Source: Anaerolineae bacterium
GTDB taxonomy: Bacteria > Chloroflexota > Anaerolineae > Aggregatilineales > Phototrophicaceae
Assembly (NCBI GenBank): GCA_025454525.1
Contig: JALOOG010000020.1
Span: 1-45,789, forward strand
Length of the DNA stretch: 45,789 nt
Direction of reading: 5' to 3'
Shown: positions 1 through 45,789 of the stretch, piece after piece
How positions within the stretch are numbered: the stretch's first letter is position 1
Layout: every line of letters starts with the position of its first letter
Position numbers and translations under genes: made by a program
The notes under the pieces: model-generated
The model's input: only the letters and a program-made list of their open reading frames with translations
Databases searched by the model: none
Told to the model about the DNA's origin: nothing

Positions 1-44
1 TAGTGCTCATGGTGAATTACCTTTGGTCGGGTTTTTCCTCCCAT
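1..44 (-). CDS. Possible 5' end of a gene leaving the window
   Basis: Reading leftwards, an ATG at 44-42 opens a frame (MGGKTRPKVIHHEH) that stays open to the window edge. A second candidate is the ATG at 10-8, which has AAAGG nine bases upstream and therefore the better ribosome site. Either would follow the glycosyltransferase gene in the same direction. Too little sequence is present to name a product. Confidence 0.25.
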   Translation of the reverse strand, partial: MGGKTRPKVIHHEH

Positions 45-89
45 GATGCACTATCCATTCTCACTTTTCAAAAGTCTCAATCAGTTCCA

Positions 90-1247
90 TTATAATTGTT
101 TACGACTCAAATTGTGATAAAGTTCCATCAATTGACTCCCTATAGCCCTCAAACTATGTTTTTGTTCAATAATTTCTAACGAACGTCGTGACATACTTTC
201 CAATCTTATGAAATCGCTGATCGCTTCATTGATCGTTTCGGCTAAAATCTCCGGATCTTCTGGCGGAATCACCCAACCATTCCCATCAACGGTTTCGGGC
301 ATTCCCCCGACATCTGTTACAATCACAGGACACCCAAATCCCATCGCAGTCAGCAACGCACCACTCTGGTAAATTGCACGATATGGAAATACCACTACAT
401 CCGCCGCCAAATGATAAATCCAAACCTCTTCACGCGGAATGTAAAAATCATATACTTTTACATTTTTAGATTTTTTTAGACGATCAAGTATTGATTGTTC
501 ATGTTCAGAGTCCGGCTTTCCGGCAACAATCACCATGAGATCGGTTTTAATTTCACAAAGCGCAGCTTCAAGAATATCTAACCCTTTATATGCTTTGATA
601 AGCCCAAAAAATGTAACCACAGCTGTATCAAGTGCAATTCCCAACCGTTTTTTCGCGTCTGCTTTGGTAACATGCTGAGGTGTATAATGTTGATGCTCTA
701 TCAAATGCACATGGGGAACAACATACACTCTTTCTCGATTCAGATTAGGAAATCGTTCCATCAATTCACGACGATTCGCTTCAGTATGAACGATTAGCGC
801 ATCTACAAGTGCATAAACTTGACCAATTTTTCGCGCACTTTGTTGATCAAACAACGGCACAATATCATGAACAGTATGCACAACTGGAATCTTAAGCTTT
901 TGAATTTGCCGGATCAACCAAAGATCAAAATCCGGCAACCGACTCCATTGAATATGAATCATTTCAGGGCGAGATGTTTTGATCTCTTGCAATACAGTCC
1001 AATGAGTGAACGGATATGTGATTCCGCGTAACAATTGGCGTAAGCGAGGATATTTTAATAAAATTTTGTGATTGAGTCCCCGAAAATACCGCTTATCCAC
1101 CGTAAACGCGTTGGGGTATTCCAGATCATCATACAGGTATTCAGAAGTGACCAATCGCACTTGCGAACCAGTCTGTGCCAAAGCCTCGCAAACTGCTAAA
1201 TCGTAATAAGGAGTCAGGTTAACCGGGTCAAGTTGCCAAATATTCAT
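90..1247 (-). CDS. GT4-type glycosyltransferase (GT-B fold)
   Basis: Probable cytoplasmic glycosyltransferase that transfers a sugar from a nucleotide-sugar donor, most likely for surface glycan or glycolipid synthesis. The N-terminal half begins with NIWQLDPVNLTPYYDLAV, and the C-terminal donor half carries GLIKAYKGLDILEAAL and CPVIVTDVGGMPE, as in Glycos_transf_1 proteins. The usual E-x7-E pair of GT4 is not present: the matching stretch reads YQSGALLTAMGFG, as in a GT4 subgroup with Q/S and T/L at those positions. I start at the ATG at 1247 (385 aa); an in-frame TTG at 1268 would add seven residues before the usual first strand. No Shine-Dalgarno decides. The acceptor cannot be read from the sequence. 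A terminator separates it from the upstream Fe-S carrier gene. Confidence 0.85.
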   Translation of the reverse strand: MNIWQLDPVNLTPYYDLAVCEALAQTGSQVRLVTSEYLYDDLEYPNAFTVDKRYFRGLNHKILLKYPRLRQLLRGITYPFTHWTVLQEIKTSRPEMIHIQWSRLPDFDLWLIRQIQKLKIPVVHTVHDIVPLFDQQSARKIGQVYALVDALIVHTEANRRELMERFPNLNRERVYVVPHVHLIEHQHYTPQHVTKADAKKRLGIALDTAVVTFFGLIKAYKGLDILEAALCEIKTDLMVIVAGKPDSEHEQSILDRLKKSKNVKVYDFYIPREEVWIYHLAADVVVFPYRAIYQSGALLTAMGFGCPVIVTDVGGMPETVDGNGWVIPPEDPEILAETINEAISDFIRLESMSRRSLEIIEQKHSLRAIGSQLMELYHNLSRKQL

Positions 1248-1280
1248 AATATCGATGATTTCGGTCAAATAGCGCTATTC

Positions 1281-1313
1281 AAAACAAAACAGCCCGAATA
1301 TACTTCGGACTGT
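1281..1313 (-). terminator. Rho-independent terminator after the Fe-S carrier gene
   Basis: On the minus strand a 10-bp stem (arms 1304-1313 and 1289-1298, one G-T pair) with a 5-base loop is followed by a T-rich tail, the complement of 1281-1288. It lies just after the stop of the 1343-1777 gene and before the glycosyltransferase. Confidence 0.8.
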
Positions 1314-1342
1314 TCTAACAGTTTAACCTAAAACAAGTGGGT

Positions 1343-1777
1343 TTAATAGCTACCGCTGCTACAACTTGAGCAACCACCTGCGCTACTTTCTGCACCACTG
1401 CTATCTTTCGACTTAAACGAGTGACCACATCCGCATGAACTCGCCGCATTCGGGTTATCAATACGGAAACCACCACCCATCAAACTATCCACAAAATCGA
1501 TCGTCGCACCTTGCAAATACATTAGACTGGTCGGATCGATCGCCAGACGTACACCATCAATCGCGACCACCGTATCATGACTCTGGGCGGACGCTTCAAA
1601 CCCCATGCCATATTGCATCCCAGAGCAACCACCCCCCGATACAAACACGCGCAGAACATGATTCGGGATTTGGCGTTGTTCAAGTAGGTTACGGATCACC
1701 GTCACCGCCGCGGGAGTCACCGTGATCACGGATTCTTCGGTGATAATTTCATTTTGATCATGTTCGATCACGCTCAT
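1343..1777 (-). CDS. erpA: A-type iron-sulfur carrier (HesB/IscA/ErpA family)
   Basis: Small scaffold or carrier that receives an Fe-S cluster and passes it to apo-enzymes in the cytoplasm. The three family cysteines are present in GGGCSGMQY (about residue 51) and SCGCGHSF (about 115 and 117). The protein is longer than the usual 105-120 residues because of a Ser-rich tail of about 25 residues that carries a further C-x2-C pair (GGCSSCSSG). Two ATGs stand in tandem; AGGAG is 4 bases from the first (1780) and 7 from the second (1777), so I prefer the second. The neighbouring SufR-like regulator supports the Fe-S role. ErpA, IscA and SufA cannot be told apart here, so the symbol is tentative. 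Confidence 0.88.
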   Translation of the reverse strand: MSVIEHDQNEIITEESVITVTPAAVTVIRNLLEQRQIPNHVLRVFVSGGGCSGMQYGMGFEASAQSHDTVVAIDGVRLAIDPTSLMYLQGATIDFVDSLMGGGFRIDNPNAASSCGCGHSFKSKDSSGAESSAGGCSSCSSGSY

Positions 1778-1810
1778 CATAACGCTCCTATACGCAAATC
1801 AACTGATTAG

Positions 1811-1852
1811 ATCATAACATAACTTTGGTCTGATCGCAATTAAACAGACCAA
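1811..1852 (-). promoter_or_regulatory. Promoter and palindrome of the Fe-S carrier gene
   Basis: On the minus strand TTGCGA (1839-1834), 17 bases, then TATGAT (1816-1811), a good sigma-70-type promoter about 35 bases before the start codon. A perfect 8-bp inverted repeat, TTGGTCTG / CAGACCAA (1825-1832 and 1845-1852, 12-base spacer), straddles the -35 box. It may be an operator, or a weak terminator stem for the SufR-like gene whose stop lies 13 bases away. Confidence 0.6.
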
Positions 1853-1865
1853 GATTAGCAAAATT

Positions 1866-2528
1866 CTACTTTTCCGCCTCATAAGGGATCAAGTAGGCGC
1901 ATGAAGCCTCACCTTGCGAGATTGTTGAGATCCGACGCGGAGTCCGTCCGGTCAACGCCGCCATCAACCGCATATCCATCGCACACAAGACATCGGTAGT
2001 CTTAGACAACTGATGATAGGGGCAATTGCGTGTGTGTAAAATGATCCCATCAATACCTTTTTCCCATGAAGCATTATAACCTTGTTGGTTAAGATACCCG
2101 ACAGCTAAATCTAGTCGTTCTTCAAAACTAACATTTGGCATTCGTGCTTGAATGGCCATTGTATCCGCAACGCCCTCAAAAATGACGTTGACACTTTGTT
2201 CGGGAAGTTGACGTTCAATTTCATGTAACAAATGGTGTAGTAATTGTTGATAATTGTTCGGCGCAAGTTCACGCGCTTTCTCTGTTAAAGTATAGATGTG
2301 TTGTGGCCGTCCGGGGGTACTACGATGTCGCAATTGCGGCTCAGTGATCAAGCCTTCTTGTTGCAACACATTAAGATGATGTCGTACCGTCACTGCGGTG
2401 ATCTCTTTACCGTGATCGGTTTGCAACGCATCCACGATCATATCAACAGTGGCTTGACCCTGTTCTCGTAAAATTTGGAGAATATGTTGGCGGGTTTCTT
2501 GCATAAGGTTAATTTTTCTCATGAACAT
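1866..2528 (-). CDS. sufR: SufR-like Fe-S cluster-sensing transcriptional regulator
   Basis: DNA-binding regulator expected to repress Fe-S assembly genes when it carries a [4Fe-4S] cluster. Residues 9-85 form a winged helix-turn-helix (TAVTVRHHLNVLQQEGLI, then the wing GRPQHIYTLT). The C-terminal half has C169, C182 and C210: C-x12-C-x27-C. Cyanobacterial SufR has four cysteines, C-x12-C followed by two more; the third is missing here but the outer spacing matches. The partner gene 1343-1777 is an Fe-S carrier. The start is uncertain: the first ATG (2528) lies at the predicted transcription start, which would make the message leaderless, and ATGs at 2522 and 2504 are also possible. Other MarR/DeoR-like regulators without a cluster are the alternative. 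Confidence 0.75.
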   Translation of the reverse strand: MFMRKINLMQETRQHILQILREQGQATVDMIVDALQTDHGKEITAVTVRHHLNVLQQEGLITEPQLRHRSTPGRPQHIYTLTEKARELAPNNYQQLLHHLLHEIERQLPEQSVNVIFEGVADTMAIQARMPNVSFEERLDLAVGYLNQQGYNASWEKGIDGIILHTRNCPYHQLSKTTDVLCAMDMRLMAALTGRTPRRISTISQGEASCAYLIPYEAEK

Positions 2529-2534
2529 CTTGAT

Positions 2535-2577
2535 TATCTTAACACCTTTGCTGAAATGCTGTCAACGTGTTAAGATA
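2535..2577. promoter_or_regulatory. Divergent promoter with a perfect 11-bp inverted repeat
   Basis: The arms tatcttaacac (2535-2545) and gtgttaagata (2567-2577) are exact inverted copies with a 21-base spacer. Each contains a -10 box, TAAGAT. Leftward: TTGACA (2565-2560), 18 bases, TAAGAT (2541-2536) for the regulator gene. Rightward: TTGCTG (2548-2553), 17 bases, TAAGAT (2571-2576) for pheA. A dimer bound at both arms would cover both -10 boxes, so this is the likely autoregulatory operator of the SufR-like protein (inference). Confidence 0.6.
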
Positions 2578-2623
2578 GCACTTTGTTTTATTTATCTTGC
2601 GGTCTCTTTCATTCCCCATTCCT

Positions 2624-3463
2624 ATGAAACCAACTGTAGCATTCCAAGGCGTTCAGGGAGCGTATTCAGAACAAGCGATACGCCAACATTTCGGTGATAG
2701 CGTTGAGGTTTATCCTTGCCCCACTTTAAGTGATCTCTTCAATGCCATTTTATCTAATCAGATTGTAACTCACGCGATTTTACCTGTCGAAAATGCGCTA
2801 GCCGGCGCTGTGAGTCAGGCCTATGAGTTACTCATGGACTCAGATTTACGTATCCAAGCCGAAGTCATTCTTCACGTTCATCACTCTTTATTGGCACCCC
2901 GTGGAGTCAAACTTCAAGATCTACGCCGCGTGCGCTCACACCCACAAGCACTGGCACAATGCGAACGTTATCTTAAGCGCCATAACATTGAAGCCGTTCC
3001 AGCCTATGATACTGCTGGATCAGCGCGTGAACTTGCCACCAATCCTGAACCCCATACAGGGGCAATTGCCAGTCGTTTAGCAGGTGATTTATACAATCTG
3101 GACATTTTGGCAACCGACATTGAAGATGTGCCGTTTAACTTTACGCGCTTTTTCGTTTTGGCACATGATGATCCCGCTCCCGGTGAGTACAATAAGACCT
3201 CGCTAGTATTTGCCACCCGCAACCGCCCCGCGGCCTTATATGAATGCTTAGGTGAATTTGCGGAACGTGGAATCAATCTCACCAAAATCGAGTCGCGTCC
3301 ACGTCGTAATCGTCCATGGGAACCCGTTTTTTACCTTGATTTTGAAGGCCATTGGCAAGATCCAATCTGCCAAGAAGTGCTTGCACGGTTATTGATTCGG
3401 GCTTCTTTTGTCAAATTGTTAGGATCATACCCGGCAGTCAAATCAACATCGGTCGGAATTTAA
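2624..3463 (+). CDS. pheA: Prephenate dehydratase
   Basis: Converts prephenate to phenylpyruvate, the committed step to phenylalanine, in the cytoplasm. The catalytic domain (about residues 1-180) opens with VAFQGVQGAYSEQA and ends with the substrate motif FTRFFVL, holding the Thr-Arg-Phe needed for catalysis. The C-terminal ACT domain has the Phe-sensing signature KIESRP (about residue 230), so feedback inhibition by phenylalanine is expected. There is no chorismate mutase domain, so the protein is monofunctional (279 aa, normal length). I start at ATG 2624; a TTG at 2597 would only add a non-conserved leader. First gene of a likely pheA-asd-sqdB run, transcribed from the divergent promoter shared with the SufR-like gene. 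Confidence 0.94.
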   Translation: MKPTVAFQGVQGAYSEQAIRQHFGDSVEVYPCPTLSDLFNAILSNQIVTHAILPVENALAGAVSQAYELLMDSDLRIQAEVILHVHHSLLAPRGVKLQDLRRVRSHPQALAQCERYLKRHNIEAVPAYDTAGSARELATNPEPHTGAIASRLAGDLYNLDILATDIEDVPFNFTRFFVLAHDDPAPGEYNKTSLVFATRNRPAALYECLGEFAERGINLTKIESRPRRNRPWEPVFYLDFEGHWQDPICQEVLARLLIRASFVKLLGSYPAVKSTSVGI

Positions 3464-3483
3464 GCGAAAGTAAGAGATAAATC

Positions 3484-4572
3484 ATGCAAAAACTCAATGT
3501 AGCGGTACTCGGTGCAACAGGTGCGGTCGGTCAGCGATTTATTCAGTTGTTAGAGCATCATCCATGGTTTCAAGTAGCCGAAGTGATCGGTTCTGATCGT
3601 AGCGCGGGTAAAACTTATGGCGAAGCGGTTCATTGGATTTTAGATGATAATCCCCCGTCGAATGTCTTAGATCTCAAAGTCAAACCCTTGGATGCGCCTT
3701 TAGACTCTTTATTGGTATTTTCCGCCTTGCCCAAAGAAGCCGCCGATCCGCGTGAAGTAGAGCTGGCCGCGGCCGGCCATGTGGTTTGTACCAACGCCTC
3801 TACCAACCGCATGATCGATGATGTACCCCTTTTATTACCAGAGGTCAACGCCGAACATATCGGGCTGGTTGAGGTTCAACGCCGCAATCGTGGTTGGACT
3901 TCTGGTGCTTTAGTGGCCAATTCTAACTGCACCACTATGCCGATTGTGATGGCATTAGCGCCTCTCCGTCACCTAGGGATTCGGAAAATCTTGGTGGTCA
4001 GCGCACAAGCGACCAGTGGCGCAGGGTATCCCGGAGTCGCCTCTCTCGACATCTTAGACAACATCATCCCCTATGTGAGCGGTGATGAGCATAAAATGGA
4101 AACCGAAACCCTCAAAATGTTAGGTCAATTTGATCGCGACCAAATCACTTGGTTAGAGTCCCGCGTGAGTGCCACTTGCAACCGTGTTCCGGTGGTAGAT
4201 GGCCATCTGGTCAATATTTCCATTGAATTAGACGAGATCCTATCTATTGAGGCGATCATCGATCTCTGGCAATCTTATCGCGGCATCGATCCGATCCCTA
4301 TGTTGCCTTCAGCGCCCGCGCAACCCTTGATCTATCTTACACAACCGGATCGCCCGCAAACCCGCCGCGATCGTAATACAGGGAACGGCATGGCAACATC
4401 CATTGGACGCTTACGGCCTTGCCCATTGTTCACCTATAAATTTGCCGCCTTATCGCACAACACGATCCGCGGCGCAGCCGGATGCAGTATCCTAAATGCT
4501 GAACTGTTAGCGGTTCAAGGTTATTTGGATCAATTTCAACCCTTGATGTTTGACCGTAGCGAATCACTTTAG
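3484..4572 (+). CDS. asd: Aspartate-semialdehyde dehydrogenase (archaeal/fungal-type)
   Basis: Reduces aspartyl phosphate to aspartate semialdehyde with NADPH, feeding lysine, threonine and methionine synthesis. The N-terminal nucleotide-binding motif is VLGATGAVGQRF; the catalytic cysteine is in NSNCTTMP (about residue 149); substrate-side motifs are VSAQATSGAGYPG and SGDEHKMETET, followed by VSATCNRVPVVDGH with the catalytic His region. These motifs and the 362-residue length match the archaeal/fungal subfamily rather than the enterobacterial one. It sits 20 bases after pheA and 42 before sqdB, with AAGAGA as a weak ribosome site. Confidence 0.93.
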   Translation: MQKLNVAVLGATGAVGQRFIQLLEHHPWFQVAEVIGSDRSAGKTYGEAVHWILDDNPPSNVLDLKVKPLDAPLDSLLVFSALPKEAADPREVELAAAGHVVCTNASTNRMIDDVPLLLPEVNAEHIGLVEVQRRNRGWTSGALVANSNCTTMPIVMALAPLRHLGIRKILVVSAQATSGAGYPGVASLDILDNIIPYVSGDEHKMETETLKMLGQFDRDQITWLESRVSATCNRVPVVDGHLVNISIELDEILSIEAIIDLWQSYRGIDPIPMLPSAPAQPLIYLTQPDRPQTRRDRNTGNGMATSIGRLRPCPLFTYKFAALSHNTIRGAAGCSILNAELLAVQGYLDQFQPLMFDRSESL

Positions 4573-4614
4573 TATGGGTTTTAATCACTGTGTCTGTTAC
4601 GAGAGGAGTTTTCT

Positions 4615-5817
4615 GTGAAAATATTTATTGCCGGCATTGACGGATATTTAGGCTGGGCTTTAGCTCAATATCTGACCGCCCGTGGCCATGAGGTGGCTGG
4701 AAACGATGTTTTTTTACGGCGGGCTTGGGTAGCTGAAGTCGGTAGCGATAGTGCACTTCCTGTTTATTCGATCGAAGAACGCGCCGCAGCCTTTGAAGCA
4801 CACTTTGGCAAATCGCTTAATTTTCGGCAAGGCGACCTGTTAGATTATGACTTCATCTGCAACTACCTAGCCGATTTTAAACCGGATGCGATCGTTCACT
4901 TGGCCGAAATGCCTTCCGCACCTTATTCGATGATCGATCAAAAACACGCCGTCCTTACCCAACAAAATAATGTGATCGGTAGTCTAAATCTTTTATGGGC
5001 GATGAAAGAGGTGTGCCCAGATGCACATCTCGTTAAACTCGGCACCATGGGCGAATATGGCACGCCAAACATCGATATTCCCGAAGGGTTCTTTGAGGTC
5101 GAATTTCGCGGACGTAAAGACCGTTTACCCTTCCCACGTCAGGCCGGGAGCTTTTACCATTGGAGCAAAGTCCACGACTCCAATAATACTATGTTCGCTT
5201 GTCGCATCTGGGGACTCCGTGCTACCGATATCATGCAAGGTGTCGTTTTTGGCACACGCATCGATGAAATGGGTGATGATCCTCGCCTCCGTACACGCCT
5301 AGATTTTGATCAATGTTTTGGTACCGCGATCAACCGTTTTTGTTGCCAAGCGGTAATCGGTCATCCACTGACTGTATTCGGTGGAGGCAAACAACGTCGT
5401 GGTTTCTTACCCTTACGCGACTCGATGCAGTGTCTGACTCTGACTTGTGAAAACCCACCCCAACGCGGTGAATATCGCGTCTTTAACCAATTTGAGGAAA
5501 CCTACACGATCCACGAACTTGCGGATCTGGTGAAAGAGGTTGCCGAAGAAGCCGGACTCAACCCCGTCGTTCATTGTTATGACAACCCGCGCCAAGAATT
5601 GGCTGAACATTATTATAACCCCGATCGTCAACACCTCATCGATCTCGGTTATCAACCCTCACATGATGTCCGTGCCGAAGTCCGCATCATGTTAGCCGAT
5701 CTCATGCCGCACAAAGATCGGATCTTGGCCAAACAAGCGATCCTAGTACCGGATATTCGTTGGGACGGTTCACGCCGCCGCTCCGAAGTCATTGACGCAG
5801 AACCGATCAAATCTTAG
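4615..5817 (+). CDS. sqdB: UDP-sulfoquinovose synthase (SQD1/SqdB)
   Basis: Makes UDP-sulfoquinovose from UDP-glucose and sulfite, the head-group donor for the sulfolipid SQDG. It is a short-chain dehydrogenase-type epimerase fold: NAD-binding IAGIDGYLGWALA at the N-terminus, then T144 in KLGTMGEYG and Y181/K185 in FYHWSK, which align with the catalytic Thr/Tyr/Lys of plant SQD1. The stretch VFGTRIDEM and GGGKQRRGFLPLRDSMQC are typical for the family, and 400 aa is the usual length. It starts with GTG behind a strong GAGAGGAG site. A terminator follows. No sulfolipid synthase (SqdX) is recognisable nearby; the GT4 gene at the window start is not evidently one. Confidence 0.95.
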   Translation: MKIFIAGIDGYLGWALAQYLTARGHEVAGNDVFLRRAWVAEVGSDSALPVYSIEERAAAFEAHFGKSLNFRQGDLLDYDFICNYLADFKPDAIVHLAEMPSAPYSMIDQKHAVLTQQNNVIGSLNLLWAMKEVCPDAHLVKLGTMGEYGTPNIDIPEGFFEVEFRGRKDRLPFPRQAGSFYHWSKVHDSNNTMFACRIWGLRATDIMQGVVFGTRIDEMGDDPRLRTRLDFDQCFGTAINRFCCQAVIGHPLTVFGGGKQRRGFLPLRDSMQCLTLTCENPPQRGEYRVFNQFEETYTIHELADLVKEVAEEAGLNPVVHCYDNPRQELAEHYYNPDRQHLIDLGYQPSHDVRAEVRIMLADLMPHKDRILAKQAILVPDIRWDGSRRRSEVIDAEPIKS

Positions 5818-5826
5818 ATCATCAAC

Positions 5827-5870
5827 CAACCGGATTTGAATGGAAAAATCCGGTTGTGTTATTTTCCCTT
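5827..5870 (+). terminator. Rho-independent terminator after sqdB
   Basis: Perfect 11-bp stem (5827-5837 with 5846-5856), 8-base loop, then a T-rich run. It closes the pheA-asd-sqdB unit and separates it from the HisD-like gene. Confidence 0.85.
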
Positions 5871-5966
5871 AGACCGTTTTCTATTATCGTTCCATCCGCT
5901 ATGATTATCCTATCTTTGTGGGATTTTTCACGTTTTAGCTTTCATGTTTACAACGGAGTATTTGGA

Positions 5967-7277
5967 ATGGTACAGTTTTGGGAATTAGCGCAGTTATCCG
6001 ATGTAGATTATCAAAAGATCATGCGTCGTGCCGAACAAGACATCCGTGATCTTTTGCCTCTGGCGCAAGAGGTAATCGACAATGTGCGTATGAACGGCGA
6101 TCGTGCGATTGTCGATTATGCCCGTCGCTTTGATTCGCCTAATTTTGAAGCTTCCATGTTACGCGCCACGCCTGCCGACTTTGCTCAAGCACGCGCCGAA
6201 CTTGATCCCGCTGTGATCGATGCGATCACCCAAGCGCACGATAACATTCGCCGCTTTCATGAAGAACAAATGCCCGAACCGATGTGGTTCACCGAAGTCC
6301 AACCGGGCATCATGGCCGGCGAAAAAGTGACTCCCGTCACCAGTGTTGGACTCTATGTCCCACGCGGTAAAGGCGCGTTCCCCTCCGTGATGCTCATGTT
6401 AGCCACACCCGCTAAAGTGGCCGGTGTCCCGCGTATCGTAGTGGTATCTCCACCCGCCCCCACAGGGAAAGCCGATGCAGCTTCACTGGTAGCCGCCGAG
6501 ATCTGTGGGATCGATGAGGTTTATGTAGTCGGTGGAATGCAGGCCGTCGCCGGTCTAGCTTATGGTACAGAGACTCTACCCAAAGTCGATAAGGTGATCG
6601 GCCCCGGTAGCAGTTATGTATCTGCGGCTAAACGTATTTTGTATGGGACAATTGATGTCGGTTTACCCGCCGGCCCCAGTGAATCCATTATTTTAACTGA
6701 TGAGCATGTTGATCCACGCCTTGCCGTTTTAGATTTATTGGTTGAAGCGGAACATGGCCCCGACTCCGCCGCGATTTTGGTGACTCACAGCCGCGCCGTA
6801 GCGGAACAAGCTTTAGCAATTCTACCCACCTATATCGAACAGCTCCCCGAATGGCGGCAAAAGTTTGTCACCAATGTTTTAAATAACTATGGTGGGATTC
6901 TGCTCACCGAGAGCCTTGAAGCCTCGATCCAATTTGTGAATGATTATGCACCTGAACATTTAGAGGTTTTGACCGCTGAGCCATTTATTACCCTCAATAA
7001 GATCAAAAACGCGGGTGAGATCCTTCTCGGATCGATGACTCCGATCCCTACCGCCAATTATTGCCTTGGACTCAACGCCATTTTACCGACCGGAGGCTTT
7101 GCACGGAGCTTTTCATCAGTGAGCGTTTGGGATTTTCTCAAACGGAGCGGAGTCGGTTATCTTTCCCGTGAGGGGTATCAACGGCTACAGGGGATCACGG
7201 CCACACTTGCCGATTATGAAGGCTTTCCCGCTCATGCTTTTGCGATCCGCAAACGTAACGAGATCATCGGTCTATGA
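5967..7277 (+). CDS. hisD: Histidinol dehydrogenase-family NAD-dependent dehydrogenase
   Basis: HisD-fold protein of 436 aa. HisD proper oxidises histidinol to histidine in two steps with NAD and Zn. Family motifs are clear: VIGPGSSYV, AGPSES, EAEHGPDS, YAPEHLEV (the catalytic Glu-His pair) and the final FPAH. Several active-site positions differ from E. coli HisD: the Gln ligand of SQAEH is Glu, the Asp ligand in GDY is Asn (ANY), and the His of TNHVLPT is Ala (LNAILPT). Only the first and last zinc histidines are kept. It may therefore oxidise another alcohol; the symbol marks the family only. ATG 5967 has GGAG eight bases upstream, so I discard an earlier in-frame start at 5856. It overlaps the kinase gene by 4 bases. 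Confidence 0.8.
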   Translation: MVQFWELAQLSDVDYQKIMRRAEQDIRDLLPLAQEVIDNVRMNGDRAIVDYARRFDSPNFEASMLRATPADFAQARAELDPAVIDAITQAHDNIRRFHEEQMPEPMWFTEVQPGIMAGEKVTPVTSVGLYVPRGKGAFPSVMLMLATPAKVAGVPRIVVVSPPAPTGKADAASLVAAEICGIDEVYVVGGMQAVAGLAYGTETLPKVDKVIGPGSSYVSAAKRILYGTIDVGLPAGPSESIILTDEHVDPRLAVLDLLVEAEHGPDSAAILVTHSRAVAEQALAILPTYIEQLPEWRQKFVTNVLNNYGGILLTESLEASIQFVNDYAPEHLEVLTAEPFITLNKIKNAGEILLGSMTPIPTANYCLGLNAILPTGGFARSFSSVSVWDFLKRSGVGYLSREGYQRLQGITATLADYEGFPAHAFAIRKRNEIIGL

Positions 7278-8473
7278 GTGATTTAGAGATCATTCAACGC
7301 CTTCAGTTTAGCGACCGTAAACAAGCCCAAACCTTATTACAAGGCTTTTTAACGGAAGTTTTTCCCGATCTAGCGATCACTGAAGTGACTTTACGCCCGT
7401 TAGCAACCTCGTTAAACTCATTTAACGGGTTTCTTAAGTTGCAGGATCACACCGAGTTGTTCTTTAAGACTCACGTTGAACAAAACAATGTGATTGATGA
7501 ATACTATAACGCCGCCCTATTGGCCGAAGCCGGTTATCCCGTGATTCAACCGCTCTATCATTCGACTCGTGCCGGACAACAAATCCTCATTTACCCGTTG
7601 GTACATGATCCACCCGTGTTTGATCTAGCGCGTGCTTTAGAGACTGATCAGGACGCGCCAATTAGCCTCAGCGAGTTATCACACGCTCAACACCGCTCGG
7701 ATGATCAACTCTTATCGCTTTACCTAAACAATTTAGCACATCGTGATGAAACCGGAAATGCGCCCATTCATCAGTTGTTTTATCACCGTTTGACCGGAGG
7801 TCGCCTAGATCACTTCTACGGGCCAGATCGTCAGATCACGTTACCCAGCGGCACCTATCCGCTTTCAGAGGTTCGGACTTGGCGTTGGACGATCAACGGA
7901 TCGCATTATCACGAAACGCTTGACCAAGTGATCAATCGTGCGATCACCTTGTTAAATCCCCAACGCCCGACTCCCACGATTATCGGGCATGGCGACGCGC
8001 ATAACGGCAATGTGTTTTACAATACCGCACAAGGCCTTGTGTACTTTGATCCCGCTTTTGCAGGCCGTCATGATCCCCTATTCGATCTCACAAAACCGCT
8101 CTTTCATAATGTATTCGCCATGTGGATGTATTTCCCGCAAGAAGAGTCCCAACGCTTAGCGATTACCATGACCCTTGACGGGGATCACTGCCGAATTGAG
8201 CATAATGACACACTTAATCCGATCCGTGAGATGTTCCTACACAGCAAAATTGAGCGCGTTTTAAAGCCTTTGTTAGCGCATTTGCCCCCTGATTCGGATC
8301 GGCGTTCGCGGTTAAAAGCGGCACTCTTTTGTTGTCCTTTTCTCACCATGAATTTAACCCTATTTCCACCCTCTATCGCGCTTTTAGGGCTTGCGATGTC
8401 TGTATACATGGGATCAGAAAGCGTCGGTCAACGCAGTCAATTAGATCATCTTTTTGATCGACTCACTTGGTAA
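7274..8473 (+). CDS. Aminoglycoside/choline-kinase-like phosphotransferase
   Basis: Small-molecule kinase of the APH/choline kinase fold, substrate unknown. The Brenner motif is GHGDAHNGN (D241 the catalytic base, N246 a metal ligand), followed by VYFDPAFAG (D259, the DFG-like Asp). A Lys in FFKTH (K65) and E76 are candidates for the N-lobe ATP-binding pair. At 399 aa it is longer than typical aminoglycoside kinases because of a C-terminal part of about 100 residues. The ATG overlaps the stop of the HisD-like gene (ATGA), so the two are translationally coupled and probably act on the same metabolite. The stop codon is only 2 bases from the stop of the convergent SH3 gene. Nothing here points to antibiotic resistance. 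Confidence 0.7.
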   Translation: MSDLEIIQRLQFSDRKQAQTLLQGFLTEVFPDLAITEVTLRPLATSLNSFNGFLKLQDHTELFFKTHVEQNNVIDEYYNAALLAEAGYPVIQPLYHSTRAGQQILIYPLVHDPPVFDLARALETDQDAPISLSELSHAQHRSDDQLLSLYLNNLAHRDETGNAPIHQLFYHRLTGGRLDHFYGPDRQITLPSGTYPLSEVRTWRWTINGSHYHETLDQVINRAITLLNPQRPTPTIIGHGDAHNGNVFYNTAQGLVYFDPAFAGRHDPLFDLTKPLFHNVFAMWMYFPQEESQRLAITMTLDGDHCRIEHNDTLNPIREMFLHSKIERVLKPLLAHLPPDSDRRSRLKAALFCCPFLTMNLTLFPPSIALLGLAMSVYMGSESVGQRSQLDHLFDRLTW

Positions 8474-8475
8474 GG

Positions 8476-9252
8476 TCATCGTCGTAGCGCTCCGATCAAT
8501 AATCCTAGCACCCCTAAACCACCGAGGACGAGAATCGGCGTAATCGGTGGTGGAGCGCTTGTCAGATCCACGATCGTTTGTTCTTCTAATGTCCCCGTCG
8601 GTGTAATCAACAGCGCGATCCCCGGCGGATACGTAAATGTTGGCATGGCAGTTCTGGGTAATGCCGGATCGATCGCCGTCCCATCTCCCACGGCCACCGG
8701 CCCGACCAATTCACGAGTATCGGCGGTTAAGGTGAGGATAGCGCCGGGTGTCTGTAGCAAAATTTGCGCGGTCTCTGTACCTTCAACATCAAGCGGTGCT
8801 AATGTCGCTTGTGGGAGCTGACTTAGATCAGGTATCAGTATGAGATCGCCCGTTACTTCAACCAATTCCTCAAACACCCATGCCACACCTCCAGGCGCAT
8901 CTTCATATTGGATCTGAAACCAACGGAAGTAACGCCCGGTGACAATATATTGGGTTCCGGCACGAATCGTCCCAATGATCGCGCCGACCTCAATATCCGG
9001 TTGATCACGAATATTGACATCTCCAGCCTCAGCCCGCGCTTGTAATTGAGCATTCGCCCGAATTTCCGGCGTATTTGTCGGTTGTAAACCCACAGTGGGC
9101 GTGGGGGTAAACGTTGCCGTGTTAATCTGGACTTGGATCGGCGTATTTTCTTGCGCGATCGGCGTAGTCGGAAGATCTTCTTGCGCCTTTACCCGAAACT
9201 CACCCACACTTAAGGCGAATATCAGCACCAGCAATAATAACCATCTTTGCAT
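8476..9252 (-). CDS. Membrane-anchored SH3-domain protein
   Basis: Envelope protein of 258 aa, no enzyme motif. It has a signal peptide (MQRWLLLLVLIFALSVGEF...), a Thr/Pro-rich linker, a bacterial SH3-type beta-barrel at about residues 70-137 (GDVNIRDQP start, GVAWVFEELVEV end) and a C-terminal membrane helix (ILVLGGLGVLGLLIGAL) followed by RR. Such SH3 domains bind peptidoglycan or peptides. ATG 9252 lies 4 bases after the stop of the LysM/M23 gene and has AAGG upstream; an earlier in-frame start at 9318 would put 22 extra residues before the signal peptide and overlap the upstream gene. Likely role: cell-wall partner of the upstream endopeptidase (inference). Confidence 0.75.
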   Translation of the reverse strand: MQRWLLLLVLIFALSVGEFRVKAQEDLPTTPIAQENTPIQVQINTATFTPTPTVGLQPTNTPEIRANAQLQARAEAGDVNIRDQPDIEVGAIIGTIRAGTQYIVTGRYFRWFQIQYEDAPGGVAWVFEELVEVTGDLILIPDLSQLPQATLAPLDVEGTETAQILLQTPGAILTLTADTRELVGPVAVGDGTAIDPALPRTAMPTFTYPPGIALLITPTGTLEEQTIVDLTSAPPPITPILVLGGLGVLGLLIGALRR

Positions 9253-9256
9253 TGTT

Positions 9257-10843
9257 TTACCTTGAAATTCGATTGTTCGGAGCAGTGCGTCCCTGTTCGG
9301 CGACGCGCCGATCTCCATTGCGTTCTAAATAGCCTTGATACTCTTGACCCCGTAACCCGATCACTTTCCACCCGTCCATCGTAAAAGTTGGGACTTGAAC
9401 ACGGCAAACGTAACAGTTAGCGGGCAACCATTCACCATTATAGCGCCGCCCGATGTGAAGATGTGTTGCTGTTGAGAATCCCCCTTCACACGCCGCCCGT
9501 CCAATGCGATCCCCCGCTTGTACGATCCCGCCTGTTCCAATCCGGCCATCGCTTGCAACATGCAAATACAAGATCGTCCATCCTGTGGCTTCATGACCAT
9601 CTTGATCAAGATCCAACACCACCACGCCACCACCACTCCGAACAATGCTCCCCGATGCGACCGCTGTCACCCAATAATCAGAGGTATAACAAGCGATTGA
9701 GGTTCGCTCATCCGGAGGTGCAAAATCCACCGCTCCCCATGCGCTCCCATTGCCCCATCCACCGTGCGCCCCACCTGTGAAAAACCAAGTATCACCGCTT
9801 TCAAAGGGTAAGGTTAGCTCTGGTTGTGTGCCTATTCCGGCCAACGGATCGCTTAGATCCGCGGTTGGGCTACCAAAATAGCGTTGATATGTCAGATAAA
9901 ACCCGTTTTCGCTCACATCATATCCCCAACGTGCGTAATCATTTTTGAGGTGTAAAAAGTGTTGTACACCCACACTGGCCGCGTTAAGCCCACGCGCAAA
10001 GGTCAACCGTTCCCCAGTATCAAATTCCAGCACCGACCATCCATCATACTTCCAACCGTAATAACCGCGATTCAATTCATTGGCCGTCCACGCCAATTGA
10101 CGATACAACCCATCGCGATCGATCCGTTCAGAATTTTCTTTTGAGATCATCGGATTCGTCTTAAGCAGATCATCGGGATCGGGATTGCTCAACCAGCCGG
10201 CCCGATATTCCAACAACGCCAGTAAGACTCGTGGATCGACGCTAAATTCTTTGGAAACCCGCTCAACCACTTGCGCCGAACTCAAAAATTCATTTAACCC
10301 GCTTCCATCCGCTTGTCGGGTGATCACCCGATCGATCGCAACCCGGATATACCCCGGTTGAGCCGCGATAAATCCGGCAATGTCAAATTGACTCGCGTCC
10401 AGATCGCGGATCAATTGTGCATCCGCTAAGATCATCAATGGTGGGGTTTCTTGATCCGGCGGCGGTGGAATTTGTAGCACTTGGCCGACGGTTAAAATAT
10501 TAGGGTTTTCGATCCCATTAAGCGCCATCAACTGTTCCACGGTGGTATTGTACTGTACCGCGATCCCCGTCAAGGTTTCACCTGCTACAACCGTATGTGT
10601 TCCTGTGGAGATCACCACCGATGTTGAGGTGGGGTCAGGCGTGCGATTTGCCTCCACTGTAGGCGGAGTTAAGATCAATGTCGGGGTGATGATTCCCTGA
10701 CTCACTTCCATTTGTGCTGAAGTTTCGACGTAGGTCGCGGTGACGTAGATCACTTGTGCCTCTGGGTTAAGTGAACACGCCGTTAAACTCATCCAGAGCC
10801 ATCCACATAAGAGGATTTTAAGCTTATCAGGTATCTGGGACAT
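9257..10843 (-). CDS. LysM and M23-peptidase lipoprotein (cell-wall hydrolase)
   Basis: Secreted, lipid-anchored peptidoglycan endopeptidase. The lipobox is LTAC (C23). A LysM carbohydrate-binding domain covers residues 82-126 (THTVVAGETLTGIAVQYN...). The central part, about 185-325, is helical and recalls lysozyme-like folds (FSVDPRVLLALLEYRAGW), but I see no certain catalytic residue. The C-terminal part has the M23 metal site: H360 and D373 in AHGGWGNGSAWGAVDF, H428 in LYLHVA, and H461/H463 in THLHIG, so it is probably active. Cysteines at 385, 452, 477 and 480 could form disulfides. 528 aa, transcribed together with the SH3 gene. It would act in cell-wall remodelling or cell separation. 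Confidence 0.85.
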   Translation of the reverse strand: MSQIPDKLKILLCGWLWMSLTACSLNPEAQVIYVTATYVETSAQMEVSQGIITPTLILTPPTVEANRTPDPTSTSVVISTGTHTVVAGETLTGIAVQYNTTVEQLMALNGIENPNILTVGQVLQIPPPPDQETPPLMILADAQLIRDLDASQFDIAGFIAAQPGYIRVAIDRVITRQADGSGLNEFLSSAQVVERVSKEFSVDPRVLLALLEYRAGWLSNPDPDDLLKTNPMISKENSERIDRDGLYRQLAWTANELNRGYYGWKYDGWSVLEFDTGERLTFARGLNAASVGVQHFLHLKNDYARWGYDVSENGFYLTYQRYFGSPTADLSDPLAGIGTQPELTLPFESGDTWFFTGGAHGGWGNGSAWGAVDFAPPDERTSIACYTSDYWVTAVASGSIVRSGGGVVVLDLDQDGHEATGWTILYLHVASDGRIGTGGIVQAGDRIGRAACEGGFSTATHLHIGRRYNGEWLPANCYVCRVQVPTFTMDGWKVIGLRGQEYQGYLERNGDRRVAEQGRTAPNNRISR

Positions 10844-10934
10844 GGTACCAATTCGTTTCTATCTGCTTCAGACAGATCAAACATTAGCGGACGCGGATGA
10901 ACTGTGTCAAGATGTTTCTAACTGATCGGTTGTT

Positions 10935-10943
10935 TGTTATACT
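10935..10943 (+). promoter_or_regulatory. Extended -10 promoter of the SCP2 gene
   Basis: TG-T-TATACT (10935-10943) is an extended -10 element about 55 bases before the SCP2 start codon; no good -35 box stands 17 bases upstream. Confidence 0.45.
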
Positions 10944-10998
10944 AACGAGGAAGTTTACTTTTGGTTTGAGAGCTTGTAGGCGAATGGAGTGAACACCA

Positions 10999-11331
10999 AT
11001 GGCAACCAGTCAAGAAGTGGCAGCGATTTTTCCGGGGATGGTTCAAAATTTCCGCCCCGACAAAGCCGAAGGGGTCAACGCCGTAATCCAATTCGATTTA
11101 AGCGGTGATAATGGCGGCCTCTATTGGGTCGCAATCGAAGACGGCCAATGTACTACGGGAGAAGGTCAAGCAGACTCACCTCGTATGACCATCAAAGCCA
11201 AAGCTGATGATTATTTTGCGGTGGCGACCGGGCAAGCGAATGTGATGCAATCCTTTATGAGCGGAAAGATCAAAGTCCAAGGTGATATGAGCCTTGCGAT
11301 GAAAATGGCCAGCTTTTTCGGCGTGGGCTAA
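10999..11331 (+). CDS. SCP2 sterol-binding-domain protein
   Basis: Stand-alone SCP2 domain of 110 aa, a small cytoplasmic protein with a hydrophobic pocket for fatty acyl-CoA or other lipids. The typical layout is present: FRPDKAEGVNAVIQFDLSG at the start, GLYWVAIEDGQC in the sheet, and the final ATGQANVMQSFMSGKIKVQGD, which is the most conserved part of the family. It starts at ATG with GGAG nine bases upstream, has its own promoter and is closed by a terminator, so it is a single-gene unit. The bound lipid is unknown. No neighbouring gene gives a clue. Confidence 0.88.
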   Translation: MATSQEVAAIFPGMVQNFRPDKAEGVNAVIQFDLSGDNGGLYWVAIEDGQCTTGEGQADSPRMTIKAKADDYFAVATGQANVMQSFMSGKIKVQGDMSLAMKMASFFGVG

Positions 11332-11342
11332 TCCCAAAGTCA

Positions 11343-11369
11343 AAGGCAGGATCATGTTGATCCTGCCTT
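11343..11369 (+). terminator. Hairpin terminator after the SCP2 gene
   Basis: Perfect 12-bp stem (11343-11354 with 11358-11369) and a 3-base loop, 12 bases after the stop. The T-tail is short (TT, then GTCATTT). Confidence 0.75.
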
Positions 11370-11409
11370 GTCATTTCCCAGTAATCTTAGAATGGAGATA
11401 AATACTCTC

Positions 11410-11475
11410 ATCTTACGCAGGCCAGTTCCCACCCTATGTATGGGAGGGCTAGGGTGGGGTTGTACACAAGAAACT
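11410..11475. repeat. Dispersed GC-rich repeat, copy A
   Basis: One of four related elements. It shares gcaggccagttccc, gagggctagggtgggg and the right flank caagaaact with the copy at 37179-37245. Its left palindrome arm is shortened compared with the copy at 27710. It lies between the convergent SCP2 and HEAT genes. Confidence 0.65.
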
Positions 11476-11496
11476 ATCCTGTCCTACCTACTTCTC

Positions 11497-12465
11497 TTAC
11501 TTTACATCTTGCCAATCGAACAAACCACTGCCCGCTAAACTGGCATTACCCAATGCTTCTTCGATCGCTTCAATCATCTCTTGATCATCGTTTTCTTCCG
11601 CGACTTCCAGCATCGCTTCTAAGGCTCGCATCGCTTCACGACCGCCGATCTCACCCAACGACCAGATCGCTACCGCGGCGATCTCATCATCGTCTTCGAT
11701 CAACAATTGTGCTAATTTCGGCACAGCTTCGATCAATTCGAGTTCACCGGCCGCTCGCGCCGCCTCATATCGCATCGCCGCTTGATCACTATCGATTTCT
11801 TTTAAGACAATCTCGCTCCATTGTTCATCATATGTCCGTCCCATCGCAAACACGGCGCTGACTTTCATCCGTTCTTCGTCGCTTCGATACGCTTGACGGA
11901 TCGCTCCCGGTACGATCTCATGGCCACAATTAGCGATCGCTTCTAAAGCACGCCGACGCACATCCAGATCCAATTGTTCATTTTTCCACAATTGGATCGC
12001 GATTTTTTGCGCTTTCACAGCCTCGTTTTCATCCAGATCGCCCAGTTCGCCCATCAAGATAAACCGGCCCAATGCGCTCACCGCCGCCGCTTGTACTTCG
12101 ATTGCAGGGTCTTGTTGGGCCATGACCATCAAACGCCTCATCAAGGGTATCGACTCATCCGACCACAACGTATCAATGCCTGCGATCCGTACTTCCGGGG
12201 TTGGATCATCCAACAGCATCATCCCGATCCCCTGATAATCCATCTCATAATCGGACTCGCTGATCTCCGCGATTTGACGGGCCAATTTTTCGCGATAATC
12301 CGTGTCCAATGTTTGCCATACCGCTTTCATTTGTGCGACTTCGCGTGCATTGAGATCCGACAACCCATAAAAAATCTTAGCAAACGGTTTACCGCCGGCC
12401 GCTCCTTCTTCTAGGGCCGCGATCGTCGTTTTTAGATCGGGTTTAGTCGGTGTTTCGTTGTTCAT
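11497..12465 (-). CDS. HEAT-repeat protein
   Basis: Cytoplasmic alpha-solenoid of 322 aa without signal peptide or enzyme motif. From about residue 80 to 315 it is a run of helical pairs of HEAT/PBS-lyase type, e.g. DPTPEVRIAGIDTLW, DPAIEVQAAAVSALGRF, LDVRRRALEAIANCG, DQAAMRYEAARAAGELELI and DDDEIAAVAIWSLGEIGG. Such scaffolds bind proteins. The sequence is very acidic. It starts at ATG 12465 with GAGAGGA ten bases upstream, 18 bases after the stop of the RseP-like gene, so the two are probably one operon, and it may help or sense the protease (inference). Confidence 0.82.
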   Translation of the reverse strand: MNNETPTKPDLKTTIAALEEGAAGGKPFAKIFYGLSDLNAREVAQMKAVWQTLDTDYREKLARQIAEISESDYEMDYQGIGMMLLDDPTPEVRIAGIDTLWSDESIPLMRRLMVMAQQDPAIEVQAAAVSALGRFILMGELGDLDENEAVKAQKIAIQLWKNEQLDLDVRRRALEAIANCGHEIVPGAIRQAYRSDEERMKVSAVFAMGRTYDEQWSEIVLKEIDSDQAAMRYEAARAAGELELIEAVPKLAQLLIEDDDEIAAVAIWSLGEIGGREAMRALEAMLEVAEENDDQEMIEAIEEALGNASLAGSGLFDWQDVK

Positions 12466-12483
12466 TCTGATTGTTCCTCTCCA

Positions 12484-14031
12484 TTACGGGAGTAAATTGG
12501 TGATCGGGTTGATAATATCGTTTAAAATCACCAAAATTCCTAAGGACAGTAAAAACGCTAACCCTACCAAGTGGATCAATCCTTCACGTTCGGGCGGCAA
12601 CGGTTTTCCGCGGATCATCTCAATGATCACAAACAAGATCCGTCCGCCATCCAACGCCGGAATCGGCAACAAATTTGTGACCCCTAATGCAATACTGATC
12701 AACGCGATAAAATTCAGGATTAGCGTAGGACGGTTTTCCTCAATACTCTCTTGTAGGAACTCCCCGCCCAATTGACTAACACCAACCACACTCACCACTC
12801 GGTTTTCTTCAGGTTGCGTCTCTTGGCGCAACAACCTGACCGGAAATTCCGCAATCGTGGTCAAAATTTCACGGGTTTCATTAAACCCATAAGCGATCGC
12901 ACTTCCCAACGGTTGCGGCACATAATCTTGTTGCGGCGGACCTTCCACATACCGCACATCCAACCCTTGATAGTAGGGTTGTAATCCGATCCCTAACCGA
13001 CCTGTGCCTTGTGGAGGATCAATGCGCGGTGTAATCATCAATTCAACCGTTTGTTCACCGCGCAAGACCACGATCGGCTGTTCCTGCCCCTGATATTCCC
13101 GCGTCAATTGTTGTAAAGTGGCGAACGCATCTTCCGTTATCGTGAGGTCTTGTCCTGCGAATTGCACTACCACATCTTCCGGTTGAATCCCTGCCAACGC
13201 GGCCGGTGAATTTTCCTGAATACTTGTCACAGGGAGCAATGAAGCCGCATTCGCCAACGTTAGGGCGATTTCCTCAGTAGGTGTAAAGGTGAGTGTGATC
13301 GGATCATCAATATCCTCTCGACGCACCGTCACCGTAACTTCTTTCCCCGAAAATGTGACTAATTGACGGAAAAATTCGCGACTACTCTCGAATTTCACCC
13401 CGTTCAACGTCTCAATAAAATCACCCGTCTGTAAGCCATAGGTAGCCAAAGGGGAATTAGGTTCAATTAACGCAAATCCTACCCGTGATCCGCTCTCTTG
13501 AGGGATTCCGATCAACGCCACAATGATAAACAGAATCAGCGCCGAAATGAAATTTGCCACCGCCCCTGCCACCATGAAGAAGATCCGTGCCAGCGGTCTA
13601 ACCTCATTAATTGAACGTACATTCGTGATCCCTTTGGCCGCCAATTCGTCACGTTCAGAGAGATATTCTTGGGGTTTAGAAGTTGCTTGTGTTTCCCGAT
13701 CAGCTTCACTGCTCTGTTCTGATAACTTATTAAATAGCTTTTCCCGATCCCGTTCCGTTTCTTCTTGACTCAAGGGACGGATCAAATCCTCACCCAACGG
13801 GCGCACAAATCCGCCCAATGGCAACCAATTAAGCGTGAAATCGGTTTCTCCCCACGAAAATAACTTCACGACTCGCGGTGGAAACCCGACTCCGAACTCT
13901 AACACCGTAATCCCGACCATTTTGGCCGCTAACAAGTGTCCAAATTCATGGATGATGACCGCGGGAATCAAGACGATCGCAAATGCCAAGAGCGACGAGA
14001 GTAAATCATTGTTGATTAGAAAGTCTAACAT
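12484..14031 (-). CDS. rseP: RseP-like site-2 zinc metalloprotease with two PDZ domains
   Basis: Intramembrane protease of family M50, which cuts membrane-spanning segments, for example of anti-sigma factors. The zinc motif HEFGH is at residues 28-32 in the first membrane helix; the third ligand is in NLLPIPALDGGR near the C-terminus. Two PDZ-like domains lie between (one around EPNSPLATYGLQTGDFIETL, one around QENSPAALAGIQPEDVVV). A charged insertion of about 50 residues (rich in E, R, K, S and Q) follows the conserved LPLGGFVRP loop. I start at ATG 14031 (515 aa), which puts the first helix at the N-terminus as usual; an upstream in-frame start at 14106 would add 25 non-hydrophobic residues. 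The substrate is not evident: no sigma/anti-sigma pair is in the window. Confidence 0.9.
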   Translation of the reverse strand: MLDFLINNDLLSSLLAFAIVLIPAVIIHEFGHLLAAKMVGITVLEFGVGFPPRVVKLFSWGETDFTLNWLPLGGFVRPLGEDLIRPLSQEETERDREKLFNKLSEQSSEADRETQATSKPQEYLSERDELAAKGITNVRSINEVRPLARIFFMVAGAVANFISALILFIIVALIGIPQESGSRVGFALIEPNSPLATYGLQTGDFIETLNGVKFESSREFFRQLVTFSGKEVTVTVRREDIDDPITLTFTPTEEIALTLANAASLLPVTSIQENSPAALAGIQPEDVVVQFAGQDLTITEDAFATLQQLTREYQGQEQPIVVLRGEQTVELMITPRIDPPQGTGRLGIGLQPYYQGLDVRYVEGPPQQDYVPQPLGSAIAYGFNETREILTTIAEFPVRLLRQETQPEENRVVSVVGVSQLGGEFLQESIEENRPTLILNFIALISIALGVTNLLPIPALDGGRILFVIIEMIRGKPLPPEREGLIHLVGLAFLLSLGILVILNDIINPITNLLP

Positions 14032-14165
14032 TAAACCATGCCTTAAATCTACGTCTAGGTGCGGAAAAACCGGTGAGAAAGACCCTGTTTTTAGGCGCGG
14101 GGTCATTGGCTTCTAGTCTAGTATACGAGTATTTGAATGACATCAGCAACGCACTTATCAAGCGC

Positions 14166-15134
14166 TCACGACCTAGCCCCAGCACCTACTGCCGCGAATC
14201 GCACATCTTTCACGCCGTCCAATGTGCTTAATTCTCGTTGGATCGTTTCGGCATCTCGTGCCGTACACAGACAATGCACATTTGGACCCGCGTCTAAGGT
14301 GTAGCACACTTGTAACCCGTCTGCACGCCAACGCCGCACCGCGGACATCACCGTTAACGAGGCCGGTTGCCAATAGAACAGCGCCGGACGACTGGTCATC
14401 ATCACCGCGTGCATCAGATTACTATCGCGTTCTACCACCTCCGCGAAAGTATCAAAATCATGATCTAGGATTGCCGTTTTGCAAATCTGCAACCGGTCAT
14501 CGGCACCCGCGACTCGTGCCGATTGCAGATCACTTGTATTCGCGGAGGGATGCCCTTGTTTTGATCCAACCTCTTTATGTGCGCTACTCACGATTGCGAT
14601 CACATCCACCAAATCCCAATGATCCGGCGTAGCGATGCTTTCAGCATACGAGTCTTCATGCCGATCCGCCGCGTGCCATTCGACAAACCCCGTCGGGATT
14701 GACCGAGAAGCGGATCCCGATCCTAACCGTGCGATCGTGGTCATCTCGCGTTCGCTCACCTCACTTGCACCCGCTGCCGTGAACCCTGCGACGGTTAAGG
14801 CTGCAAATGAGGAAGCCGATGACGCGATCCCCGCCCCCATTGGGAAATTGTTTTCCGAGTCCACTTGGGCGTAACTCGTTAAGTTCAATCGTTTACGGAT
14901 CGCGTCTAAATGTTGCGATACCCGCATCAGCGGTTCACCCGTTTGATCTTGTCCGTTCAAAATCAAATGATCTTGTTTAAGCGTATCATCCCAGTGGACA
15001 GTCGTGCGCGTAAAGACCCCATTGAGGTTCATACTAAGTGAAGAATTGGACGGCAATCGCAACGTTTCATCGCGATTCCCCCAATATTTGATAAAAGCGA
15101 TGTTTGAATTTGCGTAGGCGGTAGCGTGCATCAT
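14166..15134 (-). CDS. mvaD: Phosphomevalonate/diphosphomevalonate decarboxylase (GHMP family)
   Basis: ATP-dependent decarboxylase giving isopentenyl phosphate (from phosphomevalonate) or IPP (from the diphosphate). GHMP fold with AYANSNIAFIKYWGNRDE at the start, the ATP loop MGAGIASSASSF, GSGSASRSIPTGFVEW (R144) and the catalytic Asp in CYTLDAGPN (D281). K16 matches yeast Lys18, but the position of yeast Lys22, near the terminal phosphate, is Asn20 (KYWGN instead of KYWGK). This, and the isopentenyl phosphate kinase nearby, favour phosphomevalonate as the substrate, as shown for Roseiflexus. ATGs at 15134 and 15131 are both usable. It is divergent from the ubiA-mvk-ipk operon. The symbol marks the family. 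Confidence 0.85.
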   Translation of the reverse strand: MMHATAYANSNIAFIKYWGNRDETLRLPSNSSLSMNLNGVFTRTTVHWDDTLKQDHLILNGQDQTGEPLMRVSQHLDAIRKRLNLTSYAQVDSENNFPMGAGIASSASSFAALTVAGFTAAGASEVSEREMTTIARLGSGSASRSIPTGFVEWHAADRHEDSYAESIATPDHWDLVDVIAIVSSAHKEVGSKQGHPSANTSDLQSARVAGADDRLQICKTAILDHDFDTFAEVVERDSNLMHAVMMTSRPALFYWQPASLTVMSAVRRWRADGLQVCYTLDAGPNVHCLCTARDAETIQRELSTLDGVKDVRFAAVGAGARS

Positions 15135-15179
15135 GTTTTTGTCTTTTGTCTTTCAATCGATTCTGCCAAACGCTAAGGA

Positions 15180-15207
15180 TTGTACCTTAAAACACATCGG
15201 ATATAAT
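15180..15207 (+). promoter_or_regulatory. Promoter of the ubiA-mvk-ipk operon
   Basis: TTGTAC (15180-15185), 16 bases, then the consensus TATAAT (15202-15207), about 40 bases before the ubiA start. Confidence 0.6.
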
Positions 15208-15247
15208 CGGTTATTTAAGACCACTTCAATCGATCTGGAGTCTCTCA

Positions 15248-16132
15248 TTGCGCGCACTTCTTGGGCTTTTGCGAACCATGCGGCCCAAACAATGGACAAA
15301 AAATCTGTTGTTTGTTTTTCCCGCGATTATTTTTGATGGGCAGCTTTTTAATCCGAACGCTTTTGGACGGGTTTTTCTCAGTTTTCTTCTGCTTTGTTTA
15401 GCTTCCGGCACCGTCTACATCATCAATGACCTTGTAGACATCGAAAGCGATCGCCAACACCCACGCAAGAAGAATCGCCCGTTGCCTTCGGGCCAACTTC
15501 CGATCCCATTAGCGATCGGCGCGGCGATTCTGTTTCCAATAGCGACCTTAGCCATCGCTTGGAGCTTTAGCCAACCGCTCGCTTTGATCTTGGCCTTGTA
15601 CTTGGCAATACAATTAGGTTATTCCTTTGTCTTTAAGCACCTTGCGATCATCGATGTGATGATCCTCACATCCGGTTTTGTATTACGGGTTGCGGCAGGA
15701 GTCGTTGTGATCAACGTGACCAATTTCTCTCCATGGCTCTATGTGTGTGCCGGCTTATTGGCGTTGATGTTAGCCGTCGGCAAACGTCGCCAAGAATTGA
15801 TCCTTTTGGGTGCAAATGCCAACAATGTTCGCAAAATTTACGAACATTACAATCTTGAGCTTTTAGATGAGATGCTCCGCATTTCGATGATCAGCACCTT
15901 GATCACCTATATCGTTTACACCATCGAAACCACCGCCCCCGCCTTACAAGGCAACAATTACGCTTTGTTAACCGTTCCATTTGTCATCTATGGTTTATTT
16001 CGTTATCTTTACCTCATCCATGTCAAAGGTGAGATCAGCCCGCCCGATGAAGTCTTGTTAAAAGATCGTCCCTTGCAACTAGCGTTGGTTTTATTCGCCT
16101 TAACCGTAGCAGTCATCATCTATGTGGTTTAG
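15248..16132 (+). CDS. UbiA-family prenyltransferase, phosphoribosyltransferase-like (DPPR synthase group)
   Basis: Membrane enzyme using a polyprenyl (di)phosphate. The first Asp-rich motif is NDLVDIESD (60-68) followed by RKKNRPLPSG, and the second region is YSFVFKHLAIIDVMILTSGFVLR. The N-terminal RPKQWTKNLLFVFPAI and the C-terminal PPDEVLLKDRPLQ are characteristic of decaprenyl-phosphate phosphoribosyltransferase-like members (mycobacterial Rv3806c group), which move a phosphoribosyl unit onto polyprenyl phosphate. About eight or nine membrane helices are visible. It starts with TTG, supported by GGAG seven bases upstream. It is the first gene before mevalonate kinase and isopentenyl phosphate kinase, so it may use their polyprenyl product. 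A quinone or heme prenyltransferase is less likely. Confidence 0.78.
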   Translation: MRALLGLLRTMRPKQWTKNLLFVFPAIIFDGQLFNPNAFGRVFLSFLLLCLASGTVYIINDLVDIESDRQHPRKKNRPLPSGQLPIPLAIGAAILFPIATLAIAWSFSQPLALILALYLAIQLGYSFVFKHLAIIDVMILTSGFVLRVAAGVVVINVTNFSPWLYVCAGLLALMLAVGKRRQELILLGANANNVRKIYEHYNLELLDEMLRISMISTLITYIVYTIETTAPALQGNNYALLTVPFVIYGLFRYLYLIHVKGEISPPDEVLLKDRPLQLALVLFALTVAVIIYVV

Positions 16133-16152
16133 CTTTAGTTTTAGGCCTGTGT

Positions 16153-17091
16153 ATGTCTTTTAAATTATTGACTTCAGCCCCTGCCAAGATCATCCTTTTT
16201 GGTGAACATGCCGTTGTTTATGGACAACCGGCCTTGGCCGTTCCCGTTTCACAATTACGCGCACAGGCCGAGATCATTCCTACCGGCCAACCGTTTCGAT
16301 TGGTCGCTTCTGATATTGATGAGACCTTACCGATCAATATTGACGATGAATTGGTAGACAATGCTTTAGCGCACATGGCCCGCCTGACTCTACAGACGTT
16401 GAAAGTTGCCCCCCCAAACGTATCGATCGTGGTGTCCTCACAAATTCCCTTGGCAAGTGGTTTAGGCAGTGGTGCGGCGGTTTCAGCAGCTTTAGGGCGT
16501 GCGATTGCCTTTGCTACCAATGGCACACTCTCCAATGAACAGCTCAACCGTTTAGTTTATGAAGTAGAGGGATTACATCACGGCACACCCAGCGGCGTTG
16601 ACAACACAGTGATCGTTTATGAGCGCCCGGTCTATTTCATCCGTGAACAAACCTTAGAGACCTTTTCCGTCGCTGAACCTGTGCATTTACTGATCGCTGA
16701 TACTGGCAAGGCCGCTTTAACCAAAGTTTCCGTAGGTGATGTTCGTCGGTTACATGAAACTGACCCGGCCTTCACCCAACCATTATTAGATGCGATCGGC
16801 CGCGTTGTTCAACAGGCCCGCACCGCCTTAGAATCGGGCGATCTTCCGCGTTTAGGTGCATTGGCCCTTGAAAACCATCATTTATTAGGGCAATTGACCG
16901 TTTCATCGCCGGAATTAGACACCTTTGTACAAACGGCCATAAATGCAGGCGCGTATGGTGCGAAATTATCCGGGGGAGGACGAGGTGGTAACATGATCGC
17001 CTTTGTCAATGAACAAACCGCCCCACAAGTAGAATCCGCACTTTATGCCGCGGGTGCGACCCGTATTATCCCGATCACGATTGAGCCTTAA
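16153..17091 (+). CDS. mvk: Mevalonate kinase
   Basis: Phosphorylates mevalonate to 5-phosphomevalonate with ATP. GHMP kinase with SAPAKIILFGEHAVVYG at the N-terminus (substrate Lys and the GEHAVVYG signature), the phosphate loop PLASGLGSGAAVS (about residue 97), HGTPSGVDNTV with the catalytic Asp (about residue 152), and KLSGGGRGGNMIAF near the C-terminus. The HGTPSG-D signature separates mevalonate kinase from galactokinase and phosphomevalonate kinase. 312 aa, normal length. It is placed 20 bases after ubiA and 14 before ipk, so it is operonic. Confidence 0.94.
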   Translation: MSFKLLTSAPAKIILFGEHAVVYGQPALAVPVSQLRAQAEIIPTGQPFRLVASDIDETLPINIDDELVDNALAHMARLTLQTLKVAPPNVSIVVSSQIPLASGLGSGAAVSAALGRAIAFATNGTLSNEQLNRLVYEVEGLHHGTPSGVDNTVIVYERPVYFIREQTLETFSVAEPVHLLIADTGKAALTKVSVGDVRRLHETDPAFTQPLLDAIGRVVQQARTALESGDLPRLGALALENHHLLGQLTVSSPELDTFVQTAINAGAYGAKLSGGGRGGNMIAFVNEQTAPQVESALYAAGATRIIPITIEP

Positions 17092-17105
17092 GAGGTATTT
17101 TCCCT

Positions 17106-17927
17106 GTGACTCTCACATTGATTAAATTAGGTGGTTCTTTAATCACCGATAAACGCACCGAAAAAAGTTTTCGTGCCGATCAGTCCCGTCAAATCGCTAC
17201 TGAGATCGCTGCCGCCTTAAGCGCCGATCCCACCCTACCGTTGATCATTGGACACGGTAGTGGATCATTCGGTCATGTCACCGCCCAAAAGTATGGTACG
17301 TTAAACGGTGTTCATACTCGTGAGCAATGGCGCGGTTTTGCCGAAGTGGCCACGGTGGCCGCCGAACTTAACTATCTAATGGCCGAAACGCTACAAGCGG
17401 CGGGTATCCCGATTTTGCGTGTTCAACCGTCCGCATCAGCTCAAAGTTACAACGGCGTGATTCAACGCATGGAGCTTTCGCCCATTCACGCCGCACTTGC
17501 GAATGGACTTGTCCCCTTAGTCTATGGGGATGTCTCTTTAGATGATGTGCGCGGTGGTACGATCATTTCAACAGAGGCTGTTTTTACCTACCTTGTCCAT
17601 CAATTACCCGTGAAACGGGTGTTATTACTAGGTGAAGTAGCAGGGGTTTATGATCAACAAGGTCAAGTGATCCCAGAGATTACCTTGAACAATGCCGAGC
17701 AATACCGGGCCTCGTTAGGCGGTTCAGAAGGTACTGATGTCACCGGAGGCATGTTGACCAAAGTCACTGATATGTTGGCCTTGGTAGAAAGATTCCCAGA
17801 GCTACAAGTTTATATCATTGACGGCACACGTCCCGAACCTTTACGCGCTTTGTTACAAGGGGGTGACTCAATTGGGACATTGATTCAAGCGGGCAATCAA
17901 ATCATCAACCGTGAGGATCTTACCTAA
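17106..17927 (+). CDS. ipk: Isopentenyl phosphate kinase
   Basis: Phosphorylates isopentenyl phosphate to IPP, the last step of the alternative mevalonate route. Amino-acid-kinase fold with LIKLGGSLITDK (N-terminal Lys and glycine loop), IIGHGSGSFGH with the substrate-recognising His57, VYGDVSLD and GTDVTGGML. The GSFGH histidine distinguishes IPK from fosfomycin kinase, uridylate kinase and acetylglutamate kinase. It starts with GTG after AAGAGG. It is encoded directly after mevalonate kinase; no phosphomevalonate kinase is in the window, which fits decarboxylation before the second phosphorylation. The stop lies 5 bases from that of the convergent ABC permease. Confidence 0.93.
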   Translation: MTLTLIKLGGSLITDKRTEKSFRADQSRQIATEIAAALSADPTLPLIIGHGSGSFGHVTAQKYGTLNGVHTREQWRGFAEVATVAAELNYLMAETLQAAGIPILRVQPSASAQSYNGVIQRMELSPIHAALANGLVPLVYGDVSLDDVRGGTIISTEAVFTYLVHQLPVKRVLLLGEVAGVYDQQGQVIPEITLNNAEQYRASLGGSEGTDVTGGMLTKVTDMLALVERFPELQVYIIDGTRPEPLRALLQGGDSIGTLIQAGNQIINREDLT

Positions 17928-17932
17928 ACGCA

Positions 17933-18655
17933 TCATCTTTCTTTCGGATACACCAACCACAACAACACGGTAATCGCGATCCCTGGTGCGAGGCTAACCC
18001 AAATGGCCTCGCGCAAGATCAAATTCCCTTCGGCCATCATCACCCCCCAATCAGGAAGCCCCGGTTGACCTGTAAACCCTAAAAATGCCAACGCCGCGCT
18101 ATTGAGCAGACAATAGCCAAACGTATTCACAGCATATACCCTTAAACTTGGCCACGCATTCGGCAAGATCGTGCGTGTCATCACCCACCACTCCGACGCA
18201 CCTATCGCGATTGTGCCTTCAACAAATGCCATGATTTTGATTTGTTTGATGATATTTCGGGTATAGATCGCGGTGGGTGCAATTTGTGCGATCCCCACTG
18301 CGATCGCGATCGTCAAGCTACTTGCACCTAGTAGGGTAAGCAGCACCAACGAGAGTAACAACCCCGGCAATGCCATCAACCCTTCCCATAATGCCGCGAA
18401 TGCCTCATATCGGGTGACTAATCCCCCCAATGTGCCGAATCCAACACCGATCAGCGTTGCCAATGCTGTCATAATCAGCGTATGTTGACCACCGTATAAC
18501 CATCGACTCCACACATCGCGCCCTAGATGATCGGTTCCCATCGGATGCGCCACACTCGGCGGTTTGACGATCTCACTCAAATGGGTTGTCATCGGATCAT
18601 ACGGGGCAAATATCGGTGCGATCAGGATCAACACTAGCAGCAACCATTTCATCAA
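17933..18655 (-). CDS. Peptide-type ABC permease (DppC/OppC family)
   Basis: Inner-membrane subunit of an oligopeptide/nickel-type importer. It opens with a membrane helix ending in APYDPM, then has HPMGTDHLGRDVWSR, the usual DppC signature, and an EAA-like loop (AIGASEWWVMTRTILPNAW) that would contact the ATPase. LGFTGQPGLPDWGVMM is the family's final loop. With 240 aa it is shorter than the usual 270-300: the cytoplasmic N-terminus is minimal, and it stops right after the last helix (WLVYPKER), where relatives continue with LGD-LRD-DPR. This could be a genuine short form or a truncation; the stop sits 5 bases from ipk. It directly follows the DppB-like gene. Confidence 0.82.
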   Translation of the reverse strand: MMKWLLLVLILIAPIFAPYDPMTTHLSEIVKPPSVAHPMGTDHLGRDVWSRWLYGGQHTLIMTALATLIGVGFGTLGGLVTRYEAFAALWEGLMALPGLLLSLVLLTLLGASSLTIAIAVGIAQIAPTAIYTRNIIKQIKIMAFVEGTIAIGASEWWVMTRTILPNAWPSLRVYAVNTFGYCLLNSAALAFLGFTGQPGLPDWGVMMAEGNLILREAIWVSLAPGIAITVLLWLVYPKER

Positions 18656-19516
18656 TTACACATCAGCCCGTAAACGCGGATCGACCCATCCGATCAACAG
18701 ATCGACAAGGATATTGATCATCACATAGATCACTGTGATCACCATCACCGCCCCTTGCACTACCGGATAATCACGCCGTAAAACCCCGTTGACCAATACC
18801 TGACCGATCCCCGGTCGCAAGAACAACATTTCCACCAAGATCGTACCAGACAGCAAAAATCCGGCTTGTAATCCGATCACGGTGATCACCGGAATCAGGC
18901 TCATCGGTAACACATGTCGCCCTAGGATCGTTCTTTCCCGCAGCCCCTTAGCGCGTGCCGTTTGCACAAAGGTTGTGTTAAAGGTTTGACGCAAGCTACT
19001 TTCAGTAACTCGCGCAACCGCCCCACTAGTATGAAATGCCAATAACAGCGCCGGAATCCAGATCTCGCTAGTATTTCGTAAGGCGAAGATCACGAGTGTA
19101 CCCGTCCAATAGATCGGGGCAGCATTCGCAAATGGGATGATCAACCGTGCCAACAGATGATCCCGTGCAGCTATCACCCCTAAGGTAATCCCCATTGGGA
19201 TCATCACGATTAACGCACTAAACGCTAAACTCACCGTGGATCCGAATGCTGGACGTAATATCTCGCTCACCGGCAATCCCCGCACGATCGACTCCCCCAG
19301 ATCGCCGCGGATCAGATCCGATAAATATGCGCCATATTGCGTCCAAATCGGTTGATCCAGTCCTAACAGGATCTGCTGTTCTTGAATCGTCTGTTGATCC
19401 GCGCCAGCTTCGATCAGTGGCCCGATGATCGCATCCCCCGGCAAGACTCGCAACATCACAAACGTAAGTGTGATCGCAAACCAAATGGCCCCTAATCGAA
19501 ATAGGATTCGTTTCAT
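18656..19516 (-). CDS. Peptide-type ABC permease (DppB/OppB family)
   Basis: Partner permease of the importer. Typical DppB layout: first helix with FVMLRVLPGD, the periplasmic loop LGLDQPIWTQYGAYLSDLIRGDLGES, EAA loop TARAKGLRERTILGRHVLPM, and the end VDLLIGWVDPRLRADV. 286 aa from ATG 19516, whose codon overlaps the stop of the substrate-binding protein (ATGA); an alternative start at 19552 lies further inside that gene. About six membrane helices. It lies between the binding protein and the DppC-like gene in one operon that carries no ATP-binding subunit. Confidence 0.87.
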   Translation of the reverse strand: MKRILFRLGAIWFAITLTFVMLRVLPGDAIIGPLIEAGADQQTIQEQQILLGLDQPIWTQYGAYLSDLIRGDLGESIVRGLPVSEILRPAFGSTVSLAFSALIVMIPMGITLGVIAARDHLLARLIIPFANAAPIYWTGTLVIFALRNTSEIWIPALLLAFHTSGAVARVTESSLRQTFNTTFVQTARAKGLRERTILGRHVLPMSLIPVITVIGLQAGFLLSGTILVEMLFLRPGIGQVLVNGVLRRDYPVVQGAVMVITVIYVMINILVDLLIGWVDPRLRADV

Positions 19517-21120
19517 GACCTCAAACGAACGTTTGTCATCAACGGAAACCACCCATACGGGTCAAATTGTAATCCCTCAATTTGAATTGACGTGGTATTG
19601 AGGTTGACATATTCTCGAATCGGTACGATCAGTGCATTATCCATAATGATCTGTTGTGCTTGGGCATAGAGGTTATTTCGTGTTCCAGGTTCTAATTGTC
19701 GTATTGCGTCTCTTAACACTTGGTCCAGCGTCGGATCGCTAAACCGCGACCAATTCCGGCTGCCATTGGTGACAAAGTACGAATTTAAAAATGCTGGATC
19801 GAGTCCAAATGTGTAAAATGCCACGAGGTTGTAATTGCCTTCTTGCACTTGTGAAAATAAGGTGGGTGCATCCGGTACGGTTTCGATCACCACTTGAATC
19901 CCTAGATCACCCCATTGTTCTTGAAGCAATTGAGTCACCTCTGGGATCGATCCCCAAGTGGGCATGATCACCCGCAATTCGAGATCACCCCCTTCATGAT
20001 CCAAAAACCCATTGTCATCCGCGTCTACATACCCGATCGACGCAAGTAACGCCCGTGCTTGTGTCGAGTCATAAGCGTAGCGTTCTTCCACCGCCCGATT
20101 GTAGTAAAGGGTATTTGAGGTCATCGGCCCCCAAGCCACGGGTGAAAAACCCTGAAAGATCGCATCCACAATCCCACGTCGATTCGTCCCGAATAACAAG
20201 GCTTGTCGAAACGTCAGATTATCTGTCGGAAATTGTTGTGTATTGATCAAATATTGCAGTGGCTGACCCGGAATCGCAGTCGGCATAATCTGAATCTGAC
20301 TATTTCCGGTTTCGGTTCTAGCGGTCAGCGGCGGGATTTCACCAATAATTTCAACCTCACCGCTTTCAAGTGCTGTAAATCGGGTTGCCGGAGTCGTATA
20401 AAACCGATATTCGATCACATCGATCGCCGCAGGTTGATAAAACGCCGGACCCCAATTGTAATCCGGATTCCGCTCTAAAATCAGGTGATCATCCGGCACA
20501 TAGCTCACCAATTTATAGGGACCCGTCCCAGATTGATAATACTGGTAACGTTCCACCGAGTAGCGCGCCAATTGAGTTGGACTTGCGATCCCCAAGTACA
20601 CTTGACTTAACGAGTCCAACAACGGGCTAAACGGCTCACTCAAATTGATTGCGATTGTAAACCGATCGATGATCTCATAACCGTTATACGTCCCTAAGAG
20701 GGTCAAGGCCCGACTAGAGCGGGTATCTGGGTTGGTGATTCGATCAAGCGTGGCCCCCACTGCGATCGCATCAAAATCGCTGCCGTCATGAAATTTCACC
20801 CCTTGCCGCAATTTGAACGTGTACGTGAGTCGATCATCCGAGATTGCCCATTCACTTGCCAATCCTGCGACGAAATTACCGTTAGTGGGATCGCGATAAA
20901 CCAACGTATCATATACTTGCCGCATCACGATCCCAAGTTCCGCCGACTCGTTGCGATGCGGATCAAACCCGCTAGGTGACAACGTTAACCCGTAGACGAT
21001 ACGTGACGGTTGTTCAGTAGGATTCACATTATCAGTGGATGCCGCGCCACAACCCACAAGCATTAAACATAAAAAGGCAAAAAGATAAATCATCTTGAGT
21101 TTGACCTTCCCTAGTTTCAA
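19513..21120 (-). CDS. Peptide-type ABC transporter substrate-binding lipoprotein (SBP_bac_5)
   Basis: Extracytoplasmic binding protein for peptides or similar ligands. Lipobox LVGC (C24) after a hydrophobic stretch; family hallmarks are GLTLSPSGFDPHRNES, YDTLVYRDP, WAISDDRLTYTFKLRQGVKFHDGS (the SBP_bac_5 signature) and FGTNRRGIVDAIFQG. 535 aa. The start is open: TTG 21120 gives a Lys-rich n-region that suits the signal peptide, while ATG 21093 has GGGAAGG at a long distance of 11 bases. It is the first gene of a three-gene operon with the two permeases. The ligand cannot be read from the sequence. Confidence 0.88.
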   Translation of the reverse strand: MKLGKVKLKMIYLFAFLCLMLVGCGAASTDNVNPTEQPSRIVYGLTLSPSGFDPHRNESAELGIVMRQVYDTLVYRDPTNGNFVAGLASEWAISDDRLTYTFKLRQGVKFHDGSDFDAIAVGATLDRITNPDTRSSRALTLLGTYNGYEIIDRFTIAINLSEPFSPLLDSLSQVYLGIASPTQLARYSVERYQYYQSGTGPYKLVSYVPDDHLILERNPDYNWGPAFYQPAAIDVIEYRFYTTPATRFTALESGEVEIIGEIPPLTARTETGNSQIQIMPTAIPGQPLQYLINTQQFPTDNLTFRQALLFGTNRRGIVDAIFQGFSPVAWGPMTSNTLYYNRAVEERYAYDSTQARALLASIGYVDADDNGFLDHEGGDLELRVIMPTWGSIPEVTQLLQEQWGDLGIQVVIETVPDAPTLFSQVQEGNYNLVAFYTFGLDPAFLNSYFVTNGSRNWSRFSDPTLDQVLRDAIRQLEPGTRNNLYAQAQQIIMDNALIVPIREYVNLNTTSIQIEGLQFDPYGWFPLMTNVRLRS

Positions 21121-21186
21121 GGGATCAGTTACGATCAGAGATTAGGCGGTTACAGAGTGTACCACATTTAACGATAGTGATGTAGG

Positions 21187-21240
21187 ATGACCATTTACTC
21201 AACTTGTCCCACACCACCGAATCTAGCGACAGCGATCTAA
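21187..21240 (+). CDS. 17-codon upstream ORF copying the start of the next gene
   Basis: MTIYSTCPTPPNLATAI, stop TAA, one base before the ATG of the PrsW-like gene. The DNA around it (TAGGATGACCATTT, then AACTTG and CACCACCGA) repeats the first ~40 bases of that gene (TAAGATGACCATTT, AACTTG, CGCCACCGA). It may be a leader peptide or the relic of a small tandem duplication. No ribosome site is clear beyond the AGG just before the ATG. Confidence 0.3.
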   Translation: MTIYSTCPTPPNLATAI

Positions 21241-21241
21241 G

Positions 21242-22147
21242 ATGACCATTTCTAACCCAACTTGGCTCACGCCACCGACTGAAGAAGAAGATCGCCCTAT
21301 TTACCGGCCCGTTTGGCGTAGCATCATCCTTCAATACGGGATTTTGTTAGGTTTCACCGCCGTCTTATTTGTTTTAGCCAACTACCTACGCCTTCGCTTA
21401 CCTCCATCTCCCCTGATCAATCTCGGTATAGTCTTTCTTCCGTTAGGCTTGTGGATTTGGTTCTCGTTTCGTGTGGAACAGCTTTATCTTTATCCACGCC
21501 GTCAACTTTTTTCGATTGTGATCATCTCTGCTTTAGTGGCCCAAGCGGTGGGTGTTCCCTTAGTTGAAGATTTTCTACAAGTCGAAAATTGGTTATCACT
21601 TGCCCCCGCTATTGATCGGATTGTGGGTTATACCTTCACCGTTGGTATTGTGCAGGAATTTTTGAAGTATTTGATTGTTCGTTTCATGACTTGGCAAGAT
21701 CATTTGCGTGAGCGCGCCGATTGTATTGCTTATGCGGAAGCCGCTGCTTTAGGATATGCACTTGTGGTCAGCTTGCGTTTTGCACTCACTGGGACACCTA
21801 CGCCGGATGTTGTGGCCGCGCATGTTTTTGCGACTGTAGTTGTTCATCTGGTTGCAGGCATTGTGGTAAGTTATGGACTTTCGGAGTCCAAATTTGCCGA
21901 AAGTATTTTTCTCTTACCCGCGTCTTTGGCTTTAGCGGCCTTGGTGACAGGTATTGCGATCCCGATTCGTGCTGGGCTAGTGAATGCGAGTCTTTCGCCA
22001 GCGGCTTTAGAATTTGCCTTACCGCGTCCTCTGTTTGGGATCGGATTTTCCGCCACGTTATTATTTGCGGGTTTATGGGGGATTTCTTTTCTCTATCGCG
22101 TAGCACAACGCCGCGATCGTGAAAGTCGTGCCGCTCAAGAGGTTTAA
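21242..22147 (+). CDS. PrsW-like integral membrane protein
   Basis: Protein of 301 aa with about seven or eight membrane helices that resembles the PrsW family of putative intramembrane proteases. PrsW has E-E-x2-K, then D-G-x2-Y-G-x4-G-F-x3-E-N, and later His residues. Here the matching parts are QEFLKYLIV, DCIAYAEAAALGYALVVSLRF and AHVFATVVVHLVAGIVV. So the first Glu of the EExxK motif is Gln and the Glu of the EN pair is Ser, which makes peptidase activity doubtful. The next two genes (an anchored protein and a secreted serine protease) follow at 4-base and 1-base gaps, so they form one operon. Function unknown; CPBP-type proteases are an alternative relation. Confidence 0.55.
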   Translation: MTISNPTWLTPPTEEEDRPIYRPVWRSIILQYGILLGFTAVLFVLANYLRLRLPPSPLINLGIVFLPLGLWIWFSFRVEQLYLYPRRQLFSIVIISALVAQAVGVPLVEDFLQVENWLSLAPAIDRIVGYTFTVGIVQEFLKYLIVRFMTWQDHLRERADCIAYAEAAALGYALVVSLRFALTGTPTPDVVAAHVFATVVVHLVAGIVVSYGLSESKFAESIFLLPASLALAALVTGIAIPIRAGLVNASLSPAALEFALPRPLFGIGFSATLLFAGLWGISFLYRVAQRRDRESRAAQEV

Positions 22148-22151
22148 CGCT

Positions 22152-22754
22152 ATGCGTTTTTTCGATCTTTTAGGACAAGAGTCCGATTTATCACGTAATC
22201 AACGTTGGGGCCATTATCTAACGGTGTTTTTTGGGCTTTTTTGTTTTGTAATTGCCATCAACTTACGCGATAATATCCTTTATGCCACTGTGGAGTACGT
22301 CAATGTCGAGGCCGGTATCCGGGTCAATTATCCCGTTGGTTGGTTGATCGATATTAACGGTCAGGGTTATATTTTTCGCGCCCGTGACGTGAGCCGGATC
22401 GGTTACAAGACTACTTTACAAATCAGCACGATCCCTTTAGCAGTGGGTATTGAAGCTCGTAATATCTTAGATGATCTCTCGTTATTTCGATCATTGCGCC
22501 TTTCTAATTATAAGATTTTATCGATTCAGCCTTATACCCTACCGGATGGTGAATCAGCGACATTAATGGAGTATGTATTTGTTTCTGATGATCCAAATCC
22601 CTTTCTAGAAGCCGTGCCGATCGTCGTGACTGGTCGTGATATATTGACTATACGACGCGGACAAGCGATCCTAATCACCTTTCTTGCCGACTCACAGACT
22701 TACGATGCCGATCTCACCATTTTCAATCGCTTTTTGAGTTCCTCGGATTTTTAA
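22152..22754 (+). CDS. Membrane-anchored protein of unknown function
   Basis: Not recognised. 200 aa with one N-terminal membrane helix (YLTVFFGLFCFVIAINL, about residues 23-39) and an extracytoplasmic part of about 155 residues that looks like a mixed alpha/beta domain: GIRVNYPVGWLIDI near its start resembles the 'YP-x-W' opening of PsbP/DUF1795-like lipoproteins. I start at ATG 22152 with AAGAGG nine bases upstream; a GTG at 22119 lies inside the PrsW-like gene. It ends one base before the serine protease gene and probably works with it at the cell surface. Confidence 0.65.
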   Translation: MRFFDLLGQESDLSRNQRWGHYLTVFFGLFCFVIAINLRDNILYATVEYVNVEAGIRVNYPVGWLIDINGQGYIFRARDVSRIGYKTTLQISTIPLAVGIEARNILDDLSLFRSLRLSNYKILSIQPYTLPDGESATLMEYVFVSDDPNPFLEAVPIVVTGRDILTIRRGQAILITFLADSQTYDADLTIFNRFLSSSDF

Positions 22755-22755
22755 C

Positions 22756-25029
22756 ATGCTAAAGCGTGTCGCTATACTTGGCTTTTTACCGTGGTTACTA
22801 TTGGTGTTGATCTGGATCAACGCCCAAGACTCCGATCCATCCGCGCCTCCTTTCGATTTAGAGCGTATTCAGCGTGCGACAGTGTTTATCATGCAAGCGC
22901 GCACCACCCTTGATAAACCCTTAATCACCTGTGTAAGTTCCGGCACTTTAGTCAGCCGTGACGGGTTGATCCTCACTAATGCCCATGCCACCGTCACCAA
23001 TCCCGATTGCCCCGGCGATCGTTTGATCATCGCGCTCACCGTTCGCCCCGGTGAACCCCCAGTTCCTACCTATCAGGCCGAAGTCATTCAGGCCAACGAG
23101 GGCCTTGATATTGCCCTGTTACGTATCAATCGCGAATTTGATGGCCGTCTACTCAACGTTGATGAGCTTGCATTGCCCTTTGTGGAGTTAGCCAATTCCG
23201 ATCAAGTCCAATTAGATGAGACCGTCTGGGTATTAGGCTACCCCGGTATCGGTGATGATCCGGTTTTGATCGCCCGTTCCGTGATATTAGGTTTCACTGC
23301 TGAACCCAGTGGTGGGGCGAAATCTTGGTTTAAGATCAACGTAGATGAAGCGAGTGATATTTCAGTCATCTCCGGCACCATGAGCGGTGGCGGGGCTTAC
23401 GATCGTTCTGGGCGTTTGATTGGCATTCCCACCACTGCACCGATCACCCGTCAAGTTGCGGTGTCAGTCTGTCAACCTTTACAAGACACCAACGGCGACA
23501 GCCTTGTCAATCAGAATGATGTGTGTATTCCCTTGGGTGGTTCAATCAATGTTTTGCGTCCTTCCAATTTTGCCCGCCCCTTGATTCGCAGCGCCTCGCT
23601 TGGTTTAAATATTGAAACTATCTCATTAGATGCGCGCCCATCCACGCCATTTGTATCCATCACCCCACGCATTAGCAATTTGTTTTTCGCCCCTTCTGTG
23701 ATCAACAATGCGCCTTCTACGGTGATCAACAGCTTACCTACCGGAAACAGTGAGCTATATTTGTTCTTTGACTACGAAAATATGACCTCCAATACCATTT
23801 ACGAGTTATTGGTCACATATCAAGGTGTCCCTAGCCCGATCTTTAGCCTTTCACCGGTTCGTTGGAGCGGTGGTCAAAGTGGCTTGTGGTATATAGGTAC
23901 TAACGGCCAACCCCTACCGAATGGTGATTACGAATTTACCTTATTTGTAGACGGCATCGCGGCCGCCTCTCCTAAACTTTTGCGTGTAGGTGGCCCTCCT
24001 ACCAATGATCCCAGCTTTAGCAGCCTTGCTTTTGCGCTCATTGAAGGGAATCAGGCGTTCGGTGACGGTTACGTGATCGCCACCGGCACAACGGCAACCG
24101 CCCGTTTCATCTACAACAACCTTGAAAACGGCACGCCTTGGACGGCGATCTGGTATTATAACGGTGTAGAGTTATCACCACGCGGCGGTGGTGAATGGTT
24201 TGAATCCAACCTTAGCGGATCCCAAACGGTTTCGATCTTTTCGCAAAACGGTTTACCCCCCGGACGTTACCGACTCGCCCTTTATATCGCGGATCGCCTT
24301 GCCGCTTTATCCGATTTTACCATTGCCGGCACTCGCCGTGATGCTTATCCGTTGATCTTTAGTAATACGGGTTTCGCCATTGCCGATAGCGACACCGAAG
24401 CGTTAACCGCTAACCGTATCGACAATTACAGCAATCCCGCCGATGCGCTTTATTTCCTTTTTGATTGGAGTCGCCTTGCACAAGGGACTCGTTGGCGTGT
24501 TCGTTGGTTGGTAGACGGCACAGTTTTTTACGATCAAGAGATCGCATGGAATGGCACAGAGGACGGCCAAAACTTTTTGATGCGCTTAACGGCCCCAGAG
24601 CGCGTCCCTGATGGCACTTATCAGGTTGAATTGTTGATCGACAATGTGTTATTACAGAGTGAACTTTTTGAAATGGGCATCGGCCAGCTTCCGATTGATC
24701 CATTTGCCCGTGCCGAAGGTATCCAGTTACGCGGCCAAATCTTAGACTCCGCCACTGGAATCGGGATTCCCAACGTCACCTTTATGTTGATCAGCGAAGA
24801 TTATTCGGTAGGCGATTTTGAGGCCCGCCAAGATCAGCTTTATGCCATTGCCACCACTGATCGTAATGGCCGTTTTCAGATCGAACGTCCACTACAATTG
24901 AATGCACCTTATAGCGTTTTGATCGCAGTAGACGGTTATCTCCCTTTACCAGCCGACGGAGTTGAGGTAGACGAGAACACCCCCAACCCCTTAGAAATGA
25001 CCCTTTACCTAACCCGTGACGGGTCATAA
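22756..25029 (+). CDS. Secreted trypsin-like serine protease with beta-domain tail
   Basis: Extracytoplasmic protease of 757 aa. It has a signal sequence or anchor (FLPWLLLVLIWINAQD), then a chymotrypsin-like domain at about 35-285 with the triad H77 (LTNAHATV), D118 (EGLDIALLR) and S210 (GTMSGGGAYD). A calcium-loop-like insert DTNGDSLVNQND (245-256), flanked by C240 and C258, stands just after the active Ser. Residues 335-655 hold three copies of a beta-sandwich unit (each with a motif like PDGTYQVELLIDN near its end), and the C-terminus (about 657-750) is a carboxypeptidase-regulatory-like domain. No PDZ domain, so it is not a classic HtrA. It would act on surface or secreted proteins; it is the last gene of the PrsW-like operon, with tlyA following. 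Confidence 0.82.
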   Translation: MLKRVAILGFLPWLLLVLIWINAQDSDPSAPPFDLERIQRATVFIMQARTTLDKPLITCVSSGTLVSRDGLILTNAHATVTNPDCPGDRLIIALTVRPGEPPVPTYQAEVIQANEGLDIALLRINREFDGRLLNVDELALPFVELANSDQVQLDETVWVLGYPGIGDDPVLIARSVILGFTAEPSGGAKSWFKINVDEASDISVISGTMSGGGAYDRSGRLIGIPTTAPITRQVAVSVCQPLQDTNGDSLVNQNDVCIPLGGSINVLRPSNFARPLIRSASLGLNIETISLDARPSTPFVSITPRISNLFFAPSVINNAPSTVINSLPTGNSELYLFFDYENMTSNTIYELLVTYQGVPSPIFSLSPVRWSGGQSGLWYIGTNGQPLPNGDYEFTLFVDGIAAASPKLLRVGGPPTNDPSFSSLAFALIEGNQAFGDGYVIATGTTATARFIYNNLENGTPWTAIWYYNGVELSPRGGGEWFESNLSGSQTVSIFSQNGLPPGRYRLALYIADRLAALSDFTIAGTRRDAYPLIFSNTGFAIADSDTEALTANRIDNYSNPADALYFLFDWSRLAQGTRWRVRWLVDGTVFYDQEIAWNGTEDGQNFLMRLTAPERVPDGTYQVELLIDNVLLQSELFEMGIGQLPIDPFARAEGIQLRGQILDSATGIGIPNVTFMLISEDYSVGDFEARQDQLYAIATTDRNGRFQIERPLQLNAPYSVLIAVDGYLPLPADGVEVDENTPNPLEMTLYLTRDGS

Positions 25030-25043
25030 ATAAGGAGATCTGC

Positions 25044-25823
25044 TTGGCTGAAAAAATCCGCTTAGATATTGCACTTCATCAAGCTGGACTTGCTCCAAGC
25101 CGTGAGAAGGCCCGTGCGATGATCATGGCCGGTGAGGTCAGCGTCAACGGCCTACGCATCGACAAACCCGGCACGCGCATCGACTCCACGGCGAACTTGA
25201 CAGTACGAGCAAAACCCCGCTTTGTCAGTCGTGGCGGCGAAAAATTAGCGGGCGCGCTTGAAGATTTTAATTTTGATGTCACCGACCTAATTTGCGCCGA
25301 TGTCGGTGCGAGTACGGGTGGTTTTACAGACTGTTTATTGCAATTCGGCGCGGCCCGCGTCTATGCCTTAGATGTTGGTTATGGTCAATTAGATTACACC
25401 TTGCGCCAAAATGAGCGGGTGATCGTCATGGAACGCACCAATGCCCGCCATGTAACCTCCTTAGGCGAACCGATCACCTTAACCGTGATCGATGCGTCCT
25501 TCATTTCTTTGCGTTTACTGTTGCCTGTGATCAAAAATTGGCTGACACCCCAAGGCCATGTGATTGCCTTGATCAAGCCGCAATTTGAGGCGGGTAAACA
25601 GGATGTTGGCAAAGGTGGGGTTGTGCGCGATCATGACGTGCATGAACGGGTTTTGCGCGAAGTTTTGACCTTTGCAACTGAGATCGGTTTTAGTCCGCAC
25701 GGACTCACGCTATCGCGTCTCAAAGGCCCAGCAGGCAACATTGAGTTTTTAGTCTGGTTGCAGCGTGAACCGTATCACATCGACCTAGACACCTTGATAG
25801 ATGCGACCATGAAGTTAGTTTAA
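25044..25823 (+). CDS. tlyA: TlyA-family rRNA 2'-O-methyltransferase
   Basis: Methylates ribosomal RNA using S-adenosylmethionine; older names call it hemolysin A. An S4 RNA-binding domain covers residues 4-60 (RLDIALHQAGLAPSREKARAMI), followed by SRGGEKLAGAL and an FtsJ-type methyltransferase domain: DVGASTGGFTDCLL (SAM loop, about residue 86), ALDVGYGQL, DASFISLRLLLP and LIKPQFEAG. The FtsJ-type K-D-K-E positions fit K71, D155, K183 and E248 approximately. 259 aa is normal. It starts with TTG, supported by AAGGAG six bases upstream. Confidence 0.92.
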   Translation: MAEKIRLDIALHQAGLAPSREKARAMIMAGEVSVNGLRIDKPGTRIDSTANLTVRAKPRFVSRGGEKLAGALEDFNFDVTDLICADVGASTGGFTDCLLQFGAARVYALDVGYGQLDYTLRQNERVIVMERTNARHVTSLGEPITLTVIDASFISLRLLLPVIKNWLTPQGHVIALIKPQFEAGKQDVGKGGVVRDHDVHERVLREVLTFATEIGFSPHGLTLSRLKGPAGNIEFLVWLQREPYHIDLDTLIDATMKLV

Positions 25824-25862
25824 AACCGTGCGAGACTCCTAATGTTAAAAGCGCGAGTCAAC

Positions 25863-25871
25863 TGATATAAT
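25863..25871 (+). promoter_or_regulatory. Extended -10 promoter of lepA
   Basis: TG-A-TATAAT (25863-25871), a consensus extended -10, 33 bases before the lepA GTG. The -35 region is weak (TGTTAA). Confidence 0.55.
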
Positions 25872-25903
25872 CGTAATCTAAATAGCTATGAGTGAGGCTC
25901 ATC

Positions 25904-27700
25904 GTGGGTAATATTCGTAATTTCTCCATTATCGCCCATGTCGATCATGGTAAAAGTACCTTAGCGGATCGGTTGTTACAGTTAACCAACACCGTCGAAG
26001 ACCGCAATATGCAAGAACAACTCTTAGATAGCATGGATCTAGAGCGTGAGCGTGGCGTGACCATCAAAGCATCTGCTGTTCGCATGAATTATACCGCGCT
26101 CAACGGAGAGCAATACATCATCAATTTGATCGATACCCCCGGCCACGTCGATTTTACCTATGAGGTAAGCCGTGCCTTACAAGCGTGTGAAGGGGCGATC
26201 TTGGTAGTGGATGCGAGTCAGGGCATCGAAGCGCAGACTTTATCCAATGTCTATCTAGCGCTTGAACAAGATCTTGAGATCATCCCGGTGATCAACAAGA
26301 TCGATCTGCCTGCGGCCCGGCCCGATGAGATCGCTAAAGAGGTTGAAGAACTTCTTGGGATTTCTGCTTCTGAGATGCTCCGAATCTCCGCCAAAAACGG
26401 GATCGGGATTCGCGATGTATTAGAGCGTGTCGTAGAGCGTGTTCCCGCCCCTGTTGCCGATCAAACCACCCCTTTACGTGCTTTGGTGTTCGATTCGCAC
26501 TATGATTCCTACAAAGGCGTGGTCGCTTATGTTCGTATTTTCGACGGCAAATTGACCAAGCGCGATCTCTTTAAGCTGATGTCCACCGATGCCAAATTTG
26601 AAGCGGTTGAGATCGGCGTATTTTCACCCACCATGCGCCCAGCGGATGAGTTATACGCCGGTGAAGTAGGTTACATCGCCACTGGGTTAAAAACGGTGCG
26701 TGAATGTCGTGTCGGGGATACTTTGACCTTATTCAACAATCCTGCTCCTGAACCCTTACCCGGTTACAAGCAGATCAAGCCAATGGTTTTTGCAGGCATC
26801 TACCCCACCAACAACGATGAATACGGGGATTTACGCGATGCATTAGAAAAGCTTCAATTAAACGATGCTTCTTTAGTGTATGAGCCAGAGAGTTCCCAGG
26901 CCTTGAATTTTGGTTTTCGGGTAGGCTTTTTAGGCTTATTCCACATGGAGATCATCCAAGAACGTTTAGAACGTGAGTATGATCTAGACATTTTGGCTAC
27001 CGCCCCCAGTGTGGAATATCGCATTTTACAAGGCAGTGGTGAGACCATTAGCATTGATAGCCCTGCCCATCTTCCCGATGAAAGTGCCATTGATGAGATC
27101 TACGAACCTTGGATGAAGATTCAGGTTTATACCCCTCAAGATCACATTGGGGCAATTATGGATCTGGTGATCAAAAAGCGTGGTGAATACATTACCACCG
27201 AATATCTTGATCCGGTACGTGTTATTCTCCATTATTATCTACCGCTTTCCGAGTTGATCGTAGATTTTTACGACCGCCTCAAAAGTGTGACTCGTGGTTA
27301 TGCCAGCTTAGATTACCAATTCTACGATTACCGCCCCGGTGATCTGGTCAAATTAGATGTGTTGGTGAATAACGAGCCAGTTGATGCGCTCGCCTTGATC
27401 GTTCACCGTGATCACGCCTATCACAAAGGTCAAAAGTTAGTCACTAAATTAAAAGACTTGATCCCGCGCCAGATGTTTGTTGTCCCGATTCAGGCCGCCA
27501 TTGGTAAACGAGTGATCTCTCGCGCCAACGTGAGCGCCATGCGGAAAGACGTATTGGCCAAATGTTACGGCGGTGACATCACCCGCAAGAAAAAGCTATT
27601 AGAGAAGCAGAAAAAAGGCAAGCGTCGTATGAAGATGATCGGCGCAGTCGAAGTCCCACAAGAGGCCTTCATGGCGCTACTCTCTCTAGACGAAGAATAA
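25904..27700 (+). CDS. lepA: Elongation factor 4 (LepA GTPase)
   Basis: Ribosome-bound GTPase that back-translocates or rescues stalled ribosomes. G1 [10 protein letters not shown]2 region [10 protein letters not shown]3 DTPGHVDF, G4 NKIDLP, then EF-G-like domains and the LepA-specific C-terminal part with [17 protein letters not shown]. 598 aa, the family's usual length. I use GTG 25904 with GAGG six bases upstream, which gives [16 protein letters not shown]; a GTG at 25892 would add four residues. It has its own promoter and ends in a long palindromic repeat that may serve as terminator. Confidence 0.97.
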
Positions 27701-27709
27701 CCCCTCCAT

Positions 27710-27751
27710 CCCACCCTAGCCCTCCCCATGTATGGGGAGGGCTAGGGTGGG
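27710..27751. repeat. Dispersed GC-rich repeat, copy B: perfect 20-bp palindrome
   Basis: Arms 27710-27729 and 27732-27751 are exact inverted copies with a 2-base centre (core CTAGCCCTCCCCAT / ATGGGGAGGGCTAG). It lies 9 bases after lepA and before the convergent pyrE-like gene, so it probably acts as a bidirectional terminator. The following 170 bases hold no gene; part of them (27788-27813) matches 37107-37132 next to copy C at 21 of 26 positions. Confidence 0.75.
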
Positions 27752-27921
27752 GTTGTCAATAAAGCTCACAAAGTGCCAAGAATAGACTTTAACAGTTCAC
27801 AATAGTTCTTTCTCTATGTTCTTCCTCTCTGTTCTCTGCGGTTCAAAGCGTTTCACGGAGATCTTCCTGCATCTGCACCTTTTCGGAGTTCAATCTCTTT
27901 GGCAACTCAAAATAAATGACC

Positions 27922-28473
27922 TTACCCACTCACCCATTTAACCACCGCCTCGCCTTGCCCCTTTGGGATCATCCCCAACCCAATCAAATATTCCATCATT
28001 TCCCCCAAATCAATCACACCCGCTTGAACTTTCGGCGCAAGCGAAACAAGTGGCAAGATCACCTTCACCTCTAATCCCACCTGCTGCTCCCCTAAAGTAA
28101 AGTTTTGCCGCGTTTTCTCCCACGTATGCAGGATCACCGCCGTCGGATGCCCAATATCATACGCCCCGATGAGATCATCGCGTGGGTTTTTTCCCTTTCC
28201 TTGGCTATACACTAGTGGCAACCCTGTTTTCAGGCTTACCGCTGTACCAAGCGCCACACTATCATTGGGGACTAACAACCGATCGATCGCATACGACGCT
28301 AATCGCGTTGCGATCACTTCAGCAGCCAATTGCAACGTTTCGGGATACGACGGCAACATCTCTAACACCACACGTAGCGGCGTACTTTGATCTCCGTCTA
28401 CAAAATGCCCAAATTGCAACAATCCGTCCTTGATCAACTGCGCTTGCAGTCTTATTTCAATGCTTCGATCCAT
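27922..28473 (-). CDS. Degenerate orotate phosphoribosyltransferase-like protein
   Basis: Not a known enzyme. 183 aa whose first 100 residues follow the PyrE pattern: GLLQFGHFVDGDQSTPLRV (PyrE: GALKFGEFTLKSGR-SP), LPSYPETLQLAAEVIA, and LVPNDSVALGTAVSLKTGLPLVYS (PyrE: the G-G-x-P-L-x2-x-A / TG-P-x3-R-K segment). The key residues are gone: the Arg-Lys after the P-strand is Gln-Gly, and the PRPP loop (usually V-V-x-D-D-V-x-T-T-G) reads AVILHTWEKTRQNF. It starts 22 bases inside the end of the PyrF-like gene. The order, PyrF-like then PyrE-like, is that of fused UMP synthases. Probably a ligand-binding or structural pseudoenzyme; confident as a gene, moderate on the relation. Confidence 0.6.
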   Translation of the reverse strand: MDRSIEIRLQAQLIKDGLLQFGHFVDGDQSTPLRVVLEMLPSYPETLQLAAEVIATRLASYAIDRLLVPNDSVALGTAVSLKTGLPLVYSQGKGKNPRDDLIGAYDIGHPTAVILHTWEKTRQNFTLGEQQVGLEVKVILPLVSLAPKVQAGVIDLGEMMEYLIGLGMIPKGQGEAVVKWVSG

Positions 28474-28982
28474 TTTCGCAACTCCGGCCCAAAATTTTCG
28501 CCTAATCCGCTATGCAATTTTGCATCCCCTACTAACCGGATCACTTGTTCACCGATCATCAGCATTTGCCCGTCCAGATCGATCGTGTCATTTTCAAACG
28601 TCATGACGATTGTACGTTCATTTTGTCCATAACCTTCGATTACTGTGATCGCATCCGCACCAAACCCGATCGGATCAGTCAGCACCTGATAACGCCGATC
28701 AGCGAAATGACCATGCAGAATCGTGACCGCATCCTCTCCCACATAATCAATGGTGCGTTCTAATGCGATCGCACCCGCCGCTCCAAATTTCAGATACGAC
28801 GGAAAATCAAACAAGTATGCACACACCAGATCTCGTGTGGCCTGAATAATCCCTTTTCCAAACGGTAATAACGGCTCATCATATTTCTGCATTGGGATCG
28901 GCATCCGTTCCAATTTCGGCGCGATCACGATCCCCAATTGACTGTTTTTACCTGTTTGTAGCGCCCTCAATTTATCTCTCAT
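28452..28982 (-). CDS. Degenerate orotidine-5'-phosphate decarboxylase-like protein
   Basis: 176 aa resembling the N-terminal half of the long (about 270 aa) bacterial PyrF type: FGKGIIQATRDLVCAYLFDFPSY matches the F-K-x-I-I-D-A-T-x-D-L-V-C-A-Y-K-P-N segment, then FGAAGAIALERTIDYV and GADAITVIEGYG. The active site is lost: the Lys of CAYKPN is Leu57, and the D-x-K-x-x-D catalytic motif (ILDAKRGD) reads ILHGHFAD, leaving only the last Asp. The second half is short and does not follow PyrF. The reading frame is intact, 6 bases after cinA and overlapping the PyrE-like gene. Probably a pseudoenzyme that keeps a protein- or nucleotide-binding role. Confidence 0.65.
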   Translation of the reverse strand: MRDKLRALQTGKNSQLGIVIAPKLERMPIPMQKYDEPLLPFGKGIIQATRDLVCAYLFDFPSYLKFGAAGAIALERTIDYVGEDAVTILHGHFADRRYQVLTDPIGFGADAITVIEGYGQNERTIVMTFENDTIDLDGQMLMIGEQVIRLVGDAKLHSGLGENFGPELRKWIEALK

Positions 28983-28988
28983 AATCTA

Positions 28989-30200
28989 TCACCCCTTCAA
29001 CATTGCCCAAACCGCTGCCATTGCCCACATACTCACCCATCGCCGTGCCAGATCTGATTGCCCACCGAAACCATACACGCGCGTCCGGCTCAATTCTCCT
29101 ACTGAGACTGTGACGGCTGTCCCTTCCGATATATCCGCCCCTTCTTCCACTTCTGGCAAACTCACCACCGCGATACTAACTTCGGTTTGACTGTCTTGTC
29201 GCAGGCGTTGAGCAGCCGCGATCGAAAGCTCTCGCATCGAAAGGTCAGTGCTAACTTGCAGCCATTCCCGGACATTCTCTGGATGATCATAAACATGCGT
29301 CATCTTCAAAATTGAGCCATCCACTGGTTGTATCGCACCCGTGATCGCACCTCGGATTCCCGCTTCGATCACGGCCAACATTTTCCCTTGTTCTTTAAGT
29401 GCTTGCACGAGGACTTTTTCTAACACATCGTCATCATACCCATACACATATTCCCCGATCCGCCCCATCAAGACCTGTTCCGTTTCAGCGATCATGACTT
29501 GCGCCGCTTCAAGGCTATCCGCTTTAGCTGTGATCCGGACATCGACTTGTCCGTTATGCGCTGCCAATCCCACGGTTGGATTACTCGCTTCTAGTAGTTC
29601 TGTTCCGATTGCCTCATCCAACATGCTTTCACCGATTCCTGCGGTTTTCAAGATGCGCGCTTTAATGATCCCTAGCTGATAGCGTTGTCTCAAATATGGG
29701 ATCACGCTCTCATTCATCAGGTATTTCATTTCACGCGGCACTCCCGGCAAACTGATCACCAATTTTCCTTGATGTTCTACAATAAATGACGGTGCAGTCC
29801 CAACCGGATTTTCGATCACAATCGCGTCCGCAGGCAAGTAAGCCTGTCGTTTATTGTTTTCTGACATTTGCACCTTAAAACTACTGAATCGCGCCGCAAT
29901 TTGATCCAACAGCCTCTGATGAAATACCAATTCGCATTCCGTAGCATCTGCTACCGCTTGCCGTGTCATATCGTCGATCGTCGGCCCAAGCCCGCCGCAG
30001 GTGATCACTATGTCCGCCCGTTCCATCGCAACCCGAATGGAATCCGCGATCCGTCCTCGGTTATCTCCGACTGAGGTCATAAAATACAGGTTTACCCCAA
30101 TATCCCGTAATTGTCGTGCGATAAATACTGAGTTGGTGTCTGTGATCTCCCCTAACAAGATCTCTGTTCCGATCGCGATAATTTCAGCGTTGATATTCAT
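28989..30200 (-). CDS. cinA: CinA-family protein with a degenerate deamidase domain
   Basis: The N-terminal domain (1-170) is the MoaB/Mog-like fold of CinA, an ADP-ribose pyrophosphatase in studied members: AEIIAIGTEILLGEITDTN, ITCGGLGPTIDDMT and LPGVPREM are all intact. The linker domain reaches about 255. The C-terminal PncC-like domain normally deamidates NMN with a Ser in AESCTGG; here the stretch reads VIEAGIRGAITG (278-289), and the T-G-I-A-G-P motif is replaced by VVSLPEVEEG, so that activity is very unlikely. 403 aa, close to the normal 410-425. ATG 30200 follows GGGATAAGAG. It is the first gene of an operon with the PyrF-like and PyrE-like pseudoenzymes. Confidence 0.88.
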   Translation of the reverse strand: MNINAEIIAIGTEILLGEITDTNSVFIARQLRDIGVNLYFMTSVGDNRGRIADSIRVAMERADIVITCGGLGPTIDDMTRQAVADATECELVFHQRLLDQIAARFSSFKVQMSENNKRQAYLPADAIVIENPVGTAPSFIVEHQGKLVISLPGVPREMKYLMNESVIPYLRQRYQLGIIKARILKTAGIGESMLDEAIGTELLEASNPTVGLAAHNGQVDVRITAKADSLEAAQVMIAETEQVLMGRIGEYVYGYDDDVLEKVLVQALKEQGKMLAVIEAGIRGAITGAIQPVDGSILKMTHVYDHPENVREWLQVSTDLSMRELSIAAAQRLRQDSQTEVSIAVVSLPEVEEGADISEGTAVTVSVGELSRTRVYGFGGQSDLARRWVSMWAMAAVWAMLKG

Positions 30201-30245
30201 CTCTTATCCCTTTGATGATTGGATCAAGTCTCTAGATTAAATTTT

Positions 30246-30274
30246 TTGGCAAATTTTGCAAACGACACTATAAT
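30246..30274 (+). promoter_or_regulatory. Strong sigma-70-type promoter of the sugar ABC ATPase gene
   Basis: TTGGCA (30246-30251), exactly 17 bases, TATAAT (30269-30274). It predicts a 5' leader of about 90 bases before the GTG start at 30369; I see no known riboswitch in it. Confidence 0.75.
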
Positions 30275-30368
30275 CCGTCTCATACAGGTGGATACGCTTG
30301 AAGCGCAAATAATTTGTGCAAGTTCACCAAATACATTTATGCAACTCACTTTTGTGGAGGGTTTACCA

Positions 30369-31505
30369 GTGGCCAGTGTAACGTTTAACCATGTTTATAA
30401 GCGCTATGGTAGTACAATAGTAGTGAAAGATCTCAATATTTCGATTAAAGATAAAGAATTTTTGGTCTTTGTCGGTCCGTCCGGTTGTGGCAAGTCTACC
30501 AGTTTACGGATGCTTGCTGGACTCGAAGAGATCAGCGACGGTGAGATCTTGATCGGTGATCGTGTCGTGAACAACGTTGCCCCTAAAGATCGCGATGTTG
30601 CTATGGTGTTCCAAAGCTACGCGCTTTACCCCCATATGACCGTGTATGATAACATGGCCTTTGGTTTGAAGCTTCGTAAAACCCCTAAGCAGATCATTGA
30701 TGAGCGCGTCCAAGAAGCCGCTAAAAACTTAGGGATCGCCCACCTTTTAGAACGCCGCCCCCGTCAATTATCCGGTGGTCAACGTCAGCGTGTCGCTGTA
30801 GGTCGTGCGATTGTCCGTGAGCCTTCAGTCTTTTTGATGGACGAGCCGCTCTCTAACTTGGATGCTAAACTCCGTGTTGAAGCGCGTTCTTTTATCAGCA
30901 AGCTTCACCAACGCCTTGAAACCACTTTCATCTATGTGACCCATGATCAAGTTGAAGCGATGACTATGGGAACACGTATTTGTGTATTAAGCGCGGGTGA
31001 ACTTCAACAAATCGACAGCCCCTTTAATCTTTACCACAACCCGCGTAATGTGTTCGTGGCGGGTTTCATCGGTAGTCCGTCTATGAACTTCTTTGACGCA
31101 ATTGTGCGCGAAGTGGACAGCCATTTAATGGTAGACACAGGTGTGTTCCAACTTCAAATCCCCACGGAACGTAGCGCGATCTATCGTAGCCATGTCGGAA
31201 AACCTGTGATCTTAGGGATTCGCCCAGAAGACATTCATGATATGGACTATGAACCTCCTGGCATCGTCCCCTCTAAAATCGAGGCGAACGTTGATGTGAT
31301 CGAGCAGATGGGGAACGAAATGATCATCTATCTCGAAGAAGGCGAAAAGAACTTCATTGCCCGGACGGATCCACGTACCCGCGCTCGCATCGGCGGCCGC
31401 ATGGGCTTAACGATCAACATGGATAACATGCACTTGTTCGACAAGACCACTGAATTGTCGTTAGCCTACGAAGACAAGCAACAAAAATCACACGCCCCCG
31501 TATAG
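30369..31505 (+). CDS. Sugar ABC transporter ATPase (MalK/UgpC/MsmK type)
   Basis: Cytoplasmic ATPase subunit for carbohydrate importers of the CUT1 class. Walker A GPSGCGKST, Q-loop FQSYALYPHMTVYDNM, signature LSGGQRQRVAVGRAI, Walker B VFLMDEPLSNLDAK, switch His in VTHDQVEA, then a regulatory TOBE region from about residue 240 (FIGSPSMNF, LGIRPEDI). 378 aa from GTG 30369, which has GGAGGG seven bases upstream; the frame is open further 5' (to 30219) but that lies partly upstream of the promoter. Stand-alone: no sugar permease or binding protein is in the window, so it may serve several importers, as MsmK does. Confidence 0.92.
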   Translation: MASVTFNHVYKRYGSTIVVKDLNISIKDKEFLVFVGPSGCGKSTSLRMLAGLEEISDGEILIGDRVVNNVAPKDRDVAMVFQSYALYPHMTVYDNMAFGLKLRKTPKQIIDERVQEAAKNLGIAHLLERRPRQLSGGQRQRVAVGRAIVREPSVFLMDEPLSNLDAKLRVEARSFISKLHQRLETTFIYVTHDQVEAMTMGTRICVLSAGELQQIDSPFNLYHNPRNVFVAGFIGSPSMNFFDAIVREVDSHLMVDTGVFQLQIPTERSAIYRSHVGKPVILGIRPEDIHDMDYEPPGIVPSKIEANVDVIEQMGNEMIIYLEEGEKNFIARTDPRTRARIGGRMGLTINMDNMHLFDKTTELSLAYEDKQQKSHAPV

Positions 31506-31515
31506 CTATTGCTGG

Positions 31516-31543
31516 TAGGGTTTTGGATTTTTCCAAAGCCCTA
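31516..31543. terminator. Hairpin between the convergent ABC ATPase and PepSY genes
   Basis: 12-bp stem with one G-T pair (31516-31527 with 31532-31543) around a T-rich 4-base loop. No long T-tail follows on either strand, so termination strength is uncertain. Confidence 0.5.
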
Positions 31544-31571
31544 TCGCTCATCATTTATCGTTGATCATTCA

Positions 31572-32432
31572 TTATTTGCTTTCAATGATCAATCCTGTAA
31601 ACGCATCTACGTACACCACTGTCCCATTATCGAGGGTAATATCGTACATCATCCGCCCATTTTCAACCGTCAATTCCCATATATTCACCGTCGCATTAGG
31701 AAACAAGCCTAACGCTGTTTCTATCGCCTCGGAGGAGCGGATGCGAACTTCATAATTAGGCGGATCATTATCGTTAAGATAATGTCCACTATTGGCATCA
31801 ATCACCACTTCTAACCCATTATCTAGCTTTATCCAATACACCAAGCGCCCATCACGATGATCCAGCTTAGCCCGTTCAAAGACCGTTCCGGGATAACGCT
31901 CCAATGCTAGGCCAATTGCGTCAATCATTTCAAAGTCTGTTGCGATCCCTTGGATAAGCATTGGACGCGGTTCATCATCATCTTCACGCAAGTTTATATT
32001 ATTATCGCCCCCACGCGGGTTTAACTCCAAAATTTGCCCGCTTCTTGCGTCAATCAACACGCGCATTCGATCGCTAAAATCGACTCGATACACTAACACC
32101 CCACGCTCTCGCTTTAATCGAATCTCAGTTACCATGATCCCCAAGTTAGTCCCATGTGCGATCGTCAATGCTCGATCAACCGTGATCCCCTCAGGTAAGG
32201 CAGGGGGTAAAGAGAGATCAAAATCTACGGCCGGTTCAATAATTGTTAACAGGGTAACATCTTGATTTTGATCGCGTTCCGACAGATCAAAATGGACTTC
32301 ATCCGGTCTTTCATCGATCACTAGGATCATCCCATCTGGCGCAGATGGCCGCCTTACTGCTATCCATAACAGCATCATCAGCATGATCGAGGCTAAACCA
32401 CCCAACATCCATACCCAACGGTTTTTCATCAC
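31572..32432 (-). CDS. Membrane-anchored triple-PepSY protein
   Basis: 286 aa with an N-terminal membrane helix (WMLGGLASIMLMMLLWIAV) and three PepSY-type repeats outside the membrane at about 83-137, 168-220 and 231-285. Each repeat ends in the typical strand pattern (e.g. VLIDARSGQILEL, VVIDANSGHYL, VYVDAFTGLIIE). PepSY domains are known as propeptide-like inhibitors of peptidases and as sensors attached to envelope systems. The ATG overlaps the stop of the histidine kinase (ATGA), so the protein is made together with the kinase and is a candidate accessory sensor or output of that system (inference). Confidence 0.82.
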   Translation of the reverse strand: MMKNRWVWMLGGLASIMLMMLLWIAVRRPSAPDGMILVIDERPDEVHFDLSERDQNQDVTLLTIIEPAVDFDLSLPPALPEGITVDRALTIAHGTNLGIMVTEIRLKRERGVLVYRVDFSDRMRVLIDARSGQILELNPRGGDNNINLREDDDEPRPMLIQGIATDFEMIDAIGLALERYPGTVFERAKLDHRDGRLVYWIKLDNGLEVVIDANSGHYLNDNDPPNYEVRIRSSEAIETALGLFPNATVNIWELTVENGRMMYDITLDNGTVVYVDAFTGLIIESK

Positions 32433-33796
32433 CGTTTTACCCTCACAGTAAACACACTTCCCACCCCAAGCACACTGCTTACTGTCAACTCACCCTGATG
32501 TTCTCGCACGATACTTTCCGCGATCGCTAACCCTAATCCAACCCCTTTAAACCCGTCTTTTGCCCGATAAAAACGCTTAAACAAGTGCGGTAGATGTTCT
32601 TCACTGATTCCAATCCCTGTATCGCGAATCTCAATACAAATCTTTCCGTCTTGTTGTTCCGCTTTGACCAGCACCTGACCACCAGCAGGGGTGTATTTCA
32701 CCGCATTGTCTAATAGATTCAAAAACAAGCGGATCAGATGATCAGTGTTTCCCGTAATCTGTGGTAGCTGGTCGCATTCACATTCAAGCATCACTTGTTT
32801 TTCATCAGCCAGCATCCGCATTTGTTCAACCACCAAACCTAACAATTCCGTTAAATCCACACTTTCACGGCTGGCTTTTAGCGACGCTGCATCTAGTTTA
32901 GCCAAATACAAGAGGTTATTAACCAATCGAATCAATCGTTCGTTTTCACCCCGAATCGCGCTTAGCGTCTCAATATACTCATTAGCATGACGGGGATACG
33001 CTAAAGCGACCTCTATATGACCCTTGATAATCGTAAGTGGAGTACGAAGCTCATGAGAAGCATCAGCAGTAAATCGACGTTCGGTTTCAAAGGCGATCTG
33101 TAACCGTTCCAGCATATCATCCAATGTCAATGCCAGTCGCCCTAATTCATCCGGCGGCCCATCATAATCGATCCGCCGATCCAGACGATCCGCACCCACG
33201 CCAGAGGCGATCCGTGTCATCCGATCCACTGGACGCAATGCCTGATCTGCTAAAAAGACCCCTCCCGCCATTGCGACCACCAACACCGCCGGAACCCCAA
33301 CCAACATCACGGTTAACAGATCATCCAATGTATCGTATACGTCATCCAATGATTGTGCGACTTGTAGCCATACTTGGACGCGCTCATCATGAAATTGCAC
33401 AGGGTAACTATACACCCGCCAGATCGCCCCGCTACTCACCAAAGTAACATAACCTGCTCTTAGCGACACCCAATCCGGTAGATTCTCATAATCACCGTAC
33501 CCCCCCAACGTACCGTCACTCACACTGATCAAACGTAATGCAACACCGGATTCTAGTAACCCGACATTCAGTGCCCCACCATCCCGTTGAGTGACAAACC
33601 GCGGTGGGACAGTATCCTCCAATTTCCCTAACGCTTGTGTTACAGCCGTCTGCAAACTGTGATCAACCTGATTGAATAGATTTTCGCGCAATTCAAAAAA
33701 CAAATACAAGCTAAACCCTAACAAGGTGATTCCTAACAACAGCACATACCACAGCGTTAGCCGAAATCGGATCGATCGTAATCGGTTAATCATCAT
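32429..33796 (-). CDS. Sensor histidine kinase (two-component system)
   Basis: Membrane-bound kinase of 455 aa. First helix at about 13-33, extracytoplasmic sensor domain of about 130 residues, second helix at about 165-185, HAMP, then the dimerisation domain with the phospho-accepting His in ASHELRTPLTIIKGH, N-box NLLDNAVKYTPAG, G1 DTGIGISEEHLPHLFKRFYRA and G2 GVGLGLAIAESIV. It belongs to the EnvZ/BaeS/CusS-like group. The signal is unknown; the sensor domain has no cysteine. The gene overlaps the regulator gene by 11 bases and the PepSY gene by 4, so the three are tightly coupled. Confidence 0.92.
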   Translation of the reverse strand: MMINRLRSIRFRLTLWYVLLLGITLLGFSLYLFFELRENLFNQVDHSLQTAVTQALGKLEDTVPPRFVTQRDGGALNVGLLESGVALRLISVSDGTLGGYGDYENLPDWVSLRAGYVTLVSSGAIWRVYSYPVQFHDERVQVWLQVAQSLDDVYDTLDDLLTVMLVGVPAVLVVAMAGGVFLADQALRPVDRMTRIASGVGADRLDRRIDYDGPPDELGRLALTLDDMLERLQIAFETERRFTADASHELRTPLTIIKGHIEVALAYPRHANEYIETLSAIRGENERLIRLVNNLLYLAKLDAASLKASRESVDLTELLGLVVEQMRMLADEKQVMLECECDQLPQITGNTDHLIRLFLNLLDNAVKYTPAGGQVLVKAEQQDGKICIEIRDTGIGISEEHLPHLFKRFYRAKDGFKGVGLGLAIAESIVREHQGELTVSSVLGVGSVFTVRVKR

Positions 33797-34457
33797 TCAG
33801 TCGAAAACCCACGCCGCGCACAGTTTGAATCACTGAAATTTCGCCTTCGCGATCCAATTTACGCCGCAGATAGCCGACATAAACATCAATGACTTTGGAA
33901 TCATGTGCATAATCCAGCCCCCAAATCCGTTCCCCGATCTGTGTCCGTGTAAGCGTATGTCCCGCATTTCGCAGTAAATACTCTAGCAACATAAATTCCC
34001 GTTGACTCAGCTCAATGATCTGATCACCGCGTCGTACTACTCGCCGCACCGTGTCCATTTCCACATCAGCAACGCATAACACGGTTTTAAACTGTAACGG
34101 TGGCCTTCTTGACAATGCATCTAACCGCGCCAACAATTCTGAAAAATCAAACGGTTTCACCAAATAGTCATCTGCGCCCGCTTGCAATCCCCTTACCCGA
34201 TCTTCAACCGCATCTAACGCTGTTAGCATCAAGATCGGTGTGCGAATGCCTTTTTCGCGCACCTCATGAAGCAACTCTAGGCCACTTTTCCCCGGTAAGC
34301 GAATATCAAGCACCATTACCTCATAACTTTGTCCCATCGCGTAATTTAAACCCTCATACGCGCTTCGCACCCAGTCTACAGTATGCCCACCTTCACGTAA
34401 CCCTTTGCTGACAAATTGCCCGATTCCATCCTCATCTTCCACAAACAACACCCGCAT
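33786..34457 (-). CDS. OmpR/PhoB-family response regulator
   Basis: 223-residue transcription factor. The receiver domain has the acidic pair in VEDEDG, the phospho-Asp in MVLDIRLPGKSG, the Thr in MLTAL and the Lys in YLVKPFDF; the C-terminal winged helix has LSQREFMLLEYLLRNAGHTL and VIDVYVGYLRRKLD. All phosphorylation residues are intact. I choose ATG 34457 (GGGGAG is close upstream); a GTG at 34478 would add seven residues. It is the cognate partner of the overlapping kinase, and it probably controls the flanking PepSY genes. Confidence 0.93.
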   Translation of the reverse strand: MRVLFVEDEDGIGQFVSKGLREGGHTVDWVRSAYEGLNYAMGQSYEVMVLDIRLPGKSGLELLHEVREKGIRTPILMLTALDAVEDRVRGLQAGADDYLVKPFDFSELLARLDALSRRPPLQFKTVLCVADVEMDTVRRVVRRGDQIIELSQREFMLLEYLLRNAGHTLTRTQIGERIWGLDYAHDSKVIDVYVGYLRRKLDREGEISVIQTVRGVGFRLNDD

Positions 34458-34476
34458 ACTCCCCGACCTTTTTATC

Positions 34477-34502
34477 ACTAAGGGGCGACAACACCCCTTA
34501 GT
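34477..34502. promoter_or_regulatory. Perfect hairpin between the upstream PepSY gene and the regulator
   Basis: 9-bp arms, actaagggg (34477-34485) and ccccttagt (34494-34502), 8-base loop, directly after the stop of the PepSY gene and before the response regulator start. No T-tail on the minus strand, so it is more likely a processing or mRNA-stabilising hairpin, or a leaky terminator, than a full stop. Confidence 0.5.
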
Positions 34503-34507
34503 TTAGC

Positions 34508-35386
34508 TTATCGCCAAGGCTCTAGCTCCAAAATTGCCCCCGTGGAAGCATCCACATATACCGCCATCCCATTACTTAGCTTCATATCCCATGCCAATTG
34601 CCCGCCATTTCGTGGCCCACGCCGTGTTAATTCACCTTCGATCAACGTAGTGCCAGGATATTGTGCCAAGGCAATTTCTCGCGCCCGCTCAAATGTGATC
34701 AATGCGGCACCCCCTTGATTACCACCGCCTACCGGCTCGTCCATCCCCGCCCCGCCGCGTTGATTCTCCCAAGCACGACGACCGCCCGGCATTCCCGCCC
34801 AAGGTGGCGGGCCCCCCCGCCCCTCACGCCATTGACCATCCCCATTATCATCATCGTCGTCATCATCATCATCACGCCAGTGGCGACCGTCCTCATAACG
34901 CTCCCATGGTTCAAACTCGATCACTGCACCCGTTTCCGCATGGATATAGACCGCCATCCCATTATCCAACATGACATCCCATGCTTGAATTCCGTTTTCA
35001 GTCACCAATTCTATTTCGATCACTTGTGCATTCGGGTAATAACGTAAGGCGATCTGCCGCGCCTCATTCAAATCCACACCATCCGCACCGATTTCAACCG
35101 GAGTATCCTCAATAATTGTCCCAGTAGTCCCATCAATATTCATCACCACCCCGTTATTCAAGGTGACTCGCCACGTTATGCTATCATTCGGATCGATCAC
35201 CCGTTCAATCCGAATCACGATCGCATTCGGATAACTTTCTAGGGCAATTGTTTCCGCTTCTAAAATATTGATCCCATCATTCGGGTTAACCGGAGATTGA
35301 GGTTGTGCAATTACGGGGAACACCATAACGACAATGAGCGCTAACACGCTCACCAGTAACAAACTATTGCGTTTCATATTGTTCAT
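34508..35386 (-). CDS. Secreted triple-PepSY protein with an Asp run
   Basis: 292 aa with a signal peptide (LLLVSVLALIVVMVFPVIAQ) and three PepSY repeats at about 42-93, 106-157 and 232-292, each closing with a strand like VYVDASTGAILELEP. Repeats 2 and 3 are joined by a 70-residue linker that holds nine Asp in a row (172-180) and then a Gly/Pro/Trp/Arg-rich part. The Asp run could bind calcium or other cations. It is the first gene of the unit PepSY - regulator - kinase - PepSY; a hairpin separates it from the regulator, which would allow a higher level of this protein. It is probably the ligand-binding or target protein of the two-component system (inference). Confidence 0.83.
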   Translation of the reverse strand: MNNMKRNSLLLVSVLALIVVMVFPVIAQPQSPVNPNDGINILEAETIALESYPNAIVIRIERVIDPNDSITWRVTLNNGVVMNIDGTTGTIIEDTPVEIGADGVDLNEARQIALRYYPNAQVIEIELVTENGIQAWDVMLDNGMAVYIHAETGAVIEFEPWERYEDGRHWRDDDDDDDDDNGDGQWREGRGGPPPWAGMPGGRRAWENQRGGAGMDEPVGGGNQGGAALITFERAREIALAQYPGTTLIEGELTRRGPRNGGQLAWDMKLSNGMAVYVDASTGAILELEPWR

Positions 35387-35400
35387 CTTCTGCTCTTGTC

Positions 35401-35425
35401 CAATACACGATCAAACGATGTATTG
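35401..35425. promoter_or_regulatory. Inverted repeat upstream of the PepSY/two-component operon
   Basis: CAATACA (35401-35407) and TGTATTG (35419-35425) are perfect inverted copies with an 11-base spacer, 15 bases before the start codon of the first PepSY gene. The position and spacing suit an operator, perhaps of the regulator encoded downstream. Confidence 0.4.
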
Positions 35426-35494
35426 AGCATATGTCACGCAATTTCAAAAATCGTAAAGCTTTTTCAAGAATTTTCTTAAAAATCAAAAATCACG

Positions 35495-35529
35495 CGGGAC
35501 TCTCAAATGGTTTGAGAGTCCCGTTTTTT
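35495..35529. terminator. Strong terminator closing the HMG-CoA operon
   Basis: Perfect 13-bp stem (35495-35507 with 35511-35523) with a 3-base loop. It has six T on the plus side and a looser T-rich stretch on the minus side, so it can work in both directions; the operon to its right is transcribed leftwards into it. Confidence 0.85.
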
Positions 35530-35533
35530 GGGA

Positions 35534-35839
35534 TTAATTTCGCGTCAACACCTTACGAAATTTATACCCATACACGATCATGCCTTTTTCGCCCTCGGTG
35601 GTGAGTTTACGTGTTACCATTTCCACCCGATCGCCGATCTGAAGGCTCTCATTTTCATCTAAATCCGTGATCTGAGCGAGGATCATCGCCCCCTCATCCA
35701 ATTTCACCAGCGCCAGCATATAAGGCGCTTGTTCTTCAAAATCTTCTGGCGGTTCTTGCAACATCGTGAAGCTATACACTTCTCCGAGTCCCGAAAATGT
35801 GAATTTTTCTCGCCGTGTTTCTGTGGATGTTTGTGACAT
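35534..35839 (-). CDS. DUF35 OB-fold protein without zinc ribbon
   Basis: In Archaea the DUF35 protein bridges thiolase and HMG-CoA synthase in one complex. This 101-residue version keeps the OB-fold part very well (GLGEVYSFTMLQEPPEDF, QAPYMLALVKLDEGAMILAQ, GMIVYGYKFRKVL), but the N-terminal rubredoxin-like zinc ribbon with its four cysteines is absent; the protein contains no cysteine. A longer frame is not available: the upstream thiolase stop lies 8 bases before the ATG. The gene order HMG-CoA reductase, synthase, thiolase, DUF35 supports the role. Confidence 0.87.
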   Translation of the reverse strand: MSQTSTETRREKFTFSGLGEVYSFTMLQEPPEDFEEQAPYMLALVKLDEGAMILAQITDLDENESLQIGDRVEMVTRKLTTEGEKGMIVYGYKFRKVLTRN

Positions 35840-35847
35840 CTTCGCTT

Positions 35848-37011
35848 CTAACCTCCTACTTTCAGGATATGTGTGATCGCTGTGCTGGCCGCGCCGCCCA
35901 AATTTTGGATCGCCGCGATTTTAGCGTTCGGGACTTGGTTTTTACCCGCCCGTCCCGTAAGTTGGAGATAGGCTTCGAGTGCCTGATACACCCCCGTTGC
36001 ACCGACCGGGTTTCCACGACTTTTTAGACCCCCGAATGTGCAGATCGGGATCGATCCCTTCAATCCCAATGCTTCGCCCGCATTATTCGCCAGTGTCCAA
36101 CCCTCACCACGCCCTGCGAATCCGGTCGCTTCTAGCGTGAGTGCGCTGAAGATCGTATAAGCGTCATGCAATTCAAACAGATCAATTTCGGCAGTGGTCA
36201 CTCCGGCTTGTTGATAAGCCCGATACGCCGACTCATCGGCTGCCCGGAAATATAACAGATCTTCACGGTCTTGTAACGCGAGGCTATCTGTCCCTACCGC
36301 GCTTCCCACGATCATCACCGGCACATCCGTCAGATCCGCTGCCCGCTCCGGGGTAGTTAAGATCACCGCCGCCGCACCATCTGCATCCGGCGCACCGTCA
36401 AACAAGTTTACCGGATCAGAGATCATCGATGCCCGTGCATACCCACCCGGTTTGATCAGGTTACGGAACATGGCGCTTTCATTGACATTGCCGTTCCGAT
36501 GTGCGTTGATCGTAAAGCCTTCAAACACCCCTAAACCGAGTTGATATTCGTGCATATACCGCCGCATGATCATCGCCGCCAACGCGGTCAATGTTGCGCC
36601 ATGCACCGACTCATAATCCGCGTCAAGGCTCACACTCCGCCCTTTAACCCGATTGCTACCGATCGCATCCGTCGATTTTTCCACACCCAGCACGATCGCT
36701 GTATCGATCAGGCCCGATGCGATCGCCATGTAGCCGGTACGCAAAGCGGCAGCTCCAGACGCATCACCGGATTCAACACAATAGGCTTCGATCCCTTTCA
36801 GGCCCGCGTAATCCGCGATCAGCGCGCCCAATTGTGCTTGACTACTAAACGTAGAGCCATACGCATTTCCCACGTACATTGCATCTACCGTACTAAGTTG
36901 CACGCTTTGTAACGCCGCTTGGATCGCCTCCGCGCCCAACATCCGTAAACTGCTTTGCCAATGTTCGCCAACCGGAGTCGCCCCGACTCCGACAATCGCT
37001 ACTTCACGCAT
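35848..37011 (-). CDS. Thiolase-fold protein of the archaeal HMG-CoA-complex type, catalytic residues replaced
   Basis: 387 aa, SCP-x/archaeal acetoacetyl-CoA thiolase family by overall sequence (start EVAIVGVGATPVG; FELHDAYTIFSALTLEATGF; FGGLKSRGNPVGATGVYQ). Relatives make acetoacetyl-CoA from two acetyl-CoA. Two key positions differ: the nucleophilic Cys of the C-A-S-G motif is Asp83 (VESGDASGAAALR) and the His of the G-H-P motif is Asn334 (RGNP). His282 of HDA is kept, and a Cys lies five residues before Asp83 (C78). It may be a non-condensing scaffold that holds acetoacetyl-CoA for the synthase. It is followed 8 bases later by its DUF35 partner. Confidence 0.85.
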   Translation of the reverse strand: MREVAIVGVGATPVGEHWQSSLRMLGAEAIQAALQSVQLSTVDAMYVGNAYGSTFSSQAQLGALIADYAGLKGIEAYCVESGDASGAAALRTGYMAIASGLIDTAIVLGVEKSTDAIGSNRVKGRSVSLDADYESVHGATLTALAAMIMRRYMHEYQLGLGVFEGFTINAHRNGNVNESAMFRNLIKPGGYARASMISDPVNLFDGAPDADGAAAVILTTPERAADLTDVPVMIVGSAVGTDSLALQDREDLLYFRAADESAYRAYQQAGVTTAEIDLFELHDAYTIFSALTLEATGFAGRGEGWTLANNAGEALGLKGSIPICTFGGLKSRGNPVGATGVYQALEAYLQLTGRAGKNQVPNAKIAAIQNLGGAASTAITHILKVGG

Positions 37012-37307
37012 TCAGTTATCCTTTTTTCCTTTTTCTGCTCTGACAATCACCAACGCCTCATGCCACGCAAGCTAATTCCCTTTCCCAGTAGGATTAGGGA
37101 TGAGGTTTTAACAGCTCACAACGACTCTTTCTTAGTAGTAACCTCAGAAAAGTATCCCATCAATAGAGACACCACCCCATCCTATGCGGGCCAGTTCCCT
37201 CTCCATGTATGAGTAGGGCTAGGGTGGGGTCGGACGCAAGAAACTTTTCTGTACTTACCTCTGTGGTTTAAAGCCTTTAACCGAACCTATATGATCAAGC
37301 GTTAGGG
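37012..37307. other. Intergenic stretch with repeat copy C, no gene
   Basis: About 296 bases between HMG-CoA synthase and the thiolase, both read leftwards. I find no coding frame. It holds repeat copy C (37179-37245) and a segment (37107-37132) that matches 27788-27813 near copy B. The synthase and thiolase may therefore be in separate transcripts, unlike in Archaea, where they are adjacent. Confidence 0.6.
37179..37245. repeat. Dispersed GC-rich repeat, copy C
   Basis: Shares the segments gcgggccagttccc, tagggctagggtgggg and gcaagaaact with copy A at 11410-11475 over most of its length. It is the only copy between genes of the same direction. Confidence 0.6.
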
Positions 37308-38390
37308 TTAATCCTTCAACTTACCGCGATAACGGCTATAAGTCGCATAATCGATCATCGTGCGACGGCTAATATAATCCCGTGTTTTCGGCGCACGCCC
37401 CGGCACATCTTGAATCCGATCCGTAACCACAATATCAAACGAATCCGACCCCGCCCCACTACCATAACTCACCATCAAGATCCGATCCCCCGGTTTCGCG
37501 ATGTCCAACACCGCTGTAAGACCCAACATACACGATCCAGAGTACACATTGCCGATCTCACCCGCTAACAGACCTGTTTTGATCTGTTCATCGTTGAATC
37601 CCAGCATTTGTGCCGCCCGTGACGGAAATTTGACGTTCGGTTGATGAAACACGCCGTAGGTGTAATCTTTTGCCGTTGTTCCCATCATCTCCATCAGCGC
37701 TTGCGCCGATGACAAGGTATGATTGAAATAGGCCGGCTCACCCGTGAAGCGATCCCCATGACTCGGATAGGTCTCACCTGACCGCCGCCAAAAATCCGGT
37801 GTATCAGTCACAAAGCTATAACTACCCTGATACACCGCGCACGCTTCTTCTGCCGGCCCGATGATAAACGCCGCCCCACCAGATGCCGCCGTGTATTCCA
37901 GCGCATCCCCCGGGCGACCTTGTGCTGTGTCCATCCCAATACTGAGCGTATACCGCCCCATGCCACTTCCCACGATCCCGATCGAGGCTTGTACCGCTTC
38001 TGTACCCGCTTTACACGCAAATTCCCAATCAGCCGCTTGAATATTCGGCGAGGCACCAATACTTTCCGCGACGATCGTGCTAGTCGGTTTGACCGCGTAA
38101 GGATGACTTTCACTCCCCACCCAAACCGCCCGAATTTCCAACGGATCAATTTGAGCGCGGGCCAAGGCATTGCGCGCCGCTTCGATCGACATCGTGATCA
38201 CATCTTCATCCACACCCGCGACCGCTTTTTCTATGATCGGACTCCCGCCTAATCCTTTTGTCCATACTCGGGCCACTTCTTTCCCCGGTAACCGATAGCG
38301 TGGCACATAAGCCCCATATCCCACGATCCCCACTTGCCGATCAGGACGCATCAGCAGGGAATTTGACTTTAAACCGTAATCTTGACTCAT
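37308..38390 (-). CDS. hmgcs: Hydroxymethylglutaryl-CoA synthase (archaeal type)
   Basis: Condenses acetyl-CoA with acetoacetyl-CoA to HMG-CoA, entry to the mevalonate route. Thiolase-like fold with catalytic Cys126 in [11 protein letters not shown], His249 in [11 protein letters not shown], and Glu in the [15 protein letters not shown] segment. [15 protein letters not shown], the conserved opening, follows an 18-residue leader. The archaeal subgroup lacks the eukaryotic C-terminal extension, as here (360 aa). Its ATG overlaps the HMG-CoA reductase stop (ATGA), so the two are co-translated. All catalytic residues are present, in contrast to the thiolase downstream. Confidence 0.93.
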
Positions 38391-39682
38391 CCGCTTTGTT
38401 CTCCTTGAGCTACTAAAGTTTTTGCGTACTCTAATCGGATATTATTCGCTTTGATCATCGCTTCAACCACACGGCCGATCATTTCTGGAGATGCACCCGC
38501 GGCAATCGCTAATTGTCTGGCGTGCATCCGCATATGACCATGTTGAATCCCTGTGGTTGCCAAGGCGCGGATCGCCGCTAAATTTTGTGCCAATCCTACC
38601 GCCGCGATCACCTCACTCAATTCTCGCGCAGCGTCGATTCCTAAAATTTTCATCGCCAGTTGAGCGGTTGGATGTACCCGTGTCGCACCGCCCACCGTTC
38701 CAATCGCCATCGGCAATTCGATTCGCCCTTGGAGATCCCCGTTTTCGGTTTTACGCCATTGTGTTAAGCTGGTGTAATGTCCATGACGTGCGGCGTAAGC
38801 ATGTGCGCCCGCTTCAATGGCCCGCCAATCGTTACCCGTGGCCATCACCACCGCGTCAATCCCGTTCATGATCCCTTTGTTGTGTGTGGTCGCACGATAC
38901 GGATCACATTCTGCGAAAACACTCGCTTCAACAATTGAATCCACCACCTGCACGCCAGTGAGATTTTCTTTTTCTTGCGCTAATTCCCCTGCTGGCACGA
39001 TTCCTTCAGCATAAGCTTTACGCCGATCGCTGAGATTGCTCAAGATCTTGAGATTAACCCGTCCGCTGGTGAGTGTTTCGATCTCAGGCGCGATATGTTC
39101 AACGGCGGTGTTGATCGCATTCGCACCCATCGCATCGCGAGTATCATATAACAGGTGTACGATCAACAAATCTCCGTTTAACGTATTTGGAATCACCCGT
39201 GTTTCGATTCCCCGCGCCCCCCCACCTCGTTTGACAATGCTTCCTGCGATCGCGTCAACCATGGCCATCAACTGTTTTTCAGCGGTTTTAATTCGTTCGA
39301 TCGCCTTGTTTATATCCGGCACATCCAATATCTGAATCTGCCCGATCATAATCGGTTCATCGCTCCGGGTCGTAAATCCCCCACCAGCACGGATCAATTT
39401 CGCTGCGTTACTTGCCGCCGCCACCACCGACGGTTCTTCGATCACCATCGGAATCAGATAATCTTTTCCATTGATCAAGAAGTTAGTGGCGATTCCAAAT
39501 GGCAAACTATAGATCCCGATCACATTCTCGATCATCGGATCTGCTTGTGCTGTTGTCAGCCCCTGATCCAGAGTTTGATCCAACTCCGCCGGGTCATTCA
39601 TCCAGCTTTTGAGGATCTCACGCCGTTCTTTGAGGCTACGTTTGTAGAACTTGCTAATTTGGGAGTTTTTATCTGTAGTCAT
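38387..39682 (-). CDS. mvaA: Hydroxymethylglutaryl-CoA reductase, class II (degradative-type sequence)
   Basis: Reduces HMG-CoA to mevalonate with two NAD(P)H. The bacterial class II features are clear: [18 protein letters not shown] at the N-terminus, catalytic Glu in [15 protein letters not shown] (82/83), K269 in [14 protein letters not shown], Asp in [17 protein letters not shown] and the flexible C-terminal flap with [11 protein letters not shown]. 431 aa. Class II enzymes work in both directions, but here the place next to HMG-CoA synthase indicates biosynthesis. It is the first gene of the operon; the 60 bases to the divergent deacetylase gene must hold its promoter. Confidence 0.94.
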
Positions 39683-39742
39683 GTTGTGTTATTCTAGTTA
39701 CGAAATCTTTCAAAAGCTATCACTCTAGTTTGTTTGCTGACT

Positions 39743-40531
39743 ATGGGAAAATCAATATCTCTCAAAACGATCTATGGTCTCCTTACCATCGTGCTGACCT
39801 TTATCTTAGCGCCTATTCAATCCGCCCAAGATCTCACCTTGCGTCGTCTTTATGTGCCGATCTTGATGTATCATTATGTGAGTCCACTCCCCGCTAATGC
39901 CGATGAATACCGCGTTGATCTAACCGTTGAACCGGCCATTTTTCGGGCGCATCTCCAATATCTAGCCGATGAAGGTTATACCACCATCTCGCTTTATCAA
40001 TTGAATGAGGCCCTGATCAATGGGGTAACTTTACCGGATCGTCCGATAATTCTGACCTTTGACGACGGCCACATTGATCATTACACAGAGGTATTCCCCG
40101 CTTTAACTCAACACGGCTTCACCGCCACCTTTTTTGTGATCACTGGATTAGCCGATCAGAGTCGTTCTGATTATCTCTCATGGGCGCAAATTCAAGAGAT
40201 GTCCAATGCTGGCATGAGTATGGAAGCACACACCAAATCACACGCGCCACTTGTTGAGCGCAATCGTGATTTTCTGATTTATGAGATTTTAGGTAGCCTT
40301 GAGAGTCTTGGCGCTCACACCGGCCACGCCCCATCCATGTTTGCCTACCCCGGCGGACGTTACGACGATGCGACCTTAAGCTTACTCCGTGAAACACCTG
40401 TACAGATCGCCGTGACCACCCGTTTCGGCGCATGGCACACCAGTGATAACCGCTTAGAGCTACCCCGCTTGCGAGTCAGTGGCAACCTCGGCGTGATCGG
40501 ACTCGCCCAACTGCTCAACAGTGACCGCTAA
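39743..40531 (+). CDS. Secreted polysaccharide deacetylase (CE4 family)
   Basis: Removes N-acetyl or O-acetyl groups from peptidoglycan or another glycan outside the cell. Signal peptide (ISLKTIYGLLTIVLTFILAP), then the NodB domain: VPILMYHYVS opening, TFDDGHIDHY with the metal-binding Asp pair, the metal His pair in AHTKSHAPL, MFAYPGGRYDDATL, and the closing LPRLRVSG. All metal ligands are visible. 262 aa from ATG 39743; a TTG at 39734 would add three residues. Own unit, closed by a terminator. Confidence 0.9.
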   Translation: MGKSISLKTIYGLLTIVLTFILAPIQSAQDLTLRRLYVPILMYHYVSPLPANADEYRVDLTVEPAIFRAHLQYLADEGYTTISLYQLNEALINGVTLPDRPIILTFDDGHIDHYTEVFPALTQHGFTATFFVITGLADQSRSDYLSWAQIQEMSNAGMSMEAHTKSHAPLVERNRDFLIYEILGSLESLGAHTGHAPSMFAYPGGRYDDATLSLLRETPVQIAVTTRFGAWHTSDNRLELPRLRVSGNLGVIGLAQLLNSDR

Positions 40532-40537
40532 CCAAAC

Positions 40538-40565
40538 AAAAACCCGCTTTTAAAACGGGTTTTTT
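40538..40565 (+). terminator. Rho-independent terminator after the deacetylase gene
   Basis: 9-bp stem (40538-40546 with 40556-40564) with a 9-base loop and a run of T. The A-run on the other side makes it usable for the convergent small membrane gene too. Confidence 0.85.
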
Positions 40566-40581
40566 AGTAAAATAGGGAAAT

Positions 40582-40830
40582 TTAATCCGGCCAAATGCGC
40601 GTATCGAGCCAAGCATCCAACCATGTCATCACCGTGAGGATCAGCGGAATCACCATAGTGATGAAGTATAACCGCCCAAATTCATCGATCGTAATGCTGC
40701 CGATCCCGCGTGCGTTCGGATCAGGGCTTAACAACGGAAGCGCAACCGCCATAATCAGATAACCGATCAACGTCCCCACAATTGTCGAGATCACCCATAC
40801 CATCAATCGCCGCAAAGTTAATTGTGACAT
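40582..40830 (-). CDS. Small two-helix membrane protein of unknown function
   Basis: 82 aa, not recognised. Two membrane helices (VWVISTIVGTLIGYLIMAVAL and FITMVIPLILTVMTWLDAWL) joined by a loop of about 20 residues with ITIDEFGRLY; both ends are short. A basic cluster LTLRRL precedes the first helix, which suggests the N-terminus is inside. Upstream lies AGGAG, 7 bases before the ATG (40830), which supports translation. No conserved partner is next to it. Confidence 0.6.
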   Translation of the reverse strand: MSQLTLRRLMVWVISTIVGTLIGYLIMAVALPLLSPDPNARGIGSITIDEFGRLYFITMVIPLILTVMTWLDAWLDTRIWPD

Positions 40831-41182
40831 GCCATCACTCCTATATCTTTTAAAAAAACATCGCTTATTTTAGCCTCACCTATACTCAACTGCAAGTAAC
40901 CAATCAGAGAAAATGATCTAAAGTCGAAACAAACGTTTCGCCTTCAACGTAAACAACATGATACACTGTGTTCATCAGATCAATAAAATTCTTTCACTTT
41001 ACCTTACGTCGATGCTGTCGCTACTCTGAATTCTGTTGATTGTTGTCATCATTGTCGATGTTTAGACAAATTTGAACTTGTTAAACGTTCAAAACCTGTC
41101 TAAACTTACACAATCTTGTCACTTTATCGCGTTCACAGTGTTTTAATGTAAGGATCGTCCAATCTATTGTCAGGAGTCTTAC
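40831..41182. other. Long regulatory intergenic region upstream of the AOS-family gene
   Basis: About 350 bases without a coding frame, clearly richer in A and T than the genes around it. It contains a small hairpin, CGAAAC / GTTTCG (40925-40930 and 40935-40940), an imperfect dyad around 40961-40981 (TGATACAC / GTGTTCATCA), a 46-bp palindrome (41060-41105), and a possible -35 box TTGTCA (41116-41121) followed by TTTAAT (41142-41147) at a long spacing. The region is much longer than other gaps here, so complex control is likely. Confidence 0.5.
41060..41105. promoter_or_regulatory. 46-bp two-tier palindrome, candidate operator
   Basis: Outer arms GTTTAGACA (41060-41068) and TGTCTAAAC (41097-41105), inner arms TTTGAAC (41071-41077) and GTTCAAA (41087-41093), all perfect, around a 9-base centre. 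It lies about 80 bases before the GTG of the PLP enzyme gene, just upstream of the likely promoter. There is no T-tail, so it is not a terminator. Confidence 0.55.
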
Positions 41183-42394
41183 GTGGCTGACTTATTTCAC
41201 AAAGCATATAATTTTACTCAAGCAAAAGAAGCGATGGAAATGGGCATTTACCCCTACTTCCGCGCTTTGAGTGATTCAGAAGGCACCACCGCGCACTTTG
41301 AAGGCAAAGAAGTGGTGATGATCGGTTCCAACAACTATCTCGGACTCACCACCGATCCCCGTGTCCGTCAAGCGGCCACCGAGGCCATCGAACGTTACGG
41401 CACGAGTGTCACCGGTTCACGCTTCTTAAACGGGACTCTTGAACTTCACCTTGAATTAGATCGCCGCCTTGCCCACTATGTCGGTAAAGAGGCCGCTTTG
41501 GTTTTCCCTACCGGCTATCAAACCAACGTTGGCACAATTTCCGCGTTGGTTGGTAAAGGCGATTATGTGATCATCGACAAAGACGATCACGCCAGCATCG
41601 TAGACGGCTGTCTAATGTGCCGTGGTGAATTAAAGCGTTTCCGTCACAACGACTTGAGCAGTCTTGAGGCCGTCCTCGAAAAACTTCCCGCCGATGCAGG
41701 AAAATTAGTTGTAGTAGACGGTGTTTATAGCATGGGCGGGGACATTTCTCCCCTACCCGAATTAGTCGAAATCTGCCAACGTTACGGCGCACGCATCATG
41801 GTAGATGACGCACACGGCATCGGCGTTACCGGGCGTGGACGTGGCACGGCCGCCCATTTCGGTTTAACCGATCAAGTCGATTTAATCATGGGGACATTCA
41901 GCAAGAGTTTTGCCAGCATCGGCGGATTCATTGCGGGTGATGCGGATATTGTTCACTACATCCAACATCATGCCCGTTCCTTGATTTTTTCCGCTGCCTT
42001 ACCTGCACCCAACGTCGCCGCCGTCTTAAAGGCCCTAGACATCCTTGAAACCGAGCCGGAGTTAGTCGATCGCCTTTGGTTCAATGCCGAATATATGCGT
42101 TCTGGTTTAAAATCCTTGGGTTACGACACCGGCCAGAGCAATGCCCCGATCATTCCGGTCTTGATCCGTGACGACATCCGCACGGTGTTAGCATGGCGCG
42201 CCTTGATCGAAGAAGGTGTTTACACCAATCCGGTAGTACCTCCCGGCGTACCACCGAACAACAGCCTTTTGCGTACCAGCTACATGGCCACTCACACCAC
42301 CGAACACCTTGATCGCGCCTTACAGAGTTTCAAAGTGGTCGGCGAACGTTTAGATCTGGTACATCTCGCACAACAGCCAGAAGAACAAGTCTAA
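41183..42394 (+). CDS. Alpha-oxoamine synthase-family PLP enzyme (serine palmitoyltransferase / KBL / BioF type)
   Basis: Joins an amino acid with an acyl-CoA, with loss of CO2 in most members. Fold type I PLP enzyme of 403 aa: SNNYLGLTTDPRV, GTSVTGSRFLNGT, DGVYSMGGDISPL, VDDAHGIGVTGRGRGT (PLP-binding Asp and His) and the Schiff-base Lys in GTFSKSFASIGG. The segment SIVDGCLMCRGELKRFRHND and the ending VPPGVPPNNSLLRTSYMATHT are closer to bacterial serine palmitoyltransferase than to BioF in my reading, but 2-amino-3-ketobutyrate CoA ligase cannot be excluded. It starts with GTG after CAGGAG (six bases). It is alone behind a long regulatory region. Confidence 0.85.
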   Translation: MADLFHKAYNFTQAKEAMEMGIYPYFRALSDSEGTTAHFEGKEVVMIGSNNYLGLTTDPRVRQAATEAIERYGTSVTGSRFLNGTLELHLELDRRLAHYVGKEAALVFPTGYQTNVGTISALVGKGDYVIIDKDDHASIVDGCLMCRGELKRFRHNDLSSLEAVLEKLPADAGKLVVVDGVYSMGGDISPLPELVEICQRYGARIMVDDAHGIGVTGRGRGTAAHFGLTDQVDLIMGTFSKSFASIGGFIAGDADIVHYIQHHARSLIFSAALPAPNVAAVLKALDILETEPELVDRLWFNAEYMRSGLKSLGYDTGQSNAPIIPVLIRDDIRTVLAWRALIEEGVYTNPVVPPGVPPNNSLLRTSYMATHTTEHLDRALQSFKVVGERLDLVHLAQQPEEQV

Positions 42395-42442
42395 ACCGTC
42401 CTGTCAGATGAGATCATTTTCTGTAATCTGTAACAGACACAA

Positions 42443-42494
42443 ATCACCCCACACCCATTCCCCTCCCAATGTTTGGGTAGGGGTTAGGGGTGAT
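42443..42494. repeat. Dispersed GC-rich repeat, copy D (divergent)
   Basis: Imperfect palindrome with arms atcacccc...cctcccaa and ttgggtaggggttaggggtgat. Similar in kind and base content to copies A-C but clearly diverged. It lies between the convergent PLP enzyme and recJ genes. Confidence 0.5.
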
Positions 42495-42505
42495 TGTCTA
42501 AACAG

Positions 42506-44791
42506 TTAGCGCATAAAATCAAGCGGTGCTTTTATAAAATAGTTTCGGAAGGCCCGGGTTTCATTTAACAGCGTCTCTAATTTTTCGGTTTCGGCTTGCC
42601 GTTGGGGGCCATCCGTTTTTTCGATCACGATTGTATCTATCGTCTTGTGAAGAATGCGGATGATCTGGCGCGCTTGTAGCTGTTCAAACCCAACATGAAT
42701 CGTATTTTCCCGTTGACCCAAGGCGGCTGCCGCTTGTAGCACATAAATGCGCCCTTCCCGTTGATTAAGTGCATATTTAGTGATCCCGATCAGTTGAGTC
42801 AAGAATTGTTTGATCTCATCATTAGGGTTGGCCACGCCGATCACATAGATTCGTTGTGGTTTAACCTGTTCAATCACGGTTTTTAGCGTTTTAATATCCG
42901 GGGGTGCGCTCCAAATCACTAGATCATCCGCTTGATACAGTTGGGTTCTCTGTTGGCTTTTAATCGGTTCAATCGCGACAGCTTCATTCCACACGCACGG
43001 ATGTTTTAAAGATGCGATCACGTTTTTGGGGTCAGCATGACTCCGCAAATCGATCCACTCCACTGCGTTAGGTGCGCTTTCAGCATTTTCGGCCGCCCGC
43101 ATATCAACATATTGCAAGCGAATTTCACGTTGTCCTTTGTATTGACTTTCGCGCAACGTAAACGCCACATCTACACGCCGATTTTCAAGCTGACTCGGTT
43201 CATCTATCCCAGCACGCCACCAGAGAACATCTTGCCGTGTTCCCTGTTCATTTTCGATCACCAACCGTAGATGTTCACCCGTCCGTCCGATCGTCCGCAC
43301 TTGCGCGATCCGTGCGTTTTTAGTGGCAAATAACAGTGCGGGATTTCCTGTCCCGAAGGGGGCCAATCGTGCCAAATCATGGAGCAGTGCAGGTTGAATT
43401 TCATCCAGAGTCAGGTAAGCATCAATTTGTAGCGTTGCATCAGTTTTTGTCACTCCTATCTCTGTTTGACGCATTGCCCGCACTGTATTCGCCAATTCAC
43501 GTCGAAATAGGCCGATTCGCTCTGGCAGGATACTGATCCCTGCTGCCATCGTATGCCCACCGTACCCTTCCAACAGATCGCGATGTGCCGTGATCGCCGC
43601 GGTAATATCCACGCCCGCAACCGAGCGAGCGGATCCACGTCCAATCTCACCTTCCGGCGTAGCGATCAACACCACCGGCCGCTGATATTTTTCAACCAAT
43701 CGATTCGCCACAATCCCAATCACACCGCCCACCCACGCCGGATGCGCCAACACCAACGCGGCATAATTGAGTAGATTCGGATCTTGTCGGATCTGCTCTT
43801 CGGCCCCTTGAAAGACTTGTTCGGTCAACAGCTTTCGCTCATTGTTAAACCCTTCGAGTCGCTGTGCCAAGATCCGCGCTTGTTCCAATTGATCTGTAGC
43901 GAGAAATTCCACCGCTTGCCGGGCATCGCTTAAACGCCCTAACGCATTTAAACGCGGCGCGATCTCAAAGCCGATCATTTCCTCATCAATCCGTGTGGGG
44001 TCAAGCTTGCCAATCTCGATCATTGCTTGTAACCCTAGCCGCCTCACGTCGCGCAGGATCACCAACCCTTTTTGCAACAAATATCGGGTATCGCCTCGCT
44101 GTACCGCCACATCGGCCACGATTCCTAATGCGACCAGATCCAAAAACCGCCCAGTATCTTGTCCCTCATACAGCGCTTCGATCAATTTATACGCACATCC
44201 CACTCCCGGCAAAGTTGCCAACGGGTGATCCGACGGGAGCATTTGCGGGTTAACACACGCGAATGCGTTGGGCAATTTTTCGGGCAATTTATGATGATCG
44301 GTGACGATCACATCGATCCCTTGCGCTTGTGCATGATCAATCGCCTCATATTCAGCGATCCCCGTATCACAAGTGATGATCAAGTCAATTTTGCCTTCAC
44401 CCAGCAGGCTTTTTAACCGTTCCAGCTTGATCCCATGGCCTTCGCTATGTCGATTCGGGATGTGATACTTAACTTCACCCCCGACCGCCCGTAGCGCGGT
44501 CACAAGGAGCGTGGTCGCCGTCTGTCCATCGACATCAAAATCCCCCCAGATCAAGATCGTTTGTCCAGTTTGAACCGCCTTTTTAACTCGCTCCACCGCT
44601 TTCGCCATATTCGGCAGATCATACGCCGACGCAGGTTGATACAACGCCGCGTCTAAAAACGTTTGTGCGTTCTCTATTTGATCGATCCCGCGCCGAATCA
44701 AGGTTTCTGTGATCAAGGGATGTCCGCCGATCACCTGATAAATCCGTTGATAAGTTTCAGGATGAACTGGAGGTGGATCAAGCCATAACAT
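42506..44791 (-). CDS. recJ: Single-stranded-DNA exonuclease RecJ
   Basis: 5'-3' exonuclease on single-stranded DNA in recombination and mismatch repair. DHH-family motifs in order: GDFDVDGQTATTLL (motif I), CDTGIAEYEA, VTDHHKLPE (the DHH motif), LDLVALGIVADV, and the DHHA1 part with GRGSARSVAG and GYGGHTMAAG. The OB-type domain follows. With 761 aa it is longer than the typical 560-600 because of a C-terminal extension of about 190 residues without motifs I can name. It lies 5 bases after the PD-(D/E)XK nuclease gene and is the last gene of the repair operon. Confidence 0.95.
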   Translation of the reverse strand: MLWLDPPPVHPETYQRIYQVIGGHPLITETLIRRGIDQIENAQTFLDAALYQPASAYDLPNMAKAVERVKKAVQTGQTILIWGDFDVDGQTATTLLVTALRAVGGEVKYHIPNRHSEGHGIKLERLKSLLGEGKIDLIITCDTGIAEYEAIDHAQAQGIDVIVTDHHKLPEKLPNAFACVNPQMLPSDHPLATLPGVGCAYKLIEALYEGQDTGRFLDLVALGIVADVAVQRGDTRYLLQKGLVILRDVRRLGLQAMIEIGKLDPTRIDEEMIGFEIAPRLNALGRLSDARQAVEFLATDQLEQARILAQRLEGFNNERKLLTEQVFQGAEEQIRQDPNLLNYAALVLAHPAWVGGVIGIVANRLVEKYQRPVVLIATPEGEIGRGSARSVAGVDITAAITAHRDLLEGYGGHTMAAGISILPERIGLFRRELANTVRAMRQTEIGVTKTDATLQIDAYLTLDEIQPALLHDLARLAPFGTGNPALLFATKNARIAQVRTIGRTGEHLRLVIENEQGTRQDVLWWRAGIDEPSQLENRRVDVAFTLRESQYKGQREIRLQYVDMRAAENAESAPNAVEWIDLRSHADPKNVIASLKHPCVWNEAVAIEPIKSQQRTQLYQADDLVIWSAPPDIKTLKTVIEQVKPQRIYVIGVANPNDEIKQFLTQLIGITKYALNQREGRIYVLQAAAALGQRENTIHVGFEQLQARQIIRILHKTIDTIVIEKTDGPQRQAETEKLETLLNETRAFRNYFIKAPLDFMR

Positions 44792-44796
44792 AAGCG

Positions 44797-45594
44797 TTAA
44801 AACTCAACTTCAGCAATTTGATCAAACGAAAGGTCAAAATCAACATCAGGATCGCTGTTAAACTCAAAATCTTCTAGGTTTCCCGCATTTTCACCCTTAC
44901 CGCGTTCGCATAGCGTCCGATATTGGCAAAACAAACACCGATGATGTTCTCCCGTGAGTTCAAACATCGTGCGCGTTTCGATCTCACGGATCAGATCGGT
45001 TAACTGTTCTTGATCTTTAATGTATTGTTCCCGATCATATGGAAAATCTTCTGGATCAAGGGGGTATTCCGCAAACCAATAGCGCATCATGATCTGTTCG
45101 GGTGGGATCATCGGATACACACTTGCCAACACATACCGATAAACGACCGTTTGCATCCGTTTTTGAAGCCATTCTCGTTTCGGGCGTTTGAGGCTAGTTT
45201 TCCAATCAACGATCACTATTTGTCCGGTTTCTTGTGCGATCAAATCATATTTAGCGATTAATCTATACCCCCCCACCGGTGCCGAGAGCGTCCGCTCCGC
45301 TGTTCGTTCTGCTGGAAGTCCCTCTAACCCGTACCGAAGGTAATTTTCCCACCATTTCTGGAGCTGATCATCTTTTTTTTCATAGACTATACGAAACAAC
45401 TTGTCTTCAGGCAACCCCAACATATGCTGATAGATCAACTGATGAAAGAGATCACCGGACATCATTTGACGTTCCCAAGCTTCTAACGGTTCAACTTGCA
45501 CCGCCGGGTACTTTAACTTTTGCAAATATTTTAACTCAAACCGACGTGGGCAATCGACATAATCTTGCAAACTGGTTTGACTAAAGATCATCAT
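44797..45594 (-). CDS. PD-(D/E)XK nuclease with Fe-S-type cysteines (RecB/Cas4-like)
   Basis: Nuclease of the RecB/AddB/Cas4 superfamily (PDDEXK_1), 265 aa. Visible motifs: His in [12 protein letters not shown], Asp in LIAKYDLIA, the Glu/Asp-x-Lys core in IVDWKTSLK, and the Q/Y helix [10 protein letters not shown] first cysteine in [10 protein letters not shown] and three near the end ([10 protein letters not shown]) have the arrangement that holds a [4Fe-4S] cluster in Cas4 and AddB. An acidic tail of about 35 residues follows ([13 protein letters not shown]...). Its ATG overlaps the stop of the UvrD-type helicase (ATGA), so helicase and nuclease are made together, like the split parts of an AddAB/RecBCD-type machine. 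No cas gene is near. Confidence 0.88.
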
Positions 45595-45789
45595 GTTTTC
45601 TTCTTTTTGTTAGAGACGGGTTTCACGCTTTGGTATTCTTGCCAAAACGTTTGTAACGCGATCAAAGGGATCGCAGGTTGACGCAATCCATCGCGCCCAG
45701 TATTCCATGTAACGATCAATTCTCGCCGCGCCCGTGTGATCGCCACATACAACAGCCTAAGCCGCTCCGAGACATAATCTACTCGCGCC
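45591..45789 (-). CDS. C-terminal end of a UvrD/PcrA-type helicase (partial)
   Basis: Open frame running in from the right edge, 65 codons visible. It contains motif VI of superfamily 1 helicases: [19 protein letters not shown], followed by a short tail ending in NKKKKT. The rest of the gene is outside the window. The stop TGA overlaps the ATG of the nuclease gene by 4 bases. UvrD, PcrA, Rep and AddA/RecB share this motif, so the exact type is open. Confidence 0.88.

Follow-up and report, generated by a model that had tools for sequence, protein, structure and literature searches.

A thiolase homologue without its nucleophilic cysteine beside HMG-CoA synthase in Chloroflexota: a probable pseudoenzyme subunit

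The archaeal acetoacetyl-CoA thiolase is described in PMC12329534 and PMC6392133 as part of a complex in which a DUF35 protein ties thiolase and HMG-CoA synthase together and in which a CoA site is shared. A thiolase gene that resides next to HMG-CoA synthase in an Anaerolineae bacterium (Chloroflexota), while lacking the codons for two key active site residues, hence raises the question of which function such a protein may fulfil. The gene is located within a stretch of 45,789 nucleotides (contig JALOOG010000020.1 of assembly GCA_025454525.1, positions 1 to 45,789), hereafter referred to as the window. Upstream of it and on the same strand, the genes encoding HMG-CoA synthase and HMG-CoA reductase were identified, with a gap of 296 bases between synthase and thiolase, and a gene encoding a DUF35 OB-fold protein follows downstream after 8 bases (Table 1). 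The thiolase reading frame was found to be intact, with zero internal stop codons. HMMER alignment revealed Asp83 to be positioned opposite the Cys of the VEAACASG motif in the structures 7yvy and 6esq and Asn334 to align with the His of GHP (7yvy) or GHA (6esq), while the His of the HDxF motif is present as His282 of HDAY (residues 282-285) and aligns with its counterpart in both structures. Thus the original prediction, which had assigned both replacements, the intact frame and the retained His282, agrees with the re-read codons and with both alignments.

Table 1. Features of the window considered in this work, with coordinates, strand and basis of assignment.
Feature	Coordinates	Strand	Basis
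Archaeal-type thiolase homologue without catalytic Cys and GHP His (putative pseudothiolase), 387 aa	35848..37011	-	ORF, alignment, predicted fold
Codon 83, GAT (Asp), nucleophile position	36763..36765	-	DNA re-read and HMMER alignment
Codon 334, AAC (Asn), GHP His position	36010..36012	-	DNA re-read and HMMER alignment
Codon 282, His of HDAY, kept	36166..36168	-	Sequence and alignment
DUF35 OB-fold half alone (PF01796), 101 aa, no zinc ribbon	35534..35839	-	Pfam
Archaeal-type HMG-CoA synthase, Cys126 kept, Glu94 and His249 also conserved	37308..38390	-	TIGR00748, 542.5 bits (cut-off 353.35)
HMG-CoA reductase	38387..39682	-	TIGR00532, 411.9 bits (cut-off 259.95)
(Di)phosphomevalonate decarboxylase	14166..15134	-	TIGR01240, over cut-off
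Mevalonate kinase	16153..17091	+	TIGR00549, over cut-off
Isopentenyl phosphate kinase (IPK)	17106..17927	+	NF040647, over cut-off

Pfam and NCBIfam place the protein among the archaeal-type thiolases, whereby the thiolase C-terminal domain (PF22691) was matched with 141.4 bits and the scores for NF004720 (382.6 bits) and NF053570 (308.3 bits) were found to lie under the curated cut-offs of 420 and 600, respectively. Structure prediction with AlphaFold2 yielded a best model with a pLDDT of 91.5, the remaining four of the five models ranging from 75.7 to 80.7, and comparison of this best model with solved structures identified 7yvy as top match, followed by 6et9 and 6esq.

A relative of the window protein was found in 56 of 61 genomes, i.e., the own genome and 60 genomes of the same family and order. 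In a close group, position 83 is Asp or Glu except for a single Gly (L030) and position 334 is mostly Asn, and a second, more distant group possesses Cys and His, with no HMG-CoA synthase in the stretches fetched for it. Two further observations concern thiolases of other kinds. A Cys/His paralogue of the operon thiolase (L045-L063), which has no HMG-CoA synthase nearby in the stretches fetched, was not found in the window's own genome, and a distant thiolase-like family (L068-L075) carries YDSYSG and GAP motifs together with Gly at the nucleophile position and might, as guessed from its motif, represent a Ltp2/Sal-like aldolase. From a scan across species genomes, 376 related stretches were obtained, and each of the best 80 of these 376, all from records titled as Chloroflexota groups, contains HMG-CoA synthase, either whole or clipped by the contig end.

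A census of the phylum was queried with HMG-CoA synthase, not with the thiolase, and covered 251 genomes of at least 85% completeness, the own genome included. HMG-CoA synthase was identified in 56 of these (E <1e-100, the next match being 3e-48), and the neighbouring thiolase was readable in 55, the contig of G290 ending behind the synthase. The nucleophilic Cys is absent from 46 of the 55 thiolases, being replaced by Gly (39), Asp (5), Glu (1) or Gln (1), while Cys and His are kept in nine (G258, G279, G244, G236, G188, G140, G204, G092, G306). At the second position, 334, the Cys-less thiolases of the census possess Asp, Phe, Asn, His or Tyr, and most members of other classes (families f28, f38 and f66) have Ser or Thr in place of the HDxF His. 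In a set of 146 distinct synthase-near thiolase genes, position 83 is occupied by D (73), G (40), E (22), C (10) or Q (1), the Cys thus being lost in 136; relatives of the window protein are over-represented in this set, many of its genes having been fetched by likeness to the window protein, which renders the 46 of 55 the less biased figure. The catalytic Cys of HMG-CoA synthase is kept in all 145 distinct sequences, and both totals refer to distinct sequences, some loci representing the same genome twice (e.g., L077 and L115). The 146-gene set excludes thiolase matches of at most 200 bits and rows whose core contains more than 80 gaps; residue 334 of L065 is unreliable in it, as this sequence is frame-shifted at its 3' end, and one of the ten Cys rows, from L133, apparently represents a paralogue encoded immediately upstream of the operon rather than the operon thiolase. 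Because 136 of 146 distinct genes lack the Cys, its loss is not an isolated read error. What had originally been described for one genome is confirmed by these alignments to be much more widespread, reaching across the phylum.

Purifying selection is documented by dN/dS values of 0.03-0.29 in all 35 close pairs of Cys-less sequences (35 of the 42 pairs listed), which is of the same order as found for the synthase, whereby dS exceeds 1 for some of the pairs and a few genomes contribute to two pairs each. Conservation at 90% in both the Cys (17 rows) and the Cys-less (74 rows) sets was found for 61 alignment columns, while 19 columns conserved in the Cys/His sequences are lost in the Cys-less set (83, 141, 145, 334 and others); at the thresholds used, and with 17 versus 74 rows, no column was found to be newly fixed across the whole Cys-less set. 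The thiolase tree was based on 91 of 196 rows remaining after identity thinning, with L064 and L065 left out and the active-site columns omitted, and the residue itself requires 16 changes on it. Because the Cys/non-Cys label requires one change on this tree (a 74-row group with a support of 94, not starred) but three on the HMG-CoA synthase tree, for which a single origin is not rejected (AU p 0.28), a single ancient loss of the Cys appears likely but is not proven. A transfer of the operon is possible.

Thiolase and synthase also occur together. The thiolase, DUF35 and HMG-CoA synthase genes lie side by side in the window, an arrangement conserved in many relatives, and in each of the 56 synthase genomes the window thiolase finds a match with an E-value of at most 1.5e-70, the best match of some possibly being a Cys/His paralogue. 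Among the 195 synthase-less genomes, eight match the thiolase at 1e-55 or better, one at 1.1e-70 and seven at 3.6e-57 to 1.2e-65. As the match of one genome without synthase (G071) is no worse than the weakest among the 56, the E-value does not split the groups cleanly. In two class-level genomes without synthase (G180 and G292), the thiolase is absent as well at the 1e-55 threshold. Within the same order, members of genus g31 in family f8 (L039, L040, L103, L107) possess a pseudothiolase which does not adjoin HMG-CoA synthase, the latter being encoded on another contig.

As for the origin of acetoacetyl-CoA, the own genome encodes three further thiolases, all over the TIGR01930 cut-off, with Cys, NEAF, GHP and C-terminal C-x-G motifs, which we take to be the catalytic motifs of ordinary thiolases. 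A second catalytic thiolase, for which the original prediction had proposed to search the genome, is therefore represented by three candidates. Among the synthase genomes, 53 of 56 yield a PF00108 match at E 1e-40, and the three lacking it (G092, G188, G279) all possess Cys and His in the operon thiolase, while ordinary thiolases are also present in six of the nine Cys/His genomes. Absence of an ordinary thiolase was found to go with a Cys/His operon thiolase at a Fisher p of 0.003 by genome (55 genomes, kinship ignored) and of 0.06 by family, an association which is suggestive only, because the genomes are not independent.

The product of the synthase is likely to be required by the cell. The decarboxylase, mevalonate kinase and IPK genes of the window are parts of the alternative mevalonate route that PMC3857490 describes for Chloroflexi. 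A prenyltransferase, recognized by a decaprenyl-phosphate phosphoribosyltransferase model, was also noted among them (14166-17927). A search for DXR with PF02670, which leaves out DXR-like type II enzymes, yielded no match in the window's genome, while 10 of 14 control genomes do match. Because mevalonate genes are present and no DXR match was obtained, the isoprenoids of the organism should depend on the HMG-CoA synthase of the operon.

The DUF35 protein, by which the archaeal complex is tied together, is altered in the window as well, a feature that adds to the initial observation. Its OB part is encoded alone, the short ribbon ORF is missing, and none of the three frames of that strand revealed a zinc-ribbon ORF in the synthase-thiolase gap. 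A DUF35 census with profiles built in this analysis revealed a full-length protein with a four-Cys ribbon in all eight Cys/His operons for which a DUF35 gene was found. Among 95 distinct cases with Asp or Glu at position 83, a short ribbon-like ORF together with an OB ORF was found in 71, one ORF in 7 and none in range in 17, and the short ribbon-like ORF contains zero or one Cys in 64 of the 71. Among 40 Gly cases, one full-length ORF was found in 31 and none in nine; as 16 of these 31 have only one or two Cys, the zinc Cys have been lost outside the window's order as well. In the loci considered here (L077-L107, L108-L187), most members of this order possess two separate DUF35 ORFs downstream of the thiolase, one ribbon-like and usually devoid of the zinc Cys and the other encoding the OB part, and DUF35 is a single ORF elsewhere in the phylum sample, frequently Cys-poor as well. 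An order-level relative (L044) kept a separate ribbon ORF matching PF12172, and the one Cys-free short ORF that was tested is not recognized by Pfam. Given their shared start (HWRL..RY...G), their place and the profiles built here, the Cys-free short ORFs probably descend from the zinc ribbon. Elsewhere in the own genome, five ORFs of about 60 amino acids with an MQISRHWRL-like start were noted on contigs C129, C174 and C49 (L258-L262), two neighbouring pairs among them, which are related to the Cys-poor ribbon-like ORF that is present in the operons of related genomes and absent from the window operon.

With an estimated probability of about 0.72, the Cys-less thiolase of Chloroflexota is best explained as a pseudoenzyme subunit of the HMG-CoA synthase complex, with acetoacetyl-CoA being provided by a separate thiolase. 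This reading assumes that thiolase catalysis was lost from an archaeal-type acetoacetyl-CoA thiolase prior to the diversification of the window's lineage, and that the resulting pseudothiolase was kept as a protein folding together with HMG-CoA synthase in a physical complex, where it probably completes or stabilizes the synthase, which would need it, through the DUF35 OB protein. One of the cell's ordinary thiolases would form acetoacetyl-CoA, which would reach the synthase from solution and be converted by it into HMG-CoA for the mevalonate pathway. The variety of residues at position 83 in the census is what a site relieved of its former role would be expected to show. The proposal that a dead thiolase may act as structural partner, with acetoacetyl-CoA coming from outside, gains indirect support from a conserved, selected and Cys-less protein, from the kept synthase Cys and from the ordinary thiolases encoded elsewhere, but the role of a channel partner, which had been proposed alongside, gains no such support, because acetoacetyl-CoA made elsewhere would leave the thiolase-to-synthase channel of the archaeal complex without a source.

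Within the window's clade (41 rows), the site is far less variable, with Asp or Glu at position 83 in 40, Asn334 in 37 and His282 in 40 of the 41 rows, and with Asn184 and Phe326 fixed, both of which are rare or absent in the Cys/His sequences. This could be explained by assuming a neofunctionalized enzyme in the window's order, in which Asp/Glu83, His282 and Asn334 form a new acid-base site acting on a CoA ester as lyase, aldolase or hydrolase, and Ltp2 and Sal, according to PMC12329534, are enzymes with DUF35-linked thiolase folds that lack the nucleophilic Cys. Against this, the same synthase-side gene in sister lineages has Gly, Gln and other pairs, often with Ser or Thr for His282, the Cys-less group as a whole shows no newly fixed column, and none of the neighbouring genes was seen to point to another CoA substrate. 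An aldolase of the Ltp2/Sal type in particular uses YDHF or YDCY, a motif which is absent here. Neofunctionalization is hence considered unlikely, even though the near-invariant acid hints at some room for a working pocket in the window's order. Doubtful as well, and put forward as a speculation, is a combination of both ideas, in which an ancient channelling complex would have been dismantled across Chloroflexota with its parts retained, the thiolase turning into an obligate non-catalytic scaffold or CoA-site regulator of the synthase; in the window's order, this subunit would then have acquired a fixed Asp/Glu-His-Asn pocket serving a new function at the shared CoA site, along with a splitting of DUF35 and the loss of its zinc.

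That the protein is still a thiolase, using Cys78 or the Asp itself as alternative nucleophile, is highly improbable: Cys78 is indeed close to the site, but it resides five residues upstream and does not align with the nucleophile, as would have spoken against the original prediction, its column is not conserved among the relatives (T, S, A, R and others), many relatives have Gly in place of the acid, and the GHP His is gone too. An assembly error or a decaying pseudogene, conceivable for an assembly of 230 contigs with 97% completeness and 2.5% contamination, can practically be dismissed, since the frame is open, the same residues recur in many independent assemblies and dN/dS is well below 1 in the related pairs compared.

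If the thiolase homologue serves as a pseudoenzyme subunit, two possible thiolase roles, i.e., making acetoacetyl-CoA and building the CoA site of the synthase, would be separated in nature. Should the dead subunit still be required, channelling would not be the only reason for the complex to exist, and 'acetyl-CoA acetyltransferase' would be the wrong name in much of the phylum's mevalonate users. The nine of 55 sampled genomes with Cys and His beside the synthase offer a ready comparison. An abstract-level literature search, with subscription journals mostly outside its reach, found no description of a thiolase lacking the Cys next to HMG-CoA synthase in Chloroflexota, and the word thiolase is absent from PMC11052028, which deals with isoprenoid evolution.

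Among known systems, the acetoacetyl-CoA thiolase/DUF35/HMG-CoA synthase complex of Methanothermococcus thermolithotrophicus (6ESQ, 6ET9) is alike in its thiolase fold (TM 0.93-0.94 for the predicted model), in the adjoining HMG-CoA synthase with catalytic Cys and in the DUF35 OB gene. It differs in that the window thiolase is devoid of the nucleophilic Cys and the GHP-type His and in that DUF35 is cut to its OB half, and channelling from an own thiolase step would not be expected for the window system. The thiolase PFC_04095 of Pyrococcus furiosus (7YVY) is the closest solved protein in sequence and fold (E 1.3e-98, 46% identity) and shares the motif in the form HDAF, but keeps both the Cys and the GHP His. 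The aldolases Ltp2-ChsH2(DUF35) and Sal-Shy(DUF35) likewise combine a thiolase fold devoid of the nucleophilic Cys with a DUF35 partner, yet theirs are the YDHF or YDCY residues, as stated in PMC12329534, whereas the window protein possesses HDAY and mevalonate genes as neighbours. Finally, the PhlACB acylase of Pseudomonas protegens comprises, according to PMC6392133, a synthase-like PhlA devoid of Cys and Glu and an active thiolase-like PhlC, with the complex being needed. Both systems combine a thiolase fold, a synthase fold and DUF35, with one condensing subunit lacking catalytic residues, but the roles appear reversed, as the inert subunit is the synthase-like PhlA in PhlACB and would be the thiolase homologue in the Chloroflexota system.
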